A DNA stretch of 64,000 bases from Sarcomyxa edulis (Eukaryota > Basidiomycota > Agaricomycetes > Agaricales > Mycenaceae): assembly GCA_009761415.1 (NCBI GenBank), contig QUOL01000004.1, positions 372,001 through 436,000 on the forward strand, read 5' to 3'. The notes below the pieces were generated by a model. That model was not told where the DNA came from. It did not search any database and saw only the letters and a program-made list of their open reading frames with translations. Shown here piece by piece: positions 1 to 64,000 of the stretch. Made by a program: the position numbers and the translations under genes. The first letter of the stretch is position 1, and each line of letters opens with the position of its first letter.

Positions 1-91
1 AAGAGAACGTTGGTGTAGGTGTTACCTTGGATGCGAGACGATATTTGGGAATCGGCTCTGTGCCGTAGCGCGCACCGTACGAATGAGACAT
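1..91 (-). CDS. Glutamate decarboxylase, N-terminal exon (partial at left edge)
   Basis: The reverse strand opens with an ATG at 91-89. It reads 22 codons (MSHSYGARYGTEPIPKYRLA and two more) up to a GTAACA donor at 25-24, and the rest of the gene lies outside the window. The Y-G-x-R-Y...E-P-I-P-K-Y-R-L pattern matches the conserved N-terminal segment of fungal PLP-dependent glutamate decarboxylases, which convert glutamate to GABA in the cytosol. That segment precedes the catalytic domain, so no catalytic residue is visible here. The exon ends in phase 0. It is divergently arranged with the isochorismatase-family gene, sharing a roughly 470-base intergenic region. The call rests on one short motif and is moderate. 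Confidence 0.6.
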   Translation of the reverse strand, partial: MSHSYGARYGTEPIPKYRLASKVTPTPTFS

Positions 92-564
92 GGTATCAGG
101 GTCAGACTTGGTAAGAGCACGATAGTGGCTTTTCTTGTCCTGTGGTCAAGCACGTCAGATGATTTGTGAAGTTAAAGGACGCGAAAGGCATACCAAGGCA
201 TCGTGGACGAGGTGGTCGGCGTTGATGTGCTATGAGGCCGATATGGTCAGCATGAAACATGAGTGAGATCGGAGGATGGTATACCTTTGAGAGAGACATG
301 ATGGTAAGAGGGAAAGATGGGAATGAGGACCATGGTGACGCGTCGAGAACTTATAGAAAACCAGGAGCAGGAAATTGGGCCATATCATATTTTTGTGTTA
401 TTTTTGATCATCCGTTATGTCATCGCTATTTCTGTACTGGAGCTATAAATAGCATCACCTACATCGTCCGGACCCGCTCCTCCAATTGCAAGTTCGTCGG
501 CTGCGTACGTACTTCCAGCATACTTCCAGCGTACTTCTTCATTGCGAACCACTAGAATAGAACC
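92..564. promoter_or_regulatory. Divergent intergenic promoter region with a TATA-like box
   Basis: This stretch separates two gene starts on opposite strands. A TATA-like TATAAATAG lies at 444-452, about 113 bases before the ATG at 565, a plausible fungal core-promoter distance. Open frames in the interval resemble no protein I recognise. Confidence 0.45.
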
Positions 565-1306
565 ATGCCTTCGCGTCCGTATAGTTGGCCACACAATGGC
601 TCATTCTCACCCAAGGACACTGCTCTTGTAATTATCGATATGCAGAATGATTGCGAGTCACCAGATCTCTCAAGCCAAACCACCGTGTATTTCTGACGTT
701 TTATATCTAGTTTGCGCGCCTGGAGGTTATCTTGATCAACAAGGATACGACCTCGCGTCCTCGCAGGCCGCTATTCCTCACATAAAGACGTTATTGGATA
801 CCTTCCGTCTCGCAGGATTTCCTATATTCCATACCAGAGAAGGACACAGATCAGATCTTTCCGATCTCTCAACTAGAGAGCTTTTTCGATCCCGGAATAA
901 CCCCAGTGGGTTAGGCATCGGAGACCAAGGTCCACTAGGACGGCTACTCATCAGAGGGGAGATTGGTCATGATATCATACCTGAGTTATACCCTTTGCCC
1001 GGAGAGCCAGTGATCGACAAACCCGGAAAATCCGCCTTCACATACACCGATTTTGAGCTCCTGCTCAAGGTCAGAAACGTCCGCAATATCGTCATCTGTG
1101 GGCTCACCACCGATGTCTGCGTGAGTTCGACGATGAGGGAGGCAAACGACCGTGGATACGATTGCTTACTCGTCTCTAATGCGTGTGGGGCCACTGTCGG
1201 AGAGCTACACAATGCCGCAGTACAGATGATGGAAACGGAGGGAGGAATATTTGGAGCAACGGTGGATACGGCTGCAGAAGTGGTGAAAATGACTGGGAGT
1301 GCCTGA
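565..1306 (+). CDS. Isochorismatase-family cysteine hydrolase (RutB/biuret hydrolase-like)
   Basis: Two exons, 565-652 and 711-1306, encode 227 residues. Joining them restores the family motif VIIDMQNDFCAPGGY, whose Asp is the first catalytic residue. The catalytic Lys lies in DKPGKSAF and the nucleophilic Cys in GLTTDVCVSSTMREANDRG. Length and motif spacing fit isochorismatase-like amidohydrolases. The RSDLSDL...LFRSRNNPSG segment is closest to ureidoacrylate/biuret-type members, so the likely reaction is hydrolysis of a C-N bond in a small amide, in the cytosol. The only intron begins with GC rather than GT (GCGAGT...CTAG) and has a CTGAC branch site. The GT alternative at 657 breaks the frame. 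The exact substrate cannot be read from sequence. Confidence 0.9.
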
Positions 1307-1508
1307 AATGATTAGGCGATGGGATGTACTTGCAGTACGATGTACGACGACCTCAACAAATTCATTACGGCGAAAGGAGACACATGTGCAGCCATACATC
1401 GGTGATGCTACTAACCGGGTATTCCTTCGAAACCTGATACAACGGTGTCGTTCATATGCCACATTCATTAACATAAACTACCGTACGTACTTAAAAAAAG
1501 TTCTATAA

Positions 1509-2606
1509 TCATAAATTGTGGAATTCCTTGATGGAGATCCAACGATGGCCTTCCCATAGGTGGTTTGAACTCCCAGCCGCATTCTCACCCTCAAGCTCTT
1601 TGTTGGCCACGACGTCCCAACCAGAGCTACCACAACCCGCGGCGACTAACGGCATCATAACGTTCAGATGAGCGGCATGCGGACCGGGCATCTCATCCAC
1701 AAATGCCATCGGTGCTCGGTCTCCGTACATCTCGCCAATTTCCAGCAAGGTTTTACGGTCTCCCTGGATTCGGAATATAGAGTTTTCGAGTCGAGATGGG
1801 GGAAGGGTCGTCAAGACATGGGCAACAAATCCTGTAGAATGAAGCCAGTCAGAATGACTTGTGGCGGATCCGGGACGATAAGACGCTCACCAGCCATGTC
1901 AGCAATGCATGTCCATGAGATAGGCCTGTCACCCGGTCCTAAAATATTGACCTTGCCGTTATCGACTATCGCCAATATCGCTGGAAGCCAATCGGTCCAA
2001 AGACCGATCTAAAAATGACAGAGCTCAATGAACTGCACGAAATGGTCGTAGAGATATACTCACGTAGAATCTGGTTGTGGGCAAACCGATGGTCTTCAGA
2101 TATTCTAACGGAGGGAAATAGATGTATTCAGTAATGCGACAAGGAAAGTCTTGCGTGACAGCGCTCACCGACTAAGAGATTCTTTGATCCCAGAAGGCCT
2201 GGTTGCATATGGCCATCGGTGGGCATTCCAAATTCGGATGGAGCGAACAACTTCACTCCAGCTTTCTTGGCCGCATCTCCCAGTGCTGGCTGCACGGCGT
2301 AGCCGCCTGGAGTGTGTGGCACAGTGGAGATGACGACTTCGACGTTGTGTTCCTTGAGCAGTGACGCGACGGCATCGACGTCGTGTAGATCAGCAGTCGC
2401 TCTCTTCGCCCCTGCAGGAAGGATTCTCTTGTAGCCTGGACGCGTCAAAGCTAAGACGGACACGTCCTTGGCGAGGAGGCTTTCGATGATGGGTATCCCG
2501 ATGTTACCTATGAAAGAGAATTCGTCAACAAAATCGTGAGATTGAGGGCCAGAGGTAGGGAACTCCTACCTGGGCTGATGACAGCAAAAGAAGTGTAGGA
2601 GGACAT
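1509..2606 (-). CDS. NmrA-like / isoflavone reductase-like NAD(P)-binding protein
   Basis: Five exons (2606-2570, 2507-2169, 2104-2064, 2008-1891, 1831-1509) give 285 residues in frame. The N-terminus carries a Rossmann-type glycine pattern (VISPGNIGIPIIESLL), followed by FAPSEFGMPTDG and GLPTTRFYIGLWTDWLP, the order seen in the NmrA/isoflavone-reductase family of atypical short-chain dehydrogenases. Members bind NADP(H) and act either as small-molecule reductases or as redox-sensing regulators. Nothing here separates those roles. It is convergent with the isochorismatase-family gene (about 200 bases between stops), with no evident shared pathway. Confidence 0.85.
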
Positions 2607-3862
2607 TGTGGTCGTGGTGAAGTTTTAAGAAGGCTAAGTCAACCTTATATAGGGGGAGAGTTCGGGAACTAAACCAAAGATAGGTAGGGCGTGTCTAGTC
2701 ACACTATGCTTCCGTGTAAGCCGTAGTCTCGGACGCATTTTGACTCTCGCCTCTTCACCTTACAATAGGGGATCGAGAGGAACCGTCAGGAAATTGTACC
2801 TAGTAGTGCGAATCTCATGACAATATGTTTCTGTCATCCGGTGAGGCCATGTCCGTGGCCTCTTGCCCGATGCCGACTCGGATGTGGGCGACAACAAGGG
2901 GGGGGGGGGGGGGGTTCGCTTTAATATGTATATTCGGTTCCTGTCTTGAGGACTATGGTCATCTGCTGGGAGACCCGAGGATGCTAAGTGAAGAGACCGA
3001 CTGAGGTACCATCGGAGTTTCTCTGGGTAAGAAAGAGGGTTTCGTATACCCATCCATATGAGAATGCCATGATATCAGAGCTTCGGACTTCAGCGAAAGG
3101 CTGAGTGGAGTCAGTATTAGTTAATTAGGTACCCACCTATAGTACCTCCGGGAGCGCAGAACCTAGTCATAGATACGGATATGTTGTAACTGCGGCGTGG
3201 ATACAAGGTTGAAATCAAGGAAGCGTCGGTAGTGCCCTGACAGCTTGAGACCGAAGGCCGTCAGTTATTGTTCTGAGACTTCGGGAAGCCATGAAGACCC
3301 CGGATTAACGGATATTATCAGAGTTATCTGTACACGGCGTATTGTGATAGAGGAGCAGTAGAAGGAGATTGGGCGGACGAATTCGGATGAGTGGCCAGGC
3401 TTGAAAACATGCGTGAGATAATGCCGAGCAATCTTTAACAGCAGCCAGGGTAAATTAAGCCCTCGTCTCGACCAAGTATGGCGAGTGCCCTATTCGAAGA
3501 TTGATATAACATTTATCTTGAGACATAAGCATATAAGACATATCTGTGTAAAGGGGGAAATTATCAGATATGAACAGCATGGACTCCAGGTATGGGCTTC
3601 TTTGTAAAGCTGTCGCAGGTGACCTCGGGCCCGAAGGTAGCACGCCGTACCGCTGCTCTTCGAAGTTCTAGAGATACACGAAAGACGGACGGCCACAAGC
3701 CTGGTCTGTAGACTGGCAGAAGTGTACAACAAGGTTCAGGTGGAAGTTGGCAAAAAGCTCCGATCATTTTCAGAATTTCAAACTCAACGCGACGCGTTTT
3801 CCGTCAACGCGCTTTCAAGTTGCACACTCCCATGAACGTTGCCTGACCATCGAGCAGCTCCA
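2607..3862. other. Gene-free intergenic region between NmrA-like gene and POL31
   Basis: I see no supported gene in these 1.25 kb. It contains a 17-base G homopolymer at 2898-2914 and scattered short open frames with no recognisable motif. The final 80 bases hold the POL31 promoter with an ACGCGT box at 3792-3797. Confidence 0.5.
3792..3797 (+). promoter_or_regulatory. MluI cell-cycle box (ACGCGT) upstream of POL31
   Basis: An exact ACGCGT lies about 65 bases before the first ATG of the DNA polymerase delta subunit gene, flanked by further CGCG cores at 3787 and 3808. In fungi this hexamer is the MBF binding site that drives G1/S transcription of replication genes. Binding here is inferred. 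Confidence 0.5.
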
Positions 3863-5887
3863 ATGACCGGAATCACCCAAATGTCCGTCTCGTATCTCCG
3901 ATATGTGGATATATGGCGCATCTAACGTTATCACTTCGATAGATCAATCCCCGCGACACTCCCGACTCGTATCGACACTACCATCCTTCCGCCGTCAGAA
4001 AATGTCCCCTCCTTTCTGATCAATCGCAGTAATAAGTCATATAAGCACCAGTATGCCAACATATACTTCGTACGGCTGCGAATACTGAGAGACTTCGTGG
4101 AGGACCGAGCAGCTAAAAGATGGAAGGGTGTCGCAGGTGCGTTTCAATATCCCTCGCTCTCTAACCCATTTTAACCACCTCCACCTGATGTCAAGGTAAT
4201 CCGATTCTGGTACCTCGCGTTCTGGAAGTTGTCAAATCTCAGTTATGCTATATCGTTGGCACCGTTTATATGGACATGCCACTGAAGCCAAACGTTATGG
4301 AAGATATCGCCCGAGATGTATGTCCTCTTTTCGCTTCGTTCATTCCGCGTCGGTGAGACGGTAGATCCTTTAGCGTTCTATACCAGCGCCGCCACCACCT
4401 CCTAAGTTCTACTCCCCGGACGACAACGTTATGCTTGAAGACGAATCGGGTCGTATCAAACTCGTAGGAGAACGCGTCAAGAGCGCGAAGCTTGTTACAG
4501 GCGTTATTCTCGGTGCTTTGGGTATCGAGACACCCAATGGGGAGTTCGAAGTGGTGGACTTATGCTATGCAGGAATGGCGCCGCAAGTCCCCTCTAGCCT
4601 CGAAGAGGATCTAGAAAGAATGGAGGTCGACGGTATGCCATTTGTGTTCCTATTCTCATAAACTTTAATAAGTCTCATCGTGACGAAAATAGAGGATATC
4701 AGTATATCGAACGCCACTACACAGGCGTCTTCGGACGAATGGATAGCTGTAGTATCAGGCCTAGATATTGGCTCACAGTCATCGCCCGATGCACAGATAC
4801 AGATGCTGGTGGAGTATCTGACTGGAGAGGAAGGTGGTATCGATGAACAAATCTCAGCAGCACAGATATCACGACTAATTATCGCAGGGAATTCCCTGGC
4901 TCCGGTGATTGTGAATACCAAGGGCGAGAATGGTATAAATGGAGAGGACAAAAAGCCTGTAAAGTGACCATCTTACACACTGAAGACTATATGTTGATGT
5001 GCCTTCCAGCGCCGATATGGTTATGATTCTACGTCATTCTCCGCCCACCCTATTCTTACACTGTCTGCGCATCTCCTTGATATTGGCCGTGTCATGCCTA
5101 TCCACATTCTACCTGGCGAAACCGATCCCTCAGGAACAATCCTTCCTCAGCAACCATTTCCTCGCGCCATGTTTGGCTCCGTTTCCTCCTTCCCGACATT
5201 TACATGCGAAACAAATCCTACTCATATACGGATAGGTTGTGGTTCACAACCCCATGATACCAGTACCTCTGGATCTCATCCAACTCTATCACGGACGCTT
5301 CTCGTCAATTCTGGACAACCATTGAATGATATGTTCAAATACTTGCCTACTCCTCCGATTACCCGACTTTCTATCTTGGAATCTACACTCAGATGGCGGC
5401 ACATGGCCCCCACAGCACCTGATACGCTATGGTGCCACCCTTATTTCGCGTCGGATCCTTTCTTGATAACGGAAACACCGGACCTGTACATCGTTGGTGG
5501 ACAGCCGCGATTTGGGACTAGGCTGGTCGTTGATGGAAATTCTGAGGATGAGCCAAAAGGAGTCGAGGATGGGAAAAGCGACTATGGAAAGAATAGACGT
5601 TGTCGACTTATATTGGTGCCTAGATTCTCAGAAACGGGAGTATTGGTTGTCGTCAATATGCGGACACTGGATGTGAAGACTGTGCGGTTCGCGGTAGAAG
5701 GGATGTCAGGGGATTTACAAAACGGGATCAAAGGTGCTTCAGACGGTGGTTTTATAAGAAACGTACTCAACATACATTTCTTACAGATGATCCATCTGTT
5801 CTGTCGCCTAGTGAAGTGACAAAAGAGTCGACTCTTTCCGCCCCTGAAAGTTCTGTTTCGTTTGGCCAAAGTTCTCTTGATAGTTAG
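3863..5887 (+). CDS. POL31: DNA polymerase delta small (B) subunit, POL31/Cdc1/POLD2
   Basis: Exons 3863-3891, 3943-4136, 4196-4317, 4374-4632, 4693-4958 and 5010-5745, with a probable last exon at 5787-5887. Diagnostic segments in order are HQYANIYFVRL, an OB-fold piece with VGTVYMDMPLKPNV and LEDESGRIKLVGERV, then the inactive phosphoesterase fold (WIAVVSGLDIGS, RLIIAGNSLAP, IHILPGETDPSG, LWCHPYF, RTLDVKTVRF). This subunit links Pol delta's catalytic chain to its accessory subunits during lagging-strand synthesis in the nucleus. An in-frame second ATG at 3881 is an alternative start. At the 3' end, reading through gives a hydrophobic tail stopping at 5819; removing a 41-base intron (5746-5786) gives a Ser/Glu-rich tail ending at 5887, which I prefer. 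Confidence 0.9.
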
Positions 5888-6061
5888 GATCGCGAAGTTG
5901 CGAAGGCCTTGCATGTTTTTCACTGTACCTGTTGTTAATGTTTCAAATATATGTATTACTAGGACTATGACTGTCGATACAGTGGGATAAAGATGGGTAG
6001 AAGTAGTAGGTATAAGTACATGTGAGGGCAACGGTACAGGGGGTGAGAGAAAGAGCATGTT

Positions 6062-6820
6062 CTATTCATCCCATTGCATGACTGACGGTACCCAGTACGC
6101 AGTCCCACATTGCTCGTCTTGTTCGTCCAGCCAGCAGAGTCCGTCGCGAAGAAGCATGTTACTCAACGCTGTCCGGGCACGATCTCGAGTCCATCCTCGT
6201 CTAGCCACCAGTAAATCTTCGACAACTCTTCCCCCTTCTTCCTGAGCTATCGCAAGCACAGCAGCCTGATCCTCATCGAGCTCCTTCACCACACTTCTTA
6301 CCATCTTCCTTCCACCTATCTCAACAACTTGATATCCAGCTCCAAGCGGTTGAAGTGTCTTGATACTTCGCGTCACATCATCCTCAGTTATAACTCCTTC
6401 GCCTTCACTCACACCTCTCAGCTTACTGAGGATCCTCACCAACTCCGTCATCTCTATCAAGCCGCCGTTCCGCTCTCGGGTGCTCACGCATACGTCAACT
6501 ATCTGCACGCCAAGTTCATACTGCCAATCCCCCAGTCCAAGCATCTCCGCCCACCAGCCTCCTTTTCTCGGACCTGCAAGAGGATCAACGCCGATTGACG
6601 AGCACATTTGTTGGAATGCATATCTGAATGCTGGATCACGTCGAATGGATTCGCGATGGGTTGCGGCGAAATGAGCTAACGCAGTCCGGAATTGATTGAG
6701 TTGGGAGTGAAGATGCTCGACTTGGTTCTGGGACAAGGTTGTAGATAGCTCTGCAAAAGAGCGTTTGGATTGTTCATGCCTTTCAAAGGCTGCCAGACCG
6801 ACACCGCCCAGTCGATGCAT
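6062..6820 (-). CDS. SNF8: ESCRT-II subunit SNF8/VPS22 (EAP30)
   Basis: A single uninterrupted frame of 252 residues from the ATG at 6820-6818. The same frame stays open upstream, but the family start is M-H-R-x-G-V-G-L-A-A-F, seen here as MHRLGGVGLAAF. Family landmarks follow: a helical hairpin, AFQQMCSSIGVDPLAGPRKG, WWAEMLGLGDWQYELGVQIV, a first winged helix with RNGGLIEMTEL, and a second ending GLCWLDEQ and YWVPSV. SNF8 forms ESCRT-II with VPS25 and VPS36 and sorts ubiquitinated membrane proteins into multivesicular bodies. Length matches the family (about 250). It is one of the few intronless genes in the window. It is convergent with POL31. Confidence 0.93.
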   Translation of the reverse strand: MHRLGGVGLAAFERHEQSKRSFAELSTTLSQNQVEHLHSQLNQFRTALAHFAATHRESIRRDPAFRYAFQQMCSSIGVDPLAGPRKGGWWAEMLGLGDWQYELGVQIVDVCVSTRERNGGLIEMTELVRILSKLRGVSEGEGVITEDDVTRSIKTLQPLGAGYQVVEIGGRKMVRSVVKELDEDQAAVLAIAQEEGGRVVEDLLVARRGWTRDRARTALSNMLLRDGLCWLDEQDEQCGTAYWVPSVMQWDE

Positions 6821-6964
6821 GAGCGTTCTCCAGATACGAGATGACTGCCAAGAATAGCATGGCGGCCGGCCATGTGCTCCCGACTCCCGAATCAGAGGCC
6901 GGGCACCTTGGTCCTCATCAGAAAAGTCGAAGTTGCGACTCAACAACTCAAAACTGGCGGTCAA

Positions 6965-9534
6965 CGCCCTCGATCAAGCCTCAATAGATCCGAAGTCGCT
7001 GCAATTCATCTTACATGGGCGCCAGAGCATGCACGTTGCAACGTTGTTCAGGTAAGTTCGAAAACTATGAATGCAAGTGCGTCTTTCTTCAATGTTCGGA
7101 GCTTAGAGTGAACTACTTAACAGACAGCTGCTTTTGATTCAGTGTCTAACCTTGCAAAGAGCAAGGTTCCACCGAGGATCTCCATGACAGAGAGATTGCT
7201 CCAGTAACATGGCCGCCATTCACGTTCGAATCTTCCACTCGACCTTCTGGTCTTTCCCAGACTAAACGGCTCTTAACGGCATGAAAAGCGCCGCTGAGAG
7301 CGCTGAGCTTCGGAGACCATCCAGATGGAGCACACAGTGCGCACATCTGTTCCCGATGTACATGCATCACATCAATCGAGCTATCCGGAGTTGACGCGCC
7401 TTGTTCGAGGACACGGTGGCATGTCATTCTGTCTCTTACTATCATTTGCGGGGTCTTTCAAACCTAAATCGGGTTTCAAAATTCACAAAATATTCTGTAT
7501 CTCTTTCCACAACAAAGCAATAAATCATAGGCTTCTTGAGAGTGTGCATATAGACCATATATATACGACTGTGAGCTTAGCACATCTAAATCTGAAGTGT
7601 GGAAAGGGCAGAGCATAGAAATGTGTCGATAGAGGCCAGTTTCAGAACTGGTAATTCCAAGATCTTGAGGACCAGACGTTCTGGTAAAATACAACAAAGG
7701 ATAGGGCACAATGATGGGCATCCTTGGCTGTGTATCTACTACCCCGATTCTGGATATGTGCCCTGCAAGTCGTTGAATGTGCAAAAAGGAGGTCAAGTTG
7801 CAAAATGGACGTGACATCAGGGAAAGGGTGATTCAATCTCCGCTTGCATCACAGGCGCGTCGCGTCTTGCCGGCTTTTCAAAGCTCTCCTCGCTGAGATC
7901 CTCTAGTGGCAGGCCATTTGTGGGTGTCGGTTGCTGGCCGTGCCCAAATGAAAATGGCCCGCTCAAAGAGATCTAAAGTTGAAGCCTCTCTAGATGAAGA
8001 CACTCTCATTGAATTCATGATTCCCGGTGTGATCCCTCTACCTTATTTTACTTACATCACTTTTTGACCCTACCGTATACTCATTATACTCATATAGTCT
8101 CACTAGTATGGATATTTGTAGCTCTAGTCATAACAATTGTGTCCTTTTGTCGCCTCTTGACCTTCAAACTTAGGCTTTGAAACTCGCGATGCCAGATGCC
8201 GAGCTCATCCGTGGCGGAGTCAGAAATTAGAGGAGCGTCACATATGTGACGGATTTTGAAAAACTGCATTTGGTGTAAGCAAATGTCTCCTCGACACGCG
8301 GAATTCATCCGACTTCATAACCACTTCGAAAAAAAATAGACAAAAATCTGGGTCTGATAGAATGGATGTTATACTACTGCTCTGTCAAGGAATTACCCCA
8401 AAATGTGTTGTGGTAGCCAATCTAGACGCTACTTCGTGAAATTTTTGAAAGACCCCGCTAATGATAGTACTGTCAGGACCATATTTGTTACCCTGAATAA
8501 TCACGCTAGCCGTGAGAACCAATATCAAACGGCAAGCCTGCCGACGCTGCAACATTGCACTTGAGAAAGTTTGCCCATATGAAACCCCGAAATCCCCGTG
8601 CCTTTTGTTACGCTATGCCAGAGACGGAAGGGCGTGGAAGCCTCGAAGTCACATGTTCAATAGGACGGAAGACTTCAAGGTCAGTCCGTTTACTGATAGT
8701 TTCCTAATCGATATGGTAAGTTCCCAAGCCAAGAATCCATTTTTGCCTACTCTGACTTATCCTTGATGTAGGCTTATTTCCATCCCGCAGCACCTGCTAA
8801 ATGGAAGAGACGACCTGTGCTACCTATGCCTCGATCAAACCTGTACTACAAAATGTCATCTCGATCATCGATGAATGTTAAAGCCTTCCGATTGAACAGA
8901 AGGCTCAGATCTCATGTATAATGCAATTTTCTCGGTCTATATAACTACTTCGTTCGGAACTTGATTGTCTTCGAGCAGTCTGTACTCCAAACCACTTTCG
9001 AATGCGTTCGCTGAGTCGTCTTCATCGACATACGTATCAGCAACGGCAGGCGAAGCTTGGGAGAAAACTGCTTGGCTATTGAGTATCCCGGTGCTTGTCA
9101 TTTCTCATGCTCTTAAATATAGTCCTGATTTCCCAACGGCTATTTCAGTGTGGAGCGCGCGAACACGAGAATGGTGTACAATCCATTCCATCCCATCCAT
9201 GTCAAAAAGGCATGGCGTGAATGGTAACAAAGCATCCAATGATCTCGACGTATTTTGAGTGTAGATCTAAGATCCGGGCTCGATCAGCCTTCGGTTTTAG
9301 GTACGTACCTCATCTCCTTTGCATGCGGGTCGGTGAGAATGAATTACTTGTATATGGGATCTTTTACACTGACATGCCCCTTCTTTCAGGTTTGATGTTC
9401 AACTTGTGCGAGGCAAATATACCTCTCCGCAGTTTTCTAATCTATCCCAACTCTTTATTAAGCTCTCGCGTCTCAGGTTTCTAATACCCCTCCCAGGTTT
9501 TCACGTCTGTAACTCGCCTCTCCTAACGAGTACC
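6965..9534. other. Gene-poor intergenic stretch
   Basis: About 2.5 kb with only short unrelated open frames on both strands. None carries a motif I recognise, none joins to neighbours through convincing splice sites, and I saw no tRNA, terminal repeat or satellite. The last 100 bases serve as promoter and leader of the cupredoxin gene. Decayed coding or a non-coding transcript cannot be excluded. Confidence 0.5.
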
Positions 9535-10521
9535 ATGATTTTCACGGCCGCCCTCACTCTTGCCATTCTCCCCGCGTATGTCTCTGCTCAGGCATATGGC
9601 GCTCCTCCAAACAATCCCGCTCCCGCGACCACCACCTCAGCAGCTGCAGTCTCTGTCCCTTCAGCACCCGCGGATACCCCAGGACACATGAATGTTTGTG
9701 TTAAATTCGAGCCAAATTCTCTACTGTCACTGACAGCTATCTTTTGAAGATTGATGTAGGGTTCCAAGGTGGTTTCACATTCCATCCCAGCAACATAAGC
9801 GCTCCCAATGGAACCTTGGTGACGTTTTGGATACCCAAGTAAGTCCAGGTGTTTCTCGACTTCTAGATGCCGGACTGAGTTCTGTCTCAATTAGCCCAGG
9901 ATATGATCACTCAGTGACTCAGTCCTCGTTTGCAGCACCCTGCACCTACCTAGCAGCTACTAGCAACACGTCTGCCGGTTTTGATTCTGGTCTAGTAAAT
10001 TCTGCCACATTTACCATCAACATCACCGATGACACGCAACGTACGTGTCGACATCCCATATCTATATGCGCAGAGCACTCAACACCACTTTATTTAGCCA
10101 TCTGGTTCCACTGCAAACAAATTGATCATTGTGAGTGTACGGGCTACTGCTTATTTAACGTGACTAATATATTGCTCTTGTAGGTGGAATGGGCATGGTG
10201 GGATCGATCAACGCCCCGGCATCAGGGTCCAACACTTTCGATGCCTTCCAAGCTGCTGCCGTTGCAATTGGAACAAATGAGGTCACGGTAAGCCACAATC
10301 ATATCGGTGGCAAGGACTTCACGATACTAAACCTGAAGTGACAGGAAACTGACTCAGGAGCGGTGACTGGTGGTGTGAATGCTCTCGCTACTGCCGCACC
10401 CACCAACGATGTTACTACCGCCACCGGTGGGAGTAGCGGGAGCAGCTCTGACGGCATCAAAGTAGCAAGCAATACTGGCATAATCTTGATGGTTGCCGCT
10501 GTCATTGTTGCCTTGGTCTGA
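9535..10521 (+). CDS. Secreted cupredoxin-domain protein, probably GPI-anchored
   Basis: Six exons (9535-9693, 9750-9838, 9895-10040, 10098-10130, 10184-10287, 10345-10521) give 235 residues. A signal peptide (MIFTAALTLAILPAYVSAQ) precedes an Ala/Pro/Thr linker. The cupredoxin fold shows GFQGGFTFHPSNISAPNGT, then copper-ligand positions DHSVTQSSF (His), WFHC (Cys), DHC (His) and GMGM (Met). A Ser/Thr/Gly-rich stretch and a hydrophobic C-terminal tail (TGIILMVAAVIVALV) indicate a GPI-anchor signal. Such plastocyanin-like proteins sit on the fungal cell surface. With all four type-1 copper ligands kept, metal binding is plausible. The biological role in this family is poorly known. The small 33-base exon 4 carries the Cys and first part of the second His motif. 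Confidence 0.85.
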
Positions 10522-10799
10522 TGAGGAGGTTCAATATCTAGACTGCTTGGTACTATAATCTGCTGCACGTATTGGACTGTAGATATCACCGTTCGGTAGT
10601 AATTCATGATGCTTTGCCTCTGGAATAAAAACTGGACGCGTAGTCAACGCGTAGCTGAATACTACCTTCTACTTGCGGGCTGTTCCACGTGGCGACGTGC
10701 CTGTGATCGTTCTGAGCAAGTTCTGAGCGGCACTCAGCACAGCTTTTCAACATCTCATCGTCCCTCTCTTACTGGCAGTGTACCTCTGCAATATCTCGA

Positions 10800-13700
10800 A
10801 TGTTCTCAAAGATACCCCAAAGATTCACGGCACCTTTCGGTTTGGGCGACGAGGCGAAACTAGCATTCCGCAGTCAACCAGGCGGCATAGCCAAGTTGGC
10901 TACAGTGCGCGTACGTGTAGACTTACCAGGCTAACCCTCAAGCCCTTTCTGAATGTATGAACCCAGAATATACCCGAGAATGACAATTATTGGAATCAAG
11001 TGAGCCCAACGCTCTCATATTACGGAAATTCTTGGTTCTTATCTTCCTTGCCGATAGTATGTTGTTCTTTTCGATTCAGCATCAGACGTGTTCGCTCTCA
11101 TCACACCCCACGATGGTACGAAATGTATTGAGCTTCTTGTTATCCTGCCTAATTATCTCTCTAGTTCGACGAGCTCTTCTTGACGCTCCCGAAAATATCG
11201 CGACACTCATTAAAGTGATCTGCTCGCGTCTGTTCAATCTCATCTCGGACCACACGTTTCCATCATCGACGGCCGTATCCGTTACTGCTTTTGCGTCTTC
11301 GCTCATCAAAGCTGCTGGAGCTGGCTCGTCAGAACGCAACACAACGAAGGAAGTTTTGAATTGCTTGCGCATATTACAACGAGTTCTGCCGGTGGTTTTT
11401 GAAGTGGAAGGGGAGTCAAGCGTATTTGAGCTAGAAGTTTTATGGAAGAAGCAGGAGGTAGATGACGATTCCGTGGAGGAACATTCTGTAGACGCTCCCC
11501 AGTTTGTTATCGAGGACGACGATGATAGCGAGACTGGGGATGACCATGGCCATCCACCTCAGACAACGAGCGAGAAAGCTAAACCACGAAAGCAACTACC
11601 GTCTCTTGGCGAGAGACTGTTTAGCTGCATCATCGACCTCTTGTTCTGCTGCGGCTTTACCCTGCCTGCAAAAATCCAGGTTGACCACTATAAAATCAAT
11701 TATGTCATATGGTAGGTCTTACCGTGCTCTTTGGAACGTTAGCTCATTGCCTTGCATGATAAAGGGAAAAAGGTATCGGATCTGCATCAGACCCAGGTCC
11801 TAACCATGCCTATGATTCGAATAAAACCGAGGTACTCCGTCTTCTACTCATACTTCTTTCACGGCAAATCTACGTTCCTCCTGCATCATTGCTCTCCCGG
11901 CCTTCTCTGTATACCCTGCACCTCGTCCAGAAAACTCCACGTCGTGATGTGCTTACAGTGCTTTGCTCTCTACTAAACACAGCAATGAATTCCTCTCTTC
12001 ACAACATTACCAGCATCGGAGCCATGGCCGGTAAACTTCCTTATAATCATCTCGTATTCAAAGGTGAAGACCCAAGATCCACGCTGGTTGGCTTATGTTT
12101 CCAAGTTCTTTGTGTCTTGCTTGATTTCCAAAGTGGCCCTGCGAGAGACAAGCTGGTTGGAAATGGAGAAGGCCAGATCTCCGCGCCAACCGCGCGCACC
12201 AATGCATTCCGATACTTCCTCATGAAATTGGTATGTGTTTCCACTGATATCCTCAAATGCCGACATTGAACTCACCGACGACAGCATCGAACCCAAGATT
12301 TTGTTTTCATCAATACAGGTGTTGTTGGGATATTGGAGCAACAGATGGCGACGATGAATAATCTCCTCCCTGGCGCTCGGAAATCCATACCATATGTTGT
12401 CGAGACCAGTGAGTGCAGATGCCATGGGTGAGGGATCCCGTCCAACTAATGAACTCAGTCATATTCTTCTGGAAAATGATTGAACTGAATAAGGTATGTT
12501 TGTTGACGTCGTTACGTTTCATACACTGAGGACAGTAAAAAGAAATTCAGGGCGTATGTTTTGGCATCAGATACCTCGACTGATGTGGTGGCCTACCTAC
12601 TATGCTTCGGCCTGGAAGTCAAGGATAAACCTCGTAAGTCTTTCGCGAGGACCGGTATACGTTGTTTGATTATGCCTATCTCCTAGAACAACATGGACTG
12701 TGTCGAGCATTGTCTTACATCATACAAACTCTTTCCGCGGAGCCTTCTTTTGGTCTCAGGTTGTCCAGTCCCATTAGAGCCCAGATTCCAACAAAGTGGC
12801 AAACACCGGGGACTGCTGCAGATTTTCTGATTACTGTGAGTTGAAAGCTAGTTCCTCGAGACCTTCTGACCGATCTCACCGGTTTCAGGCCATATATGCC
12901 ATGGTTGCGACAACATCTGGAAGTCTCAATTCTCTCTACCCTGCTCTCATCATTGCGTTATCCAACTCTGCACCATGTTTCAAGAATCTAACCGTCATAG
13001 CCTCTACCCGCCTCATTCAGCTATTCTCTTCCTTCTCTAACCCGTTATTCCTGCTTGCTGATGAGGGCCATCCAAGGCTTCTTTTTCACATGTCAGTGTA
13101 TTCGTCTAGTCTCTCGAGACAAAATGAGCTCATCTTGCTTTGAAGGCTAGAGGTGTTCAACTCAGTCATCTTTCACAACCTGTCCGAAAATCCCAACCTC
13201 ATCTATGGTGTTCTTACCGCACACAAGGCGTTCGAAGACCTTGGCACCTTCACCCTGTCCAGAGGCCTTCGTGAGATCCGCCGGGTGCAATTAGCGAAGG
13301 AGGAGCAAGCCCGAAAGGCTGACCGGAATCCTAAGAGCAGAGCCTCCGTTGACGACGAAGCACCACCACACGAAGAGAAATCTAGATTGCTAGAAAGCGA
13401 ATCTGATGTGCACGAGATCACAGAATCTTTGGAAAATCTGAATGCCAGCCCTCGAAACTCGCAAGGCCAGGAGGAACAAAATCCCTCACCAAGGATCTCA
13501 ACTACTCAGCCGCTCGTGTCCCCACCTCTGGATGGAACCATGACAGATGCGCCGTCTTCGATTTCCGAGAAAGTTCGCGGCAAAATGAAGGCGCGACGAT
13601 CTTTGTCTCTGGATACTACCAGTAGTCTCGATCGTGTGGCCGCCGCAGGTGTAGGCAGAAACGGGTTCGTTCCATCCCAAGAATGGGTAAGTTTTGTCTT

Positions 13701-14300
13701 CTTCTACCTCGTTCACCCACTCATCCGTAGACTACATAGGTGACATCTTGGCAACAAGGGTAAGACCTTATCGCGAAGACCTATCTCAATTCCGCAATCT
13801 AACACATCGTCAAATATAGGCTACCTCTGGATCCAGTCATGCTACTTATATCCGAGCTGTTACCAAAGATACAGGAGTTGCAAGCCTCTCGACATAAAGC
13901 AAATACCACTGCTGCAATAATGGACCTTCTAGGGACAGTCACGCTCAAGCATGTCCTTCCACCAATACCTGCTCTAACTCCCAGGCGGTTCTTGGTGCGT
14001 GTTTTACATTATTCCACCCTTTCATCCTTCAGTGACCGAACTGGATCTTTGATTCGACAGTGGTCCGATGCATCCATCGTATGGTTGACTTCGTTGATAT
14101 GGGGAGAGATTTACGTTCGCGGGATGACGCCGTTGGGTATCTGGAATGCGACCAATGTCCGTCTCTTCTACGTGAAGCACACACAAAACCAGCAACGCCA
14201 AATTACGGAGACGGTATCCAACGTTATGGGAGGCTTACTCGGACGGAATTCCGAAACGTCGTTGAATTCACCTGGGCGGCAGCGAGTAGAACGGAGCTGA
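10800..14300 (+). CDS. HID1: HID1 (high-temperature-induced dauer formation protein) homologue
   Basis: Fourteen exons totalling 2793 bases give 930 residues: 10800-10910, 10967-10999, 11058-11115, 11165-11711, 11765-12230, 12285-12408, 12459-12493, 12543-12633, 12687-12835, 12889-13091, 13146-13686, 13740-13759, 13820-13994 and 14061-14300. The N-terminal pattern (EAKLAFR, IPENDNYWNQ, DVFALITPHD) and the body (ENIATLIKVICSRLF, CLRILQRVLPVVFE, LLDFQSG, FLTHSENPNLIY-like GVLTAHKAFEDLG, VRGMTPLGIWNATNVRLF) follow the HID1 family. These peripheral proteins act at the medial and trans-Golgi in secretory-granule and cargo sorting. A disordered acidic/Ser-rich region lies around residues 600-720. 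Exon 12 is only 20 bases. The start is the first in-frame ATG before the conserved segment; an upstream exon is possible. Confidence 0.88.
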
Positions 14301-14623
14301 GGTTCTTGTTTGCTGGTTCTTTCTGGGGAATAAATTGTTTGTTGGGACCTTTCCGTGTCTGATGCAAGTGGTTATATACGTTTACAGATTGTATTCTGAG
14401 GATTATATTATTGAGACATGATCGCCACTTGAAAAAGAGATATGCAGTGCACGCGACGACGCGTCTGCGTGTCACGGTGCACATGATGCACGATTACCAA
14501 CTCTTCCTCTCAAGACTCACTGACTTGCTGATATATGGAATCCGCCTTCCTTTCTTCTCTCTCTACTCTGCCAGAAAAACAAATTTCAGCACTCAGGAAA
14601 GGTAATCAGATTTTCGCCAAATC
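14301..14623 (+). promoter_or_regulatory. RAD57-like promoter with MluI cell-cycle box
   Basis: No gene here. An ACGCGT lies at 14459-14464 inside GCACGCGACGACGCGTCTGC, about 160 bases before the ATG at 14624. It fits MBF-type G1/S regulation of a recombination gene, though one hexamer alone is weak evidence. Confidence 0.4.
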
Positions 14624-16116
14624 ATGTCTACGCGTCTTCATTTACCTGAACTCGAACGCGTAGGAGGTATCATCACCATCGCAGATTTGTTTCTGACTCC
14701 AGTCAACGAAATCCCGCGAAAATGCAAGGAACTCTCGCACTTTGAAGTGAAAGGAATCCTAGACTCTGTCAGCAAGACCAACTGTCCTCGTATCCGTCCA
14801 TTAGGCGACGAGCTACGCGAAGGCGAAGAAAAGATCACGACAGGTGACGCGAATCTCGACGACGCCCTCGGGGGTGGAATCAGAACAGGGATGGTATGGG
14901 AGGTTGTAGGGGAAAGGTATGTGCCACTCCCACAATCGGCTGCATGCAGGCTCAACTCCACATCAGTGCTGCAGGGAAGACACAATTCGCTCTACAATTA
15001 TCCTTGCTGGTACAGATCCTACCAAGGCTCGGAGGACTGAATGGCTCTTGCTGCTATCTGACGACGTCCTCTCAACTCCCAACTTCAAGGCTTGTACAGA
15101 TATCCGAATCACACCCTCTTCTATCGCCTTCACTTTGCACTCTGAAGGACGTCCACACCATCTCTACGCCCACCATCCCAATACTGATTCATGTGTTATG
15201 CAAAGTGCTCCCGGAATTCATCAAGAGCAAAATTCAAGATCCAAGCTTTAAGCCTGTAAAACTCCTCGTCATCGACGCGCTAGCAGAACTATTCCATTCC
15301 TCAAACAAGACGACGACGGCAACACTCGTGGAACGGTCCAGGAACATCTCAGAAATCTCTACAGTTCTGCATAGCTTGGCGAGTGCGCATGGAATAGCTA
15401 TCCTGGTCCTGAACGAAGTCATAGACGTGTTCGATCGTGGATCGGGAACAGACTTGGGCGACAATAGTGTCGTCGCATATCGCGACCAAGCTCGGTGGTT
15501 TAACAGAGCTGATAGCATCCCTGGAGAGAATAGGAAAGAAGCGAGTCTAGGGCTCGTCTGGGCTAATCAAGTCAACGCTCGAATCATCCTTAGCCGAACA
15601 GGTCGTCGACGGCATTTGGAAGAAATCGAACCTAGGAGTACCAAGCATCGAAAGCTTGACGCGTCAGCGCGTCAAATACTTCCAACTCCCGTGTCATCAT
15701 CTCTTGTCGAGGATCCATATACGTTGATACGGCGGTTGAGCATCATCTTCAACTCGATCTCTACCCCCGTCTCTCTTGACTACATTATCACTTTGGGAGG
15801 TATCTCCATCCTTCCTGATGATTCACCATCCACTTCTGACCACCTAACTATCTCAACACCAATGCCGCCACAAGCCACAACTACTAATTCTACTCCCTTT
15901 CCTCCCTCGTCAACTATAGACATCTCCCCTCTGGATGTAGGCTCTGCTGAAGACGGAAGGGAAGGAGCAGAGAAGGAGACCGAGGAGGAAGACGAATGGG
16001 AAACATATTGGAAAGACGATGATATTCCCGAAGACGCTTACAATAATATTGACCTAAGTATCGACGCGACGCAGGGCAACATTGTAAGTTCTATACCAGA
16101 TAATACAGCGTCATGA
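14624..16116 (+). CDS. RAD57: RAD57/Rhp57-like RecA-family recombination ATPase
   Basis: Two exons (14624-14916, 14967-16116) give 480 residues. A helix-hairpin-helix-like N-terminus is followed by TTGDANLDDALGGGIRTGM. The splice restores a Walker A motif, VGESAAGKTQFALQL. Walker B is KLLVIDALAELF, and RNISEISTVLHSLA and WANQVNARIILSRTGRRR complete the RecA core. The acidic C-terminal tail is disordered. The GGGIRTGM-WEVVGE-AAGKTQ arrangement is that of fungal RAD57, a Rad51 paralogue that with RAD55 stabilises Rad51 filaments on ssDNA. An XRCC3-type name would describe the same orthologue group. At the 3' end a GTAAGT donor at 16084 and a TAG acceptor at 16133 would splice straight onto a TAA, dropping the last residues. 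Confidence 0.8.
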
Positions 16117-16210
16117 TTCATTACAATAGTAAGGAGCCAGCCCATATCAAGTATCTCGTCCGTTATACATACAACACCCATGATACGGGTACAACAAGTT
16201 GACAGTGGCT

Positions 16211-16911
16211 CTAGAAGGGAATAGTATCCCAGCCGCCAAGTTCCTCGTTCTTGGACATAGGTTTGGCGGCAGTCCAGGCGCTCCAGGATGAGGATAAAAT
16301 TATGGGCTCGTTGTTATTGTATTCAGTTGTCACCCGGATGTCTAGCTGGGCAGGTGGAGTGGCTTCGGAATCATTCAGATCATAAACGCAGCAGAGTGCA
16401 AAGCCAAAGACCGCTAAAGTTCGCGTGTCAGTTTTTGGAAGAAAAAAATGATTATATGAGTAGGGACGAACCAGTACAAGCAGCAACCCAAGATATCCAT
16501 AACACGGCGACCGCGATAGAGCAGGAATTCGCCGTCCGGAAGATCTTGAAGTCTTGACAGAGAGCTTCATGAAGGGTTTGTACACGGATCGTGATCAGGA
16601 TAGAATTGACTAGAAGCAGTGGCAATTAAGTACTAAGTTCTGGACAACATTCGAGAACGCGGAGATGCTTACTGAGACCTATAAGCGAGACGGCACCGGA
16701 CGACGCCACCCCTCGTTTGTTACTGCTTTCGTACAGTCCTCTACGTAGCAGCTGAATGGCCCAGAATAGCAAGATGACGAAGATAGCAACGCAAGAAAGG
16801 GCCAGGGATGCCACTTCATATCCTGGAAGGCGAATGATGAGGTAAATCGGTGTGGCATTTTTGAGTAGCATTGTACTCACGTCCACCAGTAGAAGCAACA
16901 GATAGCGACAT
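16211..16911 (-). CDS. Small multi-pass membrane protein, function unknown
   Basis: Four exons (16911-16881, 16822-16673, 16609-16472, 16413-16211) give 173 residues in frame. I do not recognise the family. Visible features are a short N-terminus, a clear membrane helix (ALSCVAIFVILLFWAIQLL) followed by basic residues (LRRGLYESSNKRG), a second weakly hydrophobic segment (SLIGLINSILITIRV), a third strong segment (SIAVAVLWISWVAACTAVFG continuing FALCCVYDL), and a soluble Ser/Trp-containing C-terminus. All junctions have good donor and acceptor sites, which supports a real gene. It resembles small basidiomycete membrane proteins in general layout only. Its stop faces the stop of the RAD57-like gene about 95 bases away. 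Confidence 0.65.
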
Positions 16912-17762
16912 GATTACGACCAGGATTAGATGAAGGATGAAGGTAAAAACTGCATAAGAGTATATGAGTGGCGGTCAGCAATAATGAACGAAGGACGGCG
17001 CACTGGATAGAATAGTCCGAACGATCAACGATGGGAAAGGCATTGGTGGCAAATGAAATGGGTTAGGTGTGGGTAACAAGGAGATTGTTCTTGAGAGTCA
17101 AGAAGCAAGTCCTTCCAGAGTGACACGCCTTTATATGAGGTCGCTTGGGACGGTGGCCCGTTCTCAGGAACCATTGTACTTTAACCGAGCTCAGCTTTGG
17201 ACATCCGATGCCCACAACTGTTGGACTGGAGTAAACAAAACATAACTATGACTGTTAGGTATTTTCTGGATCTAGGATACGACCAATAACTCACTTCTGT
17301 TTGAAAGATGAAGTGACTGTATCATTGACTACATTAGTAGCACTTCGCCATTGATGCTGTTCGAATTACAATAGACCCTCTTCGAGACAAGCGTCAATAC
17401 CATGAGAACCAGCAGAAAGATAGTGAACTCACCTTTGTCGGTGGGACAAGGAAGGAACTCGACCTGTGTAAGTGAGCGTCGTTACGGGGATCTGAGCCGT
17501 TCACGCAGTCATTTATTTACATTCCAATTCAAATTGTCATCGAGAGAAAGAGACATATTAAAGTACAAGAAAGAATAGAGCAAGATGGGGGTGGGTAAAA
17601 GGGGGGATGGGTATAAGATACGAAGGAAGGAGAAACTGGTGTAGATGTAAGGAACCAGAGAAACCCTCACACCATGTATGCAATATCACCCCATCGCCCC
17701 AAGAGTATTCTACATATTCGTCGTCCACATGTTGGACCAAATCAGATGGGGTTCAGTCGTGA
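16912..17762. other. Intergenic region between membrane protein start and ATG8 3' end
   Basis: Holds the promoter and leader of the membrane-protein gene (reading left) and the 3' untranslated region of ATG8. I see no additional gene. Confidence 0.5.
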
Positions 17763-18383
17763 TCATGCGTCCAAAGGGATCTCCACCCAGTCTTGCCCGA
17801 ATGTGTTCTCCCCCGAATAGCTCACGTAGAGGAAGTTGTCCTCGTCCCTGCGTGTTGTCAGTCCTGAAGGTCAGCTAACATGGTAATGGAATCTCGTACT
17901 TGTGCTCCTCGTATATTGCACTCATAAGCGCCGCCGTAGGGGGCAAGACCTCGTCCACAAATATGAATATAGCCTTCTCTGGCGCCAACTTGATACGTTT
18001 GCGAATGACATATACGAACTGGCCCACGGTGAGATCCTAAGAGCAAGATCGGCAAAGATTGAGTAGGTATACGAAGTAATGACGAGACATGTGGGTCACT
18101 CACAGATGGGACCAGGTATTTCTTCTTGTCGATTGTTGGGATATCCGTTCGGTCTGCTTTCTCGCAGATCACCTGCACAAAGCACGCCACATGATTAGAT
18201 ACACGTATGGGATAGATAGATATTCAATACTTACAGGAATTCTGTCTGGATACTTCTGTCTGATACGCTCTGCCTCTGCCTTGCGTTTCTCTGGGATGAA
18301 CGATTGTCTGTAAGTATAGTGTTGGTAATGCTGCGGGGGCTAAACTGACCGAAGGGGTGCTCGTCCTTGAATTTGGATCTCAT
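17763..18383 (-). CDS. ATG8: Autophagy ubiquitin-like protein ATG8
   Basis: Five exons (18383-18350, 18290-18235, 18172-18104, 18036-17900, 17847-17763) encode 126 residues. The spliced protein starts [20 protein letters not shown] and contains [58 protein letters not shown] and the terminal [11 protein letters not shown]. Gly116 is the position conjugated to phosphatidylethanolamine by the Atg7/Atg3/Atg5-12 system. The ten residues after it ([10 protein letters not shown]) must be removed by Atg4, a longer propeptide than the single residue in yeast. The protein coats the autophagosome membrane and recruits cargo receptors. Sequence conservation makes this the most secure call in the window. 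Confidence 0.98.
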
Positions 18384-18837
18384 TATGAAGAAAGTCAAAG
18401 AGGTGAAAGTTCTGTGGAAAGTTGACGGAAGAGAACTTGAGTACTTTGAATGAAGAAGGGGTTGGTCTGAGTCGACAATTGGTACTCGCAAGCCTGCAGG
18501 AGGCGGCTCACAACCTTGCCACGCGCCAGTACAACAGCGCAAAACATTCCTCTCCCCAACTGGGCCAAGCACCCCTAAAGCAGAACCTTCCAGTCAAGGT
18601 ACCACCACAGGACTGGAAATGACTCACTACTGGAGCTGACTCGAATTCGAAGAGATCGGAAGAACCATATATTAGGTATAATTAAATCACAGCAATATTA
18701 CAAAGAAATAGCAAGGATTACAGCAGGGAACGAGTGGGAGTAGGAAGACCATAGTCGAGGTCACGAAGATAGAATGTCCGATGCTAATAAGGTTCCTGAA
18801 CATGGATCAGGGAATCCAATTTTAAAGAGTGGTGGTG
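18384..18837. other. Intergenic region: ATG8 promoter and GMC1 3' flank
   Basis: About 450 bases without a supported gene. The right-hand neighbour ends and ATG8 starts on the same (reverse) strand. Confidence 0.5.
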
Positions 18838-21098
18838 CTACGTCCAAGCAGCTTTAATTATATCAGAAGCACGCTCGGCTACAAAGTAAATCGGAGCCGT
18901 GATGTGTGCAGCGGGCACGTAGGGCTTCGAGACAAACAAAGCGGATCAGTGACAGCATGATTAATAGAGTGAGAACAACTCACGATGACGGATGCATCTA
19001 CCACACGGAGTCCAGCGACGCCCTTCACAGTCAGGTCGGGGTTAGTAACCCCATAAGAAGCTCCTACGGGCGACATGCTTGCAGTGCCGACTGGATGCCA
19101 TTCGGTGGCTGTGAATGTCTTGACAAAGTCCTCGATGGCCGAATCGGAGGTAACATCCAGGGTAGCCCCAGCGCCGAAAGGTTCGAGTATGAACCCTTCC
19201 CATGGTGAGGCGTTGAGGAAAGTTCTAACACTCTTCACAGCCTCCACCATGACATGGAGATCAAATGGACTCGATAGGTAAGCAGGGTCGATGAGGGGGA
19301 AAGCAAAGGGGTCACTCGAAGCCAGTGTGATCGACCCGCCTGAAAACCCAGAGATGAGGATCAGAGGAAGACTCATGGGACTTGCATGGGACATATGACT
19401 CACGAGATGCAGGAGATGCTACTGTGGTCAAAATACTCATGTAATGACCGGTGGTTGGAGTTGCTTCGACCCAGCTAGCAAATCCATCCTGAATATCGGA
19501 TTAATTGTGACTCCAATGAGCGAGAACGCTATAGACGTACTCCAATGATAAACTCCATGTGCGCAGTGTTGGGCCCCGCAGCTGGATCTGTATATGTATC
19601 GAATATGGGATCGTCACTCGGGAGTCTGAACCAGCCGAGGTGATTGGCAAGTGTGTTCGATAACGGCCCGTTGAAACTGGTCTCCCACTGCTCCGTTACT
19701 TGAGTCGCGTACGTTGCATTCTGTTCGATAGCTTCGAATGTGTCGTTGGTGTCGACGAAGAACTGGTTGGACAACATGGGATGATCGGAAAGGTTTCGGC
19801 CGACGCTTGGGAGATCGACGACGGTCTTGATACCCAGAGAGGACAGAGCTGTTTTATCACCAATACCAGAAAGCATCAGGATTTGGGGGGTGTTTACAGC
19901 CCCTGCGGAAAGGACGATCTCGTTCTTAGCCGTGACGACGTAACGCGTGCCTACAAAAGAGTCAATACTGTTGTTAGAATTCGTGGCTTGAACGAGACAA
20001 ACCCGATGAACTGGTTGCAAACTCTACGCCATTGTACAACGGTAGTCCATCTTTCGTGCCATTCTGTATCAACCTGGTGACTTGAGTATTGAGAAGGACA
20101 TCGAGGTTTGGTCTGTTGGTATATTGGGAATTGATGTATGCAGTAGCCGAGCTACTACGCATTCCACCACCAATTGCGGACTGCGCCCAGCCTGTGAAAC
20201 ATCTTTAGAGAACTAAAATATACATAGGTCTGTCAATATGTCCGCACCGATACCCAATGTATAGCCAGAGTTCATATCAAGATTGAAAGGATATTCAGAC
20301 GAGAGATTCTGCGTAGTTGCAATGACCCTGTCATCAAGAGGTGTAGGCCATCCTGGAAGACTGATTTCTACAGGACCCGACGTGCTGTGCACCGATGGAT
20401 TATATTGCCCTGTCGTGTCATGCCCATCGGCAGGCGAGACAAAATCTTCGACCTACAAGAAGAATTTAAGTCTTGCAAACGATTAGTTTGCACGTAGGAT
20501 GGTCCTCACCTTTAGGATGTAAGGTTGGAGATTATTCCAAGACCAGCCAGAATCACCGGTCACATCGGCAATACGGTCAAAGTCCTCATACGAGCCTCGG
20601 GTGTAGAACATGAAATTGATAGAGCTACTTCCTCCGAGAATTTTGCCGCGAGGGTAAGTGATGGCCCGGTTATTAAATCCAGTTTGAGCCGTCGTCGAGT
20701 AATTCCAAGTCCAAGGAGTATTAGGAGACGCCTCGATACACAAGAAAGGTACAATGGAATCAGTGACGCCTTCGTTTCTGTTCAGATATTAGATGTAAAT
20801 CATCAAGACGAATGTGTTCAGAATGTATCTGCAACATACGTTACGCCGGCTTCGATGACCAGAACATTGAAGGCAGGATCTTCTGTCAGCCTACTAGCGA
20901 CTACATTCCCTGCGGTTCCACCTGAATATCTCCACGTTAGTCTGCTATTCTGAGGACGAGACACTACAGGGACACACCTCCGACGACCACAAAGTCGTAC
21001 GTCTTGCCAGCGACATCAGAAGGGCTGCTAATGAGTTTACTTTGGACGGCACCAAAAGATAGAGATGCCAGCAATATGCTGGTAGAGAAATAAAACAT
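18838..21098 (-). CDS. GMC oxidoreductase 1 (aryl-alcohol oxidase/glucose-methanol-choline family)
   Basis: A multi-exon gene from the ATG at 21098-21096 to the stop at 18840-18838. A hydrophobic N-terminus ([20 protein letters not shown]) indicates secretion. The FAD-binding motif reads [16 protein letters not shown] after splicing, then [26 protein letters not shown] (GMC signature 1) and [17 protein letters not shown] (signature 2). The C-terminal domain has the catalytic [13 protein letters not shown]is and the second His in VPAAHITAP. These flavoenzymes oxidise alcohols or sugars and supply H2O2 in wood- and litter-degrading fungi. Substrate class cannot be fixed by eye. The frame is intact. 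It lies in tandem, same strand, with a close paralogue 1.1 kb upstream. Confidence 0.92.
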
Positions 21099-22234
21099 GG
21101 GAAAGATAACGAAGGGGAGATGAATTCTTGCAATACGAAAGGCTGCTTCATATATAGTTGCGCAATTCTGAAGATTCCTGCCCGGAAAGCCGGATCATAT
21201 TCATATGGATGCGTCAGATAGGATGAAATTGCCTCAGTAAATCGGTATATATTGCTGCTGTTTTCCCAGCTGCTAGCATGACGACCGCTCGGACACCCAT
21301 TCGGTGGAGATCTTTGCCTAGTTTCAATTAGTTCGAAGGGTATAACTCGGGATGCATGACGACATGCCTGTCTGATGCGGTTGGGCAAACCCCGACGCTT
21401 GACGCAAAGTATGCAGGGATTAGGCACATGTCGACGTTGAAGGGGAAGCTACGGAAGTATCGCTAGGAGATTGGCCGCCCCAACGAAGTTCTAAGGTCCC
21501 TTTCACAAGTCGACATAGGTTGATTCTGTTTTGATCATCAGAGTGATTGTGCAGATCACGGTTGGACACGGATCCGCATCAGGAATCAGGACAATTCGCG
21601 ATAAGTAACCTGCGCGCTAGCCATCAGGTTCCTTCAAGGCAACATCGGGCACTATTTTAAACTCACCGAGTCCGAGCGTTGATATACCTGCGGCGTAGTA
21701 CGCATTGCATTTACATCCATCTGTCTGATGTTCGGCTGAGTCAGTAAGCAACTGCCAATGAACTCCCCCCGAGTACCGAGTCGGCGAATGACAGTCCTAT
21801 CCGCGCAAGATGGAATTAAAGAGACTCTTGGCTTCGACACTTCCTGGTCAGAACGTTAGGACCTAGGTAAATTCAATTTTTGGATTTTTGGATTTTTGAA
21901 ATTGGGACAAGTTCAATAATGGTGACTTGGGGCCGTGACGCGTGACGACCATCAGTTTTCAACAACGTCAAATACTCGATCTTACTAATTATCGAAAGTC
22001 ACCCGGAGTCTTATAGGGAAGACCATTTGAAGGCCATCGTCAAAGCCATCGTCAAATTATTGTATATGTAACAAATTAAGCCGTGTATCCGGAACTGTAA
22101 GTAAATTATTGGTGATACAGAGCAAGGAGTTTCCCAGTCCGACTTGACCAAAGTGAGGTTCTGAAAGACCACTATCACTATCAGTCATGGCTTGAGAATA
22201 CAGCGGTGCACAAGTCTCTCATATGTTATTCGGC
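21099..22234 (-). promoter_or_regulatory. Spacer between tandem GMC genes with TATA box for GMC1
   Basis: No gene in this 1.1 kb. A TATATA at 21151-21156 lies about 55 bases upstream of the GMC1 start on the reverse strand and is a credible TATA box. Short A/T repeats (TTTTTGGA-type) occur near 21877-21900. Confidence 0.45.
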
Positions 22235-24570
22235 CTAGTCATGAGCGGCCTTGATTAGATCGGCGGCACGTTCAGCCACCAAATACACGGCAGCTTGAAT
22301 ATGTGCAGCAGGCACCAAGGGCTTCAAGATAATGAGTGAAGTGGATGAACAAGCGTGATGGAAGACTTACTAGCACAGACGCGTCAACGACACGAACTCC
22401 AGCCACACCCTTGACCGTCAAATCTGGATTTGTGACTCCGAATGAAGCGCCTTTGGGAGACATGCTGGCAGTGCCCACAGGATGCCACTCGGTGGCCGTG
22501 AAGGTCTTCACGTAGGTTTCGATAGCAGCGTCGGAAGCGAGATTGACAGGGTGAAATGGTCCGAGAATATAACCCTTCCAAGGCGACGCCGACAAGAATT
22601 TATATACACTCTTGACCGACTCTACGAGCACGTGAAGGTCGAATGGGCTGTTGAGGAAGCCAGGATCGATGATAGGGAAGTCGAAGGGGTTCGCTGTTTT
22701 CAAGGTGATAGATCCACCTGAAACCATTACAGGTCAACAACAGAGACGAAAATTTGGACATTCAGCCAGACTTACGAGAGACTGGAGAGGCTACGGTGGA
22801 GAGGATCGTCATATAATTCCCTGTCGTCGGGAATGCTTCCGTCCAACTTGCGAAACCGTTCTGCAAATCATTGAGAACGAGTAGAAGGGGAACTGGGGAC
22901 AAGAACATACTCCATAAAGCATCTCGAAGTGCGAAGTCTCACTACCAGCGGCTGGATCGGCGTGACTTCTGAATATAGGATCATTTGGTGCAAGCCTGAA
23001 CCAACCGAGGTGGTTTGCGAGTGTGTTAGAAAGACGACCCGTATGGTTTGTAAGCCATTGCTCAGTGAGTTGAGCAGCGAAAGCTGCGTCACGTTCCACG
23101 GGCTCAAAAGTATTTGTCGAATTGACTAAGAATTGATTGGGTAGCATAGGATGATCTGAAAGGTTTTTTCCGACCCCCGGGAGGTTGACGATAGTGGGGA
23201 TTTTCAGCTTCGAGAGAGCGGTTCTGTCTCCAATGCCAGAGAGCATGAGTAGCTGAGGAGTGTTCACTGAGCCTGCCGAGACAATGATCTCTCTCGATGC
23301 TTTGACAGTATAGCGACGGGCTGAACGTATGTGTTAACAGAATTCAAGATGGGACCCGTATACAGAAGACCTACCTCCAGCACTTTGTGCAAATTCGACA
23401 CTGTTGAATAAGGGTAGGCCACCTTTAGCCCCAGATTGAATCAAACGAGTGACTTGAGTCTGGAGAAGGACGTCGAAATTCGGCCTGGTCGTAATCTGGG
23501 TATCCACATACGCAGTCGCGGAGCTACTGCGCTGGCCCTGTCCGATGGTCGATTGAGCCCAGCCTACGTATTATAATATTCAGGTCAGGCATGAGGGCAG
23601 ATCACTTGTTTTACTCACCAACACCTATGGTGTTGCCGGAGTTCATATCAAGGTTGAAAGGAAATGCTGATGATAATTCTTGTGTAGTCTTGAGGATTCT
23701 ACTGTCCAGCTCGGTCGGAAATCCTGGAAGACTGATCTCCACAGCACCGGTGGTACTGTGTATCGAAGGGTCGAATTGACCTGTTGTATCATGACCGTCT
23801 GCAGGAGCGACATAATGCTCAAGCTAAACCCAATTTAGCGTCTAGAAAATCTGAAAATTGTAGAGAACCATATCTGACCTTTTTCAAGTAGGGCTGGAGA
23901 CTATTCCATGACCACCCAGGGTCACCTGTGAGTTTAGCAAAGCGATCAAACTCTTGGGCTGACCCGCGAGTGTAGAACATGAAGTCTTCGAAGAAAGCCA
24001 AGTGATCAGTAGGCGGCCAATTGAGAGAACATAATTCCTCGCACTTATCGAGCTGCTACCACCTAAAAGTTTCCCTCTGGGGTAGGTTATAGCCCTATTG
24101 TTAAATCCAGCCTTCACAAAGTCTGAGCGTACTATAACGATGATGAGACACAAATATAGAAACCTGAGCCGTTGTCGTATAATTCCACGTCCAAGGAGTA
24201 TTCGGGGATGCCTCGGCACATAGGAAAGGGACTATCACATCCACTACCCCGTCATTACTGTGTGTATAGTGAGGTTTAGAACCGGTGTGCAGTTATATGG
24301 CACCTACGTTACGCCCGCTTCTATTATAAGAACACGCACACCGGGAGCTTCTGACAGTCTGCTTGCTACAGCGCTTCCAGCCGTCCCACCTGTTTTTGAA
24401 TAGAGTGAGCTTGACTTCACGTTGAGACCTGGACGATAGTACTGACCTCCGACTACGACATAATCGTACGTTTTGCCCGCTACTTGGGAAGGGTCCGTGT
24501 AGAATTTTCCATAGACAAGTCCTATAAAAATAGAAGATAGAAAGACACTACACAGACTGTAAGATCTCAT
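22235..24570 (-). CDS. GMC oxidoreductase 2 (paralogue of GMC1)
   Basis: From the ATG at 24570-24568 to the stop at 22237-22235. The signal peptide (MRSYSLCSVFLSSIFIGLVYG) is followed by [41 protein letters not shown] (after splicing), [19 protein letters not shown] and the catalytic [15 protein letters not shown], with the second His in VPAAHIQAA. The protein aligns with GMC1 along its whole length, and most intron positions are shared. Two introns, 24162-24112 (after TTTAQ) and 24044-23986 (inside SSIN), interrupt places where GMC1 reads through without a break. These make the gene look frame-broken until they are removed. Function as for GMC1: extracellular FAD alcohol oxidase or dehydrogenase. 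Confidence 0.9.
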
Positions 24571-25094
24571 AGCGGGGAGAGGAATGAGAAACTTGCCCAC
24601 CCAGCAAGTGTTGGACTTTTAAGGACGCGTTTTTTAGAGCCAAGAACAGTCACTGAAGACGTATGACATTCTAGACATCATCCAGGGGTAAGCTATTGAT
24701 GCTACCACTGTCAAGTATGCACAAGTGATGGGAGACGACGTGTGTTATGGCCGAATCAATTCGCTCTTGCGACATTCGGTGATCGGTCATCGAAAGATTG
24801 TCCCGTAAGTATCTCTGCGGATACCTATAGAGACGTTGCGTTGCCGGATATGACAGGATGTCAATCAATCCCCAAGCGAGCCTCGACGTCGGAGGACAGC
24901 AAGTATTTGATTCGAGTCGGAGCAAGGTCTTTATGGGAATGTAACCTGAATCGGATCAATATTTTTGACTAGAGCACTGTGAAGCCCTACAGACCATCAG
25001 TCGCAATGTTTCATGATGAACCGAAGGTAGCGGGTACTTTGAACCAAGAAGGTGAATATGTCGTGCAGGACTGTACTTACATGGTAAGTAGAAG
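24571..25094. other. Intergenic region between GMC2 and the KDZ element
   Basis: Promoter side of GMC2 plus flanking host DNA. No supported gene. The left copy of the 7-base flanking repeat GTAGAAG is at 25088-25094. Confidence 0.5.
25088..25094 (+). repeat. Target-site duplication, left copy (GTAGAAG)
   Basis: Exact 7-base direct repeat with 38696-38702, lying directly outside the terminal inverted repeats of the KDZ element. Its position makes it a target-site duplication from insertion. Confidence 0.75.
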
Positions 25095-25190
25095 CACTTG
25101 ACCCTGGTAGGGTGATATAACACCCTCTGTGAATGGCCAGTGGAGTGCGATGCATAACCGCCTCTAATTTATAGCCTACAATGATGTATT
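25095..25190 (+). repeat. Left terminal inverted repeat of the KDZ element
   Basis: Pairs with 38,600-38,695 in inverted orientation. Of the first 27 bases from ACCCTGG (25101), 23 match the reverse complement of the right end. The match then continues with small gaps through CCTCTAAT at about 25161-25168. Confidence 0.8.
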
Positions 25191-25411
25191 ACATCCCTCT
25201 AATGTACCACATTTAGTCGGCCTCATCCTGGCGACCCTCCGAGGGACCCTCTGTTCATAGACCAGACCGCCCGGAGGGCGGGCCTCAATTTCCTAAATTT
25301 GGCATACCAATCCCGGGCATCGTACGCCCTTCCCAAATCAAGATAATGGCGCGTTCGCGCCGCCCAAAACACGTCATTCCGCCCGCTGCATGAAAAACAT
25401 GTCGAAACTAT

Positions 25412-28400
25412 CTATGTACCGACGGAAGTCAAGTTACGGCCTTCTCCTACTGGATGATCCCTGTTGTATCTCTTCCAAGACTCTAGTAGCATGGGGACCC
25501 CGCTCCACAGAGCTGTGCAGTGAGCCAACATCGACAAACGCATTCGGGACTGCCGAATTGCATATGCACGAATACCCTCTGCCTCCGGCGCTCGTATTCC
25601 TGTAAGACGGCCTGTTTGTGTCTCCCACCACCACGCCTGCCATGTGAAGAAGGCCTTCACCCGTCTCATTTCTTCCACCAACAACTCAACCTCCTCAGTC
25701 CAACGCATCGCTCTCGCCCGACTCTTACACCATTCGACTCGCAATGCTATTGGAAAAGCACAACGTCAGTTATAGTCCATATTTCTTCGATAGATTACTT
25801 ACAATCATGTAGTTGTTCGTCTTCGCTTGCATCGGCCGCTACTCCCTGCACTGTCCATATCCATGACAATGTTCTCCGTCCCTCCGAGTCGCCCATGTCA
25901 CCCACTGATAGCCCACGAACATCCTGCGGGTTCAACGGCCTCAGCACCGTCTCCCATTCGAAGCCTTTGACCAGCAGAGGTGCCAGGACAGCGAGAGCGT
26001 GTCGTGCTACACGATAGCGTAGAGCGGCGGCATCGATTTTGTTCTTCAACTTCTCTATCAGGTTCATTGATCTTGTTAACGCTCGCTGTCCGTGATCAAA
26101 CCGGTCCTTGTAGTGGTAGAGTGACGTTCGGAGTTGTAGGTTTGAACGAATCGCTTGCAGAGAGTCGTGAGCTTGCGCGTACCGCAGCGACCACTCGTGT
26201 TCGCGTAACGTCTTGTCGCAATCGGCCTGCTGGGCAACCATAGATGGCAGCCAAAGCTTCATTGCGAACGCGGATTCCAGAGGAGCATTCTCAGGGGCAG
26301 CCTGAGCTTCCCGCGAGCGTAAAGAACAGGCCCCGGGACAGTACAATTGTTGGACTTCATACCAGGCTTTGATCTTTGTCCGTAAAGCCGTGCCCTGTTG
26401 AACGAGGTTTGAATGTTGTCGATCCGTCGCATGAAGACCCAAAGCAGCCGTGTCAGCAGCTAGGCGTCGTCTGATACAGAGAGGGGTTAGCCATTGAGCA
26501 GCGTTGACAAAGTAAATGCAAGACCTACTGTTGTTCTTCCAGATCTATTCCTGCCATGATTAAAACGCACGGCGACACTGCTTCGTGCATCATCACAATG
26601 TTCCCCTTCTCGATCTCTACAGCCTCTGCTGAATTCATGGCTAGCCGGACGGCCTCTGACGATAGGACTGGTATTGCATTGATTGAGTCTCCGTCGTTAT
26701 TAGCAAGCAGTGACTTGACATACCTTCGCATTTGGGTTCAAACGGGTTCGGCTTTGTATTGTCCTTTTCCCATGCCTCAATATCCGTCCGCCAGATCTCA
26801 ACGTCCGCGGGGAGTAGTACATCCTCTAAGGCTTCATGGCTGATGACATGGTCTCCGCATTCTGGTACCGCAACTTTCATTTTTCGGGCCAATGCTCTCC
26901 CTGCAGCAGTAAATTGCCGTTAGTGAAAGACTGCGAGGGTAATCATCCATAAAACTTACCCATCCGGGTCACCTTCTTCCAATTTCGGTCACCCAAAAAA
27001 TCATCAAGCGTATCTCGACGCGATCCCGGTCCCATCTCTTGAGTCATCCCTGCCGCACTATTGATATCTTCCCAACCCCTCTCTGGCGCTTCTCCGTCCG
27101 TTCGTCCGACGTCTTTGGTGTAGTTGAACGAGAACGAGACCTGACATGCGAGGATGTGGGCAGGTAGATGAAATTTAGGTACACAAAACACTACTGCTCG
27201 TTGTCCTGCAACGAACTGAAATTGGTGCGGGAGCTCCATCATCCGGGTCCACAGATTCTTATGCCATTGACAAGCGATGTCATAGGATACAACGAGGATC
27301 TTGATTTTACTGTCCCGCAAGCTTGAGAAAAATAAGTAGTCCATGTTGGCATATCTAGAAAAACATATGTTAGTGCCCAGAAGATAAACCCAAAATCCAA
27401 CAGACCTTTCACCCTTTTGTAAGTCACCAACCGCCACTGGTCGCCTGAAATCATGCCTTGCGCAGTCGCAGGTTCCTAGACCAGTTGCTGCTAATCCATC
27501 CGATTGCCGTGTTTCGGCGTCGTTGACTGCCTTGTGTGCGACACATGTGCTTGTCTGCAAACAAGAAATCAGTGACTAGACCAAATCTTACAAGCGTGAG
27601 CACGTACCTCCGTCTTCCCTTTGTAATTCTTGAGATACGACTTATACTCAGATTCGTTGACAATATACGCCCATCCATTGCTCAGTCCCGGATCAGCAGC
27701 ATCACTAGACACCAGCTTTCGCCTCATTCTGAAGTTGGCGTCAATCGCCAGGAACAACGCAAATAACCACCTACTAGATAGTCAGTATCAACGCAATGGA
27801 TCTGAAAGACTTGAGTATAGTACGTACTGCTTATCCTCGGGGGCGGTTTCCCATCCTAACGGTAGGTTAATGCCTGGTTGTGGACACGCTGGACAAAACA
27901 CTGCGAGCTGGCCTGCCTTGGTACCTTCTACTCCAGACGGATCGTGACCACGACCACTTCGCTTGAGCATTTTCAGGTGTCGCCATTCACGAACCATCCG
28001 CAGAAACGACTCGTATCGGTCCTAAGAAACAGGCCAATCAGTTTGGAAAAATGAGGAAATCAGAGTGACGCTCGTACCTTTGGGCTAGTTACTCCAGTAT
28101 TATCCGTCCCGCGCACTAAGCTATGATAGAACTCAAAAGCTGTGACCTTTCCCTCCAGACACTCGAGATGGTACCTCTCCAAACAGTTGAAAGTCGCCGC
28201 CGTCTTGGGATTTGAGACAGTCGCGGGAAACATGCGATGACGAAGAAGTTGGGTGGTTTTGTCACACTCGTCCTCGCATCCACAGAAATCCAAGGAGATC
28301 TCATGAATGCCGTGGTTATCGAGAACGACGAAATCGTTGTTAGTCGCGGGGATGGGATTGAGACAAGGCCGGCTGTGGGGATGATTGAGTTGCATTCGTA

Positions 28401-29170
28401 CGCCAAGGGACTTGAGGGTGACGGTCTCAAAGAAAATACCGTTCCAGTTCTATAGAAGGTCTCGTTAAGACTATGAGGATCCACCAAGCATAAGTCATGT
28501 TCACATACCTGGATTCGGTGTAAGATATTCAACTTGTGAGAAGATATGATGCACGATCGGCAAAAAATTTCACATCCATCACAGTCCCGACAACGATATT
28601 CTGGGATGCCAGACTCGCATTTGCCACAGACAGTAGAAGTCATATAATTGCCGCGGCCCTCCAAACGATTGAGTTCTGACAAAAATTGGTCGCGATGGGG
28701 CGCCCACATTTTAAGAGGAAAGTCCTGTGGAAATAGAGATCATATGAGGGTTGCCCTGATGTAGTGATACTATACAATGAATAGCTTACGGATTTCGGTC
28801 TTCGACGTGGTCGAGAAAGAGGCTCTAGGGTAATGTCGTTCAAAAAGGACACATAGTCGGGGTCTACAAAACCCTCCTCGGCAGTAGGTTCTAGAGGCGG
28901 TGGAGGGGAACCTCCGCCATCCAGTTCATCGGCATCGGGCTCGTAGACTGTGTCGTTCCAACGAGGGATAGGCATGGCTTTGACAGGAGATGCGGGGGCA
29001 TGAAAAAAGGTGGTGCTGGTAGAAACTCGTCCATCCTCGTTGTCCAATCGAATATGGCGATGACTGCGATTGACGGGTATGGTGGAGGCGACCTCTGGAG
29101 GAGCCACAAAGAATGAGATTTCAGAATCGGTTCTGCGACGTTTCTGGCCCTTGTTCTTTCCTGGGGCCAT
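25412..29170 (-). CDS. CxC2-type KDZ transposase
   Basis: Multi-exon gene from the ATG at 29170-29168 to the stop at 25412. The N-terminal region (MAPGKNKGQKRRR) is followed by a disordered segment. Next comes the CxC2 cysteine cluster (CGKCESGIPEYRCRDCDGC...FCRSC...H), then LRHRMFPATVSNPKTAATF, typical of KDZ proteins. The catalytic core shows LFLAIDANFRMRRK (first Asp), VVSYDIACQWHKNL (second Asp) and DGEAPERGWEDIN (Glu). The C-terminal third is helical and charged, with coiled-coil-like EKLKNK and Arg/Glu segments. Every junction I checked keeps the frame and no internal stop was found, so it may be active. It cuts and moves the flanking element through DDE chemistry. Confidence 0.92.
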
Positions 29171-29443
29171 CTCTCTTGCGCCCACGCACAACGGAGGCAG
29201 TAAACAAAAACCTTCCTAATCGGTGCATTTTCATTTGTCCTTGATTTGCACCAAAATACCAATATTTGTACATTTTTTACATTTTTTCCCTATATATTTG
29301 TACATAAGAGTTTTGTAGGGAAAGCGGTATTGTAGACTGGAGTAAGTAGGTCAAGACAAAGCATACATGTGTAGGTAGAGGTTGGAGCAAAGCAAGTAGA
29401 GCCTGGGCAAGAAACTATATGTAGAGAGAGACACAAGAAAGAA

Positions 29444-30189
29444 TCAAAGACCACCCTTCCTGAACGCTGCGCGAAGCCGTTCGAGACCTCTACCGTAAAT
29501 GTGTTGTGCGACATCCCACTTCAGGTAGTGTGTCTCCATCTTCCAACGGTAACGAGAGTCATCCCATGCAGATTTGCTAGTTGTCGCCGCCGTGGGCCTA
29601 AGGCATTTGGACGTGCGCATTCGCTTCATCCTGACGTGCGTTTCGGAATGGAATTTCATTCGAGAGAATTCGGGGGAGTTGTTATTGCGGGCTACATCGC
29701 CATCTTTCGCATGGAGCCTATCGCTCTGGTGCTCCCCACATTCGGCGATGTTGGTCCCGGTGTCCGACGAGTCGATAGACGGGGTGGCAAAAGAGAGAGA
29801 ACTTGCTCTCGAGGGGGCAGGAGTACATGGAGAGAACTCGTCGGGATGATCTCTCCAACGTGCACGTACCGGATTGGCGGCATCGATCAAGTGGCGGACG
29901 CGTCGATCGTCGTCCTCTGAATTGATGTAATGGATGTCCCAACCGTTGTTTCTGAAATCTTCATCAGTGACTAGACCGGCGGTATTGGGCTCGCTGTCCG
30001 CTAAGACTAAGGACGGGGCACTGGAACCAGAACCAGGACGACCCCAAATAATGCGAGTGGGACGAAGAGGTGGGACATTGGCTATATGTTATCAAACGTC
30101 AGCTTTTGATATGGGGGGTAAGGTGCCTGTCACTTACCAGGACGAGTATCAGAGGTTTTGAAACTAAGCGAGTCGAGAATGTCAAACAT
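29444..30189 (-). CDS. KDZ-element protein, unknown function (229 aa)
   Basis: Two exons (30189-30138, 30081-29444) give 229 residues in frame. I do not recognise the family. The start MFDILDSLSFKTSDTRP is followed by PTRIIWGRPGSGSSAPSLVL, then NNGWDIHYINSEDDRRVRHL, a Ser/Thr/Pro-rich stretch, and a basic C-terminus with MKRMRTSKCLRP and RGLERLRAAFRKGG. The basic tail could bind nucleic acid. It lies on the same strand as the transposase about 270 bases upstream of its start, so the two may share an expression domain. Upstream open frame at 30190-30380 might be an extra 5' exon. Confidence 0.55.
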
Positions 30190-30830
30190 TGTGTTGAGAC
30201 CGTATCTGCTGAGTTCAGTTGATGAGACATTCAGGACATATAAAAAGAGGAGGGACCGACCTGGCCTGGAGGGGGGGGGAAACGCAAGACATAAAACACC
30301 GTCGGCGGGGGGTTTTAACTGAGTTTCTGGGAGAAGCCGCATAGAGTTGGAAGAAAGAACATTTACAAGCTTTTTGTACATGTTCTGGAAGCCGATGTGC
30401 GGCTATGAATCAAGTGGCGGGGAGAAGGAGACGACACACCTGTGATGCAGTACATCTTACAAGTTATACCCCAACAGTTAGTCCTTCAGCTCGCCCAACA
30501 ATACAACGTGAGGACGATGAGACTGGCTCGGTATTGAGGACGAGTGAGAGCAGATGCTGAACAGAGACGACAGGAGGATGGACAGAGACGAGGATGAAGA
30601 CTGTTGGTGACAAGTTGGTGATATCCGCCACCGCCACAGACCCGTCGATCATACTTTCGGTTCGATTCTCGACTGAAGCGAAAACGTGCCCGTGCGTCGC
30701 AAACTATCAGATAAATTGATAACTCATGCTGTCTTTCTTTTCTGAGGTCGATAAGTGCTTGATATAAGTACACGAAAGTAAAAGTAAACGAAAGTCCAAG
30801 TAAACAGAAGCTGTCAAGGACAGTGTTGCT

Positions 30831-31533
30831 TCACCTGGAAGCCCACTGAAGAAGATCTCGTTCACCGTCAGCGTGCATGACGTGGTGCATCTTGACAAAG
30901 GAACGGTCCCACTTCTTCATGGATTCAGTCAATGCTTCAAGGTCAATGCCATGCTTTTGACGCCAACCGACGGCGGCGCGGGTGCAGCAGACCTTCTCGT
31001 AAGGTTCTGTATCTGTTAGAATAAACTTAACACACAACTTGCACACAACGGCATGTAGAAAATGAGTCAATCGGACCTGAGGTTGTATCAAGACTACCAT
31101 CGGTTGAACCCTGAATGACCGCGGTTGTAGCAGCCTCAGAGACATCAGTCATGGTCGAATCGCGATAAGTACTGACAATCTTGGTCTCGATGTCGGTCGT
31201 GGCGTCAGAGACATCAGTCCTGGTCGTATCGCGATAAGTACTGACGACCTCGGTATCGGTATGGGTCGTGGCCTCAGAGACATCGGTCATAATCGTATAA
31301 CCATCGGGCTCTACGGGACATAAGCGCGCGACCACGGGAAATTCGAGTCTCGAATTACCTGGGGTAGTCTCAACATTGATTGCGGTCGCGGTTGTTACAT
31401 CAGTCTCGGTCTCTAGTAGTAAGTCAATACGTTGGGCGGGACCAGAATGAACAAAAATGCACGTACCGGAGACTTTTGAACGTGGAAAACAGGAATCGAT
31501 ATAAGTAGGAGCGGCATCCTGACTATCTGTCAT
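30831..31533 (-). CDS. KDZ-element protein with internal Thr/Asp-rich repeats (194 aa)
   Basis: Three exons (31533-31467, 31412-31077, 31012-30831) give 194 residues. I do not recognise it. The middle holds about three imperfect copies of a roughly 20-residue unit built on TDVSEATT...ETxxVSTYRDxT. The C-terminal 60 residues (CCTRAAVGWRQKHGIDLEAL to LLQWASR) are folded-looking and charged, with several His (MHHVMHADGE). Splice sites are clean and the frame closes. It is on the same strand as the transposase. The role is unknown; a structural or DNA-bound accessory part is a guess. Confidence 0.5.
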
Positions 31534-32676
31534 TGATTGGTTGTGAGGCAATCAAAATAATATGGAGTCTGGCAGTAACATACCAGCAAGAATCATGATG
31601 TTTGTAACGATCTCAGAAAGCGAGCGCTGGGGAAAGAGGACGCTGCACAAGAAAGAAGAAGCCAAGAGATATTGGGGGAGCAGTGAGGAGGTCAAGTTCA
31701 GGGGAGGAAAAGAAGTCTGAAAAAAAAAGAAGCCATATTTACTGTCCGTAATTGATTCGTAAAGGCTTCGTAAGGCCAAAGAAGTGATCTTGACCGATAG
31801 AGATGATCAACCAGATGTGGACGTCGCAAACTATCAGCTAAAACGCCCAAATCGTGGGCAATTGTCTGAGTGCACAAACAATCAGTACAAAACATATCGG
31901 TGCAATATCAAAGTACTCACCTGAGTAGATCACCTCGTCCTTCTACAAGGGGTTTGTATATCATTATGAGAGTACAACCTGATCATAAAACCCAGAGTTT
32001 ATGGACCATAACGATGGGGATAGAAAGAGGGCTAAAACAGCCGCAAACTATCAGTACGAAACATAAGTGGACAATATGTATACATTCCGCTGCATATTGA
32101 GTTTCGGCCTTCCACACTTGTGTCTAGGGCATCTATGTCAATAATATTTGACACTAAAACCCGGGCTGAATAGCCTACATAGAGAGGGAGGTGAGCAGGT
32201 CTGAAGACAGTCTGACGCTAGGGTTACAACTTGCGTGCACGATATTGAGATGTTCTGTTAGACAGATTCCCTCGTTACTCTGGGTATGGGATATAGGAAG
32301 CTATAGAATTTGAACGTAAGCCAAAGTACAACGATCTGACGTCCGGGAAATGAGGCAGGTGAAGGGGTCTGTGTAAGCTCGAATGTTGAACTCCGAGTTT
32401 GTGTGCGTTGCTTACTGTGATATCCCCTGCTATTTGTCCACATCTATAGCCCATATTAGCAGACTTAGCATCTGGTATGGCGTTTTGTATGTCCCGATCA
32501 CTGGCCTGGATGGTGTGTATCGATATCTCATATAGGAAGAGGTGTGTATAGGGGTCAATTGGGGCTAAACCTACGTCTCTGTAGTCACGATCACAACTTG
32601 CCTCTCACCTCAACGTTCAAGTCAACACGCTCGCTCGCTCACTACGCTACCCCTTGGGGAGCGGTTACACTGCATC
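31534..32676. other. KDZ element interior without a confident gene
   Basis: About 1.1 kb of A/T-rich DNA between divergent gene models. It contains two of three copies of the exact 13-mer CGCAAACTATCAG (31825-31837 and 32042-32054; the third is 30698-30710). Short open frames here show no recognisable motif. Confidence 0.45.
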
Positions 32677-33366
32677 ATGGTACATTCGACCAAGCGACGC
32701 TCTTCGGACTACAACATCAGGTATTTCGTATTCAATTCCAACTCGTCAACTTGAGTTGACACTGATATCCTGTTCCTCATTGCTCTCTCCTTACCTCCAT
32801 ACCTCTTTACCCTCAGAAACAGAGAGCTTATCAATCAAAAATCCAAGGCTCGGATGGCCAAGTCCGTTGCTCATCGAACTCATTAGAGCTGAACTCACAT
32901 CCTCCCCAGGCTGCGGGCTCAACGCAAAGCGGACGGAACTACACCGGCACCCTCTCCTGCAACAGATGAGACCAGACGCCGTCATCGGGTAGCCGTTTCT
33001 GAATACTACCAGCGGTAAGTATACTCCATCATAATCCAATCATCTTTTGCTGAGTCTTCGCAAGAAACCAAGAGAAAATCAAGGAGAAGGCACGGCAACG
33101 GAGACTCGATCACAAGCGGTAAACATCTATTATCGACGTCAACTGTAGCTATACTAATACCTCTAGACAGCCAGATTGCCAATGATGCACGACAGAAACG
33201 ATGGGAGTCCATACAGATAGATCCACTCCTTCAGGACTGTTGCCCCGAGTGTTACGGTGAGGTCCCTATTGCGTGTAGGTGCTTCAAGGAGTCCTTGATT
33301 GTGGAGACTCTCCTTGCAGACCGACTAGAGAGGCACTATCAATACTTTCCCCATCTACGTATATGA
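32677..33366 (+). CDS. Small basic KDZ-element protein with C-terminal cysteine cluster (132 aa)
   Basis: Four exons (32677-32720, 32910-33014, 33065-33118, 33171-33366) close to 132 residues. The N-terminus is strongly basic (MVHSTKRRSSDYNIRLRAQR). A helical Lys/Arg/Glu segment (VAVSEYYQRNQEKIKEKARQ, then RRLDHKRQ) follows. The C-terminal part has a cysteine cluster (CCPECYGEVPIACRC) before a charged tail. The composition suggests nucleic-acid binding plus a metal-binding knuckle. The YYQRNQEKIKEKA type of segment occurs in Agaricomycete transposon-linked hypothetical proteins as far as I recall. Intron 1 (189 bases) is longer than the rest, so a missed exon there is possible. It has the opposite strand to the transposase. 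Confidence 0.5.
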
Positions 33367-33399
33367 CGACCTTACGCACTACGCCGAGCAGCAACGACC

Positions 33400-33500
33400 A
33401 AGTATATATATCTTGACTTGTATACCCGCCCTACTAACATCTTGTATATCCACCCCAGTACATATAGCTTGACTTGTATACCCGCCCACTAACATCTTGG
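33400..33500. repeat. Tandem duplication of a 57-base unit
   Basis: CTTGACTTGTATACCCGCCC followed by ACTAACATCTTG occurs at 33412-33444 and again at 33468-33499, differing by one base. It lies inside the KDZ element. Confidence 0.8.
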
Positions 33501-33648
33501 TCTGTGAATCATATACCACAGTAACTAATATATTCTACATCATTTCTTGTTAAACTTGTACCGTATTTGAGCTTTTCCCCCTGTCTTGCAATCCCTACGT
33601 GTGATGTAGACCAAAATGACATATTGTTTCGCAAATTTTAGTATGTGT

Positions 33649-33780
33649 GGGGGGGGGGGAGCGTATCGTAGTATATATGGAAATCGGCGGGGGCAGCGCG
33701 GTGAGATGTCAGAAGCTATGAGTGGGGGGGGAGCGTATCGTAGTATATATGGAAATCGGCGGGGGCAGCGCGGTGAGATG
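33649..33780. repeat. G-rich direct repeat, two copies of about 58 bases
   Basis: A run of 8-10 G followed by AGCGTATCGTAGTATATATG, then GGCGGGGGCAGCGCGG and GTGAGATG, occurs at about 33649-33708 and 33724-33780 with near identity. The clustered G runs could form G-quadruplexes. It is internal to the KDZ element and not a CRISPR-like array. Confidence 0.8.
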
Positions 33781-33915
33781 AAGGAAGTAGGTACATATTG
33801 ACGAGAGTAAATAATCAGCGTCCGGAGTCAGTTGGTAAGTATGTAGGTAAGTATGATATGTACCAAGCAATTTTAGCTCTCCAAAAAATGTGATCAGCGT
33901 CGCTATGCTCCGCTC

Positions 33916-34679
33916 CTAGACAGTCCTAACAGTGCCTGCCGCCAACGCCGCGGCGTAAGCACTATTAGCAGCACTCTCGGAAGGAACACGAATGCAGCAA
34001 CAGCCAGGGGCTCCAGTGACAAGAGGCCCCACGATGTGCCTGGAGAATCGTCAGGTACGGACAAGTCGAAGGTGAGGGATGACTTACCAGCCTCTGAAGA
34101 CGCCAGTCGACGTCCCAACCGTCACGACATACCAGCGCATCCAGGCCGGAACATCAGGACCCATGCCTAATGCAATCGGTGTCAATGGAAAATTACATAA
34201 TGGGGTACAAATCCTACTCACCCTCTTCGTACTCTGGTTGAGGAGCCCTAGGGCTAGGGGCAACACGAGCTTTGTTGGGGGAAGCAGGAGGAGTCGCATC
34301 TGGGGCGGGGGAAGAGGCGGGGATAGAGGGAGGAGAGGCGGGAGGGGAGGCCACAGCTGGGGCGGGAGAAGCAACAACAGCGGTGACACGAGAAACGATA
34401 GCTGGGACAGGACGAGCTACCGCTGCAGTTGATGCAGCTGATGAGCTAGCGGCAAGAGGAGGTCCTGCTGATGCTCGAGAGGCAATGGCCGCTTCGACCC
34501 TTTCGACTGTAAAGCATGTAAAGTATAATCGGGGGATTGGTTGGTGTCCAGAAAAAAAGAGACAGCGATGAAAAAGACTCACTGGACAACTTAAGGGAGG
34601 CAACCTGGGCTGTGAGAGCTGCCAATGTCAAATCAGATCCGTGTTCGGAGTTAACATTGGTAGTAGAGATCACAGCCAT
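33916..34679 (-). CDS. KDZ-element protein: Ala/Pro-rich linker plus RNase H1 N-terminal-like domain
   Basis: Four exons (34679-34583, 34506-34222, 34166-34088, 34039-33916) give 194 residues. After a short helical N-terminus (MAVISTTNVNSEHG, LTAQVASLKLS) comes a long disordered segment rich in Ala, Pro and Ser. The last 60 residues read WYVVTVGTSTGVFRGWHIVG, then PLVTGAPG and a stretch ending SAYAAALAAGTV. The pattern Y-V-V-x-x-G...G-V-F...W...V-x-G-x-x-G...A is that of the RNase H1 N-terminal (hybrid-binding, viroplasmin-type) fold, which binds RNA:DNA hybrids and dsRNA. The match is by eye, and the usual aromatic/basic contacts before SAYAAA are poorly kept. No RNase H catalytic domain follows. 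Confidence 0.55.
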
Positions 34680-34989
34680 TGTGTCGGTCGGGGGATTCTT
34701 TTGTGGGGGCAGTTGGTGTGGGGAAGTTGATGGTTTGATATCGGTAAAGTGGAGGCTTTTAATTCATCCGCCGCGTGTCAATATGCTCGGCTTCTGACTC
34801 TTATTATAAATTACTGGGATCCTATTGGCTACCTTGATGAACATCTGTCAAAAGCGTGTGGTCAGCGGACCTTCCGAGAGAAATAGGATTAATTTCATTG
34901 GCTGCTGTATATACACTGTGGGGAAACAACGTGTGAGCCAACGTGTCGGAATTATTTTACGATCTGTTGTCTCCGAAATCTCCACAAAA

Positions 34990-37740
34990 ATGGCCCCGCC
35001 GACTTGGGCCACTGATGAACAGACCGCATATTTAGAAAGCCGGATCGACGAATATCTCGATCATCAAAAAGAAGGGACGTTGGTATCATTTTGGACCTTG
35101 CTCTATGAGCCGTGGTTTCAACGTTGGCCCTTGCGCGACATGAATCTTGACACAAGGCTATTCTCCGACGCGGAGAAAGCAGGACATACTGCGCAACTTC
35201 TGAAATGGAAGAATGTGAGTCGGTTTCTCGGTTATAATTTCCTGACGCTAGACGCTAATCTCTTTCTCTTAGCGCTTGAAGCACTGGTACCGTAACCATA
35301 CAGGCGTCGTTGTACGTGGCAAGGCCAAGAACTTCGTGGTCAATCTCAAGGCACGTTTGAAAGCCAATTCACAGCCTACATCTCGAACGCGCATCCATCA
35401 TCCTATCGAAATCTTCTCCACTCTCTATTACAAAAGCGATATGGTTAGTCTGGTCGAACAAAAAACTTCCGAGACTGCTCCATGCAATCCCGATGGACAA
35501 CTGCTACCTGAGACTCGCGAAGATCTCAGCAGACGACGCCTTAGAGTGTACCGACAGGTGATCAACGCTGCATGGGACTCGGCTACTCCCGAGATGAAGG
35601 AAGCAGTGGAGGCAAAATTGGAGGAAGAGCGTGAAGCACTTGCATCTAAGAAGCGTGAAGAGGAAGAGTCCCAGGATGGAGAGACTACAGTCATGAGGAC
35701 ACCTGAAAGTTACGCGGAGTAAGTCGTCTTTCCATTACATAGTATCTGGCAGTTTGACTCATCAGTACACACCAGAGGAATCAAATATCTTCCGAGGATT
35801 CTTGACGATGTATTTACTGAGATCGAAGAGCTCACAGGGTGGTACTGTCTGGCTTTACTCGGTGGACCAGATCCAGAGGCGGGCGGTGATATCAGTGTAC
35901 TCAGGTAAGCACTTGCACCGTGATGTAACACGTTGTGCTAATAACAGAGTATGGACAGTTACCACAAGGGAACATCGACGCAGGGAAACACATTTGGGAA
36001 GGCGTATAGCGAATTCGACAAGCAGTATATGGTTCCCTGGACGGGTTTCGTGCGCTCTGCCTTCCGTGAGTATCTAGGTCTGTATATCTTCAAAGTTCTC
36101 AATACTAATGACATAAAATAGCTCCTCATATTCGTGAAAGTCGTGCTATTCGCGTTGAAGCTTCGTCCTCTGGCCTCACTGGTCCGAAGGAAAACGACAA
36201 TGCACCAGCAGTTGATTCGAGGAAAAAGCTGGCAAGATCGAGTAAAACGTCGAAAGGTACTGCTGGAACAACCCCTGCGGCGTCGGGATCACTTGCACAA
36301 TCTCAAACACCAGGTTCGTCTCTACCCAAAGCACCTGCGCTAGATGCTGCAACGTCGTCGCAAATGCATACTGCACAAGCACAAGCCCAAGCCCTCCCTT
36401 CAGTTTCTTCATCGTCACCTCTGGTTCCTCCAGAAACGACACCTGTAGCGTCGCAAACATCAGCACAGACTCGTTCGTCGCCATCCCTCACTCTTCAACC
36501 ACCCTCGAGTCCTCCAGAAACGGCACCTGAAGCGTCGCAAACATCAGCACAGACTCCTTCGTCGCCATCCCTCGCTCCTCGACCACCCTCGAGTCCTCCA
36601 GAAACGGCACCTGAAGCGTCGCAAACATCAGCACAGACTCCTTCGTCGCCATCCCTCGCTCCTCGACCACCCTCGAGTCCTCCAGAAACGGCACCTGGAG
36701 CGTCGCAAACATCAGCACAGACTCCTTCGTCGCCATCCCTCGCTCCTCGACCACCCTCGAGTCCTCCAGAAACGGCACCTGAAGCGTCGCAAACATCAGC
36801 ACAGACTCCTCCTTTGCCACCCTTGATTCCTCGACCACCGCCCTCAAGTTCACCAGAATCGATACCTGAAGCGTCGCAAATTTCATCACAGTCTTCGGGT
36901 CTTTCTCCGCCTGCGCCTGCGCCAACTCTGGACACTGCATCATCCCAATCCCAACCTCTCCCTTCTGGCTCTCCAACGCGACCACCATCATCCCCAGTTC
37001 CACAACCCCAACAGCGGGAGCTCCGAGGCAGACAAAAACCACCGCCGCCGACTCCCCCAGGTGGACGAAGGCGATCACCGTCTGTCGAGTATGTCTTCAC
37101 ACCACGTCCACCCTCTTCACCCCCTCGCAAATCACCTTCACCCCCTCGTCCTAAGGTTAAGGTACCACTTTGGTTCAAAGGGGCTAAGGCATGGCTGCGC
37201 GAAGTACCTTTAGGAGAGGACTGGAGTCTGGCTGTATCTTTATGGGGGGAGATGGAGGCTGGATTACGGTTTGGCGTAGAGGGGAAAGCCCAGTTTTCGG
37301 CCAAACTGCGTCCCCCCCAGGTCAAATATTGGATAGCTAGGGCGAGGAAGTACACCATCATTCCAGACCTTGGGGATGTTCCGGAATACGCGGCGACACT
37401 ATTGTCGTGGTGGGATTCAATCCAACCGGCTTGGAGAAGAGGAGATGGATTGCGCCCCAAAGCTATCTACGTCAATCGCAATCCAGACAAGGACGACGAT
37501 GTGAACGACTGGGCGGAGTTAAAGAAAGGGGGGCCGAACGGTTTCTTCATCATCTTGCTGGCCTTCAGTTGGTGGGGACGGAGTGATGAGAAGAATATTC
37601 AGGAATGGAATATAGCTACGGCCGACTTGCGACGCTGCCTGGAACGGATGTCTGTATCCTCGGAGAAGAGGCCTCCACCACAAGTTGGAGAGGTAAGCAC
37701 TGCTGAAAAACGAAGGTATGGCTACAATTCCGATCCCTGA
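34990..37740 (+). CDS. KDZ-element protein, 844 aa, with Pro/Ser-rich minisatellite
   Basis: Five exons (34990-35214, 35273-35718, 35776-35904, 35950-36065, 36122-37740) close exactly. The N-terminal third (MAPPTWATDEQTAYLESRID, RLKHWYRNHTG, RRLRVYRQVINAAWDSATPE, EIEELTGWYCLALLGGPDPE) has the look of a family found in many Agaricomycete genomes next to KDZ transposases. Its function is unknown. A long disordered Pro/Ser/Thr region contains six 28-residue repeats, ending in basic PPRPKVKVPLWFKG. A folded C-terminal domain (GAKAWLREVPLGEDWSLAVS, ARARKYTIIPDLGDV, NGFFIILLAFSWWGRSDEK) completes it. At the 3' end a GTAAGC donor at 37693 offers an alternative terminus slightly downstream. Two internal acceptors use a second nearby AG. 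Confidence 0.6.
36427..36930 (+). repeat. 84-base coding minisatellite, six copies
   Basis: Units start at 36427, 36511, 36595, 36679, 36763 and 36847 (CCTCCAGAAACGGCACCT in the central ones). Each encodes 28 residues of type PPETAPEASQTSAQTPSSPS. Copies two to four are almost identical at DNA level; the outer copies are diverged. It is in frame within the 844-residue KDZ-element gene. Confidence 0.9.
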
Positions 37741-38102
37741 CTATCTAGACTGACATCCATGCGTCGTAGACGAAAGAAGGCTTGACACCGTCCTCTTCGT
37801 CGCCCCGTACTGTGTCCAGGCATCACACATTTTGAACTGTCGTACATACCGCTCCCTAATGCTTTTTTTTTGGACTATTGTACATACTGCTACTTATACT
37901 AACTTGTCTTGCAGTTTTGATTTCTTGGTGTAATGGAGTAAAATACATATAGGTCTCACTAGTATATAGTATTATAGGGATATATTGAGGTAATTTCGGC
38001 GTCGACATCAGTCGACGTCGTGTCTAATACAATTTTGGTTTCTTGGTGTAGATATGACAGAGATTAAAAACATGAGATACAACGTAGGTAGAAAATGCCT
38101 AG
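37741..38102. other. KDZ element 3' interior, non-coding
   Basis: A/T-rich with short homopolymers. Holds the probable 3' end of the 844-residue gene and an inverted GTCGAC-type repeat (GGCGTCGACATCAGTCGACG, 37998-38017). No gene seen. Confidence 0.45.
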
Positions 38103-38515
38103 GATGACACCGTTAGTCGGGGCTTTCTTTATGTTTTTTTTTTGCAGAAGGTGGGAGAGCGGGATGGTATACTGGGAACACCCAAAGCAAATATTGTGGA
38201 ATGAGAACGTACAACCTAGAATGAGACCCTCTATAATAGTGAGGCATTTTTGGTATGTTTTTTTGGCGGCAATATAGGAGGGCGGGAGGGCGGGACGGCA
38301 TGCCTAATTGGGAACGCGCAAAGTACATACCGGGGAAATGGTATCAAAACAAACATTGAATGACCCCTGTACAATGGTCGGGCTTTTTGGTATGTTTTTT
38401 TTGCGGCAGATTTAGGGGGGCGGGAGGGGAGGGCGGGAGGCCGGCGGGATGGCGGCGGGAGGACGGGATGGAATGCCCAGGTGGGAATACCCGAAGCGAG
38501 CGCCGGGGAATGTAA
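38103..38515. repeat. Subterminal tandem repeats of the KDZ element, three diverged copies
   Basis: Three units of roughly 115-160 bases begin near 38103, 38220 and 38356. Each has an AATGA-type lead, a GGC-TTTTTGGTATG and T-tract core, GCGG-CA, a GGGCGGGAGGG-type run, then GGGAATACCCGAAGCGA-like sequence. They lie just inside the right terminal repeat and may be transposase binding sites. Confidence 0.75.
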
Positions 38516-38599
38516 AAATAGGCCCCAAAATAAGCCCGGTGCCCCAAAATTTCGGCCGCGGGCGCTGATTATTAAGCATCAAATTACATCAGTACGTGA

Positions 38600-38695
38600 T
38601 GTATCACGGATGAATCATGGATTAGAGGTGGTGATGCAACACCACTCCGTTCTCTTGCAGAGGAGGGTGATATATCAGATTACCAGGGTTGCCTG
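38600..38695 (-). repeat. Right terminal inverted repeat of the KDZ element
   Basis: The reverse complement begins CAGGCAACCCTGGTA and continues TGATATATCACCCTC, pairing with the left end at 25095. Interior parts GGAGTG, TGCAT and CCTCTAAT occur in the same order in both. Confidence 0.8.
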
Positions 38696-38702
38696 GTAGA
38701 AG
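38696..38702 (+). repeat. Target-site duplication, right copy (GTAGAAG)
   Basis: Matches the left copy at 25088-25094 exactly and abuts the right terminal repeat. Confidence 0.75.
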
Positions 38703-38889
38703 GAGAGCCTGTGATCGCAAATTGATCGCGTCGCGCTAATTATAAAACTTTCGGGATATCATGATAAAATTGGTATATAGAGTACTGGTACAATAAATGG
38801 ATCATAGGATGTATACACTACGTATTCAAGGAGCGTGGTGAGATAAACTTCGAATGTTCAAGGGTATCGAGAAGAAAATTGAAGCTCTC

Positions 38890-41211
38890 TTACGCTGCAG
38901 CGCGTCTGGCGTCAGCCCCCATTCCTGCGGCCATCCCCAAGGCCATTGCACTACCCATCTGACCTCCAGGACCTTCAGTGGGCACAAAGATAGTCTTCGA
39001 GCCGTAAGCCTTCACTCTCGTTATCTCCACGCGTCTGAGGCCCATCTCCCGAGCGTAATCGTTCGTCACCTGGGCATCGGCTTCAGCTTTGATGCGGATG
39101 GCTTGGGCGTCTGCTTCAGCGGCAAGACGAGTAGCTTCTGCCTGTGCCTCGGCTTCGATCCTGAGCCTCTGGGCTTGAGCTTTAGCTGCTGCTACAACAC
39201 TGTACGCTTCCGCATCAGCTTTGGCATTCTGCGATTGTGCCTTGATCTTGGCTACGGCAAGAGCGCCCTCTTCCTAACATTTCGGAGATGCCAGTAAATA
39301 CGCAAGGCAACATAAAGGGAGAGAGGACTCGAGACGTACCTGTTTGACTTTGTTGCTATTCTCTCGGTCAACGTTCTATGTGGCGATACGCATACCATCT
39401 ATCAGAGACATGCATAAACGTGCACAAGATGTCAATACGCACCGCCGCCTCAACTTGTGCCTGCAAGGCACGAGTGGTGAGTTTGTCCATAGTTGACGCT
39501 ATTTCACCTTTGAATTGCCGGTCGATGACAGCTGAAGGTCCCAATCAAGTTAGGACAAGCTATGCAAATATTTGTAAAGAGTGACCTACCAAGATCTTTG
39601 AGCACGATACCATACTCTAGAGCTGCCTCGTGCATATCGTCCATAGCCCGCGTCCGAAGTGCATCCAAGAAGGCAGAGGAGGGGTCAGTCCCGTCCTCCA
39701 TGTTGTCTGGACCAAGTGAGCGCTGTTTGACCATCGCCGAATAGTCCAAATGAGCTACGATCTGGGTAAGGATAGACTGCGTCTTGTCACGCAGAGCGTC
39801 GTAAGGCGTGTTGTATCCATGTGTCGTCAGTTTGAGCGGTTCGGTGAGTTGCCTGTGCCGAATACTATCAGATGTTGTCATTAACAATCCAAAGATATGG
39901 ACTGACCATTTCAAATAGATTGTCAAGCTGACAGGTACTTGATCCCGAGTAAAGCTAAAGGCCAATTAGAGAAATACAACGGGTGGATGGTGGTAATACT
40001 CACATGTCTTTGGTGGGCATTTCCAATTGATTCTCTCCAAGGGTATATAGTCCACGCAATGTGACGCTAGGGTTGGTGATGACGGATTGACCGGCGCCAA
40101 GGAGCTCGAGATCATCTCCGCGTTGAAGGACTGCACAATTGCTCGCAGGAATGTTCAGGCTGATGCCAGAAGCTAGTTAGGGACGTGCATGCAGGGAAAT
40201 TGACAAATTGACAAACAATTGTGCGACGACATATTCCTTCTCTTTCGTGCCTACCACGCTCTTCATTGTAACTTCATGGGTCCTGAGGATTAGGGTTTCA
40301 TTGAGGAGGAGCAGGAAGTGTTGAGTGGAAAACCCACCAGCCCAAGGTGACTCCAGTAAGACGATCCTTGACCACGCCGGGAAGATGAGTTTGATCGACG
40401 ACAGAAAGCACATCATAAGAGCCCTCGACAGCAAACGTGACAAAGCCAGAATTCTTGATGACGAAAATCTGGTTCTGGGGATCCGAGACAACAGCGGCCT
40501 GGAAGACACGTCAATCCATCGGACAAAAGGATTGGCAAATTGACTGACCTGATTCTGGGAGACTTGTACGACTGTTAAACCTTTAAACTCAATGACCGTA
40601 TCCGACACTATATGAGAGTGTTAATCCACAGTTAGCGAGCCCGTTCTGATGAATGACGCACATCCTTTGGTGCCGTACCACGTCCGTGCCCACCAATTGC
40701 GAAGAGGGAAGCCAGGGTACCGGCCAGGACGGGTCAGAATCTTAGGTGAACCACCATGGTTGATTAGACCAAGTTGACCGGGTGTGATTTCTTTCCCAAT
40801 CCAATCTGTAGGTGACTGATCGGAAATCAGCGCTCAGCGCTCAGCACAGCGACAGGTCGCCGGGTTCCCTTACCTTTTTGGAAAGAAGTCTGTTGCGTCC
40901 AGACTAGAGACAATCATGTTGGTTACTGTCAGACAGGGTAGTATGAATCTACGCACTTTGACCAGCTGCTCGTCGAGTTTTTGCAGGGCACCAATCAACC
41001 CATCATGCCCGATAGTAACAAAGAATGGCCTGTCCACCAGGGCTTGATCCGCGGAAGTCACGAAATCGTTTCCGATTTTCTTCTTGTCCAGTCCAGCGCC
41101 ATGACTGTGGTTTGGACGAGACTTTATCGAGATGTCGTCACGAGCATGCTCTTTGCGGAAACCATTGCTTGTGCTACCGACAACGGTACTGTCCCCAAAG
41201 TTGCTGTCCAT
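38890..41211 (-). CDS. SPFH/Band 7 (prohibitin/stomatin-type) domain protein
   Basis: Multi-exon gene from the ATG at 41211-41209 to the stop at 38892-38890. The first exons are 41211-40953, 40903-40874 and 40805-40662. The N-terminal ~90 residues are hydrophilic. The Band 7 domain then reads GQLGLINHGGSPKILTRPGR, FKGLTVVQVSQNQ, DPQNQIFVIKNSGFVTFAVE, LRTHEVTMKSVVGTKEKEYV-like strands and PSVTLRGLYTLGENQLEMP. A long Ala/Glu/Gln-rich coiled coil (QAQVEAANVDRENSNKVKQE, AKADAEAYSVVAAAKAQAQR) precedes a Gly/Met-rich end. SPFH proteins form ring scaffolds on membranes. No clear membrane helix is visible. It is divergent with the GH63 gene across 540 bases. Which SPFH subgroup it belongs to is not clear. 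Confidence 0.85.
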
Positions 41212-41751
41212 CGAGTGAAAGTGTAGATATGTGTATGTGAGAAGGTTAGGGCGTCAAGCCGAAGAAATTCTTTCATTTATAGCATTTAAATGAACATAGC
41301 CCGTCCAGGTCAGCTTACACACGCTATGGCCACCTGTACCTTGATACCGTCCAGGTGATATGCGAGGACATGGAAAGCTGTTGAGATCCGTGCTTGGCGA
41401 GGCGTACTATGTCTCGGCAAGACCTGGGCGACATAGAGATAAGTAGAGCATTTTCAAGTTGGAGCAGGCTGTGCCATAATGAATTGGACTGCAAACGGCC
41501 CGAAGTCCAATATCTATCAGACCGGATGAAGTGTGGATATTGTGGAGAGTCAGACAGCTACAGCTATCGATACAGTGCCTTTTTCTCCGACAAAGGAGGA
41601 GTAGGAGGAGGAGGAGAAGAAGAAGTAGTATTATTCTTGGAGAGGTCGGCGGTCTCTCGGGCACATCGGCGACGCGATTTGAGTCGCGTGTTGTGATCGA
41701 GCCACGTCCACTTCGACCATCGCGACGTCGCCATCCACCAGCTCGTTCTCG
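41212..41751. promoter_or_regulatory. Divergent promoter region, SPFH protein / glucosidase I
   Basis: 540 bases between two gene starts. A purine tract (GGAGGA/GAAGAA type) at about 41595-41630 is the only striking element. No gene supported. Confidence 0.45.
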
Positions 41752-44700
41752 ATGTATCTGTTCTGGCTGTTTTTACTGCCGTTCGCTCTAGCACACTCGA
41801 CAAACTTGAACGACACTTTATTATGGGGCCCGTACCGACCCAACTTATACTTTGGCCTTAGGCCGCGCATCCCGCAGTCTCTCATGACTGGTCTAATGTG
41901 GTTTGGCACCCACGACTACCAGGCTGTCGGTCGTCAGTCAGTCTACATGCATATACGTCGTATTTTTTCATTCATGTCATGTAATGTCCAACAGGTGTTC
42001 GCCATGCTTGTGATCAGGGTGACGATTTGCAGTCTTATACTTGGACGGAGTACGACCCACAGGCTGGGGGCGTTCAGATTATCAAAGACAGGATTAACAA
42101 CGTGAAGATCACCACTGAGTTCCTCAAAGTTCCGGGAGGGGACCATGGTGGTAGCTGGGCTGCTCGAATCAAGGGAGAACCGATTGACGCAGGTGAGTTA
42201 TTGCACGTCTCTGAACTTGCGAGATGCAAGCCTCATGCCTGTAATTAGACAGACCCTCTCGGACATCCATGATCTTTTACTTTGGTCTAGAGGGCCTCGG
42301 TGGACTAGAAATGGAGACCGATGAAGATGAAAATGTAGCCGACCATTTCTATAGCTTTGCATCTCGCTCATCTCACTGGTATTCATTTAGGGCTTGGAGG
42401 GAGAAGTCACATTGACAGGCTCCACTCCAGAATTGGACGACTTCGTGATCCGTATAGTCGATGGTAAGCCTTGCCGTTCAAAGTTTCTTCAGCATTGTGC
42501 CAATAACGCGTAGGACCAAACAATAACGCGGTCACTTTGGGTCCCCACGCTGATGCCTTTGCTGAACGTATCGGCAAAACTCATTTCCTTGGACAACCCG
42601 TTGGATCTGGTAACATATGGCAAGCAAAGGGTAACCTTCGTTTTCCCTGTTAATCAATATACAACTAATGTTCCATCAGAATTCATCATGCAGAGCATGA
42701 TCAAACGAGCGCAAGAGGTTTTGTTGCCTTACAGGGATCCTGCCGTCGGCCATCCCGACCCATCCTTCGTCCTCCAGCTTCCCGACGAGGTTTACACTGG
42801 TAGTAATCTTTATGCTGTCCAAAAATTGTTCGACGGAGAGTTCCAGTTCGATGTCTTCTTCGAGAGCGCGAGTGGGAAGCAGAAGCTCAGTTGTTCGTTT
42901 CCGTGGTTTCTTTCGGTAACCGATAACTAGACTAATACAACAGTTCATTCTTAGCCTCGACTCTCGACCAAGGTATTCCTGCGCTCGTTGCATCGTATGA
43001 TCAACGCTTCCAAGCAAAGTTCCCTATCCCCCTTGATTACCCGACAAAGAATCGTGCATCCCTTGAAGCCTTCTCTAAAGCCATCACCTCTAATCTTGTA
43101 GGGGGAGTTGGATACTTCTATGGGACCTCCATCGTTAACAGAGACTTCTCGTACGAGTGGGATGAGGACGAGGAAGCGGCCCAAGGGTCTAGCTCTGCAG
43201 ATGACGAAGATGGAGAACCCGACCAAAAGGGTGCGAGGCTGACGGAACCCAAGGCTCTGTTAACGGCAACACCTAGTCGGAGCTTTTTCCCAAGGGGGTT
43301 CTATTGGTACTTTCTGTGGCCGCTCTGTTCCAACCCGAAGCTTTGCTTACAGCAATGTTCTGTTTTCTTCCAGGGACGAGGGGTTCCATCTGTTACATAT
43401 CGGCCAATGGGACAACGATTTCAGGTAACGTTTGGTTCTACAGCTTCGGTGTGAAGTATGTGCTCGCTTATTTTCTTTTCGGATGCACAGCCTTGAAATT
43501 CTCAAGGACTGGATAGATCTAATTGACGAAGATGGCTGGGTAGCACGAGAACAGATACTAGGAGAAGAGGCTCGAAGCAAGGTAGATAACAATCTACTTC
43601 TGGAATAATGTGCCTTTTCTAATCGCTGTTATCCAGGTCCCAGCCGAATTCCAGACCCAAGTCCCCAGTTTCGCCAATCCGCCAACACTGACTATGGCGG
43701 TCACCGCCTTTATTGCGCGCGTGAAGGCCGCATCAGCCGTGGGCGTTACAGACCAGGATCTCGGAATGGATATGGGAATGGGAATGGGAGGTTCCCAAAT
43801 ACCTCTATCCGACGTGAAATCGGCCGCAACTACTTCCAGCCGATACATCGAATCGCCTGAATTAGCCCTCGAATACCTCAAATCAATCTATAAGCCACTC
43901 AAACGGCATTATGATTGGTTCAGACGGACACAACGGGGTCAAATCAAGCAGTACTCCCGTGTGGCGCGGTCCAGGACTGAGGGATACCGATGGCGCGGAA
44001 GGTCTGAGCAACATGTTCTTACTAGCGGTATGGATGATTATCCAAGAGGTCCTCCTCATCCTGGAGAATTGCATTTGGATTTAATCTCTTGGATGGCTTT
44101 CTTCACGAGGACCATGAAGGAAGTCTCGGAGTTTGTGGGGGAGACGGAGGATGCGGTGTCGTTCGGAGAGATTGAGACGGCAATCCTGAATAATATCGAA
44201 GGTGGGGTTGACTAGCGACGGGGAACTGTTTTTGTACTAATTGCTGCCCACAGATCTGCATTGGAGTGAGGCAAACCAAATGTATTGCGATGTTGACGTC
44301 GACGATGATGGTAAGGCCCTCTGCTATTCTTCCCGGTTCTCGACATGACCTTCTCGTGCAACAGATGAATCGTATCACGTCTGCAACAGAGGCTACCTAT
44401 CTCTCTTCCCTCTGATGCTGTCCCTTCTCCCTCCTTCCTCTCCTCACGTGGGCCAGATCCTTGACATGCTACATGATCCAGACCAGCTCTGGTCGCCATA
44501 TGGTATCCGAAGCTTGTCGTTGTCGCACCCTGAATTCGGACAAGGCGAAAACTACTGGAAAGGACCGATATGGGTGCAAATGAACTACCTAGTCCTTGGC
44601 TCGCTCTACAAGGTGGGTCGTAAAGACAAATGTGTCGGGTTGAACTGACAACCGGTGTATAGACCTATGCGGCGCAAGAGGGCCCGTATCAGGCTCAGGC

Positions 44701-45045
44701 GCAGGAAATCTACACTGAGCTAAGAAAAAAAATTATTGACAACGTGCACAAGGTCAGTCTTCTTCGAACTTTCATTTTAGTACGGACCTCATTGTGACTA
44801 TAGGAATACGAACGCACGGGGTATGTTTGGGAGCAGTATGACCCAATCACTGGGCAGGGCAAAAGAAGGTTCGTCTGGATTCTCCTTCCTCTCGTCATAA
44901 TCCATCTAAGTGTTTACACGTCTGTTTCCAGTCACCCATTCACGGGTTGGACTTCATTGGTTGCATTGAGTACGTTTGTTTCTATTCTTTCCCTCCGTTC
45001 TTGATCTAATCTTCTCGTTTTTTAGTACTGGCTGAGACCTATTGA
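41752..45045 (+). CDS. CWH41: ER mannosyl-oligosaccharide glucosidase (glucosidase I, GH63)
   Basis: Multi-exon gene beginning with a signal peptide or anchor (MYLFWLFLLPFALAHS), then LLWGPYRPNLYFGLRPRIP and TGLMWFG, the conserved GH63 N-terminal beta-domain. Splicing restores RHACDQGDDLQSYTWTEYDP. The catalytic (alpha/alpha)6 domain contains [52 protein letters not shown] and NYWKGPIWVQMNYLVLGSL. It removes the outermost alpha-1,2 glucose from Glc3Man9GlcNAc2 on nascent glycoproteins in the ER lumen. A short Met-Gly run (DMGMGMGMGG) lies in a loop near 43,760 and is unusual. The terminal exon is tiny and ends LAETY at 45045. Confidence 0.93.
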
Positions 45046-45273
45046 AGTTGAAGTGTCCGACCTTCGTGTCTGCAAATGCATGTTCTTTCGATGATGAAAA
45101 ATAACAGAATGATTCTCCAATCAGTCTCATGCGTCTGCAAGCTTGTACATGGAATAGGTCGCGATTTCGAACGCTGTGAATGTTTGTGTAACATCCATTG
45201 TTCGTACAGAAAATACATTGCTTTACACTACTTAGTACCATCAAAAATAATAATATGCATTTGCAGAGTCCAA

Positions 45274-47544
45274 TCATCCGCTAAAGCTCCAGACTTTGAT
45301 ATCACCATCATCACTCCCCGACACGATTTTGTCTTCACCGAGAGCAAGACACGTCACAGCACCGCAGTGACCCACAAGGGTCGCAGTACATCGACCATCT
45401 TCACGAGACCAGACCTTCATAATGAGGTTAACATCAACACGTCGACAATGAAGGATGAAATGGAACACACCTTGATAGTACGATCATGACTCCCGCTCAC
45501 CAATCGCAATTTATCACTGACAACGGCCCAGACACCCTCGATGTGACCGAATAATGTCCGCATCGTGTTTCCAGTTTCGATGTCCCACAATTTGATCGTG
45601 TTGTCCAAGCTGCCGGAGATAAGCATGGGCTTTGGAGTTTTTCTGACTTGCGTGGTAGACGTAGATACATCATTCAGACCAAGAAGAGATTCGATATCTG
45701 TGTGCGATGGTGGAGGACTGTTCGATAACGTGGGGAGGGTATTTGGGTCGGTAGACGAGAACAATGCAGAGGCAGATGTGGAGGCAGGCAAAACTGGTCG
45801 TTGGCTGGTGCCATCCACACTCTGAGGCACAGCATCATCACCACATTCGTCCACGAGTAGAAGCTTCATACTCTGCACCTGCCCAACGTGCCCAGTGAAC
45901 TGCCGCACGCAAGTCCGCAATGTGAGATCCCAGAGTTTGATCGTTCCGTCGTCCGACGCCGAAAATAACATTTTGCCGGGATCGATCTGAGGAGCTGCGT
46001 TACAACTGCTACTGGAAGGGGACGAGGAACCGGTGACGTCGAACATGGGTGTAGATGAAGATGACGTCCGTGCACCAGGATTTGAATCCCAGAGTTGAAC
46101 GGAGTTGACCCAGTCTCTATGACCTCGAAGAGTGAACGCACCACCTGTGCGGAGGTTCCAAACTTTGATTGTTGAATCCACGCTACCACTGGCTAGTACG
46201 TTCGAATCAAAGTTGAGACATACGACTCCCTCGGTGTGCCCAGTCAACACTCGAATACACTTCCCTCGCCTCCAATCCCAAACACGGATAGTGTGATCCA
46301 TGCTCCCCGTGATGAGCTTGACCTCGTCAAACTGCAACGCCCGAACAGCACGCGTATGACCTTTCAAGCAATGCAGCTCCACCCCCGTCTCCAGATTCCA
46401 GACACGCACAGTGCGATCGTACGAACCCGTGATGAGGACAGGGAATTGGGGATGTGTCAGGGTCTCGCTGAATTGCAGACACATGACACCGTCACTGTGG
46501 CCTTTCAATGTGCGGACCGTGCACCGACCTCTTCTCCAATTCCGTTCGATGGTAAGTCGTTCGCTGTATACGTCCTTCCAAGGACGAGTGATGGATTCAG
46601 GCACGGGAAGGGAAGGATGTGGAGCTAGTAGAGAGTCAGAGGGGGAGAAGTCACAAGACGATGACGATGCGTCAGAATCACTGGCATCGGCGTGTACGAG
46701 TGAGTTGGGTGGTTCGGATCTCTGTCGTTTCGATGGTCTGGCAAGGAGATTCTGGTCATCCGGTAGAGCCCTCTTCCGACCTGAAGGATGAAGAGCTGGA
46801 GAAGGGGATGGGGAACCAGAGGTAGGACGATAGGTACGTTTCTTCTCGAGGACCGGGAGGCCCCATCCGCATTTGTGACATTTCTGTCCAATATGTTGTT
46901 CGCAGATCCCGCGCCAAAGGATGTCATCATCAGCTAGACTCTTCCATTGCTTGGTGACCTGAGCGGCTCTGCATAGAGAAGTGGCGTCGAGGTAGCTGAG
47001 AACTTTGAGAGAGACTTCTCGAGGAAATACAGAGAATGGATCGATACGAATGAGGTGTGCGAGTTGTTCCGTGAGGAGGGAGAGTTGAGAGAAACAACAC
47101 ATTGTGAGGAGGCCCTGAAGGATGAGAGCCCGACGAGGATGAGACGACGAAGAAAAGTTTGACCAGACAGCATTGACGGCCTCTCGTTCTTCGAAAGGTA
47201 GGGCGTCTAAACACTAAAAGATATATCTCGTCAGACCCAGGTAGGGATAGATCTCGTAATTCCGAACTCACCTGCTGTAACTTCAAATTTGTACCCTCGT
47301 CCGCCATACGCTGATGCCTGATACACAACTTCCTCGGTGGTGGTTGAGATGGCGGTACGGGATCCTCTGATTTCGGACTAGATGTTGCCTGGTCAACATC
47401 GTCGAGGACAGCGGGTTCGTGGAAGAGCATAGGGGAGTCTTGAGCGTCCACTGAAGATGGAAGTGATCGAGGATCGTGAGCGACGATGCGAGCAGCGGGG
47501 AGAGTATCGCAGACGTAAGAGGGGGGTAATGAAGCGGGGATCAT
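45274..47544 (-). CDS. MET30: F-box/WD40 protein, MET30/SconB-type SCF subunit
   Basis: Three exons from the ATG at 47544-47542. The N-terminal region has RKLCIRHQRMADEGTNLKLQ, then CLDALPFEEREAVNAVW and LILQGLLTMCCFSQLSLLTE, a segment specific to MET30/SconB/Pop1-like proteins. The F-box is FPREVSLKVLSYLDATSLCR...WKSLADDDILW. A Cys pair motif (CHKCGWGLP) is followed by a disordered Ser-rich insert and at least seven WD40 repeats (GSYDRTVRVWNLETG, GSMDHTIRVWDWRRGK, GSVDSTIKVWNLRTG, GSLDNTIKLWDIETG and so on), the last in a separate exon ending IKVWSFSG. It would select substrates of an SCF ubiquitin ligase; in yeast and Aspergillus the pathway is sulfur-amino-acid control. Long low-complexity inserts sit inside the propeller. 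Confidence 0.88.
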
Positions 47545-47963
47545 GATGGTTTGAAAGTAAGAAGCAAGTCTAAAATATAAAGAGATATATAAAGGGAATA
47601 TTATGACTGTGGTATGTTTCAAGGATGTCGAAATTCCGCCACCAAAGTGAGTGAGAGCTGGTCTCGACCTCACGCTGTTCTTGCGCCACATCGCGCCATC
47701 ACAAGCACGACATTCCAACATATCCTCAAAATCACTCCAAGTCACCATGATCGCAAGTCTTGCAAAGATATTCGAATCTAATGCACAACATTCTTTGTAT
47801 TTCCACCAACTACATCATCATCCCGTTCAACGTGTGTACAAGCTTGTCTGCTGCGATTCGATCAAGATATATAAAAAAAAGAGTGGGGAAACAAACGATA
47901 ACACGGACTGCACTCTCAGAACGAAGGAAGGAGAAAAAGTAGCAAAGACTCGTGTCCGTTCCA
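47545..47963. other. Intergenic: MET30 promoter and GSK3 3' flank
   Basis: About 420 bases, both neighbours on the reverse strand. No gene recognised. Confidence 0.45.
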
Positions 47964-49620
47964 TCAGTCCAGCGTGATCTTCATCTGCTCGTGTGGTATA
48001 GGCACAAAGTTGTCTAGCACAATCGACCGCGAGGCCAGCTCCGGTTCGCAGTAAGGAGGAACGAGCTGTCGGATCAGGTCCGGGCGTATAGAGAGCTCTG
48101 TAGAGCGAGCAATTCGTCAGAACAGCCTCGACGAATAAAAAAAAACAAGAGATGACTCACCCTCGCGCGTAAAGTCGAACAACGCTGGGAAATCCTTCCC
48201 ATTGGGCATTCTCGCATCCTCAACTCGCAACTCATCGAAGAACGGGTGGATCATCGCTTCTACTGCACTCAACCTCGCTCCTGGTGTGTACTCTAGCAGT
48301 TTTGCCACCAAGTCTATCGCTTCAGCAGCCGTACGAGGCCGGAACACCTGGTAAAAAAGAAGTACGTTCAAAAATCATTAAAAGTTGATGGAACCTCGAT
48401 ACAACATACTTTTGAGAAGGGGTGGGGTTTGATCTGGGGGAATTTATGCTCCATGTAGTTCGGGTTCATGGTCTTGATCTGTTCTCTCGAAGGGGTTCCG
48501 AGCACTTTGATAATCTCCACTAACTGGTCGATACCACTTTCACCTGGGAAAAGTGGTTGTCCAAGCATCAGCTCAGCCATTACACATCCCGTCGACCAAA
48601 TATCTGTAAGAAAGATCCACAGTCAGCTCCGGCGGGGACCACTAGTGAAAAAAATGCGCCTACCGATATTGGTCGTGTAATTGGTTGCACCAAAAATGAG
48701 CTCAGGAGCTCTGTAGTATCTAGAGCAAATGTAGCTGACATTCGGCTCCCCTGACACTAGAATTTTGGCGGAGCCAAAATCGCAGAGTTTTAGCACTCCG
48801 GTTGCGGGGTTAAGCAGTAGATTCTGTGGTTTGATATCACGATGGCATATGCCCACTGAGTGGATGTAGGCGAGGGAGCGCAAGAGTTGATACATATATA
48901 ACTTGATTTGTAGCATAGGCATGGGCTGTTTGAGCTTGGCATAGTGGCGACTGGCGCGATAGACAGTTTCGGGGACGTATTCCAATACGAGATTGAGATA
49001 CACTTCGTCTTTCTGAGAAGGAAAGGAAATTAGAGACGGATGATGATTATACGAGCTGTCGTACCTTGTCTCCATTTGAATAAAAAAATGCCCGCAAGTC
49101 GACCACGTTGGGGTGCGCTACGAGTCTCATGATTTGGAGCTCGCGATTCTGTCGGAGCAAATATTTAGCTATGCACTAGCAGTACGACGCCGTCATAGCC
49201 TGCTCCAACGCACCTTGAAACGCTTATCCTGCAACACCTTCTTTATAGCAATGTCGTCCCCATCTTTCGGCGGTCCCACAAGCCTTGCCTGGTATACGAC
49301 ACCAAAGGAACCGTTCCCGATGATCTTGCAATTACTATACGAGATCTCCTTGGTGTCCCCGGTCCTACCGTCGGAGGCGATGACTTTGACGATCTTGTGA
49401 GGATCATCGATAGCTGGAGGAGAGTAATACGCGCAGCAAGTGTATTGATCACGGGCGATTGAATACGTGGCAGGGAATAGACAGTAGAGAATGTCAGAGA
49501 GAAGCGGTTAAAAATGACGAGATGAAGCACGAGATGAATTAGGTGAAATTGTGAATGGGGAATGTGTTGAAGATACGCACGAGTGATCCTGACACCGTTT
49601 ATTGGACCGTGGTTGGACAT
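47964..49620 (-). CDS. GSK3: Glycogen synthase kinase 3 (Ser/Thr kinase)
   Basis: Multi-exon gene from [13 protein letters not shown] (ATG 49620-49618) to KITLD and the stop at 47966-47964. Kinase motifs in order: [15 protein letters not shown] (Gly loop), [14 protein letters not shown] (VAIK lysine), [15 protein letters not shown] (GSK3-specific), [13 protein letters not shown] (catalytic loop), [11 protein letters not shown] (DFG), [20 protein letters not shown] (activation-loop Tyr, as in GSK3), [13 protein letters not shown] and [23 protein letters not shown]3 phosphorylates primed substrates in glycogen, stress, meiosis and cell-fate signalling. The short C-terminal tail is normal for fungal members. 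The upstream sequence has a long pyrimidine-rich leader on the coding strand. Confidence 0.96.
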
Positions 49621-51696
49621 GGGTAGGTGATTTGTAGTAATAGAAACGGGGGTTGGATGGGGAGAGGGAAAGGGGCGTAGGGAGGGGGGGAAGGGGGTCG
49701 AACTTGGGGTAGGATGGTGATTAGGACGAGTTGAAAGAGGAGAAGGAGGAGAAGAAGAGGGAAGATGTTATAGATTGAGGGATGGAGGATGGAGGGGTAA
49801 AAACGAAATGTTTTGAGGATGGGAATGCGGAGGGAGCAGGAGGTGTCTTGTGACCACACAAAACCAAATATCACCCACTCAAAATATATATATTCAATAA
49901 AATAAAATACAGTTTTATTGTTCTATACGACGAGTTCCAGAGTGCTTCTGTATCCGCGCAGTTAAATCACGTACAATGAGTGTGGCGTTGAAGAGTTCAA
50001 CGATGTTCGTACGACGTCTGGTGAGTGAGATAGCGAATTTCGATCATCGACGAGACATCTTTGCCGAGACATCTTCGCCTCGAGGCAGCCACTCAACGCA
50101 GCTTGAACGTCGACAACGACGACAACGACGACGACGAAGGACATATACACCTGGACATCCACCTGGACATCCTCAAGGCTCATTGTCACCAGTACTGGTA
50201 TTGCTGCTGTACAGAACCGTCCCGATACTCTCGGGTACCGTGACCCAACACAAAAAAGCCTAGCACCGTCGACGCGCAGCCCAGCCAATCCTTGTCCTCT
50301 CGTCTTTGGTTACCAGGTTACACCACCATTCTTCACCGCATCTTCGCCACAAGAACTTCTCCACAAGATTCAGATTGTGAATCCTCCCCCCCTCCTCCAT
50401 GCCTTTCTCATTTACCATCACCTTCTCTCCCAATTTCGCCGCTGTCTTGCCAGTCTCACTGGACATGTTCTCGAACGTCGCTACGCACGCCTCGAGAACT
50501 ACCATTCTACTTTTGGGTAGAACTCTATAGAGGAAGCCCTGGAAATGACCGGACTGACTCAGGCAAACCCCGGGCGGCATCAGTCTGTCAGCCCATTCTT
50601 ACAAGGTTCGGTGATGGTGTACCCCTCTTTCGGCCTAGTGCCGACTCCCCAGACCTTCCCTAGATCTCCAAGAGTCCAAACTACACCCCGGGATCATATC
50701 TCGCTCTCACAGCCCATCTTCTCGAGATCTCAACACTCAATGCGCACTGGCAATTGCTGTTTTTGACCCATGTCCTGCCCTTTCCTAATGATCTGCACTT
50801 TTATGCCTACCTTGGAGCCCGTTTCCAATATCTATTGTATGTGGCCAAGACAACATTGTCCTTGTCCATTCGTCGCCACTGTTAGCCTCCGAGTCCTTAT
50901 CCTCGCCTTCCGTATGTCATGTGCGTGATGCCTCCATCTTCCTTTTGCACATCTCCGCTTTTGCGACACCCCGTGAATGAAAGGGTTTTCCCGTTATCAA
51001 AATGCATGCCGTGATGATAGCCATTTCTGCTTCACCTTTCCGAGAATTCTATGTGCGTATAGTTAGTTGCAGTTTCTCTCACATGCACAACTTTACAATG
51101 CTTAAATCTCACGTGTGGTTGTGCTACAATTAGAGCTCAGGTGGTCGAGGAGACATTGAGTTGTTTTCCTGACTGGCTGAGCGGGTATGTATTCAATTTC
51201 AAACCAAGCTCAACCCACAGCATCATCGTGATGTACAAAAGCTCCGTAGAGGTCTTTGCGTTGTATACATACTTACATTGTCGAGTTGTTTTAGTGCAGT
51301 CCTTGATGGAGCTAAAGCTCGTGTCCTCTCGCTTGCGATCGGACTGAAGACTAAAGCCTGAAAATGAACTTGGAGAGCCAACATCGAAGACTTGCAGTCT
51401 CAGAGCAACGACAGGATAGCCATATTCCCTCTATGGTGAAACTGGTGAGCAATCGTCCCGCCTCCTACCAGTTCTAATGTACTAACAACCTTGCAGGACC
51501 TCTTTACTGCAGTGAACATTACTATTATTATCGACCGCCGACCGGTCACCGCGACCCACCAGGCCGCTGACTGATGCCGAACGCTAACTCAGAGAATCAT
51601 AAGAAGAGTACAATACCCGGTCGATAATGGTGTACTCGCACGACTTTCAACGAATTTCCCCGACCTACTTACTGTTCTCCCTGGCGAATAGACGAC
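49621..51696. other. Gene-free interval between GSK3 and MFS transporter
   Basis: About 2.1 kb. Next to GSK3 is a C/T-rich leader. A CGA/ACGACA microsatellite lies at 50110-50138. Open frames at 50260-50663 exist on both strands at once, which argues against either being real. A possible short spliced upstream frame starts at 51364 but has no support. No gene called. Confidence 0.45.
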
Positions 51697-54121
51697 ATGT
51701 CCGCCGCCGCCGTTCCACCCTCGCAATCTCGGTCTGCTTTGGCTGACCCAGGACCTAGCTCCAGCAAGAGCCCGTATTCGGTGGTAATAGTCGCTGACGA
51801 GAAAAGCCGGTACCCGGAGCCCTCTCGTCCCACTAACGACGGTCAGACCTATCCAGGCAGCGGTACTCCAGACGATCCCTACATCATAAACTGGGATCTC
51901 AATGATCCAGAAAACCCTTACAGCTGGTCAAAACATCGAAAATGGTTGATAACTACGCAGGTACGTACCTAATCTACTATTTCTCTCATTTTGCGTCGTA
52001 TTGACGGGGACCTCTCCTTCAGCTTGCTTTATGTACATGGACCGTTTCGTTTAGTAGCAGCTCCTACAGCGGTGGAATTTCTTTCGCGATGCGCGACTTG
52101 CACATCTCGGAATCCGTCGCTGTACTTGGAGTTTCGCTGTACGTTTTGGGATTTGGTTTTGGGTGGGTCATTTTTCGTGGTCTCCGTGCGTCGTGCGATG
52201 TCTTCCATTTTAACGGTGTTCTCTATACTATCAGCCCCCTTCTGTTTGCTCCTATGGGAGAGGTGAGTTGATTTACTCAATTTCTTCGATGTTGGTCCTG
52301 ATCTTCACTATCGCTTTAGACGTTTGGAAGGGTACGTTCGAAAGGTGGCCCCACTCTTTGCCCTTGCACTAACGATTCTCCAGCGCATCGTGTTCTTGAC
52401 CACTTTCTCAGCGTACACCTTGAGTCATCTCGGAGGGAGTCTAGGCCACAACGTCGTGACTCTCCTTTCTTGTCGGCTTTTATCTGGGATATTAGGCTCT
52501 TCGCGTTCGTTTTCTTATTCATTATTCTCTACCTCATGTACTGAAAGCGGTGATCATTTTTTTGTTCAGCGTTGACTAACGCTGGTGGTGCCATCTCTGA
52601 TATTTGGAATGCCCGCGAACGTGGATTAGCTTCTGCCATTTATGCTACCGCTCCCTTCCTTGGACCAGGTGAGCATCGGGATGCTCGTCGCTCATCAAAT
52701 TCTAATATTAACATTAACGGTGTTCTCTTTCCTTCTTCCTACTCCCCTACTACTCAGTGATTGGACCCATAGTCGGTGGCTTCGTAGCACAAAACACTCG
52801 TCTAGGCTGGCGTTTCAATTTCTGGTTGATGTTCATATTCTCCACGTTTACGCTCATTTTCGGATACCTCGTTACACCGGAGACCGTAGGCTTCTTTGCT
52901 TCCCCCCGGGCTTTTATCTCGGTTTCGTGTACGGCAGCTCATGGTCTACTGCTGATATTCTAGTATGCTCCTGTATTGTTACGGAGACGTGCCCTCAAAT
53001 TGCAGGCAGATTCTGGAGGCCTTGTTTATTACACGTCTATCCACGACATCAAGCGCTCAAAATCCTTTGCGCAAGTTCTACGTAAGAGTTTGGGAAGACC
53101 GCTATGTACGTTTCCTTGTACGAAGATCACCCTATCTAGTTACTGAGTCAAATCCTGCGACAGTGTTTATGTTCACCGAGCCAATCGTGACATGTCTGGC
53201 AGTATACATATCGATCGTTTACGGGACGCTCTATGCTCTATTTTCTGCGTACCCGATCGTGTTTCAACAACATCGAGGGTTTTCTCCTGGAGAAGGCGGG
53301 CTTGCGTTTCTTGGAGTCGGCCTGGGCATTATCACTGGCACGTCGTTGACCCCGGTACAGAATAGGATATATTGGAGGGCTATGGATGCTAGTGAGACGG
53401 GGAGAGCACCACCTGAAGCGTGAGTGGCGTTCATGCATGTTATCGTCATCTCACTGAAAGAGCCATTTCTTCTAGTCGCTTGCACATGTCGATAGTAGGA
53501 GGTGTCGTGATACCTATCGGACTGTTCTGGTTCGCATGGTGAGCCTCTCGTCATTTCAAACCTCGCCGTAACTCACAACAATCTCATTTACAGGACATCT
53601 GAACCACCGGTCCCTTGGATAGTCCCCATCATCGCTGGAATGCCCTTCGGCACAGGTGTCGCACAGATTCTCCAGGGCCTCACTGCCTATATGATGGACA
53701 CCTACGGCATATACACCGCGAGTGCACTTGCGGCTACGATCCTTTTGCGGTCGATATTCGCTGCTGTCTTCCCTCTGGTCTGTCCTATCATGTTCGCGAG
53801 GCTGGGGGACCAGTGGGGCATGAGCGTTTTTGCGTTTTGTGCGTTGGCTTGTATGCCACTGCCGGCTTTGTTTTGGGTGAGTGCCTAGTACAATTTTCTA
53901 AGCAATTTATATTGAATTCGGGGCGTCAGAAACACGGAGCGTGGATCCGAAGCAAGTCTGCATATGCGTTCAACGAGTCTAAACAGGCGCCGGCGGTGGC
54001 ACCTACAAGTGCGTCTTGCACGCGGGTGAACTCGATTAAAGAGAAGGGTGGTGAAGCTATTCAAAAGGATAATGACCTTGAACGAGCGTACGATGATGAG
54101 AGTGGTGCTAGGAACCCATGA
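51697..54121 (+). CDS. Major facilitator superfamily transporter (DHA1-type)
   Basis: Multi-exon gene. A hydrophilic N-terminus (MSAAAVPPSQSRSALADPG) contains DPYIINWDLNDPENPYSWSK, the lead-in typical of fungal DHA1 multidrug/polyamine transporters. Twelve hydrophobic segments follow. Landmarks are SESVAVLGVSLYVLGFGFG, PLLFAPMGE then TFGRR (the loop 2-3 MFS motif, joined by splicing), NAGGAISDIWNARERGLASA, LGPVIGPIVGGFV and WRFNFWLMFIFSTFTLIFGY. The second half has SIVYGTLYALFSAYPIVFQQ and GTGVAQILQGLTAYMMDTYG. It likely exports toxic compounds or polyamines by proton antiport at the plasma membrane. The exact substrate is unknown. The last exon is a basic/acidic cytosolic tail. Confidence 0.88.
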
Positions 54122-54293
54122 TTTATCAAGCATTTCCATTTCCTTATGTTTTCGTTCGGTTAACGCTTGCTCATATGTATGCCTAGAGTCACATTGATAG
54201 ATTCCTGTTTTGAATGACCATTATATGAGACCGCGACGTATTTGTCGAAATGCATCACATACTTATATTGGCGTAAATAAGTGTATCACCATA

Positions 54294-55382
54294 TCACTGC
54301 TCCTGGATGACTTTCTTAGCTTCATCTACAAAGTTCTTCAGGGTATCCACATCTCCACCAGTCTTATTGTCGTCCACAGAGCGTTCAATTCTTTCGTATA
54401 GTCTCGCAAGACCTTGGTAGATCTCTCCCTCAGTCCCACTCACAGGACCTTCGCCTCCCACAAATCCGGCGATTTCTTCCATCTCACCCACCCACCTGTA
54501 AGCCTTCGGAAGCATGGGTGGCACCGTAGTGGTAATTCTGTTGAGAAGAGATGGTTGCGATGCGTGTAATTCGTGGAGAAGAGCAGACGATGTTGTGGGA
54601 GAGGACGCATGTGCAGCTATGTGCAACGCGTTGACATTTTTAGCACTTATCAGTAGGGCTGACGAAGCTCACCCAAGATCATCGTAGTGAATAGGCCTGT
54701 TATGCCCTTTGTGATACCCTGATGACAAGTTACAGGTTTGTATAGAATACAAAGAGACGTTGTACTGCTTACAGCGTAAGACATTTTTAGGGCACTGGCA
54801 TCACCAATACCGACGCCCTCGCCTGTCAGCGGAGATATCTTCATTCCGTACTTGGACAAGCTAAGGAAAGCATCGAGCACTCCTGTATCGTCAGCAGAGG
54901 CTGACGCGTAAAAGGTAGGATCGTAATCGCCATTGGGAGGTCCACCTATTATGCCTGCGTCTACGAAGCGGATACTCTGGGATGGGGAAAATATAGAGGC
55001 GATGCGCTTCACTGTGACAGGATTCACGGCATTACAATCTGCGAATATGACTGATTTATTCGGGTTAGGAGTGGAAGCAGCAGCACTGGCGTCGTGGAAC
55101 TTCTGCGCAAAAGAGAAAGCATCGCTTGGGGGCAGTATACTCAACACAAATCGGGCTCGGCTAGCAATATCTGGTAGGGGAAGGTCCTGCATTCCTGCAT
55201 CCTTCGCTCGTCTAGAAGAGATGATATTTTATGAGAGACTTTGAGATAGATAAGAGTGAGAATTACCGACGTGTAGCCTCTGAACGACCATCCAAGTTTG
55301 TGAGAACGGTACAGCCAGCATTTGTTAATCTACGAGCTACTGCAGACCCCATTGCTCCAGCAGCAATTACAGCGATTTCCAT
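54294..55382 (-). CDS. 6-phosphogluconate dehydrogenase-like NAD(P)-binding protein with DUF1932-type C-terminus
   Basis: From ATG 55382-55380 to the stop at 54296-54294, four or more exons. The Rossmann start MEIAVIAAGAMGSAVARRLT fits a beta-hydroxyacid dehydrogenase, with a normally Gly position replaced by Ala (IAAGAMG for IGxGxMG). FVLSILPPSDAFSFA, IFADCNAVNPVTVKRI and FVDAGIIGGPPNGDYDPTFY match the N-terminal domain. The C-terminal part (GDASALKMSYA, GITKGITGLFTTM, LPKAYRWVGEMEEIAGFVGG) resembles the helical domain that follows it in DUF1932 proteins. The likely activity is NAD(P)-linked oxidation of a hydroxy-acid; the substrate is not known. It is divergent from the BCAS3 gene across 300 bases. 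Confidence 0.82.
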
Positions 55383-55681
55383 GTTGTCCCAGGGCAATCC
55401 CAGGGAGGATGGTGGATGAATGAGAGAGAGAAGTGATCGATCCGATCAGCCGCAGTGTGAGCATGACTCGATCAGTGCAGCTCAGTGGTTGACTTGACTT
55501 GAGCGCTCTCAAGTCCTCCTATCATCGTTCTGCAACTACTGACTACACCTCCTCCTCCTTCTACCAGCTGGGCCTTGCATTCACTTACACGGCCCTATAT
55601 CACCCCTTATCACGTCCGGACTATTTCTATTCTATACCTATACCCACAACTCGCTAATTATTACCGTTACTCTATCTATTA
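55383..55681. promoter_or_regulatory. Divergent promoter, 6PGDH-like / BCAS3
   Basis: Roughly 300 bases between two gene starts, pyrimidine-rich on the BCAS3 side. No specific binding site is convincing. Confidence 0.4.
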
Positions 55682-58600
55682 ATGCCCCCAAGATATTCCT
55701 CTTCTCGCAACCCACACTCCAATACCCATCTTAGACCTTCATTGCGCACAACTTCCTCAAATCCTCGTCTTCATTCCACTCACAGGATTCTTATTGACCC
55801 TCCGAACATTGCCTTCGATCCATCGATCGCCTTGCTACTGGAGGAGAGGGACTCGCAACCCACAGAACCGCAGGAGGACTACAATGCAGAGGACCAAGAG
55901 GAACAGGGCCCAATGACGTCCATAGTTCCTCCAGTCGACGATTATGATGTCAACTTATTCGATCCCCAGAGTAGCGACCAGGTGAACCTATTTGACCCCG
56001 AGGGCATCGACGAAAGACCACCCTCTCCGTCACCTTCCCCACCTATCCTGGGTCATACTAGATCTCCAATAATCTCAAGGTGTGTGTCATTCCTTTTCCT
56101 GTCTGGCATCACTTTCTGTCTTGCATCCTGTGGATTCGAATCGGAATTGGGGCTTTCGGGACTATCTTTACCTTGGCGGATTCACTACTACAAGCGTATT
56201 CGACGCTCTATATCCTTCAACCTTTCACACTCTCTTCTATATCCTCCACATCACCGTTTCCCCAGAATGGCATTCTTGTCCAGACGCGATCGCCCCAATA
56301 TATCGCGCTTCGGTATTTCATATTCTGTGTCATTGCATGATCTACACTCCTTCGTTTCATCTCATTTTGTTTCCTTCGACTTGGCCTATCCGGCATCTTC
56401 GTTTAAATATGCATCTATCGCGTTTTCTGCCGATGCCCTCCTGTCTCTAGCTCGTCAATTTTTGGGAAGCCTGCAGTGTTCAGGACGTTAGAACGAAGCA
56501 TGCTTTGACACCGCTCTTTTTCTATCTGTACGTGACTGGATTCCGGCGGAATTCATTTTATCTACAGATCAGCATCAGCGAGCACAGGAGTATTGGCGCT
56601 TGTTTCCAATTGCATGTTCTGCTTTTCTACTTCTTCGTTTCGAGCGCAGTTGATCGCAGGGATTCAGCATGCTCTTCCATTTCATCAGTTTTTGGGTTCA
56701 CGGAGTGCACGATTCATGCATCATGCGTGTCGTGCATGTCGATCCCGTGGTCTTTATAGCTGGACAAGGGTTGTTAGTTGTTGGGTCTACACTCTCCGCT
56801 CTCGGTCTACCCTCGTCTCTCTCTCTCTCTCTTTTCTCCTCTTTTTCGTTTTCTTTCCACTGTTTTGGGTCTAAATACCATGTTTCCCTTACCCTACCCT
56901 GATGCCGATCTCGAATCCGATTTTTCTTATCGCTCTACCGAATCTCAATTCGATTCTGAAAATGAACCTCACAATGCCGATTATTCTCTTATTCCCTCCC
57001 GCATTGCTCCTCCCTTTCCATACACCTTTCACTTACCCTACTTTCTATCACTCAGGGAACCAACAACTTTACAACACTTATCTCGGACCATAAGGTCTTA
57101 TGTTCCGTCTCCGTCTCCGTCTTATCCTGCGAGTGGGACTTCGGGATTACCGGTCCGGGTATCAAGCCCAAGCGCCATCCACATAACCAGCGCTGCGCCT
57201 TCACCCCCGCTAGTTTCCAAGCCCGTCAGCTTTGGAAGTTTCATGACGGGAAGTGGAAATATCGGCGGTGTCATTGACGATCACGAGTCTCACCTCAATC
57301 AGGCGAATGCAGGTGGAGAAGGCGAGTATGAGGTCGCCCGTCCACATCCAAATGCAAATGCAAACGGAATCCCCGGAATGTTTTTGCAACCGGGGATGGG
57401 GATTGAGAAACGAAGAGGGAGTAGCCCCAGCCCGAATCGTGAAATTCGGGGATATGATGGTAGACATGATCGCGGTGGAGTGTTCTTGGAAGATGGCGAG
57501 AACGAGAACAGACATGCATATGATAGGACAGTCGGTCGTGGCTATTCTAGTCCTACTACCGGTGTTGGTGCTCGTCGTCCGAGTGTACCTACTAGCGTTG
57601 ACGGTGTGACCTCTTATCCTCGGACTGACGAAGGTGATACAATCCTTTGGGCACGATGGGATACATGGGGTTCCAAGTAAGCATGCCTTTCGTAATTTTG
57701 TGGATTTCAGATCTGATTGTACTCCTCTCAGACGTCTTCTATTTCTCGCCTACTCCTCTGGTCTTCAGATATGGGATTGCAGTATTCTGGCGTCAGTCTC
57801 CGAGCTCCTCAATCTCACAGGTACAATGACCATTCCAAATTTTTCTGGTGCGGGAGTAGAAATTGGACGAGTGACGTACGCTGCTGTCCTCCCAAGCCCT
57901 CGCGCAACACCTCTGGACGGCGCATCAGGACGGCCTTTCATTGGTCTCATGTAAGTATTATCCCTCTTCATGAGTCCACGACAAATATATTTATATGGAT
58001 CTACAGAACGCGGATCCACGACAAACCAACATTCCTTGTGTATTCTCTCCATGGACATTATGTTGTTAACCAGACTGCTTTACCGAACACTGCTACTGTT
58101 AACACGACCTTTGCAGCTAATGGGGATTTCATTGCAATTGTGAGTTGTTCTTCATCATCAAATCAAGTTTTCTACGATCCTGACTCACGCGTAAATTGCA
58201 GAGTACTACTAATCCCCCAACCCTTCGTGTACTTTCTTCCACGACATTTGCAACATTATTTACGGTACCTTCCACGTCTCTCCTTTCGTTTACCCCATCT
58301 TCCAGCAAGACAACAAATCCCAATATCAACAACAACAATAACAACCATGTATCTGTATTATCACCATCACAACTCTTAGAATCGGACTTTTCCACTCCTT
58401 CACAAGCAGACCCCCACCCTGTATTCGCTCTCTCGAATAGGCTCCTAGCTTACGTTTCGCCACCTCCGCTTCCAGATGCTTCCGCCAGTGTCTCTACTCG
58501 CCAACCTCGCACACGAACTGGTCACCCGTTCTCCGGCTCCTCAGGCTTCACATCCATGACCCAGGCCGAGCTTGGCAGTGCAGCCTTGAAGGTGGGAGGA

Positions 58601-60907
58601 AGTGTGTTGAGTGGCATGATGGCTCTCGGAGGAATAGCATACGAGGCTGCGAAATCAAAGGCGGGCATCCCTAGTAATACATCTCATGCCGGAGCGCGCG
58701 CGAATTCGGTATCCACGGTCAGTGGCTTGACAAACCGATTTTTTTCTCGCAGTGCGCCTACTCCTGGGTCTCACGAGAGACGCTATTCAACCTCATCTGT
58801 TCTCGAGCCTAGCTCTGTTCCCGATCATCAGGTTGTACCTCATTCTCCTGCAGCCGCACCAGATAAAGGCTACTATATCACCATCCTCGATCTGGCATCG
58901 CTCAAGGCAAGTCATTCAAAGTGCATCGAGGAGCAGCAACAGCAGCAGGCGGTCAGGCCAACGACTATCACTGAGTTCTTTGTGTCGAAACATCCTATAT
59001 CTGATATCGGGTTCTCCAGTGACGGTGCTTCCATTGTTGTCTCGCCCAAGGACGGCCAGGTCGTTCAGGTATTCCAACTCAGGCCCAATCCATTGGCTCC
59101 GAGGAATAGAGCTGCTTGCGGTGGTGCGTCGGAAAATTCGATAAGTACCATGACTCGTCGTTCAGGAGAGTCGCCTTGGCATATGTATGATCTCCGGCGA
59201 GGGCGTACTTCTGCTGTCATTGAAGGTGTTGATTGGGCGAGGGACGGTCGGTGGTTGGCTATTGGCACAAGGAAACGAACGATTCATGTGTTCGCCGTGA
59301 ATCCATATGGGGGAAAACCTGACCATCGGAGCCATTTAGAGGGCAGGGTTCGGAATTTCTCAGAGCTGGTATGCTGCCCCTTTTCTGGCCCAAAATGTCA
59401 TTGACGAGCAGAAAATCTTGATCTAGCAGCCATTGTCAACCGAAATCAGTCCTCTTGTACGTTTGAGGATTTCGAAGCCTTTAGGACCAGATACTCCTCG
59501 AGTTCCCTTGGCTTTCACCTTTATAGACTCGTTCGACTCATCAATTCCGACCAACTTACTGCCTCCTTCCACTACACCTCCGGCTCATTCGACTGATATC
59601 GAGCCTAATACCCCTCGTCAGGCCCAACGTCCGACCAACGTCCAACACATCCTCGTATTCGATCCTACGGATGGTATTCTTTCTCTGCGACGGTTGACTC
59701 TCGAGTTGCGGTCTCGAGACCAAGGTATATTGGCTCCCCTTGGAGCGACGAGTATCTCATTGCCTCGTATGACTGGAACTGGCCGTTTGAGTGTATCGCC
59801 TCCTCAAGCGCCCGTTGGGCCTCCTGGTAGACAGTCAGGCCTCACGCAGATGATGGAGCCACCTATGGAGCTTTCGACTCAAGAAGTCAGCGTCGCCACT
59901 TGGAGTCTGCAACGTTGTCGAGATTGGGGCGAGATACGTCGCACTCTCAAGGAACCTTCACGGAAGGTAACCAGTCAAGACCGTAGGAAGAAAGTAGAGT
60001 ATGTGGTCTCTGCATCGTTCCTGGATCTCAATGCATACTCATATGATGTTTGCTTGATAGCTGGCTTTCACATGCCGAACTATCGACTTGTTCAAGATCT
60101 CCCCATGTATTGCCCCGTTCCATATACCTCTCCCACCAATTCTCGTTCTACGCACTTGGCGAAGACTATCACGCTCTCATCCGTCGTTATCAGTTCGATA
60201 GCCTTGGTGGAACAAAGCTCCAAGTTCGCAAAGAAGTCGAAGTCAGTGCATACTCCGCAGGCGTCGGCGAGTCCTTTGTCGAGGGTTATTCTATGCCGCG
60301 AGACCATCGCAGGGCATCTTCTTCGTTTGATGAGCCTCTTGCTTCAGCGTTATCTGGAGGCTTAGAGTACTCTCTTCCGCCAGCTATTCTGCCGATGTTA
60401 CCGAACGGGATGCCCGGATCCAAGCCCACGTCCTTCAGAAACTCGATCCCTATCCGCACCATGGCTGGATTGAGTGACGGTATGAATGAAGGCCTAGTAC
60501 GGATCCGACGCGAGATACATAAGGCGCGCTCGCCTACCCTTCGTCCAAAGTCCGATGCCAGTATGCCAAGATCTGTCCCCTTGGAGTTCGATGAAGAAGA
60601 CGAAGATTTTATTGGTCTGGATCCATCGTCCGGTGAGCAAGATAATGATACGAACTCCCGGGGAACTTCCAGAGGTGGAGGTGATGATTCCGGTGCTTCA
60701 ATATCTACTCCTGCAACTAGCAATCGTCCGCTCGAAGAGGACGAGGATGATGATATGTGGCAGGGTTGGGAGCCGGAAGATAGGCAAGCTGTTGAAGAGG
60801 CGGAAGGCTTCGATGATATTTCTGCGGTAGGGCTACTGGATGAAGAGCAAGTATCGATGATGCAACCGGTGGAAAAGAAGAAGAGGTCTAAACGACGTGG
60901 TAACTGA
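55682..60907 (+). CDS. BCAS3-family WD40-like protein (phagophore/PI3P-binding type)
   Basis: Multi-exon gene. Exon 1 (55682-56079) is disordered and acidic. A 976-base intron follows, then exon 2 from 57056 (REPTTLQHLSRTIRSYVPS). Propeller-like segments include LLFLAYSSGLQIWDCS, NTTFAANGDFIAI, GYYITILDLASLK, SDIGFSSDGASIVVSPKDGQ, GVDWARDGRWLAIGTRKRTI and LVFDPTDGILSLRRLTLELR. The BCAS3 signature follows: DWLSHAELSTCSRSPHVLPR and SIYLSHQFSFYALGEDYHAL. The tail is acidic and ends KKKRSKRRGN. In animals BCAS3 pairs with PHAF1 on autophagic membranes and binds phosphoinositides. In fungi the family is uncharacterised to my knowledge. Ser/Asn-rich inserts (poly-Asn, poly-Gln) are large for the family. 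Confidence 0.78.
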
Positions 60908-61199
60908 AGGAGTTTGACTGCATTGTACTTTAAATGTTGACGCCGTATAAGCCCTACCACAAGAGACTGATCAAATGATGATTCATCCATTTTTTCTGGG
61001 CAATTTTCGGATTATCCTCAGATTGAAAGGGATTAAGAGATGACACTGTCTTTGACGACGAATGATTCATTTCTAGAGTGATACGCGCCCTGGGGCCTGC
61101 AGGATGTGTAACGCGTCGACGCGTTAGGTCACACCATCGTGACAGCAATCTTTCTCTTTCCCTTCATCGTCCTCCCCGAGCCCTTGAGACTTTGACGAC
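60908..61199 (+). promoter_or_regulatory. MCM4 promoter with paired MluI boxes in a 16-base palindrome
   Basis: AACGCGTCGACGCGTT at 61110-61125 is a perfect palindrome containing two ACGCGT boxes (61111-61116 and 61119-61124), 75-90 bases before the MCM4 ATG. ACGCGT is the MBF site of fungal G1/S genes, and MCM genes are classic targets. Confidence 0.65.
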
Positions 61200-64000
61200 A
61201 TGTCGTCCCCTCCACCAATCGATTTTCCGACCTCAGATCTAGATGACGTTGAAATGGGCAATACGAGCACTGATGCAAACACAGAACAATCGATGCCCAT
61301 GGCACCTCCCGCTGACCCTCTATTCCTCGCTGGTACACCGTCTGTCTCAGGAACACCTCGCAGGTGGACTGCTGATGGGCCAGGTAGTACTCCTTTTAGA
61401 AGTGCCACTGCTCGACGCGCTCTTGGAATGAGCACACCTCAAAGAACACCGTTATTCGCAGGTAAGAAGGTATCATATCATCTAGAATCTATCCATTGAC
61501 GTGTTCACTGTTTGTGCAGGTGGCAGCTCTTCTCCATTGGCTTATCCCAGCTCCTCCCCTATGAAGACCCCACGTCGTCGCGTTCCTGCTGATTCGGGGG
61601 CTCCTCCGGATTCTGACCCTCTCGATTTCCCTTCGTGCGTTATTTTTCTTCTGTCGATATCTTCGTACTGAAAATTCCTCACAGAAGTCCTGCAATTGTG
61701 CACACGCCCAAAAATAGACGAGGCGACATCCACTCCTCATTTTCGATACCACCATCGTCAACTTCTCGCAAACCGCGACACCTAGACTTTGATAATGCTC
61801 GCAGCGACAACCTCAACTCCGATGCGACACATCTGAATATGCCTCTTTCCTCTGCTCCTCAACTCTCTGCCCCAGCAGAACCGTCTGACGAACCTGACGA
61901 AATCCGAGCCATCTGGGGTACTACCGTCAATCTGGCGGAGACTATGAAGCTCTTCCGCGAATTCCTACGAGGCTTCAAGCCAAAGTATCGCGTCGCCTAC
62001 GACCGAGACCTTGGCATCCGCACTCGTGCCTTTGCAACTCCCGAAGAAGGCGAAGTTTCGTTGTACGAGACCTATTTCCGCAGGATGCGCCAGACTGGCG
62101 ACACAAACCTCAACCTAGACATGGTCAATCTCCTTGCATACCCACCTTCCAGAAAGTTACACAACCAGCTGGTAAAATACCCACAAGAAGTAGTACCTGC
62201 GATGGATCAGGCAAGAATTCCAGGTCACTGTATATAGAGGTTTTTCTGACATCAGTTGACCTCAGGTTCTCAAAGATCTTATGCTAGAGATCGCAGACTT
62301 GGACCAACAAAGAGGAGCCGATGGAATGGAAGGAGCGGATGGGGACGAAGAGATTGCTGATATCATGGGCAAAGTATATAAGGTCCGACCTTTTGGCTTG
62401 AATGCGGTCAACATGAGGGAGTTGAACCCCACTGGTGAGTAGTAATATTTTCTCGTGCGAATGCATGCTAAACCAGTTTTTAGACACCGACAAGCTTGTC
62501 TGCATCAAGGGACTGGTCATTCGTGCCACTCCCGTCATTCCAGACATGAAAGTCGCATTCTTCCGTTGCCTAACCTGCTCACATACCGTCCAGGTCGAGA
62601 TTGACCGCGGCAAGATTGAGGAACCCTCGCGTTGTCCGAGGGATGTCTGTGCCTCTGTTGGCACCATGTCTCTTGTTCACAACCGATGTGAGTTCGCGGA
62701 TAGGCAAGTCATCCGACTGCAGGAGACTCCAGATGCTGTACCGGACGGTCAGACGCCTCACACCGTGTCACTGAGCGTTTATGATGAGCTAGTGGATGTG
62801 GCTAAGCCGGGTGACCGATTGGTCGTTTCTGGCATATTCAGGAGCGTTCCAGTGAGAGTCAATCCTAGGACGAGGACGATCAAGAGCTTGTTCAAGACGT
62901 ATCTGGATGTGGTCCACGTGAAACTGGGAGGGGGTGGTGCTCTGGGTTTCGATAAAAGCACAAGGCCGGCCGGTGGGGACAAGTTACCTGGTGTTGGAGG
63001 CATTGGCGACGGTGGCGATGAAGATGAACAGGGAGTAGAAGGAAGACAGACTCGGAAGGCAGAGATGGAGGAGAAACTCAAGGAACTCAGTCAAAGGCCT
63101 GATATCTATGAGCTCCTTGCTAGGTCTATGGCGCCATCCATCTGGGAGATGGATGACGTGAAGAAGGGTATCTTGCTGCAATTGTTTGGCGGAACCAACA
63201 AGAGCATTGCTAGAGGTGGCGGTGGTGGAGGGCCGCGCTACCGAGGTGACATCAATGTTCTGCTCGTTGGTGACCCGGGTACGAGTAAGTCTCAGATCTT
63301 GAATGTGAGTCTTTCTGTCATCTTATCTCTGAAGTCTTCATACTTATCATATTGGTCGCAGTATGTCCACAAAATTGCCCCTCGGGGCGTGTATACCTCA
63401 GGCAAAGGGTCCAGTGCAGTAGGTTTGACGGCGTATGTCACTCGTGATCCAGACTCCAAACAACTGGTCTTGGAGAGGTGCGTTTATATGTCTATTCTGA
63501 CTCGAAGTGTGACTCACAACTCTGTTTAAGTGGTGCACTCGTCCTGAGTGACGGCGGTGTATGTTGTATCGATGAATTTGACAAAATGTCCGACGCGACT
63601 CGAAGTGTGTTACATGAAGTCATGGTAAGTTTCCTCCTTCGGTCGAATCCTCTCAATCTGCCTCAGCCATGTCTGCATTACTAGGAACAACAAACTGTCT
63701 CTATAGCTAAAGCCGGAATCATCACGACGTTGAATGCGCGGACGTCGATCTTGGCTGCAGCAAATCCAGTAGGATCCAAGTATGATGTGGATCTACCCAT
63801 AACAAGAAACATCGACTTGCCTCCAACGCTCATATCTCGGTTCGATTTACTCTATCTCGTGTTGGATCAGGTCGACGAAGCCCTTGATCGAAGACTCGCA
63901 CAGCATCTAGTCGGTTTATACCTCGAAGACGCGCCTGTTGGGCGTGGCGAAGACCTTCTGGTATGTTGCATATATGTGTCGGGTCCGGGTCTCATGCACT
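61200..64000 (+). CDS. MCM4: MCM4, subunit of the MCM2-7 replicative helicase (3' partial)
   Basis: Starts [20 protein letters not shown] and runs off the right edge after several exons. The long Ser/Thr/Pro-rich N-terminus with SP/TP sites (TPRRW, TPKNRR) is typical of MCM4 as a kinase target. Then [32 protein letters not shown], the zinc motif ([12 protein letters not shown]...CPRDVC) and [20 protein letters not shown]. The AAA+ core shows [11 protein letters not shown] (Walker A), [32 protein letters not shown] (Walker B), [14 protein letters not shown] and [13 protein letters not shown] (arginine finger). As part of the CMG helicase it unwinds origins and forks. The winged-helix C-terminus is outside the window. 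Confidence 0.95.

Follow-up and report, generated by a model that had tools for sequence, protein, structure and literature searches.

The window, a 64,000-nucleotide stretch of a Sarcomyxa edulis contig, contains a real and apparently intact 13.6-kb mushroom KDZ-group transposon (Table 1). When it is set beside related elements of this genome, the transposase seems to be accompanied by a second gene (gene 6), located at the other end and apparently a dedicated helper. The analysis identified the ends of the element, a 7-bp target-site duplication, an open transposase gene, a sister element with the same layout on another contig (C23:2380331-2393333, 13,003 bp) and a genome-wide linkage between gene 6 and KDZ loci. 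The layout is fixed, with the transposase reading out toward one end and gene 6 toward the opposite one. Taken together, these data most probably describe a complete, potentially autonomous cut-and-paste KDZ element, of Kyakuja type by its ends, in which gene 6 would act as a helper. Both ends and the GTAGAAG copies were found where the original prediction had placed them, but its span (25088..38702) includes the two duplications, which lie outside the element proper.

Table 1. Features of the KDZ element, in window coordinates; C23 denotes the sister element
Feature	Position	Strand	Remarks
KDZ element proper	25,095-38,695		13,601 bp; flanked by perfect 7-bp GTAGAAG duplications
Target-site duplication GTAGAAG, left	25088..25094	.
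Tip hexamer CACTTG, left	25095..25100	+	outside inverted repeat
Imperfect terminal inverted repeat, left (bases 7-100)	25101..25194	+	TGATRYA motifs
CxC2-KDZ transposase	25412..29170	-	11 exons, 1,057 aa; transcribed toward left end
Open stretch with KDZ catalytic domain	26943..27575	-	PF18758, 1.8e-51
Exon segment with CxC2 cysteine cluster	28063..28449	-	PF18803, 4.7e-42
Gene 2, open stretch read as last exon	29447..30088	-	conserved in C23
Proposed gene, open stretch	31027..31551	-	unsupported
Gene 4, exons approximate	32893..33366	+	conserved in C23
Gene 5, limits approximate	33919..34679	-	conserved in C23
Gene 6	34990..37740	+	5 exons, 841 aa; transcribed toward right end
Gene 6, HMG-box-like domain	35381..35662	+	weak, structural only
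Gene 6, 84-bp (28-aa) tandem repeats	36342..36845	+	proline/serine-rich linker
Gene 6, C-terminal tryptophan-rich domain	37162..37737	+	30 loci in genome; without Pfam family
Imperfect terminal inverted repeat, right (bases 7-100 from right end)	38596..38689	-	TGATRYA motifs
Tip hexamer, right	38690..38695	-	CAGGCA read inward; same as gene-6-side tip of C23
Target-site duplication GTAGAAG, right	38696..38702	.

The association of gene 6 with KDZ loci extends well beyond the window. A KDZ transposase lies within 16 kb of 23 of the 30 loci encoding the gene-6 C-terminal domain (about 1.3 expected), and in all 23 pairs the two genes occupy opposite strands and face outward. Among the KDZ loci fetched, gene 6 was present only at those of CxC2 type, and 13 aligned gene-6 sequences cluster into 6-7 groups. 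Gene 6 is not a random passenger: many diverged elements show its link to KDZ loci. The resemblance of its middle domain to an HMG box, weak and purely structural, is compatible with a helper DNA-binding protein. Our literature search returned no paper describing a fixed partner gene for CxC2-KDZ elements, though the founding KDZ paper (Iyer et al. 2014) may mention one.

In a genuine KDZ element, gene 6 and the other genes might also be passengers that have been carried for a long time and play no part in transposition, serving for example silencing evasion or host benefit and retained because the whole unit moves together. We consider this quite possible, if somewhat doubtful. The TET/JBP genes of published Kyakuja elements have been presented as probable anti-silencing cargo (PMC12730594), accessory genes are said to be frequent in fungal KDZ elements (PMC12477816), and 6 of the 18 CxC2-positive loci fetched presented no match to the gene-6 C-terminal domain within 16 kb. 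Cargo, however, should be found at varying places, and the constant position and orientation of gene 6 across diverged elements therefore count against this interpretation; genes 2 and 4, in contrast, were found only in the sister pair.

The original prediction listed five genes besides the transposase and proposed that they either assist transposition or ride along. Four of them (29.4-30.1, 32.9-33.4, 33.9-34.7 and 35.0-37.7 kb) have a colinear counterpart in C23, whereas the model at 31.0-31.55 kb presents neither a C23 counterpart nor a Pfam match. Nor do they form a single class, given the wide KDZ linkage of gene 6, whereas genes 2 and 4 matched significantly only within the two sisters. 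Gene models were rebuilt for the transposase and gene 6, genes 2, 4 and 5 being known by parts. Gene 2 shares 50% amino acid identity with its C23 counterpart over 74 columns and has no further match in the genome at E<=0.001 beyond the two elements. Gene 4, with significant genomic matches only in the same pair, encodes a basic region (..EYYQR-NQEKIKEKARQRR..) and a CPxC..CxC cluster. Gene 5 contains a RWYVVTVGTSTGVFRGW motif that recalls the N-terminal domain of RNase H1, and its protein, assembled with approximate splice joins, scores below the PF01693 cut-off (E 0.059; 14.1 bits against 21). These three genes may be cargo or regulators of the subfamily.

The open CxC2 KDZ transposase with its acidic positions was borne out by both Pfam matches and by a full-length reading frame, open across 10 GT-AG introns. 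Across 120 aligned homologues the acidic residues are conserved in 116 (D393), 115 (D512), 117 (E575) and 119 (E578) sequences, and PF18803 and PF18758 are both present in all 120 relatives among the matches listed. The protein thus presents the features of the KDZ superfamily, a KDZ domain with conserved acidic residues, together with the CxC2 cysteine cluster. In the C23 sister, the transposase DNA is 66% identical to that of the window element, with an excess of third-position differences. The ends of C23 match those of the window element, it is flanked by its own duplication (AATCTGT) and its gene order is the same; the anticipated joint presence of transposase and flanking genes in other copies is accordingly seen in the gene set common to both sisters. 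The expectation of further copies with the same ends was realized in C23, but the assembly yielded no close second DNA copy of the window element.

It is unlikely that the element is an old, immobile relic with a transposase open by chance. Such a relic would fit the lack of a close second DNA copy in the assembly search and the limited identity of the two ends (66 of 98 aligned columns over bases 7-100), but it is at odds with 11 stop-free exons, intact splice sites and the third-position excess relative to C23, and the perfect 7-bp duplication argues against great age of the insertion.

The length of this duplication bears on the assignment of the element, since Kyakuja duplications are reported as 7 bp and those of Zisupton and Dileera as 8 bp (Kojima 2025, PMC12730594). 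All seven insertions with both ends determined (the window element, C23 and five from two other families in the genome) fit 7-bp duplications. The length is unambiguous on its own in four, the window element and three others; the remaining three (C23 and C12 twice) share one further base and could be read alone as 8 bp, but their tips are those of the unambiguous insertions. In the window element the duplication is exactly 7 bp and the next base differs on both sides, in disagreement with the 8 bp of Zisupton and Dileera. The concern raised originally over 7 versus 8 bp is therefore settled, because 7 bp is the published Kyakuja length and all seven insertions fit it. The 5'-CA..TG-3' termini of Kyakuja are present in the window element and C23; in the two related families one end starts with GA and the other with CA, and their TIRs are longer than 600 bp. 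Two TET+ Laccaria families are reported to lack TIRs, which is not the case here, although this trait is descriptive and may not define Kyakuja. A search for TET/JBP genes returned six weak PF12851 matches in the genome, none above the cut-off and none inside the window element. Judged by its ends (7 bp, CA..TG), the element agrees with Kyakuja rather than with Zisupton or Dileera. A Zisupton- or Dileera-type element, with which it has the superfamily domain in common, is very improbable given the four unambiguous 7-bp duplications, and its cysteine cluster is of CxC2 type, unlike the CxC1 of Cryptococcus KDZ1-3 (PMC12810828).

In the window element the first six bases of each tip are mostly unpaired and pairing begins after them; each of the seven insertions has its inverted repeat starting at about base 7, inside a tip hexamer. 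Such elements may have been called TIR-less because their inverted repeats are offset by 6 bp. The tips read CACTTG..TGCCTG in the window element and CAGGCA..CTGGTG in C23. Beyond the 6-base tips the two ends pair, with identity at 25 of the first 33 positions, a value reached by none of 2,000,000 random anchored window pairs (maximum 22). A gapped local alignment of the ends (about 320 bp) scored 37.5 against 24 for 1,000 shuffles, but is a less clear test, with about 2,000 real window pairs scoring up to 35. The word GTAGAAG is by itself weak evidence, because it or CTTCTAC occurs 18 times within the window; its weight lies in its exact position outside both ends, a geometry common to all seven insertions. 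Whatever the frequency of that word and the narrow margin of the gapped alignment, chance or mis-assembly as the source of the inverted words and GTAGAAG is excluded for practical purposes by the anchored comparison and by the recurrence of ends, tips and gene order in C23.

Boundaries of KDZ elements are less seldom given than originally supposed, having been published for Marasmius (PMC8290104), Cryptococcus (PMC12810828) and the TET+ families (PMC12730594). Kyakuja-1_LB and -2_LB from Agaricomycotina resemble the window element in superfamily, 7-bp duplications, CA..TG termini and mushroom hosts, but they carry TET/JBP and are said to be TIR-less, whereas the window element has no TET/JBP match and imperfect TIRs from base 7; the accessible text on Kyakuja describes no counterpart of gene 6 (PMC12730594). 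Cryptococcus KDZ1, KDZ2 and KDZ3 are likewise large (9-11 kb), have TIRs and have been shown to move, but differ in their CxC1 domain, TIRs of 139-241 bp and duplications of 8 bp (KDZ1) or 4-8 bp (KDZ2, KDZ3) (PMC12810828). In Pleurotus ostreatus, CxC2 precedes the intact members of 36 KDZ copies, as here, the accessible account giving no ends, duplications or partner gene (PMC7641404). For the KDZ and Plavaka elements of Marasmius oreades, another agaric, TSD-based boundaries are available, with TIR motifs in the supplement (PMC8290104). Animal Zisupton elements share a KDZ-type transposase, but have 8-bp duplications (cited in PMC12730594) and a CxC7 rather than a CxC2 cluster (PMC12062965).

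Under the preferred reading of a complete element with a helper, the cysteine cluster of the transposase would bind the subterminal TGATRYA clusters, and the enzyme would cut just outside the 6-bp tips, inserting the element with a 7-bp stagger. With its HMG-box-like domain, long Pro/Ser linker and Trp-rich C-terminal domain, gene 6 could encode a dedicated DNA-binding helper, which might bring together the element ends or the target. Extending this scheme, we tentatively suggest that mushroom CxC2-type (Kyakuja-type) KDZ elements may be two-component systems, combining a transposase with an outward-reading DNA-binding partner at the opposite end and with repeats that start six bases inside the tips.

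Mushroom genomes are rich in KDZ elements, few of which, to our knowledge, have a defined working unit. The exact ends, the 7-bp rule over seven insertions and the candidate second protein provide a concrete minimal element, to which the association of gene 6 with KDZ loci and the fixed opposite-end layout are the new contributions. If gene 6 is necessary, it would give a function to unnamed mushroom proteins with its domain, and genome annotation could mask such proteins as transposon genes.

The ends of the KDZ transposon in the window (C34:372001-436000) are directly flanked by GTAGAAG, a match of exactly 7 bp in which the neighbouring base differs on either side. The tip hexamers (CACTTG and CAGGCA) are mostly unpaired, sharing only the initial CA, and are followed by an inverted repeat in which ACCCTGGTA, TGATATA, CACCCTC and the remaining words listed in the original prediction pair in succession. 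Identity extends to 25 of the 33 first positions, a value unequalled in 2,000,000 random anchored pairs (maximum 22), and to 66 of 98 aligned columns over bases 7-100; a less stringent gapped comparison separated the ends less clearly, scoring 37.5 where real pairs drawn from the window reached as much as 35. The element and ends proposed in the original prediction are upheld. Near the right end, some 90 bp are repeated internally (38213-38304 and 38352-38442, 80% alike). Immediately left of the insertion, two adjoining stretches (20245-24261; DNA 72-75% alike) probably represent a tandem gene duplication; one of them, at 22.8-24.6 kb, is similar to aryl-alcohol oxidases (PDB 3fim/5oc1, 3e-36).

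Coordinates of the window element, its genes and the sister element on contig C23
Feature	Location	Strand	Size	Remarks
KDZ element	25,095-38,695		13,601 bp	
Target-site duplication, GTAGAAG	25,088-25,094 and 38,696-38,702			directly outside both ends
CxC2-KDZ transposase	29,170 down to 25,412	-	1,057 aa	11 open exons
Gene 2	29.4-30.1 kb			
Gene 4	32.9-33.4 kb			
Gene 5	33.9-34.7 kb			
Gene 6	34,990-37,740	+		weakly HMG-box-like domain, linker, Trp-rich C-terminal domain
Sister element, second complete one	C23:2380331-2393333		13,003 bp	AATCTGT on both sides

The transposase model contains ten GT-AG introns of 51-71 nt, the best-scoring being chosen at several junctions that allowed more than one in-frame intron, and encodes CxC2 (PF18803, 4.7e-42) and KDZ (PF18758, 1.8e-51) domains. 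The best 120 of 2,261 database relatives (E<=0.001) show up to 60% identity over residues 200-660, and many come from Suillus, Hygrophoropsis, Leucogyrophana, Lyophyllum and Collybia. Acidic residues are retained among these 120 at D393 (116), D512 (115), E575 (117) and E578 (119), with E575 or E578 as the candidate catalytic glutamate. CxC2-type KDZ copies are documented in Pleurotus (PMC7641404), and KDZ TIR motifs from Marasmius in a supplement (PMC8290104); according to the accessible text of PMC12810828, the active Cryptococcus elements with known ends (9-11 kb, TIRs of 139-241 bp, duplications of 4-8 bp) are instead CxC1. Elsewhere in the genome, ten loci (L008-L017) carry the KDZ domain within a single exon and yielded no match to CxC2 or to gene 6; nine of the ten are 87-99% alike in DNA, and one of the ten has an internal TGA.

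Across the assembly (35.6 Mb, 40 contigs), the end motif occurs with 0-1 mismatch at only three places: both ends of the window element and C23:2380337. The latter belongs to a sister element whose transposase (C23:2389487-2392515) is 66% identical to that of the window and whose gene-6-side tip has the same first 15 bases. The transposase and genes 2, 4, 5 and 6 share order and orientation in both, providing the additional copy with matching ends and gene set anticipated by the original prediction. Of its five further gene models, these four recur, but the one at 31.0-31.55 kb has no counterpart in the sister. Because third codon positions are the most divergent in all 15 exon segments compared (0.52-0.71, against 0.07-0.50 at positions 1 and 2), these are genes maintained as coding rather than chance frames. 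One stop in the C23 copy falls inside an extra stretch of the last gene-6 exon, read as a putative intron.

A 7-bp duplication fits all seven insertions analysed, which include two further KDZ families: three near-identical insertions delimited by copy comparison (two on C12, one on C36; 11.6-11.8 kb; GGGTAGT, CTTCGCC and TAGCTTC) and two on C40 (11.1-11.2 kb; GTCCGCC and ACGTCGT). A pair on C2, read on one side only, was left out of this count. The length is unambiguous in four (window, C36 and both C40); in C23 and both C12 insertions one adjacent base also matches, so that each could singly be read as an 8-bp duplication whose tip has lost one base, but their tips are common with the unambiguous insertions. 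Both families have inverted repeats of >600 bp, likewise beginning at base 7, behind different tip hexamers (GAGTCA, CACTAG). The C12 elements (622041-633606 and 637721-649286; 11,566 bp) are inverted 4.1 kb apart, with gene-6 sides facing and separate duplications. The closely related C40 copies (731146-742251 and 771638-782847; L080-L083) have interiors oppositely oriented relative to their tips, as would result if recombination between the long inverted repeats of one copy had turned its interior round.

The accessible text of Kojima 2025 (PMC12730594) reports 8-bp duplications for Zisupton and Dileera, and 7-bp duplications, CA..TG termini and 'no TIRs' for Kyakuja. The present elements share the Kyakuja duplication length but differ in having inverted repeats, whose base-7 offset may be the reason such elements look TIR-less. 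'Kyakuja-type' is here a label by ends and duplication, not by phylogeny.

Accessory genes are described as frequent in fungal KDZ elements (PMC12477816, citing Iyer 2014); a fixed partner gene, which may already be described, was not found in the literature searched. In this one genome, with homologues taken from six-frame exon matches, genes 2 and 4 were found in the window/C23 pair only and look like subfamily cargo; the role of gene 5 is uncertain. On C4 (573-618 kb), a KDZ gene (573.6 kb) and a gene-6 middle-exon match (617.4 kb) flank a KDZ/gene-6 element (593-601 kb), which suggests one element nested within another. The gene 6 linker contains six in-register copies of an 84-bp tandem repeat (36342-36845; middle copies 95-100% alike) and is probably unstable in length.

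Each element has eight copies of TGATRYA within its 240 terminal bases, compared with 17 in 13,361 interior bases (window) and 11 in 12,763 (C23), making the motif a candidate binding site through which the transposase would recognise the ends. The structure of the copies points to cleavage at the tip and to insertion with a 7-bp stagger. For gene 6, whose linkage is fixed, whose coding sequence is constrained and which weakly resembles an HMG protein, it is conceivable, if somewhat doubtful, that it helps transposition by binding or bending DNA.
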